Origin: Saccharospirillaceae bacterium
GTDB lineage: Bacteria > Pseudomonadota > Gammaproteobacteria > Pseudomonadales > Natronospirillaceae
Direction of reading: 5' to 3'
Length of the DNA stretch: 64,000 bases
NCBI GenBank assembly: GCA_007116635.1
Contig: SKIB01000074.1
Coordinates: forward strand, 1-64,000
In this document: positions 1 through 64,000 of the stretch, in pieces
How positions within the stretch are numbered: position 1 is the first letter of the stretch
Layout: the number at the start of each line of letters is the position of its first letter
The notes under the pieces: generated by a model
Databases searched by the model: none
Seen by the model: the letters and a program-made list of their open reading frames with translations, nothing else
What the model was told of the DNA's origin: nothing
Program-made: the position numbers and the translations under genes

Positions 1-272
1 CTTATTCTCAGGCGGCCGATCGGGTGTTGGCTGGCGCGCAGCTCACTCAGGCTGTGCCCCTGTGCCAATGGCGGCTGAGTTGCGATTTTGCCCAAGAGCA
101 GTTTGTTCGCCATTGGCTTGGTCTGCATCAGGGACAACTCTTGGCTGTGGACTATGGTCAGCAAGTGGCCTTAACTCTGAGCTTGCCGGCACAGCTTACT
201 GATCCCCAATCCGAACTTGCGGCGCATGGCATTGACTGCCAAAAATTAACTAACAGCCAATCCAGCAATTAG
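1..272 (+). CDS. YigZ/IMPACT family protein, C-terminal fragment (5' end outside window)
   Basis: The window opens inside a gene. An open frame runs from base 3 to a TAG at 270-272 and gives about 89 residues with no convincing start. The segment PLCQWRLSCDF...GQLLAVDYGQQVALTLSLP resembles the C-terminal ferredoxin-like domain (DUF1949) of YigZ/IMPACT proteins, where a short alpha-beta domain follows the catalytic-looking UPF0029 fold. The N-terminal domain is not in the window, so family membership rests on this tail alone. YigZ function is poorly defined; the eukaryotic homologue IMPACT is a translational regulator. The HAD gene at 329 converges on it with 56 bases between. Confidence 0.55.
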   Translation, partial: YSQAADRVLAGAQLTQAVPLCQWRLSCDFAQEQFVRHWLGLHQGQLLAVDYGQQVALTLSLPAQLTDPQSELAAHGIDCQKLTNSQSSN

Positions 273-328
273 TCCAGCAACTGAGCCTCCCCAACAGGTG
301 GTCATCTCCAGCAAGTAAGCATAAAGGC

Positions 329-937
329 TCAGCTGTCTAACAGCCCGTGCTCAAGCAGTGCGGCCCTGGCTTCTTGAGTTCCCTGTACCTGTTTGGCATG
401 CATACCTAGACCTATGGCCGTTTCAATGTTGATTAGGGTGTCGTCCAATAATAACACCTGGCTTGGAGGCAGCTTCATTTGCGCACAGGCATAGAGGTAA
501 AAGGCCGGGTCAGGCTTGGCCAGTTGGCACAAATGCGAGCCAAAAGCCTGATCAAAGAGGGGTAGTAAACCAAAGGCCTGCACCAAGGGCCAGTGCGCCT
601 CGTTGATGTTGGAAAAGATGGCTTTGTGCACTCCTGGGCGAACCTGCTGCACCAGTTGCAGCGCATCTGGCAAGAGGCTGTCTGGCCAAGCCGTGAACCA
701 GCTTAGCAAGTCCTCAGGGCTGCAGTTCAGTTGCCAGTTGGCAATGACCTGCTTGGCAAAGTCTTGGCTACTGATCTGCCCTCGATGATAGGCATCCAAG
801 CAGGGCATGGCTAACCATTGTGGCCAAAAACACTGATCCTCCATGGGCTGCGCCAACCAACTTGGATTAATGGGCCAACCATTGAGTCGCACCAGAACGC
901 CGCCCAGATCAAAGAGAATACCTTTAATGTTCGTCAT
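329..937 (-). CDS. HAD-superfamily hydrolase, subfamily IA (YihX-like)
   Basis: 202 residues, the usual size for small HAD-IA phosphatases. Motif I is FDLGGVLV with the nucleophile Asp10. The usual second Asp (DxD) is Gly, as in the YihX group with DLGN. Motif II is FSN (Ser109), motif III is AKPDPAFY (Lys141) and motif IV is LLLDD (Asp165/Asp166). A helical cap lies roughly at residues 20-90. Members hydrolyse small phosphorylated metabolites such as sugar phosphates; the substrate cannot be read from sequence. The gene stands alone, convergent with the YigZ fragment and divergent from the GH16 lipoprotein. Start is the ATG at 937. Confidence 0.8.
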   Translation of the reverse strand: MTNIKGILFDLGGVLVRLNGWPINPSWLAQPMEDQCFWPQWLAMPCLDAYHRGQISSQDFAKQVIANWQLNCSPEDLLSWFTAWPDSLLPDALQLVQQVRPGVHKAIFSNINEAHWPLVQAFGLLPLFDQAFGSHLCQLAKPDPAFYLYACAQMKLPPSQVLLLDDTLINIETAIGLGMHAKQVQGTQEARAALLEHGLLDS

Positions 938-1058
938 CAGCTCTGCCCTTAATTACCCCTAGGTAAATCGTGAGTTGGTGCACGGTTTTTCAAGCACCAT
1001 TGGTTATGCTTGTTCTTTGGAAGGTCAATAATAACAGACTGTTGCCAAAGGCCGCATC

Positions 1059-2018
1059 ATGAACAAACGAAGCATATTTCCTCTATTACTGGGCACGACC
1101 CTAATCGCTGCCTGTCAACCGATAACTGGCCCAGACCCCTTGCCCGTCAATCCTCCTGACAACATAGATTTGAGCTGGCAGGAGTTATTTGATGACTTTG
1201 CCTACCAGAACGCCCAAGACAGCCGCCTACAGGCCAATGGTTGGTCAATATCAGCCAGAAATTGTTGCCCTGGTGCTGGGGGTTTTCGCGCCAACTTGGT
1301 CAGTTTTGCTCAACAGGATGGGCGGAGCATCATGCGTTTGGATCTTGAATCCAGTGGCAGCAGAGCAACCAGTAATCAAAGTGAAATCATCACCAGCCAA
1401 CAAAAGTTTTTTGCTGGCACCTATGCAGCAAGGGTTAGGTTCTCCGATCAACCCTTGGTGGGAACCAGGCTACCGGGTGACTTTCCGGTTCAGACCTTTT
1501 ACAGCATAACCCCCTATTATGGCGATATGCACCCTGACTACAGTGAATTGGATTTTGAATACCTGCCCAATGGCGGCTGGGGAACGCCCTCTGGGCAGCC
1601 TAAAATGTGGCTGAGCAGCTGGGATACCTACCAGGCCGATCCTTGGGTGCAATCCAACAAAAGTGACGCCCTGACCAGTAGCTTTGACGATTGGAAGCTG
1701 TTGTTAATTCAGGTCGAGCCTGCTTCGCAGCCCGATCAGCAACCCTGGGTGCGTTATTACATTGATGGTCAGCTGGTGGCTAACCATACAGGGGTGTATT
1801 TCCCTGTGACGCCCATGTTTTTAAGTTTTAATCATTGGTGGATCAGCACCAATGAAAGTACAGATTACCGACTCTGGCGCCAAGAAGTGGACTGGGTATA
1901 CTACGCTGACGATCAGTTGCTCAGCACGGTAGAGGTGATGCAAAGGGTCGAAGGCCTGCGCCGCGCGGGCATTGAGTTTCGCGATACCGTGCCAGCCAAG
2001 CCTCTGCCTAGCCATTAA
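1059..2018 (+). CDS. GH16-type glycoside hydrolase, lipoprotein
   Basis: 319 residues. The N-terminus is a lipoprotein signal (basic MNKR, hydrophobic core, lipobox LIAA before Cys19), followed by a Pro-rich linker to about residue 35. The domain has the GH16 active-site signature E-L-D-F-E: Glu163 (nucleophile position), Asp165 and Glu167 (acid/base position), within the run SELDFEYLP. Trp/Tyr-rich beta strands around it fit a jelly-roll lectin-like fold. GH16 enzymes cut beta-1,3 or beta-1,4 glucans and galactans; the substrate is not evident here. The protein would sit on the inner or outer membrane facing the periplasm or outside. It is a single gene, divergent from the HAD gene and convergent with greB. 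Confidence 0.75.
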   Translation: MNKRSIFPLLLGTTLIAACQPITGPDPLPVNPPDNIDLSWQELFDDFAYQNAQDSRLQANGWSISARNCCPGAGGFRANLVSFAQQDGRSIMRLDLESSGSRATSNQSEIITSQQKFFAGTYAARVRFSDQPLVGTRLPGDFPVQTFYSITPYYGDMHPDYSELDFEYLPNGGWGTPSGQPKMWLSSWDTYQADPWVQSNKSDALTSSFDDWKLLLIQVEPASQPDQQPWVRYYIDGQLVANHTGVYFPVTPMFLSFNHWWISTNESTDYRLWRQEVDWVYYADDQLLSTVEVMQRVEGLRRAGIEFRDTVPAKPLPSH

Positions 2019-2072
2019 GCCCCTGCCCAGCCATCAAGGCTTTGCCAGCCCTTGGTGAGGCGGCCTTGGTGG

Positions 2073-2633
2073 TTAGCTGGTAGGTTTCTGGGCTTGGTCG
2101 GGTGGTAAAAAGCTTTGTGCTGGCTGTTCGATCAATGCCTGTTGCGGCCATCCCTTGGGTTGGCCATAGCTGATGGCCAGAGGGTACCAAAGTTGCACGC
2201 CTCTGGGGGTCATGACCTGCACCTCGTCTTCTACTGCCTTGCCGATCAGGGCCTTGGCCATGGGCGAGTCCAGACTGATATAGAGTGGATGAAGGTCATG
2301 TTCATCTGTGCCCATGATGCGTAGTACTCGCTGTTGTTCATGCTCGTCCTCTAGCCATACCCAGGCACCAAAGCGAATCTTGCTTGGGTCGTCTGGCTTG
2401 GGATCAATGGCTTTGAGCAGCTCCAGACGCTTACCTAGATAGCGCAAGCGCCGGTCGATCTCGCGCAACCTGCGTTTGCCATAGATGTATTCTGCGTTCT
2501 CACTGCGATCGCCCATGGCTGCTGCTTCACTAACGGACTGCGTGATTTTCGGGCGTTCGGTGCGCCATAGCCAATCTCGTTCTTGTTGTAGGCGTTGGTA
2601 GCCTTGGCTACTGATTAAATTGCTTCGGCTCAT
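2073..2633 (-). CDS. greB: transcription elongation factor GreB
   Basis: 186 residues. An N-terminal antiparallel coiled coil (about 1-75) inserts into the RNA polymerase secondary channel and carries acidic tip residues Asp42 and Glu45 in GDRSENAEY. A C-terminal FKBP-like domain follows, including SLDSPMAKALIGK. The extended KRLREIDRRLRYL helix favours GreB over GreA. It rescues backtracked polymerase by stimulating cleavage of the nascent RNA 3' end. It is longer than the usual ~158 residues, with a Gln/Pro-rich tail of about 25 residues. It is last in a minus-strand run, 58 bases after the mnmC-type gene, and could be cotranscribed. Confidence 0.93.
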   Translation of the reverse strand: MSRSNLISSQGYQRLQQERDWLWRTERPKITQSVSEAAAMGDRSENAEYIYGKRRLREIDRRLRYLGKRLELLKAIDPKPDDPSKIRFGAWVWLEDEHEQQRVLRIMGTDEHDLHPLYISLDSPMAKALIGKAVEDEVQVMTPRGVQLWYPLAISYGQPKGWPQQALIEQPAQSFLPPDQAQKPTS

Positions 2634-2691
2634 TCTATTACTCTTAAAGACTTGGCTTTATTCACCGACTACTCTGTCGGTTCAAGGTGAT

Positions 2692-4254
2692 TCATGTCCG
2701 GCCGTTCAGCCTGCTGGGTTTTGCCTGCGGATGTTTCAGTGCTCGGCGTTCGGCCAGAGTAGCAAAAAACAGCTGTTGGCTTAGGGGCACAGGCAGTCCG
2801 GCGACTTGGCAGGCGACAACGGCTGCGCTCAGTGGCGCCGTGCTCAGGCCACGGCTGCCATGGCCGCTATTGATCCACAGGCCTGGCTGCCAACACTCAT
2901 GCTGTTGCTGGTCATGGGCCAGTTGCCAAGCCAGTCGTTCTGGTGTTTGGGCGATGGCACCCAAGAGTGGCAGGGTGTCGTGCGTGGCAGCCCGTACCCC
3001 GGCTCGGCCAGTTAGGCCCTTGGCATCGGGTACAAAGGGGGCGCCCAGTTCGGCTAAGCGTTCAAGGTTATGGGCCTGATCCTTGGGCTGTTCGCTGGCT
3101 TGATTCAGGTTTAAACCATAGCTGGCGCCAAAATGCAGCTGGCCAGCGACGCTGGGGGTGACATAGCCCTTGGCGCACAGGATGCAGTCTGGCCCTTGCT
3201 GACCAGGCTTGAGTGCATAATGACTGACCCAGCCTTGAATGGCTTGCAGGCTGAGGTGTTGGCAGGCTGCCAGATTGCTGCTGTGAATGCCGGTGCAAAT
3301 CACCAGCTGCGTGTAAAACTCATTGTCCACAAGCCAGCCCTGGTCATGGGCCTGCAGTTGGCAGGGGCGATGAAAACGACACTGGATGCCAGCTTGCTTG
3401 AGCAGTTGTTGTGCCCAAGCTTTGGGATGCACCCAGGCACATTGATCCAGCCAAAGGGCAGGCTGATCCACGGGCCAGCCTGCTTTGCTGCTGGCTTGCT
3501 CTGGGCTTAGCGGCTGGTAGCTTCCTCGGTACAGCGGGTTGTTGGCCACTCCTGCATGCTGGCCCAGCAACAGTAAACCCGATTGCCCTTTGTCCAGACT
3601 GCTGAGCTCGGATTGTGCCAGCAGGGCTTGGCTGTATTGCCAGGCCTGCCACTGGAACTGCGCCAAGAGTTCGCTTTTTTTGCTGGGTTTGATGTAAAGC
3701 ACCCCTTGGCGATTGCCGCTGGCCTCTTGGCAGGATTCGCCTTGCCGGTCATAGAGATGCACCTGATAGCCCAATTTGGCCAAGGCTTGCGCCGTACAGA
3801 CTCCGGCAATGCCTGCGCCCAGCACCGCGATGGGCTGATCTCTATTGCTGGGTTGTCTGGCCTGCCAGAGCCGTAGTCGGCCTGCGGCCTGTGGTTTTGG
3901 GCCTTGGCTTTGTTGCTGTTGCCAGTGATCCGCCTGCCACACCAGTCCAGCACCCCGCCATGCGCTACTGTTCTCTGGCCTTGAATCGTACAGTCGCCCG
4001 CCTAGACGCAGCAAGTTGGCCAATGCATGGCATTGTTCTGCGGTGAGGGGGTGGTTAAGCCAGATTTCGTCCATTGCTGGTTGCAGTTGTTGGCAAAGCT
4101 CAAGGATGGGGCCTGAAACCAACAGTTGCCAGCCCTGCTCATGAGGTAACAGTTGCCAGTGGCTTTGGCTGCTGGGCTGTAGCTGAATGCTAAGGGCGGT
4201 CAAGTTTGAAGGCCAGCCGGGTAGGGGCTGACCAAGGCAAAGGCGGGCGGTCAT
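2692..4254 (-). CDS. mnmC: MnmC-type FAD-dependent tRNA U34 oxidoreductase, methyltransferase domain missing or degenerate
   Basis: 520 residues from the ATG at 4254. A longer upstream frame exists but would run through the cyclophilin gene, so it is rejected. Residues 141-500 are the MnmC oxidoreductase domain: dinucleotide-binding GAGIAG (146-151), the family signature ASGNRQG (178-184), LTGRAGVRAATHDTLPLLG and GHGSRGLSTAP (from 464). That domain turns cmnm5(s2)U34 of tRNA into nm5(s2)U34, using FAD. In bifunctional MnmC, an N-terminal SAM methyltransferase of ~240 residues (MnmD) completes mnm5U. Here only ~140 residues precede the FAD domain and no SAM-binding motif is visible. Residues 60-110 faintly resemble the end of that domain. 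It lies 28 bases after the cyclophilin gene. Confidence 0.75.
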   Translation of the reverse strand: MTARLCLGQPLPGWPSNLTALSIQLQPSSQSHWQLLPHEQGWQLLVSGPILELCQQLQPAMDEIWLNHPLTAEQCHALANLLRLGGRLYDSRPENSSAWRGAGLVWQADHWQQQQSQGPKPQAAGRLRLWQARQPSNRDQPIAVLGAGIAGVCTAQALAKLGYQVHLYDRQGESCQEASGNRQGVLYIKPSKKSELLAQFQWQAWQYSQALLAQSELSSLDKGQSGLLLLGQHAGVANNPLYRGSYQPLSPEQASSKAGWPVDQPALWLDQCAWVHPKAWAQQLLKQAGIQCRFHRPCQLQAHDQGWLVDNEFYTQLVICTGIHSSNLAACQHLSLQAIQGWVSHYALKPGQQGPDCILCAKGYVTPSVAGQLHFGASYGLNLNQASEQPKDQAHNLERLAELGAPFVPDAKGLTGRAGVRAATHDTLPLLGAIAQTPERLAWQLAHDQQQHECWQPGLWINSGHGSRGLSTAPLSAAVVACQVAGLPVPLSQQLFFATLAERRALKHPQAKPSRLNGRT

Positions 4255-4282
4255 GGCGCGATGCTTGGGCGCTGTTACTGAG

Positions 4283-4942
4283 TTATGGGTTTGGCTCTGG
4301 CTCTGGCTCTTCGGGCTGCTCAGCTTCCAACAAGCGGATGCTGTTGATGATGATGGGCTGCTCTGGCACATCGTGATGACCGCGACGAGTGGTGGTGGGT
4401 TCTGCGCTAATGGCATCCAGTACTTCAAAGCCAGACAACAATTGACCAAACACAGCATAGCCAGGGTTGTTGCGACCATAATCTAAAAAGGCGTTATCCA
4501 CCAGATTGATGAAAAACTGACTGGTGGCGCTGTGCGGATCATTGGTGCGCGCCATGCTTAGAGTGCCACGGCTGTTTTTGGCGCTGTGCTCGGCCTCATT
4601 AATGATGGGATCTCGGCTGGGTCGTTTTTGCTCCATCTGGGCATTAAAACCGCCGCCCTGAATCATGAAATTTGGGATCACACGATGAAAAATCAGTTGA
4701 TCAAAGAAGCCCTCGTCAATATAGGCCAAAAAGTTATCCACGGTGATGGGTGCAAGATCACTGAACAGCTCAGCCTGCATTTCACCAAAGTTGGTGTCGA
4801 TAATGACCTGTGGTCTAACAGAATCCTGATCTGGTCTAGGGGCAGTTTGACCTTGGCCGACTGTATCCTGTTCCTGGGCACAGGCAAAGCTGATAAAACT
4901 TAGGGCGGCGATCAGGCTAAGGCGAACTTTGTTTAAGATCAT
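4283..4942 (-). CDS. periplasmic cyclophilin-type peptidyl-prolyl isomerase
   Basis: 219 residues with a signal peptide (core LSLIAALSFISFA, probable cleavage after ACA at 20-22; Cys21 makes a weak lipobox a less likely alternative). The cyclophilin domain spans about 45-205, with FHRVIPNFMIQGGG (85-98, catalytic Arg87), GTLSMAR (126-132) and SQFFIN (141-146). It catalyses cis-trans isomerisation of X-Pro bonds in exported proteins, as PpiA does. The C-terminus ends in an acidic Glu/Pro repeat. GGAG lies 10 bases before the ATG, inside the preceding gene, whose stop overlaps this start by 26 bases, suggesting translational coupling. Confidence 0.88.
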   Translation of the reverse strand: MILNKVRLSLIAALSFISFACAQEQDTVGQGQTAPRPDQDSVRPQVIIDTNFGEMQAELFSDLAPITVDNFLAYIDEGFFDQLIFHRVIPNFMIQGGGFNAQMEQKRPSRDPIINEAEHSAKNSRGTLSMARTNDPHSATSQFFINLVDNAFLDYGRNNPGYAVFGQLLSGFEVLDAISAEPTTTRRGHHDVPEQPIIINSIRLLEAEQPEEPEPEPNP

Positions 4943-5276
4943 GATTCAGTAACTCCAATTGATCTAGCCAGTGTTGAAAAAAAGATTTGGGTAGAATGAG
5001 GTCGTTAAGGTCAATGCGCGACATCTGCTCCAGACTGTAATGGCCAGCCAGGTGCAGCTCCCACTGCACGCTGATGTCGTCCGCTAGAGCCTGGTATTTG
5101 GCTCTTTGTGGGTCGTTTAAACCGGGATCATCAAAATGCTGGCTAAAGCTGATGCACCAGTTAATAAGTTGATGATGGGAATAAGCCGAAGAGCTGCCCA
5201 GTATGCCTTGAGAAATAACATAGCCCAGGTTCTCAGAGGTGTAAGCCAGGCTGATGTCTTGAGTGCTCCAGGTCAT
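4917..5276 (-). CDS. conserved-looking hypothetical protein, 119 residues
   Basis: I do not recognise this family. The protein is 119 residues, soluble, with no signal peptide or membrane segment, and is rich in His, Gln, Leu and Trp with predicted helices (QHFDDPGLND, FFQHWLDQLELLNHDL). Its ATG at 5276 lies 3 bases after the ygiM-like stop, and its 3' end overlaps the cyclophilin gene by 26 bases. Tight packing on both sides argues that it is a real gene in this operon. No function is assigned. Confidence 0.6.
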   Translation of the reverse strand: MTWSTQDISLAYTSENLGYVISQGILGSSSAYSHHQLINWCISFSQHFDDPGLNDPQRAKYQALADDISVQWELHLAGHYSLEQMSRIDLNDLILPKSFFQHWLDQLELLNHDLKQSSP

Positions 5277-5279
5277 GCA

Positions 5280-5951
5280 TTAAACCCAGGTGTCATGGCT
5301 ACGGTTTCTAGGGCGCAAAAAGCGTAACAGTCCGCTTAAAATGGCCCCGATCACCACCAGTAAGCCACCAATCAGCCATTGTCTGGTCATTTGATTCTCG
5401 CGCAAAACCAGGTTTTCCGCTTCGATCTGTTGCAAGCGGTTCTCTAGGTTACGATTGGTTTGAATCAATTGCTGATTGCGGTTATCCAGATCAATGGCAT
5501 TACTGGACAGAGACAGCACTCGTTCCAGTTCTTGTTCTGTGCTCTGCAGCTCCAGGTTGGCTGCATCTAGGGCTTCTTGCAAATTAACAAGGGTGTCAGT
5601 GTCGATAGGTCCCAGGGCTTGTAAGGCCTCTAGTTCTGAAGTCACTAATTGATACTGTTGTGAGAGCTCTTGATAGCGGACTTGGTAGATGGGCTTCTCT
5701 TGGATATAAATATCCATAATCCAACCAGTCGTATTGCCAAATCTAACTTGAGACCAGCCATTACGTTGTTCGCCAGTCAGGGTTAATGTCTCACCTGTCC
5801 CGACTCCGGGGTGGGCGACATCAAAGTTGGTGCCAGGGCCGGCCCGGAGTCGAACCGCAGAGATACGATCAACCACATAGACCGTTTCAGCCATGGTTAC
5901 TGACAGAGTACTTAGGCCACACAAAATTGCCAATAATGGAAGTAATCTCAT
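5280..5951 (-). CDS. YgiM-type SH3-domain and membrane-anchor protein
   Basis: 223 residues from the ATG at 5951, chosen because it starts a clean signal peptide (MRLLPLLAILCGLSTLSVTMA). A bacterial SH3 domain follows at about 24-85 (VVDRISAVRLRAGPGTNF, GWIMD), then a coiled coil at about 88-188, and one C-terminal transmembrane helix (about 191-210) with a basic end (RFLRPRNR). This is the architecture of YgiM/TIGR04211 proteins: periplasmic SH3 and coiled coil held by a C-terminal anchor. Bacterial SH3 domains often bind peptidoglycan, but the role of this family is not established. Its start lies 10 bases after the yciI stop; the next gene begins 3 bases after its own stop. Confidence 0.75.
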   Translation of the reverse strand: MRLLPLLAILCGLSTLSVTMAETVYVVDRISAVRLRAGPGTNFDVAHPGVGTGETLTLTGEQRNGWSQVRFGNTTGWIMDIYIQEKPIYQVRYQELSQQYQLVTSELEALQALGPIDTDTLVNLQEALDAANLELQSTEQELERVLSLSSNAIDLDNRNQQLIQTNRNLENRLQQIEAENLVLRENQMTRQWLIGGLLVVIGAILSGLLRFLRPRNRSHDTWV

Positions 5952-5961
5952 AAAAGGTGCC

Positions 5962-6255
5962 TTAAATTCCGATATTTGAGGTGAAAACTGGTTGCCATGG
6001 TTTGATTTCCAATCTCTGGTAAAGCCCATGAATATAGTAGGGGTCTTGGTTAGCCCAGTTCTCTGCGCTAGCAAAATCAGGGAAGTCCAAAACCATCAGT
6101 GAACCTGATAATACATCTTCATCAGATAAAGGGCCTGCACAAAAAACTCTGCCTTGGTCCATTAATTGCTGTAGCCTTAAGCGATGTTCTTGACGATGCG
6201 CTAGGCGCAGGTCCAGTTTGTCAGCTTGATCTACCGCCCAGATGGCAAACCACAT
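5962..6255 (-). CDS. yciI: YciI-like protein
   Basis: 97 residues, typical YciI size and fold (ferredoxin-like dimer). Recognisable positions are the HRQEHRLRLQQL helix, VFCAGPL, SGSLMVLDF and NQDPYYIHGLY, ending IKPWQPV. The family is widespread and lacks a settled biochemical role; the conserved His and Asp suggest a small-molecule active site. The start at 6255 has a good Shine-Dalgarno AGGGGA. It is first in the minus-strand run toward greB and divergent from the PHP nuclease gene at 6423, a neighbour relationship also familiar from other gammaproteobacteria. Confidence 0.85.
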   Translation of the reverse strand: MWFAIWAVDQADKLDLRLAHRQEHRLRLQQLMDQGRVFCAGPLSDEDVLSGSLMVLDFPDFASAENWANQDPYYIHGLYQRLEIKPWQPVFTSNIGI

Positions 6256-6422
6256 ATTATTCCCCTAATGTTAAACGCTTTACATACTGACAAAAATATT
6301 CAGTTATGCCAAGGTTCTCAGTGAGCTTGGGCATGAAAATGGATGATAAATTGGTTAGAATAAATATTCTTGCTGAGAGTTTAAGTCATTGATTCAGCAG
6401 CTATTATTAATTTGCCATCAAG

Positions 6423-7283
6423 GTGCCAGTCATTACTGATTCTCTTTTTTCTGTTGAGCAGGTAGACCTGCACTGTCATAGCTTCTTTTCAGATGGCCTA
6501 TACAGCCCTGAGCAGTTGGCCAGGTTGATGTATGATGCTGGTGTTCGTCTGTGGTCATTAACTGACCATGATACCATTGATGGCCTAGACAGAGCACAGC
6601 AAGCCAGTGATGAGTTGGGTATGACTTTGGTGCAAGGAGTTGAGCTTAGTTGTCGATATTTACAAGGCCAGGTGCACATAGTTGGGTTGGGACCACAGCT
6701 GTCATCAGTTGAGTTCGCTCCCTTGTTGCAGCAGCTGGCCCGAGCCAGAGTATTACGAGCTGAACAAATCGCTCAGCGTTTACAGGCCAAGGGGTTGCCT
6801 GATTTGCTGGCCGATGCTCAAGCGCTTGCCGGTTTAGGTCAGATTGGCCGCCCGCATTTTGCCAAGGCCATGGTTGATCGTCACTTGGTTCGGGATACTG
6901 GCAAGGCCTTTCAGTTGTGGCTGGGTGCTGGCAAGGCTGGGGATGTGCGTGCGCATTGGCCAAGCATGGATGAAGTTCTGCCCCTTATGCGTGGCTGCAA
7001 CCTGGTGCCGGTATTGGCTCATCCTCATCGCCTTGGCTTGACTTTAACCAAGGCTCGCCAATTGTTGAGGCGTTTTGCGGCTCTGGGAGGTAAAGCGGTA
7101 GAGTTGGCCTGTGCTGGTATTGATCCTCAGTGGCAGATTAATTTAGAGCGAGAAGCCTTATCCTTGGGTTTGTCTTACAGTCGCGCCAGTGATTTTCATG
7201 GTACTTCACCCTGGGTAAAGCCTGGTCAAGCCCAAGATTGGTCAGCTAGGATTCCAGCCGTTTGGCAGGTTGAGCATATTTAG
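6423..7283 (+). CDS. rnm: PHP-domain nuclease, RNase AM / YciV family
   Basis: 286 residues. PHP metal-binding motifs appear in order: DLHCHS (15-20), Asp24, TDHDT (47-51), Glu74, VHIVG (His85), AHPHR and ASDFHG near the C-terminus. This matches the YciV/TrpH family. The E. coli member (RNase AM) is a 5'-3' exonuclease that trims rRNA 5' ends and also acts on 3',5'-bisnucleotides. The start used is a GTG at 6423 with only a weak ribosome site; no in-frame ATG lies closer to the PHP motif. It is divergent from yciI across 167 bases that should hold both promoters. A 91-base gap precedes dcd. Confidence 0.82.
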   Translation: MPVITDSLFSVEQVDLHCHSFFSDGLYSPEQLARLMYDAGVRLWSLTDHDTIDGLDRAQQASDELGMTLVQGVELSCRYLQGQVHIVGLGPQLSSVEFAPLLQQLARARVLRAEQIAQRLQAKGLPDLLADAQALAGLGQIGRPHFAKAMVDRHLVRDTGKAFQLWLGAGKAGDVRAHWPSMDEVLPLMRGCNLVPVLAHPHRLGLTLTKARQLLRRFAALGGKAVELACAGIDPQWQINLEREALSLGLSYSRASDFHGTSPWVKPGQAQDWSARIPAVWQVEHI

Positions 7284-7314
7284 CGCCAAGCCCCAGCTAG
7301 CCTATATCCAGAGC

Positions 7315-7343
7315 ATGACAGTCTGGGATGCCAGTGTTACACT
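7315..7343 (+). promoter_or_regulatory. putative sigma-70 promoter of dcd
   Basis: The -35 is ATGACA (7315-7320, 5 of 6 to TTGACA). A 17-base spacer precedes the -10 TACACT (7338-7343, 4 of 6), which has an upstream TG at 7335-7336 (extended -10). Transcription would begin near 7350, about 25 bases before the dcd ATG. The assignment rests on sequence match only. Confidence 0.45.
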
Positions 7344-7374
7344 TCCGTGGATTACAGTTGAGGTTTAAATTGCT

Positions 7375-7935
7375 ATGAGTATAAAATCCGATGCATGGAT
7401 TCGGCGAATGGCTGAGCAGGGCATGATTGAAAACTATTCGCCCGAGCAGGTGAAGGAAGTCAATGGCCAGCGTGTGGTGTCCTATGGCGTGTCGAGCTAT
7501 GGTTATGATGTGCGCTGCGCCAGTGAGTTTAAAGTGTTCACCAATATTCATTCGGCGATAGTGGATCCAAAAAACTTTGATCCTAAGAGTTTTGTCGACA
7601 TTGAAAGCGACATCTGCATTATCCCACCTAATAGCTTTGCACTGGCTCGAACGGTAGAGTACTTTCGTATTCCTAGAGATGTGCTAACCATTTGTCTGGG
7701 TAAGTCGACCTATGCTCGCTGCGGCATTATTGTCAATGTCACACCGCTGGAACCTGAGTGGGAAGGGCATGTGACTCTAGAGTTCTCCAATACCACCAAT
7801 TTGCCGGCAAAGATTTACGCCAATGAAGGCGTGGCGCAAATGTTGTTTCTACAAGGCGATGAAGTCTGTCAGACCTCCTATGCTGACCGATCTGGAAAAT
7901 ACATGAGGCAACGTGGCGTAACCTTACCAAGGTAG
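7375..7935 (+). CDS. dcd: dCTP deaminase
   Basis: 186 residues, full length for the family. Dcd deaminates dCTP to dUTP, the main route to thymidylate precursors in many Gram-negative bacteria; it works as a cytosolic trimer. Active-site elements are visible: GKSTYAR (109-115, with Ser111 and Arg115), [13 protein letters not shown] (catalytic Glu136) and the C-terminal lid [12 protein letters not shown]. It has its own promoter candidate, and pdxH begins 7 bases after its stop, so the two probably share a transcript. Confidence 0.96.
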
Positions 7936-7942
7936 GTGTGTT

Positions 7943-8584
7943 TTGGACTTACATGACATTCGCAGGCAGTACCAGCTTGATCGCTTAACCGCAGAGAAGT
8001 TATTACCTCAGCCTTGGCAGCAACTACAGCTGTGGTTAGAGCAGGCCATGGCCGCCAAGCTGTCTGACGACCCAACGGCCATGACTTTAGCTACTGCCGA
8101 TGTTACTGGTCGACCCAGTGCTCGTATTGTGTTGTTGAAGCAGTTGGATCAGCAGGGGTTGGTTTTTTATACCAATCTTGGCTCACGCAAGGCGCAAGAG
8201 ATAAAGCAAAATCCACAGGTTTGTTGCCACTTTTCCTTTTTGGGGCTAGAGCGACAAGCCGTTATTTATGGCAGGGCCAGTAAACTCAGTTTGCGTGAAG
8301 TCAGTAAATACTTCATGAGCCGTCCTCGAGACTCTCAGCTGGGTGCTTGGGCATCTCAACAAAGCAAGCCCATTAAATCACGCCAGTTGTTGGAACAAAG
8401 CTTTCAGCAAATGAAGCAGAAGTACTCTCAGGGGCAGATACCTCTGCCAGATTTTTGGGGTGGTTTTCGTGTGGAGGTTGACTCAGCTGAATTTTGGCAG
8501 GGAGGTGAAAATCGTTTGCATGATCGCTTTTTCTATCAGCCATCTGGACCTGGAGTTTGGCAGATTGAACGCTTGCAGCCCTGA
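7943..8584 (+). CDS. pdxH: pyridoxine/pyridoxamine 5'-phosphate oxidase
   Basis: 213 residues. PdxH oxidises PNP or PMP to pyridoxal 5'-phosphate with FMN and oxygen; it is a cytosolic dimer. Family features include the N-terminal DIRRQYQLDRL, the FMN-binding RIVLLKQLDQQGLVFYTN, SRKAQEI, and C-terminal ENRLHDRFFY with an Arg-containing end (IERLQP). The start is a TTG at 7943, just after an AAGGTAGG Shine-Dalgarno that overlaps the dcd stop. No in-frame ATG or GTG gives the complete N-terminus, so the rare start is favoured. Confidence 0.95.
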   Translation: MDLHDIRRQYQLDRLTAEKLLPQPWQQLQLWLEQAMAAKLSDDPTAMTLATADVTGRPSARIVLLKQLDQQGLVFYTNLGSRKAQEIKQNPQVCCHFSFLGLERQAVIYGRASKLSLREVSKYFMSRPRDSQLGAWASQQSKPIKSRQLLEQSFQQMKQKYSQGQIPLPDFWGGFRVEVDSAEFWQGGENRLHDRFFYQPSGPGVWQIERLQP

Positions 8585-8650
8585 ATTTACTGTTGCCTCA
8601 TACATATCATTGCTAGGTGCTCATGGCTTTATTCTGTATTGGAGTCCGGT

Positions 8651-10747
8651 GTGAGTCTGTTAAGTGGCAAGATGGTACCCCGACGACCCCGTCATTGGTT
8701 TCAAGGCTTATTGATACTGCTTGGGCTTCCGTTATCTAACTCTCTTGTTTCTTTGTTAAGTCCTGTTGCTGTTCAGTCATTTTTGATTTGGCCAGTAGTT
8801 GCTTTGGCCATTGCCGTGCTCCGTCATCGGCCTTGGTTATTTGGCTTCATTCCTGTAGCGCAAACCCTATGGTGGCTTTGGTTAGACCAAAGCCTGTCGA
8901 TGCTGTGGCTGCTTTGGTTAACCCTGGCAGGGCCAGTCCTATACCATGGCTTGGCGAACGTATTGGCCAAGCCTTTATCGCGTTGGCTGCCTACTAGGGC
9001 GCTGGAGCTGATGCTCCTTGTTTTATTATGTGCCTGGCCTAATGCCATGATCGCCGGGCTTCTTATGCCAGCGCCAGAACCCTATGCTGCGCTGGATGTG
9101 GCTGCCATTTGGTTTATGGGTGAGTTGACTGCTTTAATCATACTTTTTCCAGTATTACAGCAGCTACTGCAGCTCGATAAAAAGCATAGGCTGGACATAA
9201 GGCCTGTGCTAATCATTGCATTTTTCTTGTTATTGCCACTCATAGTTGCCCTTATCGCTCAGAGTTACGCGCGTGCTCTGCACTTTTTACTCGTGCCGGC
9301 GATGGTGGTTTTATCCCTGAAATATGATCGTTTTAGTTTAAGGTGGGCCATGTTACTGGCTGCCTTGAGTCACCTAGTCTTGGCCCGTTATGGTTTGGCT
9401 GGTTACCCTGAACAAGTCGATCAGATCACGCTGTCCTTGATTAGTCTGGTATTGATCAGTGCGTTTATGGCCTTTGAATTCTTGCTGGATGCGGTAGATG
9501 AGCGCAATAGAGAAAAGAATCTTAGTGATTGGCATGTTAAGCATGACCCACGCGTTGGCTGCCTTAACGAGCAGGGCCTGGTTAATTGGTATCAGCAGCA
9601 TAACCATCTTGAGCGACCTTTAGCGGTAATGGTTATTCGCCCTCGTCAGCGGCAGACCCTGATTGACAGCCTGTCTTGGCAGCAACTAACCAGCTTGGAG
9701 CTAACATGGCTACGCTATTTGCGCGCCACTAAGCCGTTGCAGATCGCTAAAGTAAGTGACCTTTCTTTTGTTTTGTTGTTCGCTGAAACCCAGGCTTTGC
9801 AGCCGGTGATGCAAAGCTTGCAGCGGGTGCAGATTCGTTTGCCAGAAATGCACCTAACGCTCTTTAACTTGATGACTGGAGTCCAGTCCAGTAGCCGAGC
9901 AGATTTACGCAATATTCTTGGGCAGTTAAATTTTTTGTTGGGCCAGTTTGATTATTCCAGTCATCATCCTTGGCGAATCATTCCAGATATGACACAGGCG
10001 GTGGATCGAGAGCAGTCCTTGAGACAGTTTGAGTACTTTCGTGCCTTAGCCGAGCAGTCAGGTTTGCGACTTGCCATCCAGCCTATAGCTGATGTTCAGA
10101 CAGGGCGTTGGACCAAGGCAGAAGTATTGGTTCGCATCAGTGATGAGGATCTCATACATTATCCAGGTAGTTTTTTGCCTGTTTTTCAGAGTTTTGAGTT
10201 TTTGCCACAATTGGATTTATTGGTCACTAGGCTGGTCTTTAAGTCTTGGGCGCAGATCCTCAATCGCTTTCCTGACCTGCAGCGTTTAGCCATTAATATT
10301 ACTGGGGTAAGCCTGTGTGATGATCAGTTTGCTCAGGAGTTTATTTCCTTGTTGCGTGCATATCCAATTAACGCCAGTCAAATTACAGTCGAGATTACGG
10401 AAACGGATGCCATTAAAGACCTGTTGGTTGCGCAGCAAAATTTGCAGCTGCTGGCTGCGGCAGGTATTCAATTAGCGGTAGATGACTTTGGCACCGGATT
10501 GGCTACCCTGTCTTATTTAGATGATTTTCCGCTGAGTTGCCTAAAGGTAGATGGTCGTTTTGTATCAGATGTACTGCACAATCGATCCCATCAAGCCATG
10601 CTGACCTCTGTGGTCATGCTGGCTCATAGTTACCAGCTCTATACCGTGGCCGAGTGTGTTGAGGACCAAGAGTCGATCGAGCTGCTGCGCCAGATAGGCA
10701 TTGATTATGTACAAGGCTATGGCGTGGCGAAGCCAGTTCTTTTGTAG
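8651..10747 (+). CDS. membrane-anchored EAL-domain protein with degenerate GGDEF
   Basis: 698 residues from a GTG at 8651, preceded by GGAG at 6-base spacing; a TTG 12 bases upstream is less likely. The first ~300 residues are a multi-pass sensory region of about eight helices, resembling MASE1. A GGDEF-like domain follows that begins DPRVGCLN but lacks any GG(D/E)EF loop, so it cannot make c-di-GMP. The C-terminal EAL domain keeps most catalytic positions: E-V-L in place of EAL, NITG, EITETD, DDFGTG, KVDGRF, AECVED and QGYGVAKP. It is plausibly a c-di-GMP phosphodiesterase controlling motility or attachment. It ends at a terminator shared with fabB. Confidence 0.8.
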   Translation: MSLLSGKMVPRRPRHWFQGLLILLGLPLSNSLVSLLSPVAVQSFLIWPVVALAIAVLRHRPWLFGFIPVAQTLWWLWLDQSLSMLWLLWLTLAGPVLYHGLANVLAKPLSRWLPTRALELMLLVLLCAWPNAMIAGLLMPAPEPYAALDVAAIWFMGELTALIILFPVLQQLLQLDKKHRLDIRPVLIIAFFLLLPLIVALIAQSYARALHFLLVPAMVVLSLKYDRFSLRWAMLLAALSHLVLARYGLAGYPEQVDQITLSLISLVLISAFMAFEFLLDAVDERNREKNLSDWHVKHDPRVGCLNEQGLVNWYQQHNHLERPLAVMVIRPRQRQTLIDSLSWQQLTSLELTWLRYLRATKPLQIAKVSDLSFVLLFAETQALQPVMQSLQRVQIRLPEMHLTLFNLMTGVQSSSRADLRNILGQLNFLLGQFDYSSHHPWRIIPDMTQAVDREQSLRQFEYFRALAEQSGLRLAIQPIADVQTGRWTKAEVLVRISDEDLIHYPGSFLPVFQSFEFLPQLDLLVTRLVFKSWAQILNRFPDLQRLAINITGVSLCDDQFAQEFISLLRAYPINASQITVEITETDAIKDLLVAQQNLQLLAAAGIQLAVDDFGTGLATLSYLDDFPLSCLKVDGRFVSDVLHNRSHQAMLTSVVMLAHSYQLYTVAECVEDQESIELLRQIGIDYVQGYGVAKPVLL

Positions 10748-10775
10748 AGCTTCAACTTTTTGCTGTAGGCATAAA

Positions 10776-10803
10776 AAAACCGGCCCATAGTTTGGCCGGT
10801 TTT
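10776..10803. terminator. bidirectional Rho-independent terminator
   Basis: A perfect 10-bp stem AAAACCGGCC / GGCCGGTTTT with an 8-base loop. The A-run on one side and T-run on the other make it work in both directions. It sits between the convergent EAL gene and fabB. Confidence 0.85.
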
Positions 10804-10847
10804 AGTTTTATCGCCAAAAGCAATTATGCAATTAAGCGTTGCTGGTT

Positions 10848-12059
10848 CTAGAGTTTCTTAAATACTAGGCTGGCATTGGTGCCACCAAAGCCGAAGCTGT
10901 TAGACATCGCAAGCTCAATGGGTTGTTGGCGAAGGCTGCGTACAATATCCACGCTTTCAGGTGCTTCAGGATCAAGGTTTTGGATGTTTGCTGAGGCTGT
11001 TAAAAAGCCGTGTTGCATCATCAGCAGGGTATAGATGGCTTCCTGTACCCCTGCTGCCCCCAAGCTATGCCCAGATAGGCTCTTAGTTGAGGAAATGGCA
11101 GGGCTCTGTCCGTTAAAGGCTTGGGCCACTGCACGCAGTTCGGTAATGTCGCCAGCTGGTGTAGAAGTGCCATGGGCATTAATGTAGTCAAGTGGCTGAT
11201 CAATGCCGTCCATGGCTTGCTGCATGCATCTTAGTGCGCCTTCGCCAGAGGGGGCAACCATGTTGTAACCATCTGAGGTGGCGCCATAGCCAACTAGTTC
11301 AGCATAGATTTTAGCGCCTCGGGCCTTGGCGTGTTCGTATTCCTCTAGTACAAGCATGCCGCCGCCGCCAGCAATGACAAAGCCATCGCGGTCAGCATCA
11401 TAGGCACGGCTGGCTTGTTCAGGGCTATCATTGTATTTACTGGACAGAGCGCCCATGGCGTCAAATAACATGGATAGCGACCAATGTTCTTCTTCGCCAC
11501 CACCTGCAAAGACGATGTCTTGCTTGCCGAGTTGAATCAGTTCCATGGCATTGCCAATGCAGTGTGCGCTGGTTGAGCAAGCAGAAGAAATGGAATAGTT
11601 AACACCCTTAATAGCAAAGTTTGTTGCCAAACAGGCTGAAACAGTGGAGCCCATGGTTTGGGTGACACGATAGGGGCCAACGCGTTTAATGCCCTTGTCA
11701 CGCAGTATGTCTGCGGCTTCAATTTGGGAAGCTGAGGAAGCACCACCAGAACCAGCGATGATGCCTGTTCTTGGTTGAGAAACCTGCTCGGAGCTTAGGC
11801 CGGCATCTTCAATGGCAGATTGCATGGCGAGATGTGCGTAGGCGGCAGCATCACCCATAAAGCGCATGACTTTACGATCAATGTGCTCAGCAGGGTTGAG
11901 ATCAGGGCGAGCGCTAATACGAGAGCGCATACCCATTTTTTCGTACTCAGGGTTGTAGGCTATACCACTCTTACCCTGGCGCAAGGATTGGATGACAGAG
12001 GTGACATCATTACCCAGTGCACTAACAATGCCCATTCCAGTAACCACAACGCGACGCAT
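10848..12059 (-). CDS. fabB: 3-oxoacyl-[ACP] synthase I (KAS I)
   Basis: 403 residues from ATG 12059; a 13-residue upstream extension would intrude into fabA and is rejected. The thiolase-fold condensing enzyme shows the KAS triad: Cys161 in SSACSTS, His296 in NAHGTST, and Lys326/His331 in KSLSGHSLG, plus the C-terminal [11 protein letters not shown]. FabB elongates cis-3-decenoyl-ACP from FabA and so commits carbon to unsaturated fatty acids. GGAG lies 8 bases ahead, inside the end of fabA. One base separates the fabA stop from this start, so the pair is a coupled operon. Confidence 0.96.
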
Positions 12060-12060
12060 A

Positions 12061-12582
12061 CTAAGACTCCATCTGACCTGCTTGGAAAAGACCAACACGA
12101 AGATCGCTGGCTTGATAAATTACTTTGCCGTCGACCGAAAGCTGGCCATCGGCGATGCCCATTACCAATTTGCGCTCTATGACGCGTTTAATGTCTATTT
12201 GATAGACTACTTTTTTGGCTGTTGGTAACACCTGACCTGTGAACTTCAGATCTCCACAGCCAAGAGCTCGTCCTCGGCCTGGGTTGCCCTTCCAAGCAAG
12301 ATAGAAACCGATTAATTGCCACATAGCATCTAGGCCAAGACAGCCCGGCATAACTGGATCGCCAGGGAAGTGGCAGTCAAAAAACCACAGGTCTGGATTG
12401 ATGTTTAGATGGGCTTGAATTTGCCCTTTGCCGTATAGGCCTCCTTCGTTAGCAATTAGGTCGATGGCATCAACCATTAGCATGTTCCCAACCGGGAGCT
12501 GGGCATTGCCTGGACCATACATTTGCCCGTGGCCGCACTCGAGCAAGGCAGCCTTATCAAAAGAAGAAGGTCTTGTACTCAT
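12061..12582 (-). CDS. fabA: 3-hydroxydecanoyl-[ACP] dehydratase/isomerase
   Basis: 173 residues, single hot-dog fold. The catalytic pair is His71 (in [11 protein letters not shown]) and Asp85 (in GLDAMWQ), with the FabA-specific [14 protein letters not shown]. It dehydrates 3-hydroxydecanoyl-ACP and isomerises trans-2- to cis-3-decenoyl-ACP, starting anaerobic unsaturated fatty acid synthesis with FabB downstream. AGGA lies 9 bases before the ATG. The 141 bases upstream (12583-12723) must carry the promoter; I could not identify a clear FabR/FadR operator. Confidence 0.97.
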
Positions 12583-12723
12583 GAAAGTATCCTAAATCGT
12601 TTATCATTTAACGGAAGAACCTTAACCTAAACCGCTTTTTAATGCCATGATTTAACCCCTTATCCATGCAAGATAAGAGTTTTTCCAATTTTTCATGTCT
12701 GACTAATCAATCATAAAGTATCG

Positions 12724-14103
12724 TCAGTCACTGAAGAAACCAATATTATTCAGTTGATCAGCACTGAGTTTCAGCTCAATCCCACCACGCCAACCATACT
12801 CTTCCCGCTCAGAGAGGCTTTGCTGCCAATGAAAAAAGTAATTGACTTGATAATCATTATGCCACTGTTGCACAACTTCCAGCCCTAGACCTAAATCCAG
12901 TCCTTCGAAGGTCTGAGTTTGTCGCCAGCTTAGGCTTAGCGGTAACTGCAGACTGACAGGGTCTGGTGTTAGACGTTGCCTGCTAGTGAAGCTGAGGCTT
13001 TGTTGATCCAGGTTGGCCAGATTAGGACTCTGCTGACGTTGCCAGTAGGTGCTGTTGCGATAAAACCAGTTGTTGTCTCCGGCTCTGGTGATGTGCCAGT
13101 GCCATTGGTCTTTGATGCCGAGATCCCGCTGCCAATTGGTGTGCAAGGATAGTTGTGCGCCAATATCATGGATCAAGTCATTAAACTCCCCCTGCCATTG
13201 ATATGCGAATTCCAGTCCGTCTCGGAACCCATTTAGGCCCATGGTTCTTCCCATAAGCCACCATTGATGTTCAGAGCTTTGTCGGTAATGCCAGCCCAAT
13301 CCAAAACCGATACCCTGGCCATGCCATTGTTGTCTGTACTGCCAATCCTGAGTTATGCGCCATTGCCAAGCGGCTTGATTGCTAACCCAATGCCAACTGT
13401 ATAGTTCTAGATCTAAATGATTTAACAGGCCTGGTGCTTGGTTCTGTTCAACCCAGGGTGCTAGATAGTGATGTTGCTGCTGCTGACCGCTGTATTGACT
13501 CCATGCATTAGCTCTGAGGCTTAGAGTAGGTCGCTCTGGTCCCTTTAAGTCTTGTTGGCCAATGACGCGAACCGGATCGCTGATGCTGCTCGGGGTTAGG
13601 GCTTGATGACTGAATTGACCCTGAGGAGTAGACAACAGGGCAAGAGCGGTGGCCTCTGAGTGGGGTGGAAGACTGAGGCTAAACTCCAGCCCTTGTCGGC
13701 TTTGGATGAAGTGTAAAGTGCTGCGAGGCCCATAGATTAATTCGGCTTCACCTTGGTGCAGCCAGACTGAGCTGTGGCCCTGAGTATTGGTGTTGATACG
13801 AATTAGCGCTTGGCTCTGCGCTTCAAGGCGTGCGTGGACAAGAAGTAATTGCTTTCCTTTTCCTGCATGCCACTGAAATTTGCCTTGTAGGGGGCGGATG
13901 TGCTGGCCCTCGACCCTTAATAAAGCAGGACCCTTCACCCATAAACTTTGCTGCTCTTGCTCCAGTAGCAGCCAACCTTGATCCTTTACCTGCCAATGTG
14001 TCAGGGCAGAATGGGTGCGAGTTGCTTCAGCTAAATGAAGCTCTTTGGCTTGCCAAGCATGAGCAAAGCCAAGGAATAATAACAAGATTAAACAAAATCG
14101 CAT
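12724..14103 (-). CDS. putative exported protein: FecR-like N-terminal part, Trp-rich beta-strand C-terminal part
   Basis: 459 residues, family not recognised. A signal peptide (MRFCLILLLFLGFAHA, cleavage after AHA) marks export. Residues ~20-200 alternate short beta strands (SLWVKGPALLRVEG, HSSVWLHQGEAELIYG) in a pattern reminiscent of FecR domains. Residues ~205-459 consist of alternating hydrophobic/polar strands very rich in Trp, Gln and His (WQWRITQDWQYRQQWHG), as in an outer-membrane beta-barrel. The C-terminus (NIGFFSD) is not a perfect terminal-Phe barrel signal. It is a single gene with 190 bases upstream and 141 downstream. Surface or periplasmic location is inferred; function is unknown. 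Confidence 0.55.
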   Translation of the reverse strand: MRFCLILLLFLGFAHAWQAKELHLAEATRTHSALTHWQVKDQGWLLLEQEQQSLWVKGPALLRVEGQHIRPLQGKFQWHAGKGKQLLLVHARLEAQSQALIRINTNTQGHSSVWLHQGEAELIYGPRSTLHFIQSRQGLEFSLSLPPHSEATALALLSTPQGQFSHQALTPSSISDPVRVIGQQDLKGPERPTLSLRANAWSQYSGQQQQHHYLAPWVEQNQAPGLLNHLDLELYSWHWVSNQAAWQWRITQDWQYRQQWHGQGIGFGLGWHYRQSSEHQWWLMGRTMGLNGFRDGLEFAYQWQGEFNDLIHDIGAQLSLHTNWQRDLGIKDQWHWHITRAGDNNWFYRNSTYWQRQQSPNLANLDQQSLSFTSRQRLTPDPVSLQLPLSLSWRQTQTFEGLDLGLGLEVVQQWHNDYQVNYFFHWQQSLSEREEYGWRGGIELKLSADQLNNIGFFSD

Positions 14104-14293
14104 CTCTGTTCCTTAGTTCGTAATATATACCTGTGAAGTCTAGCCTCATTTTTGACTCTTGTCGGCAAAATGACGTACTTAGGGCCAAGTTAAGGGTTGC
14201 AATTCTTTACATGAAGCTAAGAGCAACACCAGAGATAAGCCTGTTGTTGACGTCCTTAGCCCTTTAGGGATTACTTTTAACTTCAAGGGTACC

Positions 14294-14887
14294 TTACAGG
14301 TGATGAGGAAGGCTGAAATTCTTGGCAATTAATCCTTGTTTATCTTGGTAAAACTCACGAATGACCTTTAAATCGGCATGAAGGTCACCGCTGGGATAAA
14401 AAGCAGGCCCCAAGCCGATGGATTTACTTTGTTGATCTAGGTAACCAAAAATAATGGGCACCCTTGCTTGGTGAGCAATGTGATAAAAGCCTGTGCGCCA
14501 AGCTGCTTTGGCTCGAGTTCCCTCTGGAGCTAGCATCAGTAACAACTCAGGGTTATGGCTAAAGAGCTGAGCATAAGCCTGTACGGTATTTTTGGCCTGA
14601 CTGCGGTTGAGAGCAATGCCACCAAGAAATCTCATCAGTACACCAGCAGGGCCTTTAAAGAGGCTATGTTTACCTACCCAATAAAAAGGCCAGCCCTGGG
14701 TAAATAAAGCCGCCATTGCCAAAGGAAAGTCCCAGTTGGAGGTATGAGGTGCGCCAATGATCACCGCCTGTTTTAGGTTGGCTGGTAGTTTGCCTTTTAC
14801 TTGCCAGCCACTGGCTTTTAATATTAGCCAGCCAATTAGGGCGAGGGCTTGCTTGATGATCGGCGTTTGAAAAGCTGTTCGTTGCAT
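14294..14887 (-). CDS. 1-acyl-glycerol-3-phosphate acyltransferase-like protein
   Basis: 197 residues, a short PlsC-family member. Motif HTSNWD (His48 to Asp53, the HX4D catalytic pair) and APEGTR (Glu122-Arg125, the EGTR acceptor-binding motif) are both present. An N-terminal hydrophobic segment (QALALIGWLILKA) probably associates with the inner membrane. Such enzymes transfer acyl chains to lysophosphatidate or related acceptors; the short members are often of unknown acceptor. It stands alone, with gaps of 190 and 171 bases on its two sides. No promoter stands out. Confidence 0.78.
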   Translation of the reverse strand: MQRTAFQTPIIKQALALIGWLILKASGWQVKGKLPANLKQAVIIGAPHTSNWDFPLAMAALFTQGWPFYWVGKHSLFKGPAGVLMRFLGGIALNRSQAKNTVQAYAQLFSHNPELLLMLAPEGTRAKAAWRTGFYHIAHQARVPIIFGYLDQQSKSIGLGPAFYPSGDLHADLKVIREFYQDKQGLIAKNFSLPHHL

Positions 14888-15058
14888 AGGTTTTTACTGG
14901 TGTTTGGTAAATTATAATCCAAGCACGAAGTTTGCAAGCTCAGTTTATGATGTCAAGTGCGAAGCCCTATGCGAGCTTATTATTGCTATAGAATAGGCAT
15001 TAGCTAAATCTGGCAAGACATTTGTGCCTCAAGATCGGCTTAACCAGTCAGTTGGTTG

Positions 15059-16252
15059 CTAGAGGTGCTTGGCACAGCTATAAGCACTGGACCAAGCCCA
15101 TTGGAAGTTGTAGCCGCCCAGCCAGCCGGTGACGTCCAACAGTTCACCAATGATGTACAGCCCTTCTTGCTTTTTGCTCGCTAGGCTTTTGGCGTCCATT
15201 TCTTTGGTATTGACGCCACCTAGGGCAACCTCAGCGGTGCGCCAGCCCTCGGTGCCACTGGGCACCATTTGCCATTGGCAAAGTCGCTGCTTTAGCATTT
15301 GCCGATGCTTTTTGCCTAATTCAGCTACCTTTTGTTGCCAATTAAGCGGGCTGTCGGCAAGAAGTTCAGCTAACAAGCGACTGGGCAACAGCGGACTGAG
15401 CAGGCTGGATAACTGGCTCTTGCCATGCTGTTGTTGCCACAGCTCCCAGAGTTGCTCAAGGTTTTCTGGATGTAGCCAATCAATGCTGATCGCCTCGCCG
15501 GGTTGCCAGTAGCTGGACAGCTGCAAAATGGCTGGCCCTGAAAAGCCCCTGTGGGTCAATAGCACCGGCTCGCTGAAGCTCTGGCCACCTTTGCTCTGTA
15601 CCCTGGCCACTAGGCTAATGCCAGAGAGCGCGGCAAAGCGTTCTTTGAGTTGGCCGTCCCAGGTAAGGGGCACCAGGGCCGGGCGCACTGGGATCAGACT
15701 GTGGCCAAATTGCTCGGCTAGGCGATAGCCCAAAGGCGATGCACCCAGGGTGGGGATGGATGGGCCTCCCAGAGCCAGTACCAAACGTTCGGCCTGAAAG
15801 CAGCCATGCTTGGTGCGAACCACAAAGTCAGAGCCCAGGTGCTCGACCTCTTGAATGGGCTGGTTAAGCTCGATCTCGACGCCCTGCTGCTGGCAGCGAT
15901 CCAGTAGCAGCTTGACGATCTCTTTGGCGCTGCCTTGGCAAAACAGCTTGCCCAGATCCCGTTCTTCATAAGCAATACCGGCTTGCTTGACCAGGGCCAA
16001 AAAATCCAGATGACTGTAACTGGCCAGGGCCGAGCGGCAGAATTTGGGGTTTTGGCTTAAAAAGTGCTTCGGCTGGACATCGCGGTTGGTAAAGTTGCAG
16101 CGCCCACCGCCGGACATCAAAATCTTTTTGCCAACCTTATTAGCACCCTCAATTACACGCACACTCAGGCCCTTGGCTGCGGCTTCGGCGGCAAAAAACA
16201 AACCCGCTGCGCCACCGCCCAGCACCAATACATCCGCTGCTTTGATCTTCAT
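15059..16252 (-). CDS. BaiN/HI0933-family FAD-dependent oxidoreductase (YhiN-like)
   Basis: 397 residues. The N-terminal Rossmann motif is GGGAAG (12-17), followed by the family signature SGGGRCNFTN (47-56). The C-terminal FAD-contacting segment reads GELLDVTGWLGGYNFQWAWSSA. This is the HI0933/YhiN family; the distant BaiN reduces a bile-acid double bond, but the physiological substrate in proteobacteria is unknown. The start overlaps the stop of yfbR by 4 bases (ATGA), so the two are translationally coupled. Confidence 0.87.
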   Translation of the reverse strand: MKIKAADVLVLGGGAAGLFFAAEAAAKGLSVRVIEGANKVGKKILMSGGGRCNFTNRDVQPKHFLSQNPKFCRSALASYSHLDFLALVKQAGIAYEERDLGKLFCQGSAKEIVKLLLDRCQQQGVEIELNQPIQEVEHLGSDFVVRTKHGCFQAERLVLALGGPSIPTLGASPLGYRLAEQFGHSLIPVRPALVPLTWDGQLKERFAALSGISLVARVQSKGGQSFSEPVLLTHRGFSGPAILQLSSYWQPGEAISIDWLHPENLEQLWELWQQQHGKSQLSSLLSPLLPSRLLAELLADSPLNWQQKVAELGKKHRQMLKQRLCQWQMVPSGTEGWRTAEVALGGVNTKEMDAKSLASKKQEGLYIIGELLDVTGWLGGYNFQWAWSSAYSCAKHL

Positions 16253-16926
16253 TTGCTGCTCTTCTTGCTTATCTCAGCCAACTGTTGCCGGTCGTGCTGG
16301 TCCAGCCATTTTTGCATGGCATCAGGGCCGACCAATTGTTGGTCAAGAGTGTTGCTGTTGTCGGTAGCAAAGAGCTGCAAGTAGCGCTCAAGGCCTGGCA
16401 GTTGCAGCTGGGCTAGGCGCTGTTGCAAATTGTCTTGGGCGTCACGAAATTCTTGGTTGCCGGCTTGCAGCTCATGGTGGCACTTAATCAGAGCGCTGAT
16501 CAGATCGGCGGCCTTGATCAAGGCCTTGTGACTGGCAGGCAGTTCACTACTGAGGAGCAAGGGCCTAAGCTCGGCCTGCAGTTCACTGGGCACCAGATCC
16601 AATAGGCTGTGTTCGGCCTGTTGCTCGATCAGCAAAAAGGCTTGTCGTATCTCAGGGTTGTGATACTTGATGGGGGTGGGCAGGTCGCTGGTCAGGACTT
16701 CACTGCAATCATGGTAGATCGCGGCCAGCACCACCTGGCCAACCTCCACTTGTTGCGCCACCCCGACTTCGCGGTTGTGTAGTAGGCAAAGCAGGTGACA
16801 GATGCCGGCTACCTGCCAGCTGTGTTCCATGACGTTTTCTTCCGTCACGTTGCGCTTGAGGCCCCAACGCTTGATCCAACGTAGTCGGTCAAGCAGGGCC
16901 ACGAAATTGCTGCTGTCGGTGTTCAT
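16249..16926 (-). CDS. yfbR: HD-domain 5'-deoxynucleotidase, YfbR family
   Basis: 225 residues. The protein matches YfbR closely in its core: IKRWGLKRNV, ENVMEHSWQVA (His35), YHDCSEVLTSDLPTPIKY (His72, Asp73, Glu76) and IKAADLI. These residues bind a divalent metal. YfbR dephosphorylates deoxyribonucleoside 5'-monophosphates and helps balance dNTP pools. The C-terminal ~25 residues are a charged extension. It lies downstream of dapD on the same strand, separated by a strong hairpin (16941-16962), and precedes the BaiN-like gene with a 4-base overlap. Confidence 0.9.
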   Translation of the reverse strand: MNTDSSNFVALLDRLRWIKRWGLKRNVTEENVMEHSWQVAGICHLLCLLHNREVGVAQQVEVGQVVLAAIYHDCSEVLTSDLPTPIKYHNPEIRQAFLLIEQQAEHSLLDLVPSELQAELRPLLLSSELPASHKALIKAADLISALIKCHHELQAGNQEFRDAQDNLQQRLAQLQLPGLERYLQLFATDNSNTLDQQLVGPDAMQKWLDQHDRQQLAEISKKSSK

Positions 16927-16940
16927 CTATTCTATCACCT

Positions 16941-16962
16941 TGGCAGCGGTGCGCCGCTGCCA
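16941..16962 (-). other. stable intercistronic hairpin between dapD and yfbR
   Basis: A perfect 9-bp stem TGGCAGCGG / CCGCTGCCA with a 4-base loop lies 15 bases from each flanking gene. No T-run follows on the minus strand, so it is not a classic terminator. It could protect or limit the mRNA 3' end of dapD, or act as a Rho-independent-like attenuator. Confidence 0.5.
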
Positions 16963-16977
16963 GTTTGTGAGCTGGGG

Positions 16978-17988
16978 TTAGTTGTTGTGCAGCTCGGCAT
17001 TCAGCTCCACGGCTGACTTATTGGTCAGGCACTCAATGCCGCCAGTTAGCGAGTTGCGGCGGAACAACAGGTCGTCTTTGCCGGCCAATTCACGTGCCTT
17101 GACCACCTGACTGGCCTGGCCTGAGGCATCCAGCATCTGTACCTTGGTGCCAGCCGTAATGTATAGGCCAGATTCAATGGTGCAGCGATTGCCCAGCGGA
17201 ATGCCGGTGCCAGCATTGGCGCCCAGAAGGCAGTTTTCGCCCAGTTTGATGACAATGTTGCCACCACCGGACAGGGTGCCCATGGTCGAGCAGCCACCGC
17301 CCAGGTCGGTGCCACTGCCAACAGTGACGCCAGCAGAGATGCGACCTTCAACCATGGAGGTGCCCAGGGTGCCAGCATTGAAGTTGATGAAGCCTTCGTG
17401 CATCACGGTGGTACCTTCGCCTACATGAGCACCCAGGCGCAAGCGGCTGGTGTCAGCCAGGCGCACGCCAGAAGGCACCACATAGTCGGCCATACGCGGG
17501 AACTTATCGACACAGAATACCATCAGCGGGCGGCCTGCTAGGCGAGCTTGCAGTTGCCTGTCAGCTAGGTCGGCCAGATCAATGGCGCCTTCGTTGGTCC
17601 AGGCTAGGTTATGCAGGGTGCCAAAGATGCCATCCAATACCTGGCCGTGGGGCTGGATCAGGCGGTGCGACAACAGGTGCAGCTTGAGGAAAGCCTCGGC
17701 CACTGAGCCTGGTTTGCTGTCTTCATTGAGCAGCACGGCGACCACAGCTTGGTTGGCTTGAAGTTCGGCTTGCAGCAATTGTTGGCTAAGGCTGCCGACT
17801 AGGGGCGCTAGGCTTTGTTTTTGCTTGGCATCCAGACTGCTGACGACCTTGGCGTGCTGGCCGAGCAAGGCCTGCAATTGTGCACTGCGCTCACTGCTTA
17901 GGCCGCACTCTGGCTCAGGGTAATAGACTTCGATGATTTGCTGTTGTTGGTTTAGGGTCGCCAAACCCAGGGCAAAGGCAAATGACAT
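16978..17988 (-). CDS. dapD: 2,3,4,5-tetrahydropyridine-2,6-dicarboxylate N-succinyltransferase
   Basis: 336 residues from ATG 17988, with the good Shine-Dalgarno AGAGGA; an upstream start adds 23 unrelated residues. It is the long DapD type found in pseudomonads and relatives. The N-terminal domain is followed by a left-handed beta-helix of hexapeptide repeats (about residues 170-280: HVGEGTTVMHEGFINFNAG, GGGCSTMGTLSGGG). It succinylates tetrahydrodipicolinate in the succinylase branch of lysine/meso-DAP synthesis and is a cytosolic trimer. It follows yffB and dapC on the same strand; 25 bases separate it from yffB. Confidence 0.94.
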   Translation of the reverse strand: MSFAFALGLATLNQQQQIIEVYYPEPECGLSSERSAQLQALLGQHAKVVSSLDAKQKQSLAPLVGSLSQQLLQAELQANQAVVAVLLNEDSKPGSVAEAFLKLHLLSHRLIQPHGQVLDGIFGTLHNLAWTNEGAIDLADLADRQLQARLAGRPLMVFCVDKFPRMADYVVPSGVRLADTSRLRLGAHVGEGTTVMHEGFINFNAGTLGTSMVEGRISAGVTVGSGTDLGGGCSTMGTLSGGGNIVIKLGENCLLGANAGTGIPLGNRCTIESGLYITAGTKVQMLDASGQASQVVKARELAGKDDLLFRRNSLTGGIECLTNKSAVELNAELHNN

Positions 17989-18013
17989 ATTAAGTTCCTC
18001 TAGGGGTGAAAAA

Positions 18014-18358
18014 TTAGGCCTGATAAATCTCGGCAAATTGCTCTGCTTTAAAACCAAGTGTCCACTCGCGACCGCCCTTAATCAGGGGCCGCTTCATCAG
18101 GGTGGGGTTTTGCGCGAGGAGCGTTAAGCGGTGCTCTTTACTACTGTCGGCCTTGTCGGCGTCACTCAGTTGCCGCCAGGTAGTCGAACTTTTGTTGACC
18201 AGCTTGTCACCAAAGTGTTGCCAGGCTTGCTCCAGCAGTTCAGGGCTGGGCGGCTGACTTTTAACATCAATCATTTGATAAGGGATGCCTTGAGCATCCA
18301 GCCATTTTGTGGCTTTCTTTACCGTGTCGCATTGCTTGATGCCGTAGAGCGTTAGCAT
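18014..18358 (-). CDS. yffB: ArsC/Spx-family protein YffB
   Basis: 114 residues from ATG 18358. Thioredoxin-like ArsC fold with a single N-terminal Cys10 in YGIKQCDTVKKA and the conserved TTWRQL, NPTLMKRPLI and GF segments. YffB proteins resemble arsenate reductase but may be glutathione-dependent thiol reductases; they commonly sit beside dap genes, as here between dapC and dapD. The start overlaps the dapC stop by 7 bases. The role in the diaminopimelate pathway, if any, is unknown. Confidence 0.88.
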   Translation of the reverse strand: MLTLYGIKQCDTVKKATKWLDAQGIPYQMIDVKSQPPSPELLEQAWQHFGDKLVNKSSTTWRQLSDADKADSSKEHRLTLLAQNPTLMKRPLIKGGREWTLGFKAEQFAEIYQA

Positions 18359-19554
18359 GTCAATTGTCTCCCAAACTGGGCTAGGCGTTCTGCGCCAGCC
18401 AAACATTCGTCCAGGGTGGCAACCAGTGCTAGGCGCACATAGCCACTGCCTGGGTTAAAGCCTTCTACGTCGCGGCCGAGGTAACTGCCCGGCAAAACCG
18501 CAAGGTTGTACTCTGCCAGTAATTGCTGGGCAAAGGCCTGGTCGTCGATGGGTGTGGGTAGCCACAGATAAAAACTGGCGTCTGGTTTGCTACAGGGGTA
18601 GACCGGGCTAAGAACCTGCAAAACTTGCTCGAATTTCAGGCGATACAGTTCACGATTATTCTGCACATGGTTTTCGTCTTGCCACGCCAGTTGGCTGGCA
18701 TGAGCCACCGGCAAAGGCATGGCGCAGCCATGGTAGGTGCGATACTGCAAAAAGGCCTGCATGATCCTGGCATCACCGGCGACAAAACCTGAGCGCAGTC
18801 CCGGCAGATTGGAGCGCTTGGACAAGGAATGAAAGACAATGCAGTGGCGATAATCATGCCAGCCCAGGCTGGCTGCGGCCTGCAAGAGGCCAACTGGGCG
18901 CTGTTGTTCGTTTTGGTAAATTTCGCTGTAGCACTCGTCCGATGCAATGATGAAATCGTGCTTGTTTGCCAGTTGCAGGAGCTGCTGCAGTTGCTCCAGG
19001 CTGAGCACCGCGCCGGTAGGGTTGTTGGGCGAACAGATGAACAAAATTTGCGTTTGCTGCCATACCTGATCGGGTACGGCTTGGTAATCCGGTTGCATGC
19101 CCGTTTGTGCCGTGCAAGGCAGTAATTTGATCTCGCCGCCAGCCAGCAGGGTGGCGCCTTCGTAGATTTGGTAGAAGGGGTTTGGGCTGAGCACCAAGGG
19201 CTTGGCCGCGCGCTTGCTTTTGTCATAGGCGGCCTGAACAAAGCTGAAGATGGCTTCGCGCGTACCATTCACAGGCAGTACTTGGCTGTCAGGGCACAGT
19301 TGATTCAGCGCAAAGCGCTGGCTGGCCCAGTGGGCAATGGCTTCACGTAGCCAGATAGGCCCCTTGGTGCTGGGGTATTTGTTATACAGGTTGGCGCGTT
19401 GTTGTAATTCTTCTAGCGCGAAGTTAGGCGCTGGGTGCTGCGGCTCGCCAATGCCAAAGCTAATACGCTCGGCAATCTTGGGTTCAACGCTAGAAAATAG
19501 CTTTGCCAGCTTCTCAAAGGGGTAGGGTTGTAAAAGTTGCAGATCGGAATTCAT
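18352..19554 (-). CDS. dapC: succinyldiaminopimelate transaminase
   Basis: 400 residues from ATG 19554. Fold type I aminotransferase: NNPTGAVLS (177-185), SDECYSEIY (205-213), and the PLP-binding Lys246 in SLSKRSNLPGLRSGF. DapC converts N-succinyl-2-amino-6-ketopimelate with glutamate to succinyl-LL-DAP, the step after DapD. The genes lie together (dapC-yffB-dapD) downstream of glnD, as in pseudomonads. The start overlaps the glnD stop by 4 bases (ATGA). ArgD/AspC-type alternatives are less likely given the context. Confidence 0.92.
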   Translation of the reverse strand: MNSDLQLLQPYPFEKLAKLFSSVEPKIAERISFGIGEPQHPAPNFALEELQQRANLYNKYPSTKGPIWLREAIAHWASQRFALNQLCPDSQVLPVNGTREAIFSFVQAAYDKSKRAAKPLVLSPNPFYQIYEGATLLAGGEIKLLPCTAQTGMQPDYQAVPDQVWQQTQILFICSPNNPTGAVLSLEQLQQLLQLANKHDFIIASDECYSEIYQNEQQRPVGLLQAAASLGWHDYRHCIVFHSLSKRSNLPGLRSGFVAGDARIMQAFLQYRTYHGCAMPLPVAHASQLAWQDENHVQNNRELYRLKFEQVLQVLSPVYPCSKPDASFYLWLPTPIDDQAFAQQLLAEYNLAVLPGSYLGRDVEGFNPGSGYVRLALVATLDECLAGAERLAQFGRQLTC

Positions 19555-22205
19555 TGATGGTGCTCCGCTAAAAGTTGCAATAAGTCTTGTTGCAGTTGCT
19601 GGCATTGCTCTAGGTCGTTGATGGGGTGGTGGTCACTGGTGACCACAAAAAATACATCTTCCACTCGCTCTCCAAGGGTAGAGATGCGGGCATTTTGTAA
19701 GCTGATACGGTGCTTTTTAAATAGAGCACCTATGTCGGCCAGTAAGCCTGGCCTGTCGGTGCCAATGACTTCGATAATGGTGCGAGCATTATTGATGTCA
19801 TTGGCAATGGTAACCTGTTCGGGTACATAAAAATGCTTTAACTTAGCCGCAGGCCGCTTACGCGTAGCCTTGAGGGGCTGATTGTTACTTAGCATGCTTT
19901 GCAATTGATGCTGTATTTGAGCCTGTCGTTCAGTGCTAGGTTGGTTTGCGTGCTGCTCCTGAACAATAAAGGTATCCAGGCTGAACTGGCTACTGTTGGA
20001 AGTCATGATGCGTGCGTCAACAATGCTCAGCATTAATTGATCAAGTTTGGTAACAATATCGGCAAATAGGTGGTCACGATCAGGTGCATAGACAAATATT
20101 TGGATTGCCCCGGCAAATTGTTCGGCAGCGCTTTGTTTAATCAGCACCAAGGGTTGTTTAGTTCCTGCTTGCATAATGGCTTCCAGGTGCCAAGCAATGT
20201 CTTCGGCCGACTCACGTAAGAAATAGTCGTCACCCGGGTTGTCCCAAAAGGCCAGCACCTGCTGCTCACAAAAGCCATTGTTTTGTAAAATGTTTAGAGC
20301 AGCGGCCTTGGTCTCGCTGATGCGCTCTTGTTTATCGACTGGATTTTCAAGGCCCCGGCGAAAAGCTCTCAAGGCTTGATCGTACAGCTGCTTCATTAGG
20401 CTGGCGCGCCAACTGGTCCAGAGTGCTGGGTTGGTGGCGCTGATGTCAGCCACGCTCAAGGCATAGAGATAATTCAAGCGACGAATGTCTCGGACTTTTT
20501 CGCAAAAGGCATGGATGACTGCAGGGTCGGAAATGTCTTCTCTTTGGCTGGTCTGTGACATCAATAGATGCTGCTCAACCAACCAGGTTACCAGGTCTGT
20601 ATCCTGTTGCCCAAGTCTTAGGCGTTGGCAAAAGCGCTGGGCATCCAGGGCACCTAACTGGCTATGATCGCCTCCTCTTCCCTTGCCTATGTCATGAAAA
20701 AGACCAGCCAGATAAAGCAACTCTACCTTGGGTATTTCACGAATGATCTGTGTCGCTAAAGGAAAGCTTTGAGTGTTATTTTTATGACGAAACTTTCGTA
20801 AATTACGAATCACCAGTAGGGTGTGAGCATCCACGGTGTACACATGAAAGAGGTCGTATTGCATCTGCCCTGCAATCTGGGCAAATTCAGGAATAAATTT
20901 CCCCAAAATCCCTAGGCGATTCATTCTTCTAAGGTTGGTGCTGATGCCAAGGGGAGAGCGAATAAGCTCTAAGAATAGTGAGGTGTTACGGATGTCGTTG
21001 CGAAAATTAGCATCAATTAGATGACGATTGGCCCGAATTAAGCGCGCGAGAGCTGCACTTGGCCCCTTAATCCGCTCTTGGTACTGAGCCATTAATAGAA
21101 AGGCTTCAAGCAGTGCAGAAGGGGTACGCTTAAAGACAGCTTCGTTCTTGGCCTCTAGCCAGCCGGCTCGAATGCCAAAACGATTGTTAAGCGCCTGGTA
21201 TTCTTGGTCTGCAGGTGGAATTAGGTTGTCTTGCAGTTGTTGCAGTAACAACTCATTCATCAATGAGATTTCGAAGACGGTTCGATAATATTGCTGCATG
21301 AATTTTTCGACCGCTAAGCGACCATCTTCGTCTTCATAGCCAAATTGCGCTGCAATTTGTCGTTGCAAATCAAAACGCAGCCGGTCTTCGGCGCGACGAC
21401 ATTCAGCATGCAGTGCCCAGCGAACACGCCATAAGAAGGCCTGGCCATCCAGTAAGGCACGATACTCTTCTTGAGTTAAAAGGCCTTTTTGCATTAATGA
21501 TTTAAAGCTATGGCTGCCAAAGGCACGGCGAGTTACCCAGGTAATGGTCTGTAAATCTCTAAGACCGCCTGGCGAGGTTTTGACATTAGGTTCCAGATTG
21601 TATTCAGTATCCTGATACTTTTGGTGACGGTGCACTTGCTCGTTTAGCTTAGCTTTGAAAAATGCCGGCGCAGGCCATAGATTGGTTGGTGCAAGAATGG
21701 GCTGAAGCTTATTGGCAAGCTTGAGCTCACCAGTAATGCAACGGTGCTCCATTAGATTAGTCATGACAGTGATGTCGGCTTCTGCTTCGCGCAAACAGTC
21801 GTCTAGGGTGCGAACACTATGACCAATTTGAAGCCCTAGGTTCCATAACTCAGCCAAGAATTGTTCGATGCTAAGCACCAATTTTTGGTCCTTGGGCTCT
21901 TTGGCGAGCAGTAATAAGATATCAATATCGGAAAAGGGGAGCAGTTCCCCACGTCCGTAACCGCCAACTGCAATGAGCGCGCACCCCTGATCGCCTAGTA
22001 ATGGAAAGCGATGGAAAAGGTGAAGTAAAACCTGATCCAGTGCCCAGGCCCGCTGACGAACAAGAAGCCGAATTGCTTCGCCCTTGACAAAGCGGCTTTG
22101 CAGTTCTTCATCCAGATCTTTGATCAGTTTTTTTAGATCTGGTTGGGCCTTGGTATCCAGGTTGCTGAATAGGCTGCTGTCTTGGTAGTTATCAAGGGTG
22201 CTCAT
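19551..22205 (-). CDS. glnD: bifunctional uridylyltransferase/uridylyl-removing enzyme
   Basis: 884 residues from ATG 22205 (a TTG two codons upstream is an alternative). Domains in order: nucleotidyltransferase with GGYGRGELLPFSDIDILLL (about 80-100), a GlnD linker domain, an HD phosphohydrolase domain (LFHDIGKGRGGDHS, about 480-500), and two C-terminal ACT domains; the second reads EVIGTDRPGLLADIG. GlnD uridylylates PII when glutamine is low and removes UMP when it is high, so it is the cell's nitrogen sensor. It lies 15 bases after map and is coupled to dapC. Confidence 0.97.
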   Translation of the reverse strand: MSTLDNYQDSSLFSNLDTKAQPDLKKLIKDLDEELQSRFVKGEAIRLLVRQRAWALDQVLLHLFHRFPLLGDQGCALIAVGGYGRGELLPFSDIDILLLLAKEPKDQKLVLSIEQFLAELWNLGLQIGHSVRTLDDCLREAEADITVMTNLMEHRCITGELKLANKLQPILAPTNLWPAPAFFKAKLNEQVHRHQKYQDTEYNLEPNVKTSPGGLRDLQTITWVTRRAFGSHSFKSLMQKGLLTQEEYRALLDGQAFLWRVRWALHAECRRAEDRLRFDLQRQIAAQFGYEDEDGRLAVEKFMQQYYRTVFEISLMNELLLQQLQDNLIPPADQEYQALNNRFGIRAGWLEAKNEAVFKRTPSALLEAFLLMAQYQERIKGPSAALARLIRANRHLIDANFRNDIRNTSLFLELIRSPLGISTNLRRMNRLGILGKFIPEFAQIAGQMQYDLFHVYTVDAHTLLVIRNLRKFRHKNNTQSFPLATQIIREIPKVELLYLAGLFHDIGKGRGGDHSQLGALDAQRFCQRLRLGQQDTDLVTWLVEQHLLMSQTSQREDISDPAVIHAFCEKVRDIRRLNYLYALSVADISATNPALWTSWRASLMKQLYDQALRAFRRGLENPVDKQERISETKAAALNILQNNGFCEQQVLAFWDNPGDDYFLRESAEDIAWHLEAIMQAGTKQPLVLIKQSAAEQFAGAIQIFVYAPDRDHLFADIVTKLDQLMLSIVDARIMTSNSSQFSLDTFIVQEQHANQPSTERQAQIQHQLQSMLSNNQPLKATRKRPAAKLKHFYVPEQVTIANDINNARTIIEVIGTDRPGLLADIGALFKKHRISLQNARISTLGERVEDVFFVVTSDHHPINDLEQCQQLQQDLLQLLAEHHQ

Positions 22206-22220
22206 GGGCAACTCACTTTG

Positions 22221-23003
22221 CTAGGCAATGCTGCTGTTAGATTCTTCTTGGCGCAAGGTTAGCACTTCAAAACCATCAGCAGTAACAAGAATAGTATGCT
22301 CCCACTGGGCTGACAGCTTGCGGTCTTTGGTGATTACCGTCCAATCATCGCCTAATAATTTAACCTGGCGTGCGCCTAGGTTAATCATGGGTTCAATGGT
22401 GAATATCATCCCTGCTTGAAGCTCCAATCCAGTGCCAGCCTTGCCATAGTGCACTACCTGAGGGTCTTCATGGAAGCCTTCGCCTATGCCATGACCGCAA
22501 TATTCTCGGACAACAGAGTAATGATGACGATGAGCGTGATCGCTGATGACATGACCGATGTCTCCCAGTCGAGCCCCCGGCCTGACTTGTTGGATGCCTA
22601 GGTAAAGGCATTCCTGAGTTACTTCACAGAGTTTTTTGGCAAAGGGTGGAACCTCGCCTAGGTAAAACATCTTGCTGGTGTCACCATGAAAACCGTCCTT
22701 GATTACTGTGATGTCGATATTGATGATATCGCCTTTTTTAAGGATTTTGTTGTCATCAGGGATGCCGTGACAAACGACCTGATTTATGGATGTGCAAATA
22801 GACTTGGGGAAGCCGTGATAATTCAGCGGGGCAGGAATGGCGCCCTGTACCTCAGTGATGTATTGGTGGCAGATGCGGTCCAGTTCGCCAGTGCTAATTC
22901 CAGGCACCACATGGGGCTCGATCATTTCCAGTACCTCTGCTGCCAAGCGACCGGCAACACGCATCTTTGCAATCTGCTCTGCTGTCTTAATGATAACTGT
23001 CAT
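22221..23003 (-). CDS. map: type I methionine aminopeptidase
   Basis: 260 residues, pita-bread fold. Metal ligands are all visible: Asp97, Asp108, His171, Glu204 and Glu235, plus substrate-contacting His79. Map removes the initiator Met from nascent proteins when the second residue is small. It is divergent from rpsB across 208 bases, the usual arrangement in gammaproteobacteria, and heads the run map-glnD-dapC-yffB-dapD. Confidence 0.97.
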   Translation of the reverse strand: MTVIIKTAEQIAKMRVAGRLAAEVLEMIEPHVVPGISTGELDRICHQYITEVQGAIPAPLNYHGFPKSICTSINQVVCHGIPDDNKILKKGDIINIDITVIKDGFHGDTSKMFYLGEVPPFAKKLCEVTQECLYLGIQQVRPGARLGDIGHVISDHAHRHHYSVVREYCGHGIGEGFHEDPQVVHYGKAGTGLELQAGMIFTIEPMINLGARQVKLLGDDWTVITKDRKLSAQWEHTILVTADGFEVLTLRQEESNSSIA

Positions 23004-23100
23004 CGTTTTGACCCTATGAATGTTGGCGCATTTTAGCTGCTTTTATTTTTTTCTGCACGGGACTTTCGCTTTTTTGTCCGGTGTAGTACATTATTGCGCC

Positions 23101-23211
23101 GCTTTTGATGCGGTAAACGACACACAGTCGTCGACACAGTCACCTGGGTGCCCTTGGGGTTGGTGATTGGGACGGCTGGAGGATTAACCCGAACTCTGGA
23201 GTTCAATTTTT
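23101..23211 (+). promoter_or_regulatory. rpsB leader, candidate autoregulatory RNA
   Basis: The rpsB 5' region contains a small hairpin (ACGAC / GTCGT, 23117-23131) and a longer helix candidate closed by TCACC (23140-23144) and GGTGA (23162-23166), then GGAG about 10 bases before the ATG. In other gammaproteobacteria the rpsB leader is a target of S2 autoregulation. I cannot confirm that this leader folds into that conserved structure. Confidence 0.3.
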
Positions 23212-23961
23212 ATGGCAATTGCAAATGTAAGCATGCGTGACCTGTTAAAGGCGGGTGTGCATTTTGGTCACCAAACGCGTTTCTGGAACCCAAAGATGGG
23301 TAAATTCATCTTTGGTTCGCGCAACAAAATTCACATCATTAACCTTGAGCACACGGTGCCGGCATTAAATGATGCACTTAAGTTTGTCGAAAGTCTTGCT
23401 GCTAACAAGGGTAATAAGATCCTGTTTGTTGGCACTAAGCGCGCTGCCAGTGCGATTATCAAGCAAGAGGCTGAGCGCGTAAGCATGCCTTATGTTAATC
23501 ACCGCTGGTTGGGTGGTATGCTTACCAACTACAAGACTGTCCGTCAGTCAATTAAGCGTTTGACTGAGCTGACAGCTCAGCGTGATGACGGCACCTTTGA
23601 TAAGCTGACCAAAAAAGAAGTTCTGATGCGCACTCGTGAAATAGAGAAGCTGGAGCGTTCTGTTGGTGGTATTAAAAACATGGGCGGCTTGCCAGACGCT
23701 CTGTTTGTGATTGACGTAGATCACGAAGACATTGCTGTTCTTGAAGCTAAAAAGCTTGGTATTCCAGTAATTGGTGTGGTTGATACCAACAGTGACCCTA
23801 AAAATATTGACTACGTTATCCCAGGTAATGACGATGCCATCCGTGCTATCGAGGTCTTTACCAAGGCTGTAACAGATACCATTGAGTTGACTCGTGGTGG
23901 TTCGGCTAGTGATTTCGTTGAAGTTGCAGAGAGCGCAGAGGCTCCTGAAGCGCAGGCGTAA
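23212..23961 (+). CDS. rpsB: 30S ribosomal protein S2
   Basis: 249 residues, full length. Signatures are [22 protein letters not shown] at the N-terminus, [17 protein letters not shown] and [11 protein letters not shown]2 joins the 30S subunit late and helps recruit S1. The acidic, Ala-rich C-terminus ([10 protein letters not shown]) is a typical variable tail. First gene of the rpsB-tsf operon. Confidence 0.98.
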
Positions 23962-23981
23962 CAAAAAACGCATAGTCTACA

Positions 23982-24001
23982 GCAGCCGTTTGGTCGGCTG
24001 C
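23982..24001 (+). other. rpsB-tsf intercistronic hairpin
   Basis: Stem GCAGCCG / CGGCTGC with a 6-base loop lies 30 bases before the tsf start and lacks a T-run. It probably acts as a partial attenuator or processing site between the two genes rather than a full terminator. Confidence 0.45.
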
Positions 24002-24030
24002 GATAAACTCATCGAATTTTGGAGAATGAC

Positions 24031-24888
24031 ATGGCTGAAATTAAGGCTGCACTGGTTAAAGAGCTTCGTGAGCGTACAGGCTTGGGCATGATGGAGTGTA
24101 AAAAAGCTCTGGTTGCTGCAAATGGTGATATTGAGTTGGCAATTGATACTTTGCGTAAAGAGTCTGGCTTAAAGGCTGCTAAGAAATCAGGTCGTATTGC
24201 TGCTGAAGGCGTGGTTATCGCTCGTGTTAAGGGTGGGCATGGCTTTGCGGTTGAGGTTAATTGTGAGACCGATTTTGTGGCTCGCGATGACAACTTCCTG
24301 GCTTTCGCCAACAAGGTGGCTGATGCTGCTCTGGCTGCAAAAACTACCGACGTGGCTGCGATAATGGCCGGTGATCTTGAGTCTGAGCGTGAAGCTCTGG
24401 TGCAGAAGATTGGTGAGAACATTGGTGTTCGACGCATTGAGACCCTGGAGGCTCCTGTTGTGGGTGCTTATATTCATGGTGGTCGAATTGGTGTGCTGGT
24501 TGGTTTGACTGGTGCTGATGCTGAGGTGGCTAAAGATGTGGCCATGCATGTTGCTGCCGTGAACCCACAGGTGGTTTCTGCTGATCAGGTGGATGCCGAG
24601 ACTCTTGAGCGTGAGCGTCAGGTTGTCATCGCTCAATCTGAAGGTTCAGGCAAGCCTGCTGAGATTGTCGCCAAAATGGTTGAGGGTCGCCTGAAGAAGT
24701 TTGTTGCTGAAGTTAGTCTGGTTGAGCAGCCCTTTGTTAAAAACCCAGACCAAAAGGTATCTGAGTTTGTTAAGGCTGCTGGTGCTGAGGTGCTGAGCTT
24801 TGTTCGTGTTGAAGTGGGCGAAGGCATCGAAAAAGAAGAAGTGGATTTTGCCGCCGAGGTGGCAGCCGCAGCTGGTTTAAGCAAATAA
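24031..24888 (+). CDS. tsf: elongation factor Ts
   Basis: 285 residues from ATG 24031, with GGAG at 6-base spacing; an in-frame TTG overlaps that site and is not used. The N-terminal UBA-like domain ([19 protein letters not shown]) is followed by the EF-Tu-binding core with [14 protein letters not shown]-Ts exchanges GDP for GTP on EF-Tu. Codon use is highly biased, as expected for an abundant translation factor. A strong terminator follows. Confidence 0.98.
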
Positions 24889-24902
24889 TCAGTGAACATA
24901 TT

Positions 24903-24928
24903 AAGGGCCAGTACAGGCCCTTTTTTTT
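24903..24928 (+). terminator. Rho-independent terminator after tsf
   Basis: Stem AAGGGCC / GGCCCTT with a 6-base loop, followed by a run of eight T including the stem end. It closes the rpsB-tsf operon 14 bases after the tsf stop. Confidence 0.85.
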
Positions 24929-25012
24929 GCGCTCATCGTATAGGAAATGGCAATTTTTATGCAGGGCTCTGCCTGCTTTGTGGGCTTGTTCAGAATTTTA
25001 TACGACAAAAGA

Positions 25013-25041
25013 CTGCTTAAAATGCCTTTTTCTTGTATAAT
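25013..25041 (+). promoter_or_regulatory. putative gltB promoter
   Basis: The -10 TATAAT (25036-25041) is perfect, and the hexamer CTGCTT (25013-25018) lies 17 bases upstream as a poor -35. A weak -35 often signals dependence on an activator. Transcription would start near 25048, leaving a leader of about 130 bases before gltB. The leader holds no structure I recognise. Confidence 0.45.
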
Positions 25042-25177
25042 AGCTGCCCATTTTGTATGGGCGACTGGCGGCTAGGGAGGCGGTCAGTTATCGCTGGTTT
25101 TCTGCAGGATTTGAGCAACAGAAAGCCATGATTACAACAAGCGGGTGCTGGCACTCGTGGCAATGGGATAAGAAATA

Positions 25178-28100
25178 ATGACTGATCAACTCATACAACA
25201 CAGCAATCAAGGCTTGTATCACCCAGATTTTGAGCACGACAGTTGCGGTATCGGTTTTGTGGCCAACCTTAGGGCCAAAAAATCTCATGGTATCGTCGAG
25301 AGCGCGCTTTCCATGCTGAGCTGCATGGAGCACCGTGGTGGTACGGGTTTTGATATTCGCAGCGGTGATGGCGCCGGTGTGCTTATTCAGATTCCGCATG
25401 AGTTTCTTGTCGCCAAAGGTAATCTTGGTTTTGACCTGCCTGAGCCAGAAGCCTATGCCTTGGGCATGGTGTTCTTTCCGCAGCAAGAAGCATTGTTTCA
25501 GCCTTGCAAAGAGCGTTTGCTGGCCCATGCTGCGCAATTAGGCCTGACCACCCTGGGTTTCCGTAAAGTACCGGTGGACAACAGTGGTTTGGGCGATGCG
25601 CCCTTGGCGACCGAGCCCAATATTCAACAGTGGTTCATTGCTCGCCCTGAGGGCATGAGCTATCAAGAGTTCGAACGCAAGCTCTATGTGCTGCGTAACT
25701 ACAGCATTCATAAAATTCAAGAAGAGGTTGCAGGCGCTGGCACGGATTTCTATATTATTTCACTCTCTAGCCGCACCGTTATTTACAAGGGTCAGTTGAC
25801 CACTGCTCAGGTAAGAGAGTATTACCTAGACTTGCAAGACCCTGAGTGTGTCAGTGCGTTGGCCATGTTCCACTCGCGCTTTTCAACCAATACCTTCCCT
25901 GCTTGGCGCTTGGCTCAGCCCTTTCGCTACATTTCACACAACGGTGAAATCAACACCGTACGCGGCAACATTAATTGGATGAAGGCGCGTGAGGCTCTGC
26001 TCGAAACCGCCAGTTTCACTGAGCAAGAATTGGCCATGATCAAGCCGATCAATGATCGCAACATGTCTGACTCAGCCAACCTTGATATGGTGGTTGAGTT
26101 ATTGCTGTTATCTGGTCGTCCTTTGGCTCAGGTGATGATGATGCTGGTGCCTGAAGCCTGGCAAAATCAGCCAGACATGGAACCCACCAAGCGCGCCTTT
26201 TATGAGTATTACGCCAGTGTGATGGAGCCATGGGATGGTCCTGCTTCTCTGGGCTTTACTGATGGTAAAATCATTGGCGCAACCCTAGACCGTAATGGTC
26301 TGCGCCCATCACGCTTCCTAGTGACCGAAGACGACACCATTGTTATGGGCTCTGAGACCGGCGCTCTGGTGGTTAACCAATCCAAGGTGGTGCGCAAGGG
26401 TCGCTTGCAGCCAGGCAAGATCTTCATTGCCGATCTGGAGCAGGGTCGTATCATCAGTGATGACGAGGTTAAGAGCCAGGTATGCAGCCAGCAGCCCTAT
26501 GCTCAATGGGTCAAACAGCATCAGCTGACCTTGCAAGACCTGCCCAAGGCCCAGGGTCAAGCCTTTGAGGGTAATCTATTGCAATGGCAACAAGCCTTTG
26601 GTGTGAGCAAAGAAGAGTTAACTCTGTTGTTGGCGCCCATGGGTGAGGGCGGAAAAGAAGCCCTGGGTTCCATGGGTACGGATAACGCCTTGCCGGTGCT
26701 GTCGGAACAGCCACAGCATCTGTCCAATTATTTCAAACAGCTATTTGCTCAGGTGACTAACCCGCCCATCGATCCGATTCGTGAAGCCATGGTGATGTCG
26801 CTCTACTCTTACTTGGGTCGCCAGCATAACCTGCTGGCCGAAACGCCAGAGCATGCCGCCATGCTGCGTTTGGATCGTCCTGTGTTAAGTAACGATGAGC
26901 TGGCTTCTTTACTTGCGTCCGATAAGGCTGCTGTAAAAGCCGTGCGTTTGGACATGCTGTTTAACGCCGATGGTCAGCCTGGTCGTTTGGCTGAGGCACT
27001 GGACGCCTTGAATGCGGCAGCTGATCAGGCAGTGCGTGATGGTGCAACCCTTCTGGTGCTTTCCGATCGCGGTATGAATAAAGAGCTGGCTGCCATTCCA
27101 AGCTTGTTGGCCACGGCCTCTGTGCATCACCATTTGATCCGCAACGGTCTGCGCGCACTCTGTGGTCTAGTGGTTGAAACCGCTGATGCTCGTGAAGTTC
27201 ATCACTTCGCCACTTTGGTTGGTTATGGTGCGGGTGCGGTTAACCCCTATTTAGCCTTTGCTAGCCTTGAGGCCATGAGTGATCAGGATGAAGTTAGCCC
27301 TGAGTTGAGTAAAGAGAAACTGACTGCTAACTTTATGAAGGCTGTTGATGCTGGTCTGTTGAAAATTTTCTCTAAGATGGGAATCTCTACGCTACAGTCA
27401 TATCAAGGGGCGCAGATTTTTGAGGCCCTGGGTATTTCCACTGCGGTAATTGATCAATATTTTACCGGCACCGTCAGTCGCATTCAGGGCTTGTCGCTGG
27501 ACGATATAGCTCGTGAAGCCTTGGCCAAGCACCAGCCAGCCTTTGCTAAGGACGATCTGATTTTGTCCTCCGGTGGCCAATACTCTTGGCGCTTTGATGG
27601 CGAGCGCCATCTGTTCAACCCAACCACCATTCGTTTGCTGCAGCACTCAACGGCCCTAAACGATGGCAAACTGTTCAAAGAATACGCCAAGGCAGTGGAC
27701 GATCAGGCCAAGGCCGCCTATACCCTGCGTGGTCTATTTGAATTTAATTCCAACCGCCCATCGGTGCCTCTGGATGAGGTAGAGCCAAAAGAAAGCATCT
27801 TTAAGCGCTTTGCTACTGGCGCCATGAGCTTTGGTTCCATCTCTTGGGAGGCCCACACCACCCTGGCTGCGGCCATGAACCGTATTGGTGGTAAGAGTAA
27901 CTCAGGTGAAGGTGGTGAGGACCCTATCCGCTTCAAGCCGCAAGAAAATGGCGATTCACTTAATTCAGCCATTAAGCAGGTGGCCTCTGGCCGCTTTGGT
28001 GTAACCAGTCATTACCTCGCTAATGCGGTTGAGTTACAAATTAAAATGGCTCAGGGCGCTAAACCCGGTGAGGGTGGTCAGTTGCCTGGCGAGAAGGTTG

Positions 28101-29770
28101 ATGCCTGGATTGGTCGCACCCGTGGTGCCACGCCTGGTGTGGGCTTGATTTCGCCACCACCACACCACGATATTTATTCCATTGAAGACTTAGCGCAGCT
28201 GATATTTGACCTTAAAAACGCCAACCCAGACGCACGAGTCAATGTTAAACTGGTGTCTGAGGCTGGAGTGGGTACGGTTGCCTCTGGTGTGGCCAAGGGT
28301 TATGCCGATGTGATTCTTATTGCCGGTCATGACGGCGGCACGGGTGCTTCTCCCTTAACATCAGTCAAGCATTGTGGTTTACCTTGGGAACTTGGCTTGG
28401 CTGAAGCGCATCAGACCTTAGTGCGCAACCGCCTGCGTTCAAGGGTAGTGGTTCAGGCCGATGGTCAGATGAAAACACCGCGTGACCTGGCCATTGCAAC
28501 CCTATTGGGTGCTGAAGAGTGGGGCGTGGCCACTGCTGCTCTGATTGTTGAGGGCTGCATCATGATGCGTAAGTGTCATTTGAACACCTGTCCTGTGGGT
28601 GTGGCGACTCAGGATCCAGATCTTCGCCGTCGCTTTAGCGGCCAGGTACAGCACGTGGTTAATTTCTTCACCTTCTTAGCCGAGGGTCTGCGAGAGATCA
28701 TGGCTGAGCTGGGCTTCCGCTCAGTGGATGAAATGGTTGGCCATGCAGAGGTATTAAAAGTGGTGGACAGCCTGGATCACTGGAAGTATCAGAATCTAGA
28801 TTTATCTCCCATTCTGTACCGTACTGATGCAGTGAATGGTGATAGCCTATGTAATTCTGAGCAGCAAAAACATCACATCAATGACATTGTTGACCGCCAG
28901 ATGATCAAGGATGCCAAAGCAGCCCTTGAACAGCAGTTGCCGGTTAAGCTCGAGTATTATGTGCGCAATATCAACCGCTCAGTGGGCACCATGTTGTCGT
29001 ACGAAGTTTCCAAGCGACATGGTGCGCAAGGCCTGCCTCAGGATTGCATTCAGGTGGAATGTACGGGGTCTGCAGGTCAGAGCTTTGCCGCCTTTGGTGC
29101 CAAGGGGCTGAGCTTTACCGTGTTGGGCGATGCCAACGACTACTTTGGTAAGGGCTTGTCTGGTGCTCGCTTGGTGCTCAAACCGGCGCCAGAAGCCACC
29201 TTCAAGGCACAGGATAACATCATTTTAGGCAACGTCGCCTTCTTTGGTGCCACTGCCGGTGATGCTTACATTAATGGTGTGGCTGGTGAGCGTTTCTGCG
29301 TACGTAACTCAGGTGTAACTGCAGTGGTTGAGGGTGTGGGTGATCACGGTTGCGAATACATGACCGGTGGTAAGGCCGTGATTCTGGGGGGCACTGGCCG
29401 TAACTTTGCTGCTGGTATGTCTGGTGGCGTGGCCTATATCTTTGATAAGGCCGGCACCTTTGCGCAAAACTGCAACATGGAGATGGTCTATTTGTCACCC
29501 GTTGCCGATGCGGCAGAACAACAAGAATTGAAAGCCCTAATCGAGCGTCACTTGCAATACACTGGCTCAGATGTGGCGGCGCAAATTCTAGCCAACTGGC
29601 AGCAAAGCCTGCAACAGTTTGTCCGCGTCATGCCGCATGACTATGAACGCATGATGGGTTACATGCAACAAGCTCGCGACAGTCAACAATATAACAGCGA
29701 GTATGAGATTGCCGAGGCTGCATTTAATATGCACATGGCTAATTTGAAACAGCAAGCTGCCAAGGCCTAA
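25178..29770 (+). CDS. gltB: glutamate synthase (NADPH), large subunit
   Basis: 1530 residues. Class II amidotransferase domain with the nucleophile Cys23 after a 22-residue propeptide (HDSCGIGF), then the central domain, the FMN/FAD-binding synthase domain (PKESIFKRFATGAMSFGS, GEGGEDP, GHDGGTGASP) and a 3Fe-4S site with Cys1127, Cys1133 and Cys1138. The C-terminal beta-helix has Gly-rich repeats. With GltD it makes two glutamates from glutamine and 2-oxoglutarate. By eye, the N-terminal sequence (GLYHPDFEHDSCGIGFVANL) resembles the type seen in cyanobacteria, Bacteroidetes and Firmicutes more than the pseudomonad type. gltD follows 12 bases later. Confidence 0.96.
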   Translation: MTDQLIQHSNQGLYHPDFEHDSCGIGFVANLRAKKSHGIVESALSMLSCMEHRGGTGFDIRSGDGAGVLIQIPHEFLVAKGNLGFDLPEPEAYALGMVFFPQQEALFQPCKERLLAHAAQLGLTTLGFRKVPVDNSGLGDAPLATEPNIQQWFIARPEGMSYQEFERKLYVLRNYSIHKIQEEVAGAGTDFYIISLSSRTVIYKGQLTTAQVREYYLDLQDPECVSALAMFHSRFSTNTFPAWRLAQPFRYISHNGEINTVRGNINWMKAREALLETASFTEQELAMIKPINDRNMSDSANLDMVVELLLLSGRPLAQVMMMLVPEAWQNQPDMEPTKRAFYEYYASVMEPWDGPASLGFTDGKIIGATLDRNGLRPSRFLVTEDDTIVMGSETGALVVNQSKVVRKGRLQPGKIFIADLEQGRIISDDEVKSQVCSQQPYAQWVKQHQLTLQDLPKAQGQAFEGNLLQWQQAFGVSKEELTLLLAPMGEGGKEALGSMGTDNALPVLSEQPQHLSNYFKQLFAQVTNPPIDPIREAMVMSLYSYLGRQHNLLAETPEHAAMLRLDRPVLSNDELASLLASDKAAVKAVRLDMLFNADGQPGRLAEALDALNAAADQAVRDGATLLVLSDRGMNKELAAIPSLLATASVHHHLIRNGLRALCGLVVETADAREVHHFATLVGYGAGAVNPYLAFASLEAMSDQDEVSPELSKEKLTANFMKAVDAGLLKIFSKMGISTLQSYQGAQIFEALGISTAVIDQYFTGTVSRIQGLSLDDIAREALAKHQPAFAKDDLILSSGGQYSWRFDGERHLFNPTTIRLLQHSTALNDGKLFKEYAKAVDDQAKAAYTLRGLFEFNSNRPSVPLDEVEPKESIFKRFATGAMSFGSISWEAHTTLAAAMNRIGGKSNSGEGGEDPIRFKPQENGDSLNSAIKQVASGRFGVTSHYLANAVELQIKMAQGAKPGEGGQLPGEKVDAWIGRTRGATPGVGLISPPPHHDIYSIEDLAQLIFDLKNANPDARVNVKLVSEAGVGTVASGVAKGYADVILIAGHDGGTGASPLTSVKHCGLPWELGLAEAHQTLVRNRLRSRVVVQADGQMKTPRDLAIATLLGAEEWGVATAALIVEGCIMMRKCHLNTCPVGVATQDPDLRRRFSGQVQHVVNFFTFLAEGLREIMAELGFRSVDEMVGHAEVLKVVDSLDHWKYQNLDLSPILYRTDAVNGDSLCNSEQQKHHINDIVDRQMIKDAKAALEQQLPVKLEYYVRNINRSVGTMLSYEVSKRHGAQGLPQDCIQVECTGSAGQSFAAFGAKGLSFTVLGDANDYFGKGLSGARLVLKPAPEATFKAQDNIILGNVAFFGATAGDAYINGVAGERFCVRNSGVTAVVEGVGDHGCEYMTGGKAVILGGTGRNFAAGMSGGVAYIFDKAGTFAQNCNMEMVYLSPVADAAEQQELKALIERHLQYTGSDVAAQILANWQQSLQQFVRVMPHDYERMMGYMQQARDSQQYNSEYEIAEAAFNMHMANLKQQAAKA

Positions 29771-29782
29771 GGGGGATTTATC

Positions 29783-31270
29783 ATGGGTAAAGCAACAGGT
29801 TTTTTAGAGTTTGATCGCCAAGACGTGGTGGATCGTGACCCCAAGGAACGCTTGGCTGATTGGTATGAAGTGCATACTGAAATGCCAGAGGTTGAGATTC
29901 GTGAGCAGGCTGCTCGTTGCATGGATTGCGGCGTGCCCTTTTGTCACTCTGGTGACAACGCCAGTGCGCCAAAGGTTGCGGGCTGTCCGGTTAACAACCT
30001 GATCCCGGAGTGGAACGATCTGGTGTACCGTGGTCTGTGGCGAGAGGCGCTGGATCGGCTGCACAAGACCAACAACTTTCCTGAGTTCACTGGCCGAGTT
30101 TGTCCAGCGCCCTGCGAAGGTTCCTGTGTGTTGGGCATCAATGCGCCGCCGGTGACTATTAAGCACCATGAAAACGCCATCATTGAGCGTGGCTTTGCCG
30201 AGGGCTGGGTGGTGGCTAAGCCGCCGGCGCAGCGCACGGGTAAAAAAATTGCAGTCATTGGTAGTGGTCCTGCCGGTTTGGCGGCCGCTGCTCAGTTGAA
30301 CAGTGCTGGTCATCATGTGGTGGTCTTCGAGCGTGCCGACCGTATTGGTGGTTTGTTGATGTATGGCATTCCCAACATGAAGTTGGAAAAACACATCATT
30401 CAGCGCCGTTTGGATTTGATGAGCGCTGAGGGCGTGGAATTCCGTACTGGCGTTAATGTGGGTGTCGACATCAGTGCCGAGCAATTGCAGCAGGATTATG
30501 ATGCCGTGCTGGTGGCTACCGGAGCAACTAAGCCTCGTGATTTGCCGGTGCCGGGTCGTGAGCTTAAGGGCGTGCACTTTGCTATGGAGTTTTTGACCGG
30601 TAATACCAAGAGCCTGCTCGACAGCGCTCATGCCGATGGCAATTACATCAGTGCCAAGGGCAAGCAGGTAGTGGTCATAGGTGGTGGTGATACGGGCACC
30701 GACTGTGTGGGCACTTCGTTGCGCCATGGTTGCGCTAAGATCACTCAGTTGGAGATCATGCCTAAGCCCCCGGTTGAGCGTGCGGCTGATAACCCTTGGC
30801 CAGAATTCCCGCGCACCCTGAAAATCGACTATGGCCAAGAAGAAGCCATTGCCGTGCAGGGTCAGGATCCACGTGATTACCAAATGATGACTCAGGCATT
30901 GGTGGGTAATGAGGCCGGTCAAGTGGTGGGTGTTAAACGCGTTGCCATTGAGTGGGTCAAAAACGAACAGGGTCAATTCAGTCCGCAGCCCATTGCCGGT
31001 ACTGAAGAAGTCATTGCTGCTGATTTGGTGCTATTGGCCATGGGCTTTACTGGCCCCGAAGCTTCATTGTTGGAGCTGTTTGGCATAGAGCAAGACGCCC
31101 GTTCTAACGCCAAGGCTGCCTTTGACCATTACCATACCAATGTGGCTAAGGTCTTTGCTGCTGGCGATGCTCGTCGTGGCCAATCCTTGATTGTCTGGGC
31201 CATCAACGAAGGTCGTGGTGCCGCTCGTGAGATTGATCGTTTCTTGATGGGATCGACCTTGCTGCCCTAG
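29783..31270 (+). CDS. gltD: glutamate synthase (NADPH), small subunit
   Basis: 495 residues. The N-terminal [4Fe-4S] cysteines are Cys46, Cys49, Cys54, Cys68 and Cys107, Cys111, Cys115. The first dinucleotide site is [10 protein letters not shown] (about 155), the second GGGDTGTD (about 302), with the C-terminal [14 protein letters not shown]. It takes electrons from NADPH through FAD and passes them to GltB. A GGGGG ribosome site precedes the ATG. A terminator follows 30 bases after the stop. Confidence 0.96.
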
Positions 31271-31300
31271 GTCTTGACTCTACTATTGACCTGAAGCCTT

Positions 31301-31329
31301 AAGCCCCTGTCCACCAGGGGCTTTTTGTT
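31301..31329 (+). terminator. Rho-independent terminator after gltD
   Basis: Stem AGCCCCTG / CAGGGGCT with a 5-base loop, followed by TTTTTGTTT. It separates the gltBD unit from pyrH. Confidence 0.87.
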
Positions 31330-31451
31330 TACTGTATTATTTTACAGCTCAAGCAACAAAAGCGTCATTTATACTGCCGTAGCAGGCGTTTCTCTGGCAC
31401 AATAGAGCAAAATTCGTTAATCTTGCACCGCTTTTTTTAGAGGAATAGGCC

Positions 31452-32189
31452 ATGCCCAAAACAGACAGTCGCGCCCGTTATAAGCGAATTTTATTAAAAC
31501 TCAGTGGTGAGGCGCTTGCCGGTAGTAAGGGCTTTGGCATTGATCCTAAGGTTTTGGATCGTATGGCATTGGAAATTGGCCAGCTCATTGGTATTGGTGT
31601 GCAGGTTGGTTTGGTCATTGGTGGGGGCAACCTGTTTCGTGGTGCCGAGCTGAATGCTGCGGGTTTGGACCGGGTGACGGGCGATCACATGGGCATGTTG
31701 GCCACGGTGATGAACGCCTTGGCCATGCGAGACGCCCTGGAGCGCGCCAATATTCGTACCCGCGTAATGTCGGCCATTCCGATGCGCGGTGTGGTAGAAG
31801 ATTACGATCGCCGCACGGCCATTCGTTACCTTGAACAGCATGATGTGGTTATATTTTCTGCTGGTACGGGTAATCCCTTTTTTACTACTGATTCGGCTGC
31901 CTGTTTGCGTGGTATTGAAATTGACGCAGATGTTGTCATGAAGGCCACCAATGTTGATGGTGTTTATACTGCTGATCCGCGTAAAGATCCTGACGCAATC
32001 AAATACGATTCAGTGACCTATGATGAAGCCCTAGAGAAACAACTTGGGGTCATGGATTTAACCGCTGTATGCCTGGTGCGAGACCATGACATGCCGGTAA
32101 AGGTGTTTAATATGAATAAAGCGGGCGCTTTGATTTCGGTCGTAATGGGCGAGAACGAAGGCACGTTAATGATTAAAGAGGTTCAATAA
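31452..32189 (+). CDS. pyrH: UMP kinase
   Basis: 245 residues, amino-acid-kinase fold: [13 protein letters not shown] at the start, [24 protein letters not shown] and [13 protein letters not shown]. It phosphorylates UMP to UDP and works as a GTP-activated hexamer. The 122 bases between the gltD terminator and this start should hold the promoter; a TATACT at 31369-31374 is the best -10 but no good -35 accompanies it. The stop overlaps the frr start by one base (TAATG). Confidence 0.97.
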
Positions 32190-32746
32190 TGATTGATGAT
32201 ATCTTAGCTCAGGGCGATGCCCAAATGGCTAAGGCTTTGGTAGCCTTAGAGAACGCGTTTAACCGTATCCGTACGGGTCGAGCCAACCCCAATCTACTTG
32301 ATCCTGTTAAGATCAATTATTATGGCGCGCCAACGCCTTTGTCGCAGGTGGCAAATATTATGGTCGAAGATGGTCGTACTCTGGCCATTTCGCCCTGGGA
32401 AAGTAATTTGGTGCCAGAAATTGAGAAGGCCATTCTTAAAAGTGATCTTGGCTTAAATCCTAATACCAGTGGCGGAACCATTCGCATTAGTATGCCGATG
32501 TTGACCGAGGAAACTCGCAAAGACTTTATTAAACAAGCACGAGCTGAAGCTGAAAAAGCAAGAGTTTCCGTGCGTAATGGTCGTCGCGATGCTAATTCAG
32601 AAGTAAAGGAGTTACTGAAAGAGAAAATGATCAGTGAAGATGAAGCCCGTTCAGCAGAAGACCTAGTGCAAAAGCTGACTGATAAGTTTGTTGCCAAGGT
32701 TGATGACATGCTGGCCAATAAAGAAGCAGACCTCTTGAAGGTATAG
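32189..32746 (+). CDS. frr: ribosome recycling factor
   Basis: 185 residues, the standard length. It shows the conserved FNRIRTGRANPNLLD (about 27-41), YYGAPTPLSQVA and VSVRNGRRDAN segments of RRF. Together with EF-G it splits post-termination ribosomes. It is coupled to pyrH by TAATG and followed 2 bases later by uppS. Confidence 0.98.
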   Translation: MIDDILAQGDAQMAKALVALENAFNRIRTGRANPNLLDPVKINYYGAPTPLSQVANIMVEDGRTLAISPWESNLVPEIEKAILKSDLGLNPNTSGGTIRISMPMLTEETRKDFIKQARAEAEKARVSVRNGRRDANSEVKELLKEKMISEDEARSAEDLVQKLTDKFVAKVDDMLANKEADLLKV

Positions 32747-32748
32747 TT

Positions 32749-33468
32749 TTGACGCAAGACAGTTCGTTGCGGATCCCGCAACACATTGCCATCATCATGG
32801 ATGGCAACAATCGTTGGGCCAAGGCACGGCTTCTAGGCGGCATAACTGGCCACAAGGCTGGGGTGGATGCGGTGCGTGCTACTGTGCGAGGCTGTGCGTC
32901 ACGAGGTGTTCAGGCATTAACTCTCTTTGCTTTTTCTAGTGAAAACTGGAAGCGACCAGAAGAGGAGGTCCGTGGTTTGATGGATCTTTTTTTGTGGGCG
33001 CTTGATAAAGAGGTTAAGCGTTTAGTTGAACACAATATACGCTTGCGGGTCATTGGTGACCTTTCCCCTTTGCCACAAGACTTGCAAGATCGTATTGCAC
33101 AAAGCTGTGAAATGACGGCCAATAATACTGGGATGTGGCTGGTGGTTGCGGTTAATTATGGTGGCAGGTGGGATATCGCCCAGGCCAGTCGTGCCCTTGC
33201 ACAGCAGGTTCAACAAGGTCTGATAACTCTTGACCAAGTGGATGAGCAACGCTTGGCACAGTCAATGTGCTTAGCTGATCTGCCTGCTGTGGACCTATGT
33301 ATTCGCACAGCAAACGAGCAGCGACTGTCTAATTTTTTATTGTGGCAGTTGGCCTATGCTGAGCTGTGGTTTACTCCCTGTCTCTGGCCTGATTTTCGTG
33401 AGGCGCAGTTGGAACAGGCCATACAAGCCTTTAATGGTCGTGAACGCCGCTTTGGAGGCCGCGACTAG
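32749..33468 (+). CDS. uppS: undecaprenyl diphosphate synthase
   Basis: 239 residues. cis-Prenyltransferase signature MDGNNRWAK with catalytic Asp18, then FAFSSENWKRP, NYGGRWDI and RTANEQRLSNFLLWQLAYAELWF. It makes the C55 lipid carrier for peptidoglycan and O-antigen. The start is a TTG at 32749, supported by GAAGG at 7-base spacing inside the frr end; the next in-frame ATG lies inside the active site. Confidence 0.97.
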   Translation: MTQDSSLRIPQHIAIIMDGNNRWAKARLLGGITGHKAGVDAVRATVRGCASRGVQALTLFAFSSENWKRPEEEVRGLMDLFLWALDKEVKRLVEHNIRLRVIGDLSPLPQDLQDRIAQSCEMTANNTGMWLVVAVNYGGRWDIAQASRALAQQVQQGLITLDQVDEQRLAQSMCLADLPAVDLCIRTANEQRLSNFLLWQLAYAELWFTPCLWPDFREAQLEQAIQAFNGRERRFGGRD

Positions 33469-33477
33469 GGATTTTTC

Positions 33478-34308
33478 ATGTTAATTACCCGCGTGCTGAC
33501 AGCCTTGGTGCTGATGCCTTTAATGCTGGCAGCAATTTTCTTGCTGCCCCAATCTCTGTTTGCCCTAGCCATGGCTTTTATGGTCTTGTTAGGGGCTTGG
33601 GAATTGGCAAATTTGGCCTCTTTTGATAGAGGCCGTTGGTTATACCTGCTGTTTGTAGCCTTGGTGATGCTGCTGTTACACTGGTTAACATGGCTTATAT
33701 TGCCCCTCATGGCATTGGCCGCATTATGGTGGTTGCTTGCTTTTGGCCTAATCAAACAATACCCACATGGACAAGCTTGGTGGCATGCGCGCTGGATTCG
33801 AGCTCTGATGGGCCTTTTGGTCTTGGTGCCCATGTGGCAAGCTTTGGTGCAACTAAGATCTCACGAAATCGGCCCGTGGTTGGTGCTGTTGTTGATGCTT
33901 TTCGTTTGGAGTGCTGACATAGGCGCTTATTTTGCTGGTCGCCGCTGGGGTAAGTTAAAGCTCGCGCCCAGGGTTAGTCCAGGCAAAACTTGGGCCGGTG
34001 TCTTGGGTGCTATGGTCGCAGCCTTCGTCTTGGCCCTGCTTTCTGGTTTCTTGTTGGCTGAGCAATATGCTTGGGGCCTGAGCCAGTGGTTACTTTGGGC
34101 CCTGGGTGCCATGCTTTGGGTTTGGGTATCCATTGTTGGTGATCTTTTTGAGTCTATGCTTAAGCGTTATCGCGGCATCAAGGACAGCAGCCAGTTGCTC
34201 CCTGGTCATGGTGGCGTGCTCGACCGCATCGACTCCTTAACAGCGGCGGCACCCTTGTTTTTACTCTGGCTGGTGCTTTGGTCCGGCTTGGTGCCAAATA
34301 TCTTATGA
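33478..34308 (+). CDS. cdsA: phosphatidate cytidylyltransferase
   Basis: 276 residues, integral inner-membrane protein with about eight hydrophobic helices. The C-terminal CdsA signature FESMLKRYRGIKDSSQLLPG continues HGGVLDRID, and SPGKTWAG lies earlier. It converts phosphatidate and CTP to CDP-diacylglycerol, the precursor of all phospholipids. Its stop overlaps the dxr start by 4 bases (ATGA). Confidence 0.96.
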   Translation: MLITRVLTALVLMPLMLAAIFLLPQSLFALAMAFMVLLGAWELANLASFDRGRWLYLLFVALVMLLLHWLTWLILPLMALAALWWLLAFGLIKQYPHGQAWWHARWIRALMGLLVLVPMWQALVQLRSHEIGPWLVLLLMLFVWSADIGAYFAGRRWGKLKLAPRVSPGKTWAGVLGAMVAAFVLALLSGFLLAEQYAWGLSQWLLWALGAMLWVWVSIVGDLFESMLKRYRGIKDSSQLLPGHGGVLDRIDSLTAAAPLFLLWLVLWSGLVPNIL

Positions 34309-35474
34309 AGCAGCAGATTGTATTGTTAGGTGCCACAGGCTCTGTTGGTCAAAGTACATTGTCCATCTTGCGTGATCATCCTGATCGCTATTCACTGTTT
34401 ATGGCATCGGGCCACAAAAATGTCGAACAAATGCTGGCTCTGGTAACGGAATTTAAACCTCAGCATCTTGTGGTGACAGAGGCTCAGGCCTACAAAAGTT
34501 TGCAGCAGCGTTGGCCTGCTAGCAGTCAAACCCAGTTACACTTTGGCGAGCAAGCCCTTCTTGATCTGGTGGCCATGGCGGAGGTGGATGCTGTGGTGGC
34601 TGCCATTGTTGGTGCGGCGGGATTGCTGCCGACTTTGGCTGCAGCTAAGGCCGGTAAAAAAATCATTCTTGCGAACAAGGAGTCTCTGGTCATCGCTGGT
34701 GAGCTTTTGATGGCCGAGGCTAGGCGCAATCATGCCTTATTACTTCCCATAGACTCTGAGCACAATGCTCTGTTTCAGTGTTTGCCGCAAGGTAAGGTCG
34801 ATTTGTCTGTTAGTTCTTTGTTGCTGACCGCCTCTGGTGGTCCATTTAGGGAGCATAGCCTAGAACAGTTAGTTCAAGTAACACCAGCCCAAGCCTGTAA
34901 ACACCCTAATTGGTCGATGGGGCAAAAAATATCCGTTGATTCGGCAACCCTGATGAATAAGGGGTTGGAATTAATAGAGGCTTGCTGGCTGTTTGATGTG
35001 AATGCAGATCAGGTTGAGGTGGTGGTTCATCCACAGAGCATCATCCATTCTATGGTGCGCTATGTGGATGGTTCGGTTTTGGCTCAACTCGGCTCGCCGG
35101 ACATGCGCATTCCAATTGCTCATGCTTTAGCCTGGCCAGAGCGCATTGCTTCAGGTGCTCAACCTTTGGACTTTCATCAGCTGGCTTCCTTAACCTTTGA
35201 GCCGCCCGATCTTGAGCGCTTTCCTTGTTTGGTGTTGGCCCGTGAAGCTCAGCACCTGGCTGGTTTGGCACCTGTGTATCTAAACGCAGCCAATGAAGAG
35301 GCAGTAGCAGCCTTTCTAAATGGTCAACTGGCTTTTATGGATATTGCAGGCGTAAATGCTAAGGTGCTGGCACAGGTAGGAGTAGAGCCTTTGGAGTCTG
35401 TTAGTCAGTTGCAACATGAAGATCAGCGCGCTCGCGCCATTGCTCATCAACATATTCAGAGGTTGGCCTTATGA
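34305..35474 (+). CDS. dxr: 1-deoxy-D-xylulose 5-phosphate reductoisomerase
   Basis: 389 residues from ATG 34305, the start that gives the family N-terminus KQQIVLLGATGSVGQST (NADPH-binding). Other motifs are ANKESLV, SEHNALFQ (acidic metal ligand), LTASGGPFR and NWSMGQKISVDSATLMNKG. It catalyses the committed step of the MEP isoprenoid pathway and so feeds UppS. ATGA overlaps join it to cdsA upstream and rseP downstream. Confidence 0.97.
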   Translation: MKQQIVLLGATGSVGQSTLSILRDHPDRYSLFMASGHKNVEQMLALVTEFKPQHLVVTEAQAYKSLQQRWPASSQTQLHFGEQALLDLVAMAEVDAVVAAIVGAAGLLPTLAAAKAGKKIILANKESLVIAGELLMAEARRNHALLLPIDSEHNALFQCLPQGKVDLSVSSLLLTASGGPFREHSLEQLVQVTPAQACKHPNWSMGQKISVDSATLMNKGLELIEACWLFDVNADQVEVVVHPQSIIHSMVRYVDGSVLAQLGSPDMRIPIAHALAWPERIASGAQPLDFHQLASLTFEPPDLERFPCLVLAREAQHLAGLAPVYLNAANEEAVAAFLNGQLAFMDIAGVNAKVLAQVGVEPLESVSQLQHEDQRARAIAHQHIQRLAL

Positions 35475-36805
35475 GCACCCTTATCGCTTTTTTGGTTGCC
35501 CTGGCCATTCTAATTGCTGTTCATGAGTGGGGGCATTTTTGGGTTGCTAGGCGCTGTGGTGTGAAAGTATTACGATTTTCACTTGGTTTTGGTCCTGTGC
35601 TCTTTAGTCGTCGTGACAAGCAGGGTACGGAGTTCAGTTTGTCAGCCATTCCGTTAGGTGGCTACGTACGCTTTGTTGACCAGCGTGACCCGGATTATGA
35701 CGCTGCCGATGAAGCGGTTTCTTATAACAGGCGCCCAGTTTGGCAAAGAATGGCCATTGTTTCTGCAGGCCCTTTGGCTAACTTTATTTTGGCCATTTTG
35801 CTTTATGCAGTTATTAATCTTCAGGGGGTTTCCACCTTTAGCCCTATTGCAGGTCAGCCGTACCCTGATAGTTTCTTGGCTCAGCAAGGTTTGCAGCCAG
35901 GTGATTTGATTGTGGCTATTGATCATCAGCCAGTTGAAGACTGGCGTGAGCTAAGTTTGAACCTGGCCAATCGGTTGGGTACCAGTGGTGAGCTGCACAT
36001 TGCTTGGTTGGATGCACAGGGTCAGAGGCAAGAAGCCGTGAAACCCTTGGATCGCTGGCTCAGTCGTGAAAGAGACCCTGATCCGATGCAAGTCATTGGC
36101 TTGCGTACATGGAATCAAGCACCGCCAGCAGTGCTGGGAGAATTGGTTGAAGGTGGTGCGGCTCAGCAAGCAGGTTTGCAGCAAGGTGATCAAATTATCA
36201 GCTTTGCTCAGCAGCCTGTAGATGACTGGGGGCACCTGTTAGGCTTGATGTCTAACAATGAGCAAAGCAATGTTGAGCTACAGGTGATGAGGCAGGGTTT
36301 GATTTGGCCTTATCAGCTTGAGCTGCAACCCAGTGATGGGCGCTTACTGATGGGGGCACAGCTTCAGGTTCCTCAGGCCATTTTGGATAGTAGGCAAATG
36401 GCTTCTGTAGGAACTGTTGAGGCCGTTCAGTTAGCTGTTAGTGATACTCTGGAGTTGATTAGCCTATCGCTTCGATTTATTGTAAGAATGGTGAGCGGTA
36501 ATTTGTCGGTTCAGAATTTGTCGGGTCCGGTTACCATTGCTCAGCTTGCTGGAGAGTCGGCTAGCTATGGATGGATTTCTTTTTTAAGTTTTCTTGCCTT
36601 TATTAGCATCAGCCTTGGTATTGTTAATTTGTTGCCATTGCCGGTGTTGGATGGAGGTCATCTGGTTTTATTGGCTGCAGAGGGCATAAGGGGTAGGCCT
36701 ATGTCGGAGCGCTTTGAGCAGGCTTATGCCTTCTTAGGTACAGTTTTGCTTTTGGCTTTGATGTCCTTTGCCATTATTAATGATTTCTTTCGCTTATTTA
36801 GTTAA
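35471..36805 (+). CDS. rseP: site-2 membrane protease RseP
   Basis: 444 residues. The N-terminal membrane helix carries the zinc site HEWGH (His18, Glu19, His22). Two periplasmic PDZ domains lie at about 120-290. The C-terminal helix holds NLLPLPVLDGGHL with the third metal ligand Asp. RseP cuts RseA after DegS and releases sigma-E in envelope stress, and clears signal peptides. It is coupled to dxr by ATGA; bamA starts 9 bases after its stop, so the stress protease and the assembly factor whose failure it senses are made together. Confidence 0.96.
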   Translation: MSTLIAFLVALAILIAVHEWGHFWVARRCGVKVLRFSLGFGPVLFSRRDKQGTEFSLSAIPLGGYVRFVDQRDPDYDAADEAVSYNRRPVWQRMAIVSAGPLANFILAILLYAVINLQGVSTFSPIAGQPYPDSFLAQQGLQPGDLIVAIDHQPVEDWRELSLNLANRLGTSGELHIAWLDAQGQRQEAVKPLDRWLSRERDPDPMQVIGLRTWNQAPPAVLGELVEGGAAQQAGLQQGDQIISFAQQPVDDWGHLLGLMSNNEQSNVELQVMRQGLIWPYQLELQPSDGRLLMGAQLQVPQAILDSRQMASVGTVEAVQLAVSDTLELISLSLRFIVRMVSGNLSVQNLSGPVTIAQLAGESASYGWISFLSFLAFISISLGIVNLLPLPVLDGGHLVLLAAEGIRGRPMSERFEQAYAFLGTVLLLALMSFAIINDFFRLFS

Positions 36806-36814
36806 AGGGTTTGC

Positions 36815-39127
36815 ATGAATATTCGCGTCATTATCAGTGTTATCACATTGTTTTGCTCCAGTGTCTGGGCCTGGCAGCCACAAAGTATCGAATTTGAAGG
36901 CTTGGCGCGTGTTTCATCAGCATCGGCATTACAAAGCAGTGGTTTGTTGCCTGCGCAAGAGCTTGATTCTCAAAGCATCGCGCAGTCCATTCGGTCACTC
37001 TATGCTACTGGCTTGTTCGATGATATTGAAGCACTTAGAGTTGAAGATCGCTTGGTGTTTCGGGTGATTGAGCGCCCTGCCATTGGCACCATAGAGATCG
37101 AAGGGACTAGGGCAATTAGTAAAGACCTTTTGGCAGGAGCATTACGTGAGCAGGGGATCCGTGAAGGTGAAATCCTTGATCGTTCTAAATTAGAGTTGAT
37201 TCGCAATGAATTGGTGCGTCAGTACAGTGCTATTGGCTTGTATGCGGCTCAGGTTAGCCTGAAGTTGGACGCAAGACCCAATAACCGAGTTGATTTATTG
37301 ATTGAGGTCGAAGAAGGAGTGTCCGCCTTTATTGCAGGTGTGCAGTTCACAGGCAATCAAGCCTTTGATGATGAGCAGTTGCTGCAACGATCGCTTAACA
37401 TGCGCGCCAGAGATCAGGCTAATCTTTGGGATCGCTTTACTAAGCGAGATAGATTTAGTCAACAGGGCTTGAATGCGGATAAACAGGTACTTGAGGCATG
37501 GTATTTAGATCGTGGCTTTTTAGACTTTGAGCTGAGCTCTACTCAGGTTTCTTTGTCTCCTGATCGCCAGGGCCTGTATATATTCTTCAATGTTAGTGAG
37601 GGTCTGCCTTACCAAATTCGTGAACAGAGAGTTCAGGGCGATACCGCGGACTTTCAGCAGGAATTAGAAGCCATGCTGAAATTACAAGCTGGGGATACCT
37701 TTTCTCGTTCTGAAGTGCTGGCTACTCAGCAGGCCATGCTTAACTTCTTAACGGATCGTGGTTACTTTTTTGCCGAGGTGCAAATTGCGCCAGAGGTCAT
37801 GGCCGACGATTTACTGCTTGATATTAACTATCAGGTCCAGTTAGGCCCTAAAGTTTATGTGCGACAGGTTGAATTCCGCGGTAATAGTGGCACCAATGAT
37901 GAAACTCTTAGACGTGAGGTGTTGCAACGTGAGCGCTCACTGTCCCGTGCGCGTGATATCCGTAACAGTCGAACCCGACTAATGCGCCTTGGTTTTTTTG
38001 AAGAAGTAACAGTACAGACCCCTCGGGTTGCGGGTACAACAGACCAAATTGATGTGGTTTATCGTGTTAGAGAAAAACAGACCGGTAATGTTCAGGGGAG
38101 CCTTGGGTATTCGGATGTTGCTGGCATCTTTGCTTCTGCTGAAATTACACAGGCCAATGTGATGGGCACGGGTCATTCTTTGGGTGCAAAATTACAGATT
38201 AACCAAACCGAGACCGAAGCAAGCCTGAGTTACGATATCCCCTATGTCACAGAGTCTGGTATTGGTATGGGTGCGGATTTGTTTGGTCGACGCACCAATT
38301 TTGATAATTTAAATTTTATCAACTATCGTACCGATAACCTTGGAGCCCGAGTGCGCCTAGGTTATCCAACTTCGCTAAATTCCAGACTAACATGGCAGTT
38401 AGGCTTTGAGCGTACCTTCCTCTATACCCAGAGTCCGATTGCTGAGATTGAGTTATTTGAGAGCCTTGTGGGCAATGAGTTTGATAACTTGTCGTTGTCG
38501 GCAAACTGGGTCCGTTCCACTCTAAACTCAGGCTTTAGTCCAACGGATGGTAATCGTCAGCAGTTTAGTTTGGAAGCAGGTCTGCCCCTGGGGGATTTAA
38601 CCTATTATCGTGCCCGCTATCGTTATGATCAGTATTGGCCATTCTTTGATGACTATGCTGTTCGTTGGCATTCAGATCTAGCCTTTGCTGATGCCTATGG
38701 TGATCTGGATGTGCTGCCATTTACCCTGAATTATCGTGCAGGTGGCCCAGGTTCAGTACGCGGATTTGATGCTGGCAGTCTGGGCCCAAAGAACTCCATT
38801 GGCAGGCCTTTTGGCGGCAACCTACTGACGCGAACGGGCTTGGAATTCATCTTCCCTGTACCCTTTGTTGACAATAAATCACCCTGGCGTACGGCAGCCT
38901 TTGTTGATCTCGGCAACGTTTACACCACCTCTTGTCACCCTCAGGCTAAGGACGATGGTTTTTGTCAGACGGGTTGGGAATTTGATGAGTTGCGCTTGAG
39001 TGCGGGTGTTGATATCACTTGGAGTACGCCCATTGCACCCTTGAATTTTGTTTTTGCTGTTCCGCTGAATGCCCGTGAGGATGATCGTACTCGCGGCTTT
39101 AACTTTAGTATACGATCTGGTTTTTAG
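36815..39127 (+). CDS. bamA: outer-membrane protein assembly factor BamA
   Basis: 770 residues. Signal peptide (MNIRVIISVITLFCSSVWA), five POTRA domains (about 22-420) and a 16-strand barrel with the Omp85 loop-6 motif VRGFDAGSLGP and a C-terminal Phe (SIRSGF). It is the core of the BAM complex that inserts beta-barrel proteins. An AAGGG site precedes the ATG. Two Cys residues in the late barrel (TTSCHPQ and GFCQT) could form an extracellular-loop disulphide, as in E. coli BamA. Confidence 0.97.
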   Translation: MNIRVIISVITLFCSSVWAWQPQSIEFEGLARVSSASALQSSGLLPAQELDSQSIAQSIRSLYATGLFDDIEALRVEDRLVFRVIERPAIGTIEIEGTRAISKDLLAGALREQGIREGEILDRSKLELIRNELVRQYSAIGLYAAQVSLKLDARPNNRVDLLIEVEEGVSAFIAGVQFTGNQAFDDEQLLQRSLNMRARDQANLWDRFTKRDRFSQQGLNADKQVLEAWYLDRGFLDFELSSTQVSLSPDRQGLYIFFNVSEGLPYQIREQRVQGDTADFQQELEAMLKLQAGDTFSRSEVLATQQAMLNFLTDRGYFFAEVQIAPEVMADDLLLDINYQVQLGPKVYVRQVEFRGNSGTNDETLRREVLQRERSLSRARDIRNSRTRLMRLGFFEEVTVQTPRVAGTTDQIDVVYRVREKQTGNVQGSLGYSDVAGIFASAEITQANVMGTGHSLGAKLQINQTETEASLSYDIPYVTESGIGMGADLFGRRTNFDNLNFINYRTDNLGARVRLGYPTSLNSRLTWQLGFERTFLYTQSPIAEIELFESLVGNEFDNLSLSANWVRSTLNSGFSPTDGNRQQFSLEAGLPLGDLTYYRARYRYDQYWPFFDDYAVRWHSDLAFADAYGDLDVLPFTLNYRAGGPGSVRGFDAGSLGPKNSIGRPFGGNLLTRTGLEFIFPVPFVDNKSPWRTAAFVDLGNVYTTSCHPQAKDDGFCQTGWEFDELRLSAGVDITWSTPIAPLNFVFAVPLNAREDDRTRGFNFSIRSGF

Positions 39128-39136
39128 GAGTCAGTT

Positions 39137-39631
39137 ATGAAGAAAATTATTGCTTTCTTGTTCTGTTTGCCAGCTGTGATTTGGGCAAATAATATTGCTA
39201 TCTTGGATCAAAATTCGGCTTTGTTCTCTACCAATGCAGCCGAAGCTGAGAACGCTCGCTTACAAGCCGATTTTGGTGAAATGGATGCCGAGCGCCAAGC
39301 CCTTATGCAAGAGTTGAATCGGCTTGCTCGTCAGCACCAGAATGATGCCGCTATCATGAGTCAGGCAGAAAAACAGGAGCTAGAACAAAAAATTGAAACC
39401 AGCCGTCAGCGCTATGCTGATCTGAATATGAGGTTGCAGCAAGGGCAGCAAGAGCGTGAGCAGGCCTTCATCAATAAGTACAGCCGTACATTGGTCACGG
39501 CTATTGAAACCATTGTTGAGCAGGGTGACTTTGACCTAGTATTGGACGCCAGTGCGGTAATCTTTGTAAAAGATGGCTATGACATTACCCAGCAAGTAAT
39601 TGATGAATTCAACCGCCTAACAGCCGATTAG
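39137..39631 (+). CDS. skp: periplasmic chaperone Skp/OmpH
   Basis: 164 residues. Signal peptide (MKKIIAFLFCLPAVIWA) then a short beta segment (NIAILDQNSAL) and a long helical tentacle (about 40-120) rich in Glu, Gln and Arg, closing with FDLVLDASAVIFV. This is the Skp/OmpH jellyfish trimer that escorts unfolded outer-membrane proteins to BamA, its upstream neighbour. GGAG lies ahead of the ATG. Confidence 0.92.
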   Translation: MKKIIAFLFCLPAVIWANNIAILDQNSALFSTNAAEAENARLQADFGEMDAERQALMQELNRLARQHQNDAAIMSQAEKQELEQKIETSRQRYADLNMRLQQGQQEREQAFINKYSRTLVTAIETIVEQGDFDLVLDASAVIFVKDGYDITQQVIDEFNRLTAD

Positions 39632-39645
39632 GCAAAGGAGAGTAC

Positions 39646-40665
39646 ATGGCCTATAGGCTATCTGAGTTGGTCAGGCATCTTGGCTTGGAGCTTGACCTGG
39701 CCTCAGACCCTAGCATCACAGGGATCAATAACCCTCAACTGGCTAAAGCAGATGAGATCACCTTTGTTGTCAAGGCAAGGTATTTAGCTCAGTTATCTGA
39801 CAGTGCAGCTGCTGCGGTGTTATTGCCCTGCAGTCTTGCTGGCCGAGCACCTGCTCAGATGCAGGAGTTATTAGTTGAGGATGCCTACCTGGCCTATGCC
39901 TTGTTATCGCAAAAGTTTGCTCTGCCTAAGCCTGCTGCTGGCATAGCATCTACGGCGCAAATTGCTGCCAGTGCCCAGATCGATCCCAGTGCCAGCATTG
40001 GCCATTATGTGGTGATTGGTGAGCAGGCCTGCATTGGTCCTGATGTGGTGATAGGCGCCCATTCGGTATTGTCAGAGCGAGTGGTGATCGGTGCCAATAC
40101 CGAGCTTAAGCCTCATGTAGTCTGCTATCCTGGCGTTGTCATTGGTCAGCGCGCTTTGATTCATTCCGGAGTGGTGTTGGGCAGTGACGGCTTTGGTTAT
40201 GCCAAGGATGATCAGCGCTGGGTTAAAATTGCTCAAAATGGCGGCTTGATCATTGCAGACGATGTTGAGATAGGTGCTAATTCGGCTCTGGATCGTGGGG
40301 CCATTGAAGACACCCAAGTTGGCCAGGGTTCGAAATTGGATAACCTGGTGCACTTGGCGCATAATGTGCGTTTGGGTCAGCATGTGGCCCTTGCCGCCCA
40401 AGTGGGTATTGCTGGTAGCACCCAGATAGGAGATGGGGTTACCGTTGGTGGTCAGGCGGGCTTTGCTGGGCATCTACAGATTGCTGCTAATTCACACTTT
40501 ACTGGTCAAGCCATGGTCACAAAGGGTGTTTCTGAGGCAGGAGTGTATTCCAGTGGTCAGCCAGCTAAGCCCAACAAAGAGTGGCGTAAAACCATTGCCC
40601 AGCTTAATAGGCTGGAAAAGCTTGAACAACGAATTAAAGAATTAGAAGCCAAATTAGAGAGCTAG
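39646..40665 (+). CDS. lpxD: UDP-3-O-(3-hydroxyacyl)glucosamine N-acyltransferase
   Basis: 339 residues. An N-terminal uridine-binding domain (to ~95) precedes a left-handed beta-helix of hexapeptide repeats (about 100-300), with LVHLAHNVRLGQH containing the catalytic His, and a C-terminal coiled helix (QLNRLEKLEQRIKELEAKL). It adds the second acyl chain in lipid A synthesis. AAAGGAG is a strong ribosome site; fabZ begins one base after the stop. Confidence 0.97.
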   Translation: MAYRLSELVRHLGLELDLASDPSITGINNPQLAKADEITFVVKARYLAQLSDSAAAAVLLPCSLAGRAPAQMQELLVEDAYLAYALLSQKFALPKPAAGIASTAQIAASAQIDPSASIGHYVVIGEQACIGPDVVIGAHSVLSERVVIGANTELKPHVVCYPGVVIGQRALIHSGVVLGSDGFGYAKDDQRWVKIAQNGGLIIADDVEIGANSALDRGAIEDTQVGQGSKLDNLVHLAHNVRLGQHVALAAQVGIAGSTQIGDGVTVGGQAGFAGHLQIAANSHFTGQAMVTKGVSEAGVYSSGQPAKPNKEWRKTIAQLNRLEKLEQRIKELEAKLES

Positions 40666-40666
40666 T

Positions 40667-41131
40667 ATGTCAGCCATTAACTTGCCTATGGGCCCAAAAG
40701 AAATTCAAGAACTGTTACCGCACCGCTTTCCAATGTTGCTGCTTGACCGAGTCACTGAGATTGATGTTGAGGCTAAAACCATTAAGGGTTTTAAGAACCT
40801 AACCATTAATGAAAGTTTTTTCCAAGGTCATTTTCCAGGCCAGCCCATTATGCCTGGTGTTTTGATTCTGGAAGCCATGGCGCAGTTAACAGGTGTGCTT
40901 GGCTTCAGTGTGTCTGGTAATAGCCATAAAGAGGGCTATTTGTACCTCTTTGCCGGTATCGACAATGTGCGTTTTAAACAATCAGCCTATCCAGGCGATT
41001 GTTTGCAGATGGAGGCTCAGGTGCAGTCCAGTAAGCGTGGCATTCACAAGGTGGCAGCCCAGGCCTATGTTGATGGCCGTTTGATCTGCAGTGCTGACAT
41101 TATCTGTGCCGAACGCAAGGTGAGTGAGTGA
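40667..41131 (+). CDS. fabZ: 3-hydroxyacyl-[ACP] dehydratase
   Basis: 154 residues, hot-dog fold. HRFPMLLLDRV is followed by GHFPGQPIMPGVLILEAMAQ with catalytic His55 and Glu69. It dehydrates 3-hydroxyacyl-ACPs and competes with lipid A synthesis for 3-hydroxymyristoyl-ACP, so its place between lpxD and lpxA is functionally meaningful. It overlaps the lpxA GTG by 4 bases. Confidence 0.97.
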   Translation: MSAINLPMGPKEIQELLPHRFPMLLLDRVTEIDVEAKTIKGFKNLTINESFFQGHFPGQPIMPGVLILEAMAQLTGVLGFSVSGNSHKEGYLYLFAGIDNVRFKQSAYPGDCLQMEAQVQSSKRGIHKVAAQAYVDGRLICSADIICAERKVSE

Positions 41132-41895
41132 TTCATCCAACTGCACTGATTGATCCCAGCGCCCAGATTGCTGCTGGGGTGAGTATTGGTCCGTACAGCA
41201 TCATAGGTGCTGATGTGGTAATTGGTGAGGATACCTGGGTGGGGCCGCATGTGGTCATTCAGGGTCCTTGTCGCATCGGTGCGCGTAACAAGATTTATCA
41301 ATTCGCTAGCATTGGTGAAGCCTGTCAAGACAAAAAGTACGGTGGTGAACCCACCGAACTGCAGATCGGCGATGATAACGTCATTCGCGAATGTGTCACC
41401 ATGCAGCGTGGCACAGTGCAGGACGCCTGTTTAACCAAGGTGGGTAATCGCGGTCTATTCATGGCGTATTGCCATGTGGCTCATGATTGCCAATTAGGGG
41501 ATGACATCATTCTGGCCAACAGCACACAGCTTGCAGGCCATGTCAGCATTGGCGATCATGCCATTTTAGGCGGTGGCACCCTGGTGCATCAGTTTTGCCG
41601 CATCGGTGCTCATGCCATGACAGGCGCAGGAACCGTGCTGCTCAAAGATTTACCAGCCTATGTGCTCTGTCAGGGCAACCCGCCAAGGGTGGCGAAGATC
41701 AATACCGAAGGTATGAAGCGCCGTGGTTTTACCTCTGAGCAGCTCGTGCAGTTACGCAAGGCCTTTAAGGTGGTCTATCGCAACGGCTTAACCCTGAGTC
41801 AGGCCATTGCAGAACTCAGTAGCTGGGCGCCAAACTTTGCACTGCAGCTGTTCATTGATAGTCTTCGCAACAGCAGCAGAGGCATTGTGCGCTGA
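41128..41895 (+). CDS. lpxA: UDP-N-acetylglucosamine O-acyltransferase
   Basis: 255 residues. Hexapeptide-repeat beta-helix (IHPTALIDPSAQIAAGVSIG onward), catalytic His in MAYCHVAHDC, and the C-terminal helical domain with NTEGMKRRGF. First step of lipid A synthesis. The start is a GTG in a GTGA overlap with fabZ, consistent with translational coupling; the stop overlaps the lpxB ATG by one base. Confidence 0.97.
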   Translation: MIHPTALIDPSAQIAAGVSIGPYSIIGADVVIGEDTWVGPHVVIQGPCRIGARNKIYQFASIGEACQDKKYGGEPTELQIGDDNVIRECVTMQRGTVQDACLTKVGNRGLFMAYCHVAHDCQLGDDIILANSTQLAGHVSIGDHAILGGGTLVHQFCRIGAHAMTGAGTVLLKDLPAYVLCQGNPPRVAKINTEGMKRRGFTSEQLVQLRKAFKVVYRNGLTLSQAIAELSSWAPNFALQLFIDSLRNSSRGIVR

Positions 41896-43037
41896 TGTTT
41901 ACCCTGGCGATGGTGGCCGGTGAGCCCTCGGGTGACCTGCTAGGGGCGAGCCTGATTAAGGCTTTGCGCCTGCAACTGCCTGAACTAAGAATCATCGGTA
42001 TTGGTGGCCCCTTAATGCAAGAGCAGGGCCTGGAACCCTTGGCCGACATGGAACAATTGTCGATCATGGGTTTGGTTGAAGTCTTGTCTGCACTGCCTAA
42101 GCTATTGGCACTGCGGCGCCGAGTTCGGCAGCAGATTCTCGACGCCAAAGCCAGTGTGTTTGTTGGCATCGATGCGCCGGATTTTAATTTAGGCTTGGCC
42201 AGATCCCTCAAACCTAGCCTGCACTGCATTCATTACGTTAGCCCCACGGTTTGGGCCTGGCGACCCAAGCGAGTGTTTAAGATTGAGCGCTCGGTGCATC
42301 AAATTCTGTGCTTATTCCCCTTTGAGCCCCATTATTATCAGGATTTACAGCTTGAGGCGCATTACATTGGCCACCCCTTGGCCGATGAAATCGCCATCGA
42401 ACCCAGACAACGCCAAGCAAGACAAGAGCTTGAGCTGGCCATGGATGGCAAATACCTGGCCATTTTACCTGGCAGTCGTTCGGGTGAAGCTCAGCGCCTG
42501 ATGCCGGTGCTGATTCCTCTGATGCAGGCCTGGCATCAGCAGCACCCGGAGTGGCAGTTTTTGCTGCCTGCCGCCAATGGTCGTCGCTATGAGCAACTCT
42601 ATGCTGCGCTGCAGGGTTTGAATTTGCCAGTCAAGCTTTACCATCGTCAAGCGCGCCTGGTGATGCAGGCGGCAAACCTCGGCGTCATTGCCAGTGGTAC
42701 AGCAAGTCTAGAAGCCATGCTTTGCCATTTGCCCATGGTCATTGTTTACCGGGTTCACCCCCTTAGTTGGTGGTTGGGCTCAAGATTGCTTAAGATTGCC
42801 AATGTCGGGTTGCCCAATATTCTTGCCGGCAGCACCCTGGTGCCGGAACGCTTGCAGGCGGATTGTCAAATGGACATCATCTTGCAGGATCTGAACCAGT
42901 GGCTGGACGATCCAGAGCGCTTATTGCATGTACGAGAGCAATACGCCTTTATCCATAGACGCTTATCACGTCAAGCCGCGCAGCGCGCCGCCGAGGTGGT
43001 CATTAATGCCTTACATCATTCGTCGTCTGCAAGATGA
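41895..43037 (+). CDS. lpxB: lipid A disaccharide synthase
   Basis: 380 residues, GT-B-like (GT19). It shows [14 protein letters not shown] at the N-terminus, [30 protein letters not shown] and ASGTASLEA. It joins UDP-diacyl-GlcN and lipid X to tetra-acyl-disaccharide-1-phosphate at the inner membrane. TGATG couples it to lpxA; its end overlaps rnhB by 32 bases. Confidence 0.97.
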
Positions 43038-43626
43038 CTATCCACAGTATCAGCTGGTTGCCGGTGTTGATGAAGTAGGGCGCGGCCCTATTTTTGGCCC
43101 GGTGGTGGCAGCGGCCGTTATTTTGCCCTGGGATCATGGCATAGGCGGCCTGCGCGACTCCAAAAAACTGTCGGCCAGTAAAAGAGTTGCGCTAGCAGTG
43201 GCCATTAAAACTAAGGCGCTCGCTTACCGAGTCGAGGTCATGAGCCCTGCTCAGGTGGACGAACTGAACATTTTACAGGCCAGTTTGACCGCAATGCGTC
43301 TGGCCGTTTTGGCCCTGGCGCCCCAGCCAGAGCTGGCTCTGATTGACGGCAATAAGGTGCCACAAGGCCTGCCTTGCCCTGCCAAGGCCGTGGTCGGTGG
43401 TGACGACTGTCTGGACGGCATTGCCGCTGCCAGTATTCTGGCCAAGGTGCATCGTGATGCCTTGATTGACGAGCTAGCATTGCAATACCCAGGCTATGGC
43501 TTGGCACAACATAAGGGTTATCCGACCAAGCAGCACCTAGAAGCCCTAACACGATTGGGGGCCACCCCTGAACATCGGCGTAGCTTTGCTCCGGTGCGTA
43601 AACTATTGGAGTCTGTGGATGAGTGA
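43006..43626 (+). CDS. rnhB: ribonuclease HII
   Basis: 206 residues from ATG 43006, which overlaps lpxB by 32 bases but gives the normal family length; longer starts extend deep into lpxB. The N-terminal [13 protein letters not shown] holds catalytic Asp22 and Glu23; the third Asp lies near LALIDGN and the fourth in [10 protein letters not shown]. It removes single ribonucleotides and primer RNA from DNA. Its stop overlaps the dnaE start by 8 bases. Confidence 0.95.
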
Positions 43627-46600
43627 CCAATCCTTTGTCCATTTACGAATGCATTCGGACTTCTCGCTGATCGATGGCATTGTCCGAGTAAAGCCCCTGA
43701 TTAAAACCCTGGCCGAGCAAGGCATGGGCGCTTGCGCTCTGACCGACATTCAAAATTTGTTTGCTCTGGTCAAGTTTTACAGTGCTGCCAAGGGCGCAGG
43801 TATCAAGCCCATCATCGGTGCCGATCTATGGTTGGAAAACGAAGACGATCTTGCCAAGCCCTTTTTGCAAACCGTGCTGGTGCAGAATCAGCAGGGCTAT
43901 TTGCATCTGATGGAGCTGCTGTCGCAGGGTTATCAACTCAACCAGCAACATGACCGGGCGCTGATCAAAAAGCATTGGCTGGCGGAAAAAAACCAAGGTC
44001 TGATTTTGCTGTCTGGTCATCAGAGCGGCGATCTGGCCGAGCCTTTGCTGCGCAACAACCCCGAGCTGGCTCTAGAGCGTGCCCGCTATTGGCAGTCGGT
44101 GTTTGAGGATCGCTATGTGCTGGAGTTGCAGCGCGTTGGCCGCGCTGAGGACGAAGCCCTGGTGCAAGCTCAGGTGGCCCTGGCCGCGCAGTTGGGTTTG
44201 GCTGTGGTGGCCACCAATGCGGTGGTGTTTTTGCAGCAGGAGGATTTTGAAGCCCATGAGGTGCGGGTGTGCATCAATGATTCGGTGGTGCAGGACGACC
44301 CCAAAAGGCCGCGCAAATACACCGCCGAGCAGTATTTGAAAACCCCAGCCCAGATGCAACAGCTGTTTGCTGACATCCCTAGCGCCATCAGCAACAGTCT
44401 GGAGCTGGCGCGGCGCTGTACCGTCAATTTGCGCATGGGCGAGTACTTCCTACCCAACTATCCCGTGCCCGAAGGCCTGACCATGGATCAGTACTTTCGC
44501 GAGCTGTCGCATCAGGGCTTGAGCAAACGTCTGGATTTTTTCGCACAGCAGGGCGTGCAGCTGCACGAGCCGGATTACCGCGCGCGCTTGGATTTTGAGC
44601 TGGATGTGATCATTCAGATGGGTTTTCCTGGCTACTTTTTGATTGTTATGGATTTCATTCGCTGGGCCAAAGAGCACGACATTCCCGTGGGGCCAGGTCG
44701 AGGCTCGGGTGCTGGCTCTTTGGTGGCCTACAGTCTGGACATCACCGATCTGGACCCACTGCAGTACGATCTGCTGTTCGAGCGCTTTTTGAACCCAGAG
44801 CGGGTGTCCATGCCCGACTTTGACATCGACTTTTGCATGGAAAAGCGTGACCGAGTGATCAGCTATGTGGCCGATACCTATGGCCGTGACGCCGTGGGTC
44901 AGATCGTCACCTTTGGCACCATGGCCGCCAAAGCGGTAGTGCGCGATGTGGCGCGAGTGCAGGGCAAAAGCTACAGCATGGCCGATCGCATCTCCAAGAT
45001 GATCCCCAGCACGCCGGGCACCAAGTTGGCAGATGCCATTGCTCAGGTGCCGGAGCTGGTGCAAATGCTCGACAGTGATGAAGCCGCAGCCGAGGTTTGG
45101 CAGATGGCGGTTAAGCTCGAAGGCATCACCAGACAAACGGGTAAGCACGCCGGTGGGGTGGTGATCTCGCCCACCAAGCTCAGTGATTTTTCGCCCCTCT
45201 ATTGCGATGCCGACGGCTCGGGCTTGGTCACTCAGTACGACAAAAACGATGTCGAAACCGTGGGCCTGGTGAAGTTTGACTTCTTGGGTTTGCGCACCCT
45301 GACCATCATCGATTGGGCGTTGAAAATCATCAACGACAAGGGCAAGCAGCAAGGCTTGCCTCTGGTCGACATCAATACCATTCCTCTGGACGATCCGGCC
45401 TGTTTTGAGCTGCTCAAGCAAAGCAAGACCACGGCGGTGTTCCAGTTGGAATCTCGCGGCATGAAGGACCTGATCAAACGCCTGCAGCCCAGTAGCCTGG
45501 AGGACATGATCGCTTTGGTGGCCCTCTACCGACCTGGTCCGCTGGAGTCGGGCATGGTGGAGGACTTCATTGACCGTAAGCATTTGCGTCAGCCCGTGGC
45601 CTATCCCCATGTGGATTACCAGCATCCGGATCTGGAGCCGGTGTTGGAGAACACCTATGGCATCATTCTCTATCAAGAACAGGTAATGCAGATTGCTCAG
45701 GTGCTGGCTGGATTCAGCTTGGGCGGCGCGGACATGCTACGCCGCGCCATGGGTAAGAAAAAGCCCGAAGAAATGGTCAAGCAGCGTGAACTGTTTTTGC
45801 AGGGTGCTCAGGGGCGGGGCATTGATACCGATCTGGCGAACAATATATTTGATTTGATGGAAAAGTTCGCCGGCTACGGCTTTAACAAGTCGCACTCAGC
45901 GGCCTATGCTCTGGTGTCCTACCAAACCCTGTGGCTGAAAACCCATTATCCTGCCGCCTTCATGGCCGCGACTCTCTCTGCTGATCTGGACAACACCGAT
46001 AAGGTGGTGGGCTTAATCGAAGAGTGTCGACAGTTGGGTTTGACGGTGCTGCCACCCGATGTCAATGCTGGCAGCTATTCGTTTACCGTTAATGATCAAG
46101 ATCAGGTTGTTTATGGCTTGGGTGCGGTGAAAGGCGTGGGTGAAGGGCCGGTGGCGGCCATTACTCAGGCGCGTGAACAGGGGGGTAAGTTTACTGACCT
46201 GTTTGATTTTTGTGCGCGGATGGACAGCCGTAAGATCAACAAACGCACCTTGGAAGCCCTGATTCGTTCTGGCGCGCTGGATTCTTTAGCTGAGCATCGC
46301 GGCATTCTGCTGTCGGCCATGGAAGACGCCATGCGTGCGGCGGAACAAAAGCAGCAAAACGAAAGCCTGGGTATGGTGGATCTGTTTGCTGACCTGATGC
46401 AACCGGAAGACCCCTATCTGCGCTATGCCAAGGCCGCGCTCTTGACGCCTAAAGAAATCCTTGACGGTGAGCGTGATACTCTTGGCCTTTACCTAACCGG
46501 GCACCCCATTGATGAGCACGAAGAGCTGGTCAAGCAGGTAACCAGCCTCAGACTGCAAGACATCAATGCCCATGCCAGTGAAGCCCAGCAAGGCGGTTTC

Positions 46601-47101
46601 CAATTCAAGGGCATTGCGGCGCGCGTGGCGGGCTTGGTGACCAACATCAAGCGCATGCGCAATAAGCAAAACGAGCCCATGGCCTTTGTCACCTTGGACG
46701 ACCGTACCGGGCGTACGGAAATCACCCTGTCGGGTGAGTTGCTGCAGCAGGTGGATGCCTTTTTGCAACCCGATGCGGTGCTCTTGGCCGAGGGTGTGCT
46801 GCGCTGGTCGGATTACAACGAAAGCATGAAGTTGCGGGTTAACAGCCTGATGCCCCTGGCTCAGGCGCGAGCAGAGTTAACTCGTGAAGTGCTGGTTAAA
46901 ATGAGTTTGCCCAGCGAGCAGCTAAATCAGTTGTTACCGCTTTTGGGCGACCAAGGTCTGCCTGTTCGCTTGCATTGCCAGGCCTCCTATGCTGATTTTG
47001 AGTTGCAGTTGCCAGCAGATATGCGTTTGCTATTAAGTGATGATAACTACAGCTGGCTGCAACGTGCCTTTGGTGCTGCCAATATTCGCTTGGTACTTTG
47101 A
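43619..47101 (+). CDS. dnaE: DNA polymerase III alpha subunit
   Basis: 1160 residues from ATG 43619. An N-terminal PHP domain ([20 protein letters not shown]) is followed by the C-family polymerase palm with PDFDIDF (Asp400, Asp402, Asp404) and [14 protein letters not shown], the beta-binding tandem HhH region, and an OB fold ([27 protein letters not shown]). It is the replicative polymerase. By eye it looks more GC-rich than the genes on either side. The next gene starts one base after its stop; accA, the usual neighbour, is absent. Confidence 0.97.
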
Positions 47102-47102
47102 A

Positions 47103-47573
47103 ATGCCGAACCTAGGTAAGCAAGCCTTACAGAACCCGGTACCAAAGTGGTTTTGGTCTTTCAGTCTGTTGGTTTTCGCTACCTTGATATTGGTATGCTG
47201 GCAGGCCTTGCGCCTGTGGCAGTTGCAAAACTGGCAACAGCAGAACCTTATGCCCTTTGGTGATCAGGTCATCGAGCGCCTTAATCGAGATCCCATCTTG
47301 CTAGCAGACATTAGTCACTCTCGGTGGCAAGCGGAGATGTTTTTTAACCAGTCGCAAGTACAGTATTGGCAGCAAGCCCAGCCCTATCATCGTATTGATC
47401 GTTGGCAGTCAGAGCCTGTGCGACTTGATTATTGGGGCCAGAATCACCTGCTTAGTTCTCGTGCGATGATTGAAGATGGCATGGGGCGTCATCTATGGTT
47501 GTATTTGCAATGGTCAATCTCTACCCAGGGACAACCCTTGCTTTACAAGCTCAGCTTCCAGGAGTCCTTGTGA
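47103..47573 (+). CDS. hypothetical membrane-anchored protein, 156 residues
   Basis: Family not recognised. One transmembrane helix near the N-terminus (KWFWSFSLLVFATLILVCWQAL, about 17-38) is followed by a Trp/Gln-rich extra-cytoplasmic part. The stretch LRLWQLQNWQQQ recalls the start of SURF1 proteins, but no other SURF1 feature and no second helix are present. The ATG at 47103 lies one base after the dnaE stop; its stop and the next start share TGATG. It is therefore probably cotranscribed with dnaE and coupled to the next gene. Confidence 0.6.
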   Translation: MPNLGKQALQNPVPKWFWSFSLLVFATLILVCWQALRLWQLQNWQQQNLMPFGDQVIERLNRDPILLADISHSRWQAEMFFNQSQVQYWQQAQPYHRIDRWQSEPVRLDYWGQNHLLSSRAMIEDGMGRHLWLYLQWSISTQGQPLLYKLSFQESL

Positions 47574-48370
47574 TGGAGATTTGTTTACAGCACCCAGTTA
47601 GTCTGTCGCAATTACAGCATTTGTTGCAGGCTCTGAATCAGAAGCAGTCTATTAGTCTGAGGTTACAAGGGGCCAGCAATCAGGCGTCGGCCGAGCAGAG
47701 TCCTATTATTGACCTGCCTTCAGCGCAGCAAGGCCTTTGGTTGGAGGCTCGTCAAGCCTGCTGGACTCATCCACAGTTAGCCAAGCTGTCAGCTAGGGTA
47801 ACAGGCGTTTGGCCAGAGTTGGAATGGCTATGGCAAGTAGCTAACTGGCAAGCAGAGCCAGAGACCTACTTATTTCACGCCGCTCCCTTCTGGGGCTTGG
47901 TTGGCGGGTTAGCGTTAAGCCATAGTTATGGCAGTATGCATCCTTTGGCCAGCTTACAATTACAGGCCGGATTATGCTTGCCTGCGCAAAGGGTAGAGCA
48001 GATTCAGGCCCATCAGCTACCAGCCATGGCGGAAATTGAACCTTTGGTGCAGGTTCCTTTACGTGAACGTTCCGGGCTTTGGCTTAGCTTAGAGCAGCAA
48101 CTGAGTACTGATTTACAAACCATTATTACAAAGGGTGCTCTCAGGCACGCTTTGACTCAGTCTTCTAGTTTAGCCCTAGTCTGTGGCTATTGGCAGGCCA
48201 AACACCCCTTGCCCTATGCCATGGCTTGTCAGCGCGATTGGCTACTGACTCGTGGTCTGTGGCAAGAAGCAGAGCCTAGTCGGCGAGCCGGGCAGTTCAT
48301 TTACCCTGGTTTAACGGTCATTCCATTTACTGTGATTGAGCGTATGTTATATGAACCATCTACTGGGTAG
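47573..48370 (+). CDS. hypothetical protein, 265 residues
   Basis: Family not recognised. From ATG 47573 (TGATG overlap) the protein is 265 residues with no signal peptide or clear membrane helix. It is rich in Gln, Leu, Ala and Trp. A Gly/Ser-rich centre (FWGLVGGLALSHSYGSMH) is its most distinctive segment and might be a binding loop. Its end overlaps the kinase-like gene by 20 bases. Position between two co-oriented overlapping genes supports it as real coding sequence. Confidence 0.55.
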   Translation: MEICLQHPVSLSQLQHLLQALNQKQSISLRLQGASNQASAEQSPIIDLPSAQQGLWLEARQACWTHPQLAKLSARVTGVWPELEWLWQVANWQAEPETYLFHAAPFWGLVGGLALSHSYGSMHPLASLQLQAGLCLPAQRVEQIQAHQLPAMAEIEPLVQVPLRERSGLWLSLEQQLSTDLQTIITKGALRHALTQSSSLALVCGYWQAKHPLPYAMACQRDWLLTRGLWQEAEPSRRAGQFIYPGLTVIPFTVIERMLYEPSTG

Positions 48371-49139
48371 CGGCTTTTATGCCCAGGTTTATCAGTCGCG
48401 GCAAGCAGGAAAATTAGTCATTCATAAGTGCTATTTTGCCTCCCCCTTTGCACCCTTGCTCTGTGTACAGGAGTGTCATTCCTGGTTGCTACTTAATCCC
48501 TATCTTGGTTCTCTTAACCTAGGTGAACAGCAGCCTGCAAGGCAAAGTCCGCTTAGCTGGTCGGGTGTTATGTTGTCAGGTCAACCCATGGGCTGGCAAT
48601 CTTACTTGAACGAACCCTGGCAGCGATTCCTTAGTGCTTGGTTTGCGACAGAGCCAAAGCCCGCTCGGCTATCATTACGACAACAGCTGGCTTCGTGTTG
48701 GCCAATTGCTAAACTAGCTTTAGGTACATTGCCTAAGGGCTTGGCCGATTACATGCAGTCTGCTTTGCTCAGTGGTATGGCTCGGGCTGATGATCAGCCG
48801 CGCTGGGATTGGCTGACTCATGGGGATTTGCATTGGCAAAACTTGCTTTGGCAGGAACAAAGTTTATCGGCCCTGATTGATCCTTGGCAGTCAGGTTTTC
48901 GCCACTCAGTCTGGGAGCAAGCCATGATGCTGCAGCCTCAGGCTTTGCAGTGGTGGCAGGCATCAGATAACTTAAGGCCGCAGCCCTTTGAATGGCTATG
49001 GCTGGCTAGGGTGCTTATGGATTTGCAGCACTTATTTTATGTACCAAATTGGTCAAGTGAAGAGTATTTTAAAAGTCTATGCTCGGTTCACCAATCTGGA
49101 GACTGGTTGGCTTGGTCCCTGGTTGAGCCAGTGTGCTAG
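48351..49139 (+). CDS. APH/choline-kinase-like phosphotransferase
   Basis: 262 residues from ATG 48351. It shows a small kinase fold: a Gly-rich loop LLGSGFYAQVYQ near the N-terminus, and the catalytic block LTHGDLHWQNLLW (HGDxxxxN) followed by LIDPW in place of the metal-binding D-x-D/E. These are the marks of aminoglycoside phosphotransferase, choline and fructosamine kinase-like enzymes. The substrate is unknown; nothing suggests drug resistance. It overlaps the previous gene by 20 bases and its 3' end overlaps the convergent sensor kinase by 63 bases. Confidence 0.7.
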   Translation: MNHLLGSGFYAQVYQSRQAGKLVIHKCYFASPFAPLLCVQECHSWLLLNPYLGSLNLGEQQPARQSPLSWSGVMLSGQPMGWQSYLNEPWQRFLSAWFATEPKPARLSLRQQLASCWPIAKLALGTLPKGLADYMQSALLSGMARADDQPRWDWLTHGDLHWQNLLWQEQSLSALIDPWQSGFRHSVWEQAMMLQPQALQWWQASDNLRPQPFEWLWLARVLMDLQHLFYVPNWSSEEYFKSLCSVHQSGDWLAWSLVEPVC

Positions 49140-51581
49140 GCAGTTAATTAATAGAGTGCGGTTCAACGGCTTTGTCAAATAATCATTCATGCCTGCTGCA
49201 ATGCATTTTTCACGGTCGCCAGCCATGGCATGGGCGGTCATGGCAATGATGGGGCAGTGCTGATATGGGCGTTGCCTTCTAAAACGTCTTGTTGCTTCGT
49301 AACCGTCTAGCACAGGCATCTGACAGTCCATCAAAATTAAATCGTATTTCTGCCTTTGCGCCATGCTCAGGGCAACTGCGCCATTTTCTGCAATGTCTAA
49401 CTGCAGATCAAGATCCTTGAGAAGTCCTTGCACCACTAATTGATTTACCCTGTTATCTTCAGCCAATAAGATGCGCTTCTGGTGTAGCTTTATTTTCGGT
49501 GTCAGAGAACCTCGGTTGTTGTGAAGTTGTTGCTGAATACGACTGAGAAGGATGAATGTGAGCCAAGGCTTGGCGAGTACTAGGTCAACTTTATCATTAG
49601 CTGAGCTGATTTCATTAGAGTTGGAGAGCCACACTCTGATTGCCGATGTAGATCTAGTGATATCAGTGTCACTAAGACACTCTATGCTGGGACTTACGAC
49701 CGCAACTGCTTGCTCAGGATAATTGGTAAGGGGCTGCTCTAGTCGAATCATTTCTTGGGTTAGTTGTTCAGGGCAGTCCAGTAGGCAAATGGGTTCTGGG
49801 CAGACCAAGCTTGGTTGATCAGACGCAATGGATAATTGCACATCAAAGCTAAAACAGCTGCCTTGATTAGGGGCTGAGCGAACACTAATGCTGCCCTGCA
49901 TCAGATCGATTAATCGCTTAGCGATGCTAAGGCCTAGCCCAGTACCACCATATTTGCGGGTAGTTGAGCTGTCAGCTTGAGCAAAGACATCAAAAATGCG
50001 CTCTTGTTCGTGCTCCGCTAGTCCAATGCCAGAGTCCTCAACCTCAAATAATAGCTGTACCTGCTCTGCTGGTAAGAGCTGATGACGTACTCTTAAGGCA
50101 ATAAAACCCTGCTCTGTAAATTTGGCGGCATTTGATAGTAGGTTGGTTAGAGCCTGTCCAAGTCTTAGCTCATCTCCCTCAAGTTGGCTAGGTATGAGGG
50201 GGTCAATATCAAACTGCAGCTCAATATCTTTGTTTCTCAAGAGCTGCATAATGATGCGTACTGTGCGGTCTAGCAGCTCGAACAAATTAAAACTGTCTCT
50301 GTTGAGCCTGACTTTGCCGGCTTCGGCCTTAGAAAAATCCAGAACATCGTTTAAAATCCCCAGCAAAAAATGGGCAGCATCATTGATATTGCTGAGGTAG
50401 TTGTACTGATCTGTGTTTAGGGAGGTTTGTAGGCAGAGGTCTGTCATGCCGATAATGGCGTTCATTGGCGTGCGAATTTCATGACTCATGTTGGCTAAAA
50501 ATTCACTCTTGGTTCGGTTGGCTTCTTCTGCTACCTCTCGTGCTCTAGTTAACTCTAAAGCAGTGCGCTTACGTTCCTGTATTTCTTGTTCTAGGTGTTT
50601 GTTTGTACGAGTTAGTTCGCTGGTACGTTCCGATACTCTGGATTCTAACTCGGCATTTAGAGTTGCTAGTTGCACTTCAGCTTTTTTGCGGATACTCAGC
50701 TGTGCTAATGCTGAGCCATATAAACGAAACACTTCCTTGAGGTTACCATTAAAGGGTTGATGCCTCAGGTGATTGTCTGCTGCAATCCAGCCAAATACCT
50801 TGTCTTGATCCCACATGGCGACCATGGCGTTCCAGCCTTTACCAACCACTCTGAGTTCATCGAGAATCTCTGCCTCTTCCCATACTGCCACATAATCACG
50901 GTGTTTCAGTGCTCTCTGTACGAAAGGGATCTGCGGAATCTCTGCTTTGAAATGATGCTCGTCTCTAAGTTGGCCATGTTCGTCTGTACCCCAGGTGCCA
51001 CACATTTTATTCTGTTCAGGGTCAACTAAGAATATGGCCATGCGATCAAAGTTTAGCTTGTGTATGCCAAATTCAACAGCCGCTTTGTAGAGTTCATTTT
51101 GACAAGCAACCTTAGAAAGCCCAATGGTGACTTCGTGTAACTCTTTTAGTTGTTGTTGGAAATCAGTCGCCAGTTGTGAGCGATTGGCGATTTCACTATT
51201 TAGTTCTTCTACCTTTGGCTCAAGAATATGAAGCTGCTCACGAAGCCAGGCCGATTCAAGTTGCCAGCATAGCCTCTCAAGCTGCTGCTCTTCTCCTGAG
51301 CTAAGCTCTATCATAGAGTCAAAACGCTTAAAGTATGTCAGAACAAGGGAGTGCCCCTCTAAGAGTAGGTTTTCGTCTACAGCCAACTGATGACAACTCA
51401 ATACCTCCTGCTGCTGCATAAAGCCAAGATGATTCCATTGCACACGAAACCAACTCCGAGAGGTATTGGGTATGTAGGCGCATAGACTAGAATACCCTCT
51501 ATGCTCCTTAAGCAGATCGACAATGTTCTGCAACACGGTATTTAGGCTTGGGATTGTGCCCTGTTTCATACAGTCGGACAT
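49077..51581 (-). CDS. hybrid sensor histidine kinase (GAF, HisKA, HATPase, pseudo-receiver, receiver)
   Basis: 834 residues, cytosolic, no membrane helices. Domains in order: a possible degenerate GAF (about 1-110), a helical linker, a GAF domain (about 150-300), a coiled coil (ELESRVSERTSELTRTNKHLEQ), HisKA with SHEIRTPMN, HATPase with DSGIGL and GGTGLGLSIAK, a ~100-residue receiver-like segment without a phospho-Asp, and a true receiver (LLAEDNRVNQ, LILMDCQMPVLDG, LTKPL). It resembles BarA/TorS-type phosphorelay kinases without the final Hpt domain, so it needs an outside Hpt partner. It lies downstream of the flagellar flgAMN genes. Confidence 0.87.
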   Translation of the reverse strand: MSDCMKQGTIPSLNTVLQNIVDLLKEHRGYSSLCAYIPNTSRSWFRVQWNHLGFMQQQEVLSCHQLAVDENLLLEGHSLVLTYFKRFDSMIELSSGEEQQLERLCWQLESAWLREQLHILEPKVEELNSEIANRSQLATDFQQQLKELHEVTIGLSKVACQNELYKAAVEFGIHKLNFDRMAIFLVDPEQNKMCGTWGTDEHGQLRDEHHFKAEIPQIPFVQRALKHRDYVAVWEEAEILDELRVVGKGWNAMVAMWDQDKVFGWIAADNHLRHQPFNGNLKEVFRLYGSALAQLSIRKKAEVQLATLNAELESRVSERTSELTRTNKHLEQEIQERKRTALELTRAREVAEEANRTKSEFLANMSHEIRTPMNAIIGMTDLCLQTSLNTDQYNYLSNINDAAHFLLGILNDVLDFSKAEAGKVRLNRDSFNLFELLDRTVRIIMQLLRNKDIELQFDIDPLIPSQLEGDELRLGQALTNLLSNAAKFTEQGFIALRVRHQLLPAEQVQLLFEVEDSGIGLAEHEQERIFDVFAQADSSTTRKYGGTGLGLSIAKRLIDLMQGSISVRSAPNQGSCFSFDVQLSIASDQPSLVCPEPICLLDCPEQLTQEMIRLEQPLTNYPEQAVAVVSPSIECLSDTDITRSTSAIRVWLSNSNEISSANDKVDLVLAKPWLTFILLSRIQQQLHNNRGSLTPKIKLHQKRILLAEDNRVNQLVVQGLLKDLDLQLDIAENGAVALSMAQRQKYDLILMDCQMPVLDGYEATRRFRRQRPYQHCPIIAMTAHAMAGDREKCIAAGMNDYLTKPLNRTLLINCLAHWLNQGPSQPVSRLVNRA

Positions 51582-51646
51582 CCTTTAAGGCGGTCATCTT
51601 TTTGTAACTTAAATGGCGCTCTAGTACAAGCTTAATACTTGACTAT

Positions 51647-52525
51647 TTATTTTTCTTGTTCTGCTTTGCCTGCTTGCAAAATCTTTATTTGTTGATTCAA
51701 AGTTATGATGTCTTGCTGGCTAGTTTCCAGCTTTTGTTGTAGGTCTGCAATGGCTTTGCTGGCATCATCTTCGGTTCGGCTCAGGGCCAAGGGTTCAAGT
51801 TGTGCAATCTTATTGCTTTGTTGCTGTTGAGCTTCCTCCAGCTCAAGAATATAGGCCATCATGGTTTGGGCATCGTCTATAAATTGTTGCACCAGATTTT
51901 GCAGCATGCTGTCTGGAGACTGCTGCTGAAGAAGCAGGTTCTGTGCTTCTAATAGGGTTATTTCTTCTTCTTGCTGGTTTATCATGTTTTGTAGTTGCTG
52001 GCTTTGTTGCTCAAGAAGAGTTAAGCGCTGAGACTGGTTGTCTTCATTAACAGTGCGCTCAAGAACTAAATTCATCTGATTGAGCTTGTCTTGTAGGTCT
52101 GCCTTGTCGCACTTGAGTTTGTAGATTTCGTCAACCGGTGTCTGAGCATTGCGCTCGACACCCTTGTTCTCCGTTAGGCGTAACAGGTCGCTCAGCTTCT
52201 TTTCTGCTTTTTCTAGTTTTTGTTGTGTATTTTGATACAGACTGCGGAAATGCTTTACTTCTTTGACTGCCTCTATGCTCTCTTGGGAGCTAGGAGGAGT
52301 CGAGCTAACTTTGTTCAATTCCAGTTTTAGTGCTTCGATTTGTTGTAAGTTTTGCTCTATCTGTTGGCGCCATTTCTTCTCATGAGATTGACGGCTATAA
52401 GTAAGTTCATTAAGCAGTTGTGCGATCATCTGCCGAACTCTTGACCGACTTAGTATTAAAACAATTGAACCAAGAATCAGAATGACATTGCCAAGAACTA
52501 TGGTGAGTAGCAGTTGATCAAACAC
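51647..52525 (-). CDS. membrane-anchored coiled-coil protein beside flgN
   Basis: 292 residues from a GTG at 52525 with TTGGAGG upstream. One N-terminal transmembrane helix (LLLTIVLGNVILILGSIVLIL, about 5-25) is followed by almost uninterrupted coiled coil rich in Gln, Glu and Leu, with a short break near 70-80. It is not a family I can name. It lies 16 bases after flgN and 65 bases before the sensor kinase, on the same strand, so a flagellar or envelope scaffolding role is possible but inferred only from position. Confidence 0.65.
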   Translation of the reverse strand: MFDQLLLTIVLGNVILILGSIVLILSRSRVRQMIAQLLNELTYSRQSHEKKWRQQIEQNLQQIEALKLELNKVSSTPPSSQESIEAVKEVKHFRSLYQNTQQKLEKAEKKLSDLLRLTENKGVERNAQTPVDEIYKLKCDKADLQDKLNQMNLVLERTVNEDNQSQRLTLLEQQSQQLQNMINQQEEEITLLEAQNLLLQQQSPDSMLQNLVQQFIDDAQTMMAYILELEEAQQQQSNKIAQLEPLALSRTEDDASKAIADLQQKLETSQQDIITLNQQIKILQAGKAEQEK

Positions 52526-52541
52526 CTAGCCTCCAAGCAGG

Positions 52542-52988
52542 CTAAGCCTGACCTAATCTGTGACCAGGACTATTGGCAAGCAGTTTTGCCGATTTGCCAT
52601 AGGTCTTTTCCTGTGGTTTGAGCAGGTTGAGCAGGTGCTGAACGCGTAGAAGTTGGCGTTGCAGCAATAGATCGTTTTGCTCATTCATTTGCCTGACTTG
52701 CTCTAGCATTAATTTTAAGGCAGGCCAGTCGGGTAATTGCGAACCCTGTTCGTTCAGCCAAATTTTAGGCTCTTGATGCTGTTTAAGGCATTGCTGTTCA
52801 AGCTCTAGTTGTTGTTGCTCTAGTTCGGATAGCAACCGTTGTTTTTGATTGGCAATGGCAGGCAGTTCATTAAATTGCTGTTGTTCAAGAGCCTGTTGCT
52901 CTAAGCCGAGAAGATTCGCCAGTTCGCCAGTTAGGGAAAGGCACTGCTCTAAGCAAAGATTAATCTGTTCTGAAAACACACTGGTCAT
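52542..52988 (-). CDS. flgN: flagellar export chaperone FlgN
   Basis: 148 residues, all helical, from ATG 52988, which shares a base with the flgM stop (TAATG). FlgN/FlgK-FlgL chaperones are short, Gln/Leu-rich helical proteins with little sequence identity. Assignment rests on size, composition (LLGLEQQALEQQQF, QNDLLLQRQLLRVQHLL), the tail and its position directly after flgM. It would deliver hook-filament junction proteins to the flagellar export gate. Confidence 0.8.
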   Translation of the reverse strand: MTSVFSEQINLCLEQCLSLTGELANLLGLEQQALEQQQFNELPAIANQKQRLLSELEQQQLELEQQCLKQHQEPKIWLNEQGSQLPDWPALKLMLEQVRQMNEQNDLLLQRQLLRVQHLLNLLKPQEKTYGKSAKLLANSPGHRLGQA

Positions 52989-53299
52989 TACCACTTGCCT
53001 TCGTTGTCTGCTGCCAGTATGGCATTAGCTAAACGCTCATGATTGATACTGTACTCACCATCGCTGATGGCTTGTTTAATGCGATCAACCTTGGATTGGT
53101 CGAACTCTGGCATTTTTTTAACTTCTTGCTCAAGCGATTTGAACAATTTAACTTGGCTGGACAGCTCAACTCGATCACCGCGTTGCGATTGCAAGCCAGA
53201 GTTTTGTTTCTGCAGTTGCCCTTGAGACTCAAGTTTTTGTGTCTTTTCTGCATTGTTGTTCAGAGCACTTAGATTGCCTTTATTGATTGGCGTAATCAT
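52988..53299 (-). CDS. flgM: anti-sigma-28 factor FlgM
   Basis: 103 residues from ATG 53299 with GGAG at 6-base spacing; two upstream in-frame starts overlap that site. The N-terminus is polar and disordered (LSALNNNAEKTQKLESQG); the C-terminal half has the FliA-binding pattern RVELSSQVKLFKSLE...VDRIKQAISDGEYSINHERLANAIL. FlgM holds sigma-28 inactive until the hook is done, when it is exported. A sigma-28 promoter lies immediately upstream (53332-53358), giving the usual feedback circuit. Confidence 0.93.
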   Translation of the reverse strand: MITPINKGNLSALNNNAEKTQKLESQGQLQKQNSGLQSQRGDRVELSSQVKLFKSLEQEVKKMPEFDQSKVDRIKQAISDGEYSINHERLANAILAADNEGKW

Positions 53300-53331
53300 G
53301 GCCATCTCCAAAAAAATAGTATTCGTCTCAA

Positions 53332-53358
53332 TTATCGGCCTTGTTAAACTTTACTTTA
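53332..53358 (-). promoter_or_regulatory. sigma-28 (FliA) promoter of flgMN
   Basis: Read on the minus strand: TAAAGTAA (53358-53351), 11-base spacer, GCCGATAA (53339-53332). The -10 matches the consensus GCCGATAA fully, the -35 matches six of eight to TAAAGTTT, and the spacing is exactly the canonical 11. It lies in the flgA-flgM gap, so flgM has late expression separate from flgA. Confidence 0.88.
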
Positions 53359-53366
53359 GCTTTTTT

Positions 53367-54077
53367 TTACTGCATTTCAATAACGGCAGTGTCGGCGTTG
53401 AGTATTCTTGCTCTAACCCGCTGCTCGGTGGCTAAATTTTGAAAATCAATCTGCTCTCCCGCCTGACCATTAGCTAAGGCTCTTCCTCGAGCTTTGAGTT
53501 CTATGCCAGGGCTGCGCAGAATAATGTCCAGCTCGTCTCCTCGGCTTACCAAGCTTGCCAGAGTCACCATTCTTGGATTGATGGTGGCGCCCGTTTGACC
53601 GTTACGGCTTAACCTGGCACCAATTAGAGGCTCTATTTCACTAAAGTAACCCTGTCGCTGCTGAGCTAAATTGGCAGGCTGTAACCCTAGCTGCTCAGCT
53701 GTAAGTGGTTCGCCTCTTCCAGCGGGTTGCCTAAGTACTACAATGTTTTGCTCTACATTTATTTGAATGGGCCAAAAAAGCTGCCAATTACTTGGAGTCT
53801 GGCACTGTACCCGAATGCGAATATTGCCTAGCCAGTGTTGATTTTCATTAGTCAGTTGCCAGTCTTGGCAGGGAGTGAGATGGTTTAGGCTCTGGTTGCT
53901 GCGATGACTAATGTCGATACTTTGCGCCATAGGAAACTGCAGCTCAGCCTGCTGTAGAGCATGAGACTCAACAGCATTCATTAGCAGTTGGCGATCCTGA
54001 GCCTGAGCAGGGCTTGGGTAACCCCAGCTCAGGAAGCTTGCTAGAAGCGTGGCTGGTAAAAAAAAAGTAACTTTCAT
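53367..54077 (-). CDS. flgA: flagella basal body P-ring formation protein FlgA
   Basis: 236 residues from ATG 54077, chosen because it begins the signal peptide (MKVTFFLPATLLASFLSWGYPSPAQA, cleavage after AQA). An ATG 11 codons upstream is possible. The C-terminal SAF-type domain has RQPAGRGEPLTAEQLGLQ, NPRMVTLASLVSRGDELDIIL and GRALANGQAGEQIDFQN, matching FlgA. It is a periplasmic chaperone that helps FlgI form the P-ring. Divergent from cheV. Confidence 0.9.
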   Translation of the reverse strand: MKVTFFLPATLLASFLSWGYPSPAQAQDRQLLMNAVESHALQQAELQFPMAQSIDISHRSNQSLNHLTPCQDWQLTNENQHWLGNIRIRVQCQTPSNWQLFWPIQINVEQNIVVLRQPAGRGEPLTAEQLGLQPANLAQQRQGYFSEIEPLIGARLSRNGQTGATINPRMVTLASLVSRGDELDIILRSPGIELKARGRALANGQAGEQIDFQNLATEQRVRARILNADTAVIEMQ

Positions 54078-54194
54078 TGCAACGTCTATCTTTTTTTGGT
54101 CTATGCTCATTTAAGAGGTGACAAAGCATTGTCGTTTGTCGAGCTTTGCTTAAACCAAAGCAATATCCATGCCTTTTTTAAGCTGGAGATATTT

Positions 54195-55145
54195 ATGGCA
54201 GGTGTGTTGGATAGTGTCAATCAGCGTACACAGCTGGTGGGTCAAAACAGGTTAGAGTTGCTTATGTTCCGCATGACGGGCAAGCAGCTCTATGGAATTA
54301 ATGTGTTTAAGGTGCGAGAAGTATTGCCATGCCCGCCCCTGACCAGCTTGCCACGCAGTAAGTCCGTGGTTCGTGGTGTCGCTCATGTGCGGGGAGGTGC
54401 TGTTTCGGTATTGGACCTTGGCATTGCCACTGGTAATCCGCCTATTGAAAATCTTAAGGAAGCCTTTGTGGTCATCACTGAGTATAACGGCACCACTCAG
54501 GGTTTTTTGGTGAAATCGGTGGAGCGCATTGTTAATCTCAACTGGAATGAGGTTCATCCACCACCAAAGGGCACAGGACACGAGCACTATCTTACCGCTG
54601 TAACTCGGGTGGATGAAAAGTTGGTTGAAATTCTGGATGTAGAGAAAATTTTGGCTGAAGTGGTGCCGGTACGTGAGAATATTCGCGATGACTTGATTAC
54701 CGAAGAAGTTGCCAAGGATGCAAGCCAGTTTAAAGTGCTGATTGTTGATGATTCGAAAATTGCCCGTAAGCAAATCCAGCGCTGCGTTGAGCAAATTGGC
54801 GTACAAACCCACTTGCTTAATGATGGTCTTGAAGCCTGGGAGCATTTGCTGCAAGTGGTCAGTGATGGTAAAAGTTTGCGTGATGAGTACTTGATGATTA
54901 TTTCTGACATCGAAATGCCAGAAATGGATGGCTATACCCTAACGGCGCAAATTCGTGATAACCCTGCAATGAAAGACATTCACCTGATCTTGCATACCTC
55001 CCTATCCGGTGTGTTCAACCAAGCCATGGTGGCCAAGGTGGGAGCCAGTGACTTTTTGGCTAAGTTTCACCCAGATAACTTAGCGGATAAGGTCATTGAG
55101 CAAATTAAGGCTCGTGGTGGCGTTGTGCCCCTGTTAGACGAATAG
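54195..55145 (+). CDS. cheV: chemotaxis coupling protein CheV
   Basis: 316 residues from ATG 54195 with GGAG at 6-base spacing; a longer frame starts in the divergent flgA promoter region and is rejected. CheW-like domain (about 20-165, including YGINVFKVREVLPCPPLTSLP) is fused to a receiver (about 178-310) with VLIVDDSK, the phospho-Asp in MIISDIEMPEMDG and a Lys near FLAKFHP. It links receptors to CheA and tunes signalling by phosphorylation. cheR follows 8 bases later. Confidence 0.94.
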   Translation: MAGVLDSVNQRTQLVGQNRLELLMFRMTGKQLYGINVFKVREVLPCPPLTSLPRSKSVVRGVAHVRGGAVSVLDLGIATGNPPIENLKEAFVVITEYNGTTQGFLVKSVERIVNLNWNEVHPPPKGTGHEHYLTAVTRVDEKLVEILDVEKILAEVVPVRENIRDDLITEEVAKDASQFKVLIVDDSKIARKQIQRCVEQIGVQTHLLNDGLEAWEHLLQVVSDGKSLRDEYLMIISDIEMPEMDGYTLTAQIRDNPAMKDIHLILHTSLSGVFNQAMVAKVGASDFLAKFHPDNLADKVIEQIKARGGVVPLLDE

Positions 55146-55153
55146 GACAGTTC

Positions 55154-55984
55154 ATGGCAATAAAAACAGATGCAGAGTACAAGTCATTTTGTGATCTGTT
55201 AGAAAAAATGTCGGGCATTTCTTTGGGCGAGGGCAAGCAATATTTGGTTGTCAGTCGTTTGAGGAATCTGATGAAAGAAGAGCAGGTGGAAGGCTTGGAT
55301 GGTATTATTGCTAAAATGCGTCAAGAGCCCAAGGGGGCAGTGACCATGAAGGTGATTGATGCCATGACTACCAATGAGACCCTCTGGTTTCGCGATACTC
55401 ATCCCTTTGAAATCCTCAAGAATCAGTTATTGACCGAACATTATAAAGGTCAGCCGTCCAGATCCTTGCGTATCTGGTCAGCAGCCTGTTCAACGGGGCA
55501 AGAACCCTATTCCATCAGCATGACTCTGGAGGAGTTTTACGCCAAAAACCCAGGTACGGGTAAAAATCTAAGTAAGATAGTGGCTACTGATCTGTCAGAT
55601 ACTGTGCTGGCCATGGCTCGCCAAGGCGAATATGCCAGCTTGGCCATTGGTCGCGGTCTGAGTCAAGATCGTTTAAAGCGTTTTTTTATGCCTATGGCCG
55701 ATGGGCGCTCGAAAATCAAACCTGAGGTGGCTTCAAGGGTGGAGTTTCGTAAGCTCAACTTATTGGAAAGCTACGCTCTATTAGGCCGCTTCGATATCGT
55801 CTTTTGCCGTAATGTACTGATTTACTTCACCGCCGATGTGAAAAAGCAAATCCTGACCAAGATCCATTCTTGTTTGCAGCCGGGTGGTTATTTATTTTTA
55901 GGGGGCTCAGAATCCTTAAACGGAATGAATGAGCTCTACGAAATGGTGCATTGTCGTCCGGGCATTATTTATCGCCGTAAATAG
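55154..55984 (+). CDS. cheR: chemotaxis protein methyltransferase CheR
   Basis: 276 residues. CheR N-terminal helical domain (about 5-70), then the SAM-dependent domain with RIWSAACSTGQEPYSISM (SAM-binding), VATDLSDTVLAMARQGEY, and FDIVFCRNVLIYFT and LGGSESL. It methylates glutamates on chemoreceptors for adaptation. The cheV-cheR order is the one that precedes flgB in vibrios and pseudomonads; here gyrA follows after 194 bases instead of flgB. Confidence 0.95.
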   Translation: MAIKTDAEYKSFCDLLEKMSGISLGEGKQYLVVSRLRNLMKEEQVEGLDGIIAKMRQEPKGAVTMKVIDAMTTNETLWFRDTHPFEILKNQLLTEHYKGQPSRSLRIWSAACSTGQEPYSISMTLEEFYAKNPGTGKNLSKIVATDLSDTVLAMARQGEYASLAIGRGLSQDRLKRFFMPMADGRSKIKPEVASRVEFRKLNLLESYALLGRFDIVFCRNVLIYFTADVKKQILTKIHSCLQPGGYLFLGGSESLNGMNELYEMVHCRPGIIYRRK

Positions 55985-56089
55985 ACGTTAGAGTGGCTGG
56001 CGCTGCTGGCCATTTGTTGCCTTTACTCTTCTCCTCTTTCTGTTTGGTCAATACCAAGCCACTTAAGTTAATTCTCTCAAGCATGGCTC

Positions 56090-56123
56090 TTAACTGTCTG
56101 ATCAACTGTGTTATGATGATCAG
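56090..56123 (+). promoter_or_regulatory. putative gyrA promoter with overlapping dyad
   Basis: -35 TTAACT (56090-56095), 16-base spacer, -10 TATGAT (56112-56117). A perfect inverted repeat CTGATCA (56098-56104) and TGATCAG (56117-56123), 12 bases apart, covers the spacer and -10. Each arm contains a GATC (Dam) site. It may be an operator or a structural element; the start site is not proven. Confidence 0.4.
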
Positions 56124-56178
56124 CTAAAATTGCTACCACAATCAGCCAGTTAGCAGGCTGACAAGGAAATAATGCTTT

Positions 56179-58848
56179 ATGGGTGAATTAGCCAAAGAAA
56201 TCTTGCCAGTAAACATTGAAGACGAGCTTAAGCAGTCCTACCTTGATTATGCCATGAGCGTGATCGTGGGTCGCGCCTTGCCGGATGTGCGTGACGGTCT
56301 GAAGCCGGTGCATCGTCGTGTACTCTTTGCCATGAGTGAACTGGGCAACGACTGGAACAAGGCCTACAAAAAGTCTGCCCGTGTGGTCGGTGATGTGATC
56401 GGTAAGTATCACCCACATGGTGACTCGGCAGTGTACGACACCATTGTGCGAATGGCTCAGGACTTCGCCATGCGTTATACCCTGGTCGATGGTCAGGGTA
56501 ATTTCGGTTCGATTGATGGTGACCGCGCGGCGGCCATGCGTTACACCGAAGTACGGATGCAGAAAATCTCCCATTCTTTGCTGGCCGATCTGGAAAAAGA
56601 AACTGTTGACTTTGTCGACAACTACGACGGTACGGAAAAGATCCCTGATGTGTTGCCTACCCGAGTACCCAATCTATTGGTAAATGGCTCCTCTGGTATT
56701 GCCGTGGGCATGGCGACCAACATTCCGCCTCATAACCTGACCGAGGTGGTCAATGGTTGTTTAGCCTTTATTGACGACCCTGAGATCGATGTTGATGGTC
56801 TGATGCAACACATTCCGGGTCCAGACTTTCCTACCGCTGGTTTCATTAATGGCCGTAAGGGCATTTTGGATGCCTATCGTACTGGCCGTGGCCGTATCTA
56901 CATGCGTGCCCGCACCCACATGGAAATCAATGATCGCTCCGGTCGTGAAACCATTGTGGTCACTGAGATTCCGTATCAGGTCAACAAGGCCAAACTGATC
57001 GAAAAGATCGCCGATCTGGTGAAAGAAAAGCTGATCGACGGCATTGCTGAATTGCGTGACGAGTCCGATAAAGACGGTTTGCGCATTGCCATTGAGGTTA
57101 AGCGCGGTGAGAACGCCGATGTATTGCTTAACAACCTCTATTCGCAAACGCAAATGGAATCCGTGTTTGGTATCAATGCCGTGGCGCTGGTCGATAACCA
57201 GCCTCGGGTGCTTAACCTGAGGGAGATGATCGAGTACTTCGTGCGTCATCGCCGCGAAGTGGTGACAAGGCGCACCATTTTTGAATTGCGCAAAGCGCGT
57301 GAGCGTGGCCATATTTTGGAAGGCCTGGCCGTGGCTCTGGCCAACATTGACCCCATCATTGAATTGATTAAAAGCTCGACGACCTCAGCAGAAGCCAAAG
57401 AACGTCTGGTGGCCACCTCTTGGGCCTTGGGTGATGTCGCCCAGATGCTGGATCGCGCCGGCGAAGCCGCTTGCCGTCCGGATGATCTGCCGTTGGAACT
57501 CGGGGTGCGTGAAGGGCGCTATTATTTGTCCCCGGTGCAGGCTCAGGCCATTTTGGATCTGCGGTTGCAAAAACTTACCGGTCTTGAGCATGAAAAGCTG
57601 ATCAGCGAATACCAGCAGATTCTGCTCGACATCGGCGAGTTCCTGCGCATTCTGGGCAGCACTGAGCGCCTAATGGAAGTGATCCGTGAAGAGTTGATCG
57701 CCATTCGTGAAGAATTTGGCGACGCTAGACGCACGGAAATCATCGCCAGCCGTCAAGACTTCTCCATTGAAGACCTGATTGACGAGCAAGACATGGTGGT
57801 GACCCTGTCGCACGGTGGCTATGCCAAATCTCAGGTGTTGGCCGACTACGAAGCTCAGCGCCGTGGTGGTCGAGGCAAGTCAGCCACCAGTGTTAAAGAA
57901 GAAGACTTTGTCGAGCATCTGTTGATTGCCTCCAGTCATGATACCCTGCTGTGCTTTACCTCGGACGGCAAGGTGTTCTGGCTCAAGGTGTACGAGATTC
58001 CGATTGCCAGCCGTGCCGCCCGTGGCCGACCCATTGTCAATATTTTGCCTCTGGCCGAGGGTGAGCGCATCACTGCTATGTTGCCGGTGCGTGACTATGA
58101 CGCCAATAAGTTCATCGTCATGACTACTTGCAGTGGCATCATCAAAAAAACCTCGCTCGATGCCTTCTCGCGTCCACGCACCAGCGGTCTAATTGCGCTG
58201 TCCTTGGACGAGGGCGATCACCTAATGGGAGTAGCCATTACCGATGGCCAGCAGGACATCATGCTGGTGGCAGGCAACGGCAAGGTGGTGCGCTTTGCCG
58301 AAGAAAAAGTAAGGCCCATGGGCCGAACCGCTCGTGGCGTGCGAGCCATTAAGTTGGCCGACGACTTCAAGGTAGTGGGTCTGATCATTCCTGCTCAGGG
58401 TGGCACGCTCTTGACCGTGTCGGAAAAGGGTTTTGGCAAGCGCACCGCAGTAGAAGATTTTCCGACCAAGGGGCGTGGTACACAGGGCGTAATTGGCATG
58501 ATTTGCAACGAGCGTAACGGTAGCCTGGTGAGTGCGGTACAGGTGCTGGGTAATGACGAAATCATGTTGATCACTGACCGTGGTACCCTGGTGCGTACTC
58601 GTGTGGCTGAAGTGTCGGTCTTGTCGCGCAACACTCAGGGCGTAATGCTGATCCGCCTGCAAGAGGGTGAGCGTCTGGTGAGTGTCGAGCGCATCGCCGA
58701 GCCCGATGCTGACGCTGAATTGGATGCCGATAAGCTTAGAGGTGAGCCCCTAGCGCCGGCAGCGCGTGCAGAGTCCAGTCCTGATGAGCTGGACTCAGAG
58801 GATGCGGCAGAGGGCGAGCAGGCCGATGGCGATCCAGCTGACAATTAA
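56179..58848 (+). CDS. gyrA: DNA gyrase subunit A
   Basis: 889 residues. Winged-helix/tower breakage-reunion domain with active-site Tyr122 in AAMRYTEVR, quinolone pocket Ser83 and Asp87 in [12 protein letters not shown] (both the wild-type, sensitive residues in E. coli numbering), and a beta-pinwheel C-terminal domain beginning with the GyrA-box QRRGGRG. The acidic tail is long ([20 protein letters not shown]). With GyrB it introduces negative supercoils. serC begins 36 bases after its stop. Confidence 0.98.
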
Positions 58849-58884
58849 AATGATTTGCCCATGTTTGATAAAGAGAGTGGATGC

Positions 58885-59967
58885 ATGACAATTGCACGCA
58901 GTTATAATTTTTGTTCTGGCCCTGCCATGCTGCCAACCGAGGTTTTGCAGCAAGCTCAGGCCGAGCTTCTGAATTTTCAAGGGCAGGGCAGCTCTGTTAT
59001 GGAAATGAGCCATCGTGGTGAGATATTTCAGCAGGTGCATGCTCAGGCCAAGGCCGATCTGGCTGAGTTGCTGGCGCTGCCAGCAGACTATGAGATACTG
59101 TTTTTGCAAGGTGGTGCAACTGCGCAATTTAGCCAACTGGCAATGAATTTGCTGCAGGATAAAGCTGATTATATTGTTACTGGTCAGTGGGGCAACAAGG
59201 CGGTTAAGGCTGCTAAAGCCTATGGTCAGGTGAACATTGCAGCCAGTACCCAGAGTGAGAATTTTCTGCGTGCGCCTACCCAGGCCGAGCTGAATCTGGA
59301 CCCTGACGCCAGCTATGTGCACTACACCCCCAATGAAACCATTGGCGGGGTGGAGTTCAACTATGTGCCGCAAACCGGTGCCGTGCCCTTGATTGGCGAT
59401 TTTTCGTCCACCATTTTGTCTCGCCCCTTGGATGTCAGCCAATTTGGCATGATTTACGCCGGTGCGCAGAAAAACATCGGCCCCAGCGGCTTGGTAGTGG
59501 TGATCATCCGTAAAGACCTTCTGGCGCGTCAAGCCCATGCCATGCCGGAGCTGTTTTCCTATGCCGCGCAACAGCAAAACGACTCCATGATCAACACTCC
59601 CCCCACCTTTGGCATCTACTTGGCTGGTCTGGTATTTCAGTGGCTTAAGCGTCAAGGCGGTTTGTCGGCCATGGCAGAGCATAACCAAAGTAAGGCCGAA
59701 GCTTTGTATCGCTTCATTGATGGTCATGATTTTTATCACAACCCCATTGCGCACGACAGCCGTTCCTGGATGAATGTGCCTTTCACTCTGGCCGACGCCA
59801 GTCTGGAAAAAGAGTTTCTCCGCCAAAGTGAAGCCGCAGGCCTGCACACTCTGGCCGGCCATCGTTCGGTCGGTGGCATGCGTGCCAGCATTTATAACGC
59901 CATGCCTCGCGCTGGCATCGATGCCCTAACGGCCTTCATGGCCGATTTTGCCAAACGGATGGGTTAA
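58885..59967 (+). CDS. serC: phosphoserine aminotransferase
   Basis: 360 residues from ATG 58885, which gives the family N-terminus RSYNFCSGPAMLP; two upstream starts overlap the gyrA end region. Motifs are GGATAQFSQLAMNL, VHYTPNETIGGVEF, GDFSSTILSRP and the PLP Lys in YAGAQKNIGPSG. It converts 3-phosphohydroxypyruvate to phosphoserine and also serves PLP synthesis. pheA starts 3 bases after its stop. Confidence 0.97.
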   Translation: MTIARSYNFCSGPAMLPTEVLQQAQAELLNFQGQGSSVMEMSHRGEIFQQVHAQAKADLAELLALPADYEILFLQGGATAQFSQLAMNLLQDKADYIVTGQWGNKAVKAAKAYGQVNIAASTQSENFLRAPTQAELNLDPDASYVHYTPNETIGGVEFNYVPQTGAVPLIGDFSSTILSRPLDVSQFGMIYAGAQKNIGPSGLVVVIIRKDLLARQAHAMPELFSYAAQQQNDSMINTPPTFGIYLAGLVFQWLKRQGGLSAMAEHNQSKAEALYRFIDGHDFYHNPIAHDSRSWMNVPFTLADASLEKEFLRQSEAAGLHTLAGHRSVGGMRASIYNAMPRAGIDALTAFMADFAKRMG

Positions 59968-59970
59968 GCC

Positions 59971-61074
59971 ATGAGTCAATACGATCAACAGCTGTTGGCC
60001 CTGCGCCAACAAATCGATGGTCTGGATCAGCAGATTGAACAACTGATCAATGACCGTGCCAAGGCCGCACAACAGGTGGCTGAGGTCAAAACTCAGGCCA
60101 GTGCCGAAACCGGTGAAGACCTGGTGTTCTACCGTCCTGAACGCGAGGCCCAGGTGCTCAGTCGTATCATGGAGCGCAACACGGGTCCGCTGTCGAACGA
60201 AGACATGGCCAAGCTGTTCCGCCAGATCATGTCGGCTTGCTTGGCGCTGGAGCAGCCCTTGACCGTGGCCTATTTGGGGCCAGAGGGGACCTTTACCCAG
60301 CAAGCGGTAATTAAGCACTTTGGCCAGTGGGCCAGAACCAAGCCCATGGCCGCCATTGATGAGGTGTTTCGTGAGGTTGAGGCCGGAGCGGTACACTATG
60401 GTGTGGTGCCGGTGGAAAACAGCACCGAGGGCGTAGTTAACCACACCTTGGACAGTTTTCTTAACACTAATTTACACATCTGTGGCGAAGTAGAGCTGCG
60501 CATTCATCATCATTTGATGATTGGCAGCAACACCAGGGCCAACAAGATTTCTCGTATTTATTCGCACCAACAGTCTTTTGCCCAGTGCCGCAAATGGCTG
60601 GATCTGAATTACCCCAATGCCGAGCGAGTACCCGTGGCTTCGAATGCTGAGGCGGCGAAAATGGTACAGTCGGAGTGGAACAGTGCTGCCATTGCTGGCT
60701 ACATGGCTGCTGAGCTGTACGACCTGACATTGATTCACGAGCGCATTGAAGATCGCCCTGATAACAGTACTCGCTTTTTGATTATTTCACGCACACCCGT
60801 GCCGCCCTCTGGGCGTGATAAAAGCTCGATCATCGTTCAGTTGCGCAACGAGCCGGGTGCCCTGTACCACTTGCTCAAGCCCTTTGCTGAACATCAGGTG
60901 GACATGACCCGCTTGGAGACTCGTCCTAGCCCTAATGGCTCTTGGGCCTATGTGTTCTTCATCGACTTTGCTGGTCACTTTAACGACGAGCATGTGCAAG
61001 CCTGTATGGCGGATGTGCGTAAGTTTGCCGTGGCGGTACAGGAGCTGGGTTCATACCCCAAGGCTGTGCTCTAA
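59971..61074 (+). CDS. pheA: chorismate mutase / prephenate dehydratase (P-protein)
   Basis: 367 residues. An N-terminal AroQ chorismate mutase (LRQQIDGLDQQIEQLINDRA, about 8-90), then prephenate dehydratase (TVAYLGPEGTFTQQA, VPVENSTEGVVNHTLD, DNSTRFLII) and a C-terminal ACT domain with NEPGALYHLLKPFAEH and ESRP replaced by LETRPSP. It makes phenylpyruvate and is feedback-inhibited by Phe through the ACT domain. hisC, which sits between pheA and tyrA in pseudomonads, is absent; tyrA/aroA starts 9 bases later. Confidence 0.96.
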   Translation: MSQYDQQLLALRQQIDGLDQQIEQLINDRAKAAQQVAEVKTQASAETGEDLVFYRPEREAQVLSRIMERNTGPLSNEDMAKLFRQIMSACLALEQPLTVAYLGPEGTFTQQAVIKHFGQWARTKPMAAIDEVFREVEAGAVHYGVVPVENSTEGVVNHTLDSFLNTNLHICGEVELRIHHHLMIGSNTRANKISRIYSHQQSFAQCRKWLDLNYPNAERVPVASNAEAAKMVQSEWNSAAIAGYMAAELYDLTLIHERIEDRPDNSTRFLIISRTPVPPSGRDKSSIIVQLRNEPGALYHLLKPFAEHQVDMTRLETRPSPNGSWAYVFFIDFAGHFNDEHVQACMADVRKFAVAVQELGSYPKAVL

Positions 61075-61083
61075 GGGGGTAGG

Positions 61084-63291
61084 ATGAATCGAGCCCCTGT
61101 GGTCTTGGTATTGGGCCTGGGTCTGATTGGTGCCAGTTTTGCCCAGGCCTTAAAGTTGAGTGGTCGGGTCAAGTGGGTTTGGGGCCATGACGCCGACCCT
61201 GAATCCATTGCCATCGCCAAAGAACGGCAGATCATTGATGGCAACATGGCCTTAGAAGACATGGTGCGCCAAGCCGATGTGATTCAGCTGGCGGTGCCGG
61301 TCTTGGCGGTTGGCCCACTCTTGGCGCGTATCCTGCCTCATCTTGGGGCCAAAACCATTCTTACCGATGTGGGATCGGTCAAGGGCCAGTTTGCCCGTCA
61401 GGTGCAGCAGTATTTGCCTGCCGCCCATTGGCCCTGGGTGGTGCCTGGTCATCCCATCGCTGGTGCGGAGCGCTCTGGCGTCACTGCGGCCCAACCCAAG
61501 TTGTTTGTTCGTCATCAGGTCATCCTTACCCCGCTGTCCGAAACCGTGCCTGAGGCCATTCAAACCGTGACCTGGTTATGGCAAGCCTGTGGTGCTCGTG
61601 TCAGTCTGATGGGGGTCGAGCATCACGACCAGGTGTTGGCTGCCACCAGTCATATTCCGCACCTGTTGGCCTTTAATTTGGTCGATAGCCTTGCGCGCTC
61701 CAATGCCAGTACTGACATCTTTGCTCATGCCGCTGGCGGTTTTCGGGATTTTACCCGCATTGCCGCCTCCAATCCGGTGATGTGGCGTGACATTTTTATC
61801 GCCAACAAGGATTCTTGCCTGCAAGTCTTGGATCAATTCAGCCAAGATTTGGCGCAGTTGCGCACTGCCTTGGTTGACCAAGATGGCGAGCAGCTGCAGT
61901 TGGTCTTTGCTCGGGCGCAAACGGCGCGGCAGCATTTCAGTCGTATTCTGGCTCGGCGTCGGCTTAAAGATTCAGCCCCGCTAATGGCCAGCAGGCTGTT
62001 ATTGCAGCCCATTGGCCAATTGGATGGTCAACTCAGTCTGCCGGGTGATGTGTTGCTTAGCCAGCAGTTGTTGATGCTCAGTGCCATGGCCATGGGCAGC
62101 TCACAACTGCACAATCTCAGCGATAATCAAGAAGTGCTGGCTACGCGTCAAGCCTTGCAAGATCTGGGCATCCTGGCCTTGCCGCAAGGGGCGAATACCC
62201 TGGTGGTGCATGGTCAGGGCTGGCATGGTTTTGCCAAGCCCGCAGCGGAGCTTTATTTGTCCGATACCCGTGAAGACCTAGCCATGATGCTGGGCTTATT
62301 GGTGGCTCAGCCCTTCAGTAGCCGAGTTTGTCCGGCGGCTTCAGGGCAGCAAGAGCAGCTGCAGCTATTGGCTGATTTGCAAGCCTTGGGTTGGCCGCTG
62401 CGATGGTCAGAGCAGGGCATTGAGGTTGCAGGGCGTGTGGATGAGCAGGCCTTGACCTGGCCACACGAGGCCGCCAGTGATCTGGTTGAATTGGCGCTGC
62501 TGTTTTTGGCCCTGCAGCTTAGACCGCAGCAATGCCTGCCTTGCGCTAGTCTGCGCAGTAAAATTTGCCTGCAGATGCTGTTGTCCATGGGGATGCCTCT
62601 GACTCTGGCGGCACAGGGTTATCGCTTGCCTGCTGATTTTACTCCGCTAAAGCCGTTGCAACTGGACTTGCCTACCGATGCTTATTTGGCGGGCTTTTAT
62701 CTGTGCTTGGCTTTGGCTAGGGGAGAGAGCCAGCTGTTGCTGCGCCAATTGCCGGACTTTGGTGCCTTGGGCGCTCTGGTAGCTTACCTACTAGGTAACC
62801 AGCAACTGGATCTGCAGCTGGAAGCCATGCCGGGCCACGATCTGATGCCTTTGCAGCAACTGCATCTTAGGTCGGGCAAGGGGTTGCAGGCCTTGGATTT
62901 GAGTGTGGGGCAGCAGCAGGCCATGGATGAAATTCTACCCTTGCTCATGGTGTTGGCGTTGCACTTGCCGCAGGCCAGTCGTTGGCAGGGGGCCAAAGAC
63001 TTACCCCTGCTTTGTCGTGATAGTCTGGATGCTTTGCTGCCCCAATTACATGCCTTGGGTGCTCAGATTTACTATCAGGATCAGGATTTAGTGCTTGAGC
63101 CATCGACGCTTGGTGGCGGCAGTCTTAATGCTCAGGATAACAGCCGCCTGGCTCTGGCCATGCTGCTGGCAGCGGCCTTGGCCAAGCAGCCTATCTGGGT
63201 GGAGTGCGTCGGTGATCTGAGTGGGTTTTATCCCTTATGGCAGCAGCAATTTAGCCAGCTGGGCTGGCATTTTTATGAGGAAGAGCTTTGA
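61084..63291 (+). CDS. tyrA: prephenate dehydrogenase fused to a degenerate EPSP-synthase-like domain
   Basis: 735 residues with an AAGGGGGTAGG ribosome site. Residues 1-295 are a normal TyrA: NAD site GLGLIGAS (11-18), GHPIAGAERSG with His123, EHHDQVLA (179-186) and TSHIPHLLAF. Residues ~300-735 have the length and strand pattern of AroA, which is fused to TyrA in pseudomonads, but key motifs are lost: PGDV (320-323) where PGDK is expected, LSDTREDLA (392-400) for GNAGTAMR, no RPM-type Arg motif, and AKDLPLLCRDS for KESDR. Some traces remain (DEILPLL at 615-621, DNSRLALAM at 685-693). The TyrA half is likely active; the AroA half is probably not. Confidence 0.88.
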   Translation: MNRAPVVLVLGLGLIGASFAQALKLSGRVKWVWGHDADPESIAIAKERQIIDGNMALEDMVRQADVIQLAVPVLAVGPLLARILPHLGAKTILTDVGSVKGQFARQVQQYLPAAHWPWVVPGHPIAGAERSGVTAAQPKLFVRHQVILTPLSETVPEAIQTVTWLWQACGARVSLMGVEHHDQVLAATSHIPHLLAFNLVDSLARSNASTDIFAHAAGGFRDFTRIAASNPVMWRDIFIANKDSCLQVLDQFSQDLAQLRTALVDQDGEQLQLVFARAQTARQHFSRILARRRLKDSAPLMASRLLLQPIGQLDGQLSLPGDVLLSQQLLMLSAMAMGSSQLHNLSDNQEVLATRQALQDLGILALPQGANTLVVHGQGWHGFAKPAAELYLSDTREDLAMMLGLLVAQPFSSRVCPAASGQQEQLQLLADLQALGWPLRWSEQGIEVAGRVDEQALTWPHEAASDLVELALLFLALQLRPQQCLPCASLRSKICLQMLLSMGMPLTLAAQGYRLPADFTPLKPLQLDLPTDAYLAGFYLCLALARGESQLLLRQLPDFGALGALVAYLLGNQQLDLQLEAMPGHDLMPLQQLHLRSGKGLQALDLSVGQQQAMDEILPLLMVLALHLPQASRWQGAKDLPLLCRDSLDALLPQLHALGAQIYYQDQDLVLEPSTLGGGSLNAQDNSRLALAMLLAAALAKQPIWVECVGDLSGFYPLWQQQFSQLGWHFYEEEL

Positions 63292-63968
63292 TGACTCAGG
63301 TTCCAATTTTGACCATTGATGGCCCCAGTGGCGCGGGCAAGGGTACGGTGGCACTGCGTTTGGCTGCCATGACTGGCTGGCAATTGCTGGACTCGGGCGC
63401 TCTGTATCGCTTAACGGCTTTGGCCGCGCACCAGCAGGGGCTAAGCCTTGATGATGAGTCAGCCTTGGCGCACTTGGCGGAACATTTGCCGGTGCGTTTT
63501 GAGCTGGGTGCACAGGGGGCGGAGCCCTTTTTGCAAGATCAGTCGGTGTCGCATCTGATCCGCACCGAAGAAGTGGCGGCCATGGCCTCTAACGTGGCTA
63601 AGTTGCCAGGCGTGCGCCAAGGTTTGTTGGCTCGCCAGCGCGCCTTTGCTCAGCCGCCAGGCTTGGTAGCTGACGGTCGTGACATGGGCACGGTGGTATT
63701 CCCTGAAGCGGATTTGAAAGTGTTTTTAACCGCCAGTGCACAAGAGCGCGCCAACCGCCGGGTACTGCAATTGCAGGCGGCGGGTAAAGAAGCCGATTGG
63801 CAGCAGATCCATCAGCAGGTGGTGGAACGCGATCATCAAGACAGCACCCGAGCCGCGGCGCCACTGAAGCCAGCAGCGGATGCTTTGTTGATTGATAGCA
63901 CGGATTTGAGCATCGATCAGGTAGTGGCGCAGATCTGGCAAGCACTCTGTGCAAAAAAAATGCAATAG
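63291..63968 (+). CDS. cmk: cytidylate kinase
   Basis: 225 residues from ATG 63291, sharing one base with the fusion-gene stop (TGATG) and preceded by AGGAAGAG. P-loop TIDGPSGAGKGTVA, LDSGALYRLTAL (CMP binding), VADGRDMGTVVFPEADLKVFLTA and the ERDHQDSTRAAAPL lid. It phosphorylates CMP and dCMP. The next gene in relatives is rpsA; only 32 bases of intergenic sequence remain here. Confidence 0.97.
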   Translation: MTQVPILTIDGPSGAGKGTVALRLAAMTGWQLLDSGALYRLTALAAHQQGLSLDDESALAHLAEHLPVRFELGAQGAEPFLQDQSVSHLIRTEEVAAMASNVAKLPGVRQGLLARQRAFAQPPGLVADGRDMGTVVFPEADLKVFLTASAQERANRRVLQLQAAGKEADWQQIHQQVVERDHQDSTRAAAPLKPAADALLIDSTDLSIDQVVAQIWQALCAKKMQ

Positions 63969-64000
63969 CCTTAGCAAAGTCATTGTCTTTTTCTGCCAAG

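Follow-up and report, generated by a model that had tools for sequence, protein, structure and literature searches.

An unbroken open reading frame at positions 61084–63291 of the 64,000-nucleotide stretch analysed here (hereafter the window) raises the question of why a TyrA protein carries a full-length EPSP-synthase (AroA) domain whose active-site motifs are gone. Our preferred reading, to which we give a probability of about two in three, is that a working TyrA carries a pseudo-EPSP-synthase domain that is kept as a non-catalytic partner of TyrA, most likely as a scaffold.

The fused frame and its active site

The frame comprises 735 codons. Residues 1 to ~292 (61084–61959, forward strand) form a prephenate/arogenate dehydrogenase with intact motifs, including the NAD-binding GxGxxG and the catalytic and dimerisation domain. 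Pfam matches to PDH_N/PDH_C cover residues 19–275 (PF02153 at 19–174, 125 bits; PF20463 at 179–275, 98 bits), identity is 92–100% at positions invariant among intact fusions (0.92 for the invariant polar ones), and the modelled half aligns with 4wji and A. aeolicus TyrA at Z 31–34. A linker (residues 287–301; 61942–61986, forward strand; pLDDT <50 in the AF2 model) leads into a degenerate AroA domain (residues 302–735; 61987–63288, forward strand), in which fold positions are kept. EPSP_synthase (PF00275) matches residues 308–720 above its cut-off (E 1e-13, 51 bits), and a profile of intact fused AroA scores 119.6 bits over profile positions 5–433 of 436 in the annotated frame only. A compensated frameshift was rejected as the cause of motif loss, other frames scoring below 0 against the AroA profile. 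The first-pass annotation had read the second half as EPSP synthase in length and order, and homology over the full domain (~302–735) bears this out. The fused TyrA-AroA model NF011381 spans residues 7–729 at 540 bits, below its cut-off of 902, which places the protein outside that model's membership.

The gene order of the window is gyrA - serC - pheA - tyrA::aroA - cmk, with gyrA (56179–58848, forward strand) as the upstream anchor of the supraoperon, seen also in relatives and used as species marker. We take the upstream neighbour (59971–61074, forward strand; ORF translation) to be pheA, chorismate mutase/prephenate dehydratase, because its sequence is recognisable and its place fits the conserved gene order of the supraoperon. 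That order is given in PMC1173090. The TGA stop codon of the fusion (63289–63291, forward strand) overlaps the start of cmk (TGATG, ATG at 63291), the cytidylate kinase gene at 63291–63968 on the same strand and the same neighbour as in relatives, and tyrA::aroA and cmk are probably translationally coupled, judging from this overlap. In the window no hisC separates pheA from tyrA (61074–61084); in Salinibius this gene lies just upstream of tyrA (L036 398-1498).

At the active site, 16 of the 18 positions examined are substituted. In E. coli numbering, with the canonical fused residue written first, these are K22V, S23L, R27Q, N94D, G96R, T97E, R100A, R124E, A170D, Q171L, D313E, E336D, K340L, E341C, R344S and H385S; S169 and R386 alone still agree with the canonical residues. 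The ligand contacts assigned to these positions follow E. coli EPSP synthase. The individual motif losses named in the first-pass annotation hold up on checking: the Lys of PGDKS is V323, SDTREDLA stands in place of the GNSGTSMR loop, Glu replaces the Arg of KRPM, and the stretch aligned with KESDR reads LCRDS. Its view of the domain as non-catalytic also agrees with the substitutions, from which the domain looks non-catalytic.

The overall fold is predicted to be kept. An AF2 model informed by 23 aligned fused proteins gave an EPSP-synthase fold (pLDDT 83.6) with a disordered linker at 287–301; this model, guided by the mostly intact AroA homologues in its alignment, matched Coxiella AroA across 424 residues (Z 35.7) and also the AroA domain of A. 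baumannii (Z 34.7). Prediction of the domain alone from its single sequence, with no alignment, was unfolded (pLDDT 36) and says nothing either way. Because pTM was 0.66 and the linker is disordered, the model leaves the arrangement of the two halves undefined. The kept fold and the aligned S169 and R386 would suit a fused domain that still acts as an EPSP synthase with unusual residues, but we regard this as very improbable since, among the catalytic and substrate-binding residues K22, R27, R124, D313, K340, E341, R344 and R386, only R386 is aligned, H385 is replaced as well, and a canonical AroA is present in the genome.

The free aroA and the history of the family

Three EPSP-synthase-family genes were found in the genome (2.5 Mb, 97% complete): the fused domain, murA and a free class I aroA at G000:C53, in which all active-site residues match E. 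coli AroA. This canonical gene supplies what the first-pass annotation had expected, an active AroA encoded elsewhere, and rules out that the organism has no other aroA and is an auxotroph. The contig that carries it is 5.8 kb long and its tetranucleotide signature fits the host; contamination was rejected with a tetranucleotide distance of 0.102, within the range of window fragments (0.057–0.171), loci of other species lying at ≥0.26. On this contig lipA neighbours aroA, which it does not do in the other loci that were read. A protein scan of the genome contigs with the window protein alone gave no match.

A free class I aroA is present in all 22 Saccharospirillaceae genomes. By genus (n=10), tyrA is stand-alone in seven (14 genomes), fused to a nearly intact domain in one, and fused to a full-length but decayed domain in two, namely Salinibius and the window's own genus. 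Wherever the strand was shown in the loci read, cmk is also the next gene after stand-alone tyrA. The fused domain of genus g5 (6 genomes) keeps 5–7 of seven core residues, all seven in one genome (G016), compared with 1/7 in both Salinibius and the window. Given the near-canonical site of G016, an intact site was probably present in the ancestor of the family and the loss in the window would have occurred within the family. A gyrA tree (FastTree) places the window and Salinibius as sisters (support 0.99) and requires at least three deletions of the fused domain elsewhere in the family.

Salinibius halmophilus (L094, G007) is the nearest named relative of the window. Its TyrA half is 59% identical to that of the window and its AroA half is likewise decayed; it differs in keeping T97, R100 and R344, and the AroA halves are only 27% identical. 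Between the two, dN is 1.03 for the AroA half versus 0.38 for the TyrA half, with dS saturated.

These observations suggest a sequence of events. An ancestor would have had the usual Pseudomonadales TyrA-AroA fusion, and its lineage would have possessed a free class I aroA of the E. coli type as well; the free gene, we infer, took over EPSP synthesis, after which the catalytic constraint on the fused domain would have lapsed and the active site would have been lost. The fold would have been retained since it matters to TyrA, and the benefit of the retained domain would accordingly go to TyrA. The most likely role is that of a scaffold stabilising TyrA or its oligomer, the TyrA dimer being formed by the helical domain that immediately precedes the linker, and a regulatory role is possible; as the whole pocket is lost in the window, a conserved ligand is unlikely there, and the benefit is probably structural rather than ligand sensing. 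Counting against our preferred reading, the seven genera with stand-alone tyrA indicate that TyrA can manage without the domain.

Selection on the fused domain

The same distribution of stand-alone tyrA, the TGATG overlap with the cmk start and the faster divergence of the AroA half from Salinibius could all be explained if the domain were a useless remnant heading for deletion, whose frame stays open solely because cmk translation would be uncoupled by a premature stop. We consider this improbable, given the pattern of what has been kept. In the window domain, hydrophobicity is 0.86 at the core columns, those invariably hydrophobic in intact AroA, versus 0.31 elsewhere (Fisher 3e-28), whereas a simulation of neutral drift that disallowed stops and ran up to an equal divergence gave a core hydrophobicity of 0.60, with a maximum of 0.72 in 300 runs. 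The simulation thus disfavours a frame kept by cmk coupling alone, and unconstrained drift at 0.25 substitutions per site would yield ~5–9 stops. Gap events between the window domain and its relatives are few (6–10). The polar positions invariant in canonical AroA show an identity of 0.18, which does not exceed the 0.19 of variable positions, and the catalytic constraint is therefore gone in the window.

Selection could be measured directly in family f26, in which dead AroA domains are also found on TyrA. There the dead domain has a median dN/dS of 0.104 over 9 close pairs, compared with 0.044 for the TyrA half, and is under purifying selection, which likewise counts against a passive remnant. 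The first-pass annotation had looked to dN/dS of both halves in close relatives, and this comparison is informative in f26, whereas the genomes compared include one only from the window's own genus and dS between the window and Salinibius is saturated, so that selection on the window branch is read solely from core retention. The claim that the frame is kept under selection gains from both results, and selection at the level of the fold appears to preserve the window domain. At the level of sequence, both genes are present, the active site is lost and the fold is kept beyond neutral expectation; with its activity encoded elsewhere, the domain has the features of a pseudoenzyme domain, the part played by selection resting on core retention for this branch.

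The window and f26 domains decayed independently, and they nonetheless retain the same positions more often than expected, which also speaks against a remnant adrift. Of 178 canonical invariant positions, 50 are kept in the window and 43 in f26, with 27 in common (OR 8.2, p 3e-8; OR 24 for the polar subset). The eight polar residues kept in both (D322, S326, T354, Q409, S465, D532, S549 and D646) are candidates for a role in the fold or an interface.

Other lineages and known systems

An order-level survey of 392 genomes, followed by a closer look at 48, established that the dead-domain state is not unique to the window and recurs in at least three lineages. In genus g35 of f26, TyrA ends in a dead AroA domain of full length in 20/20 sampled species (L022, L078, L080-L084, L086, L087, L089-L092, L174, L176-L181), with a constant protein length of 728–729 aa from a motif-anchored or aligned start in all 20. 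R100, K340, E341 and H385 are lost and a free aroA is present in every one, while K22, S169 and R344 are kept in all 20 and S23 in 18. Compared with the window, f26 offers the better system for dN/dS and biochemistry. Family f38 spans everything between mild decay (G96A, R344P, H385L) and complete decay (0/7), beside members with an intact site; among the latter G114 has a second aroA, and a search for one in G249 and G137 gave no match. The decayed f38 proteins tabulated (L085, L088, L093, L175) keep S23, R27, S169, A170 and Q171, with the PEP side decayed. In genus g54 of family f45 (L182 = G065, L183 = G120) the AroA remnant is shrunken, the whole protein measuring 626–636 aa; these genomes carry a free aroA elsewhere, and the remnant is intermediate between a full-length dead domain and deletion. 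Among the genomes checked for both, a strongly decayed fused domain always came with a free aroA. A free class I aroA and an intact fused AroA occur together in G027 (L252) and G114 (L250), the expected starting state.

The retained contacts raise the alternative that the domain has acquired a new function, as a ligand-binding allosteric sensor for TyrA or as another activity. The shikimate-3-phosphate contacts held in f38 despite PEP-side decay, the residues kept across f26 and the fixed derived residues present in f26 would fit such a role, and the contacts held in f38 make ligand sensing by its domain possible. However, the window pocket is lost with polar conservation at background, and the retained residues differ among lineages, which makes one common ligand unlikely; as an account of the window domain we therefore find a new function quite unlikely. 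A broader scenario, in which several gammaproteobacterial lineages independently turned the fused EPSP-synthase domain into an allosteric or assembly module of TyrA and part of f38 keeps a flux-sensing shikimate-3-phosphate pocket, is speculative and on balance rather unlikely; if true, the f38 pocket would sense flux upstream of chorismate.

Our preferred reading of a non-catalytic partner of TyrA, in keeping with the regulatory or structural partner that the first-pass annotation put forward, can be placed beside known systems. The pseudomonad TyrA-AroA (tyrA-aroF) fusion NF011381 resembles the window in domain order, length, the serC-pheA-tyrA::aroA-cmk neighbourhood and the homology of both halves, but its active site is intact at all columns in 78 of 80 named members sampled (mostly Pseudomonas and Marinobacter) and lost in the window. 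The earlier statement that pseudomonad fusions carry a working AroA is in line with this count, as far as intact sites indicate activity. The two exceptions are the decayed Salinibius and P. graminis (L125:3001-5202), in which three active-site columns are changed, including R124H, perhaps an early stage of decay.

In P. syringae, a loss of ~200 residues from the fused AroF (= EPSP synthase) domain was coupled to the gain of a free aroF, and the authors suggested that a leftover of this kind might turn into a regulatory domain (Song et al. 2005; PMC1173090). There too a fused EPSP-synthase domain is disabled and a free gene is present, but the ~200 residues are deleted, whereas the window domain keeps its full length, has changed by point mutation and is apparently subject to selection on its fold. 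In Candida albicans Aro1, the DHQase domain is inactive, mediates homodimerisation and is backed up by the free Dqd1, and species without Dqd1 keep this domain active (PMC9074039). The likeness to the window lies in a shikimate-pathway fusion with one domain dead by active-site substitutions, a separate enzyme and a retained domain; the difference lies in another enzyme step, another fold and a eukaryotic host. Searches of the open-access literature yielded no description of a TyrA that carries a dead AroA domain at full length. With full-length examples under purifying selection, the 2005 idea that a disused AroF fusion domain becomes a regulatory module is now testable. Among relatives the domain is found intact, half-decayed, dead but folded, shrunken or deleted, and nature has thereby run a replicated experiment on the fate of one half of a fused enzyme once a free copy makes that half redundant.
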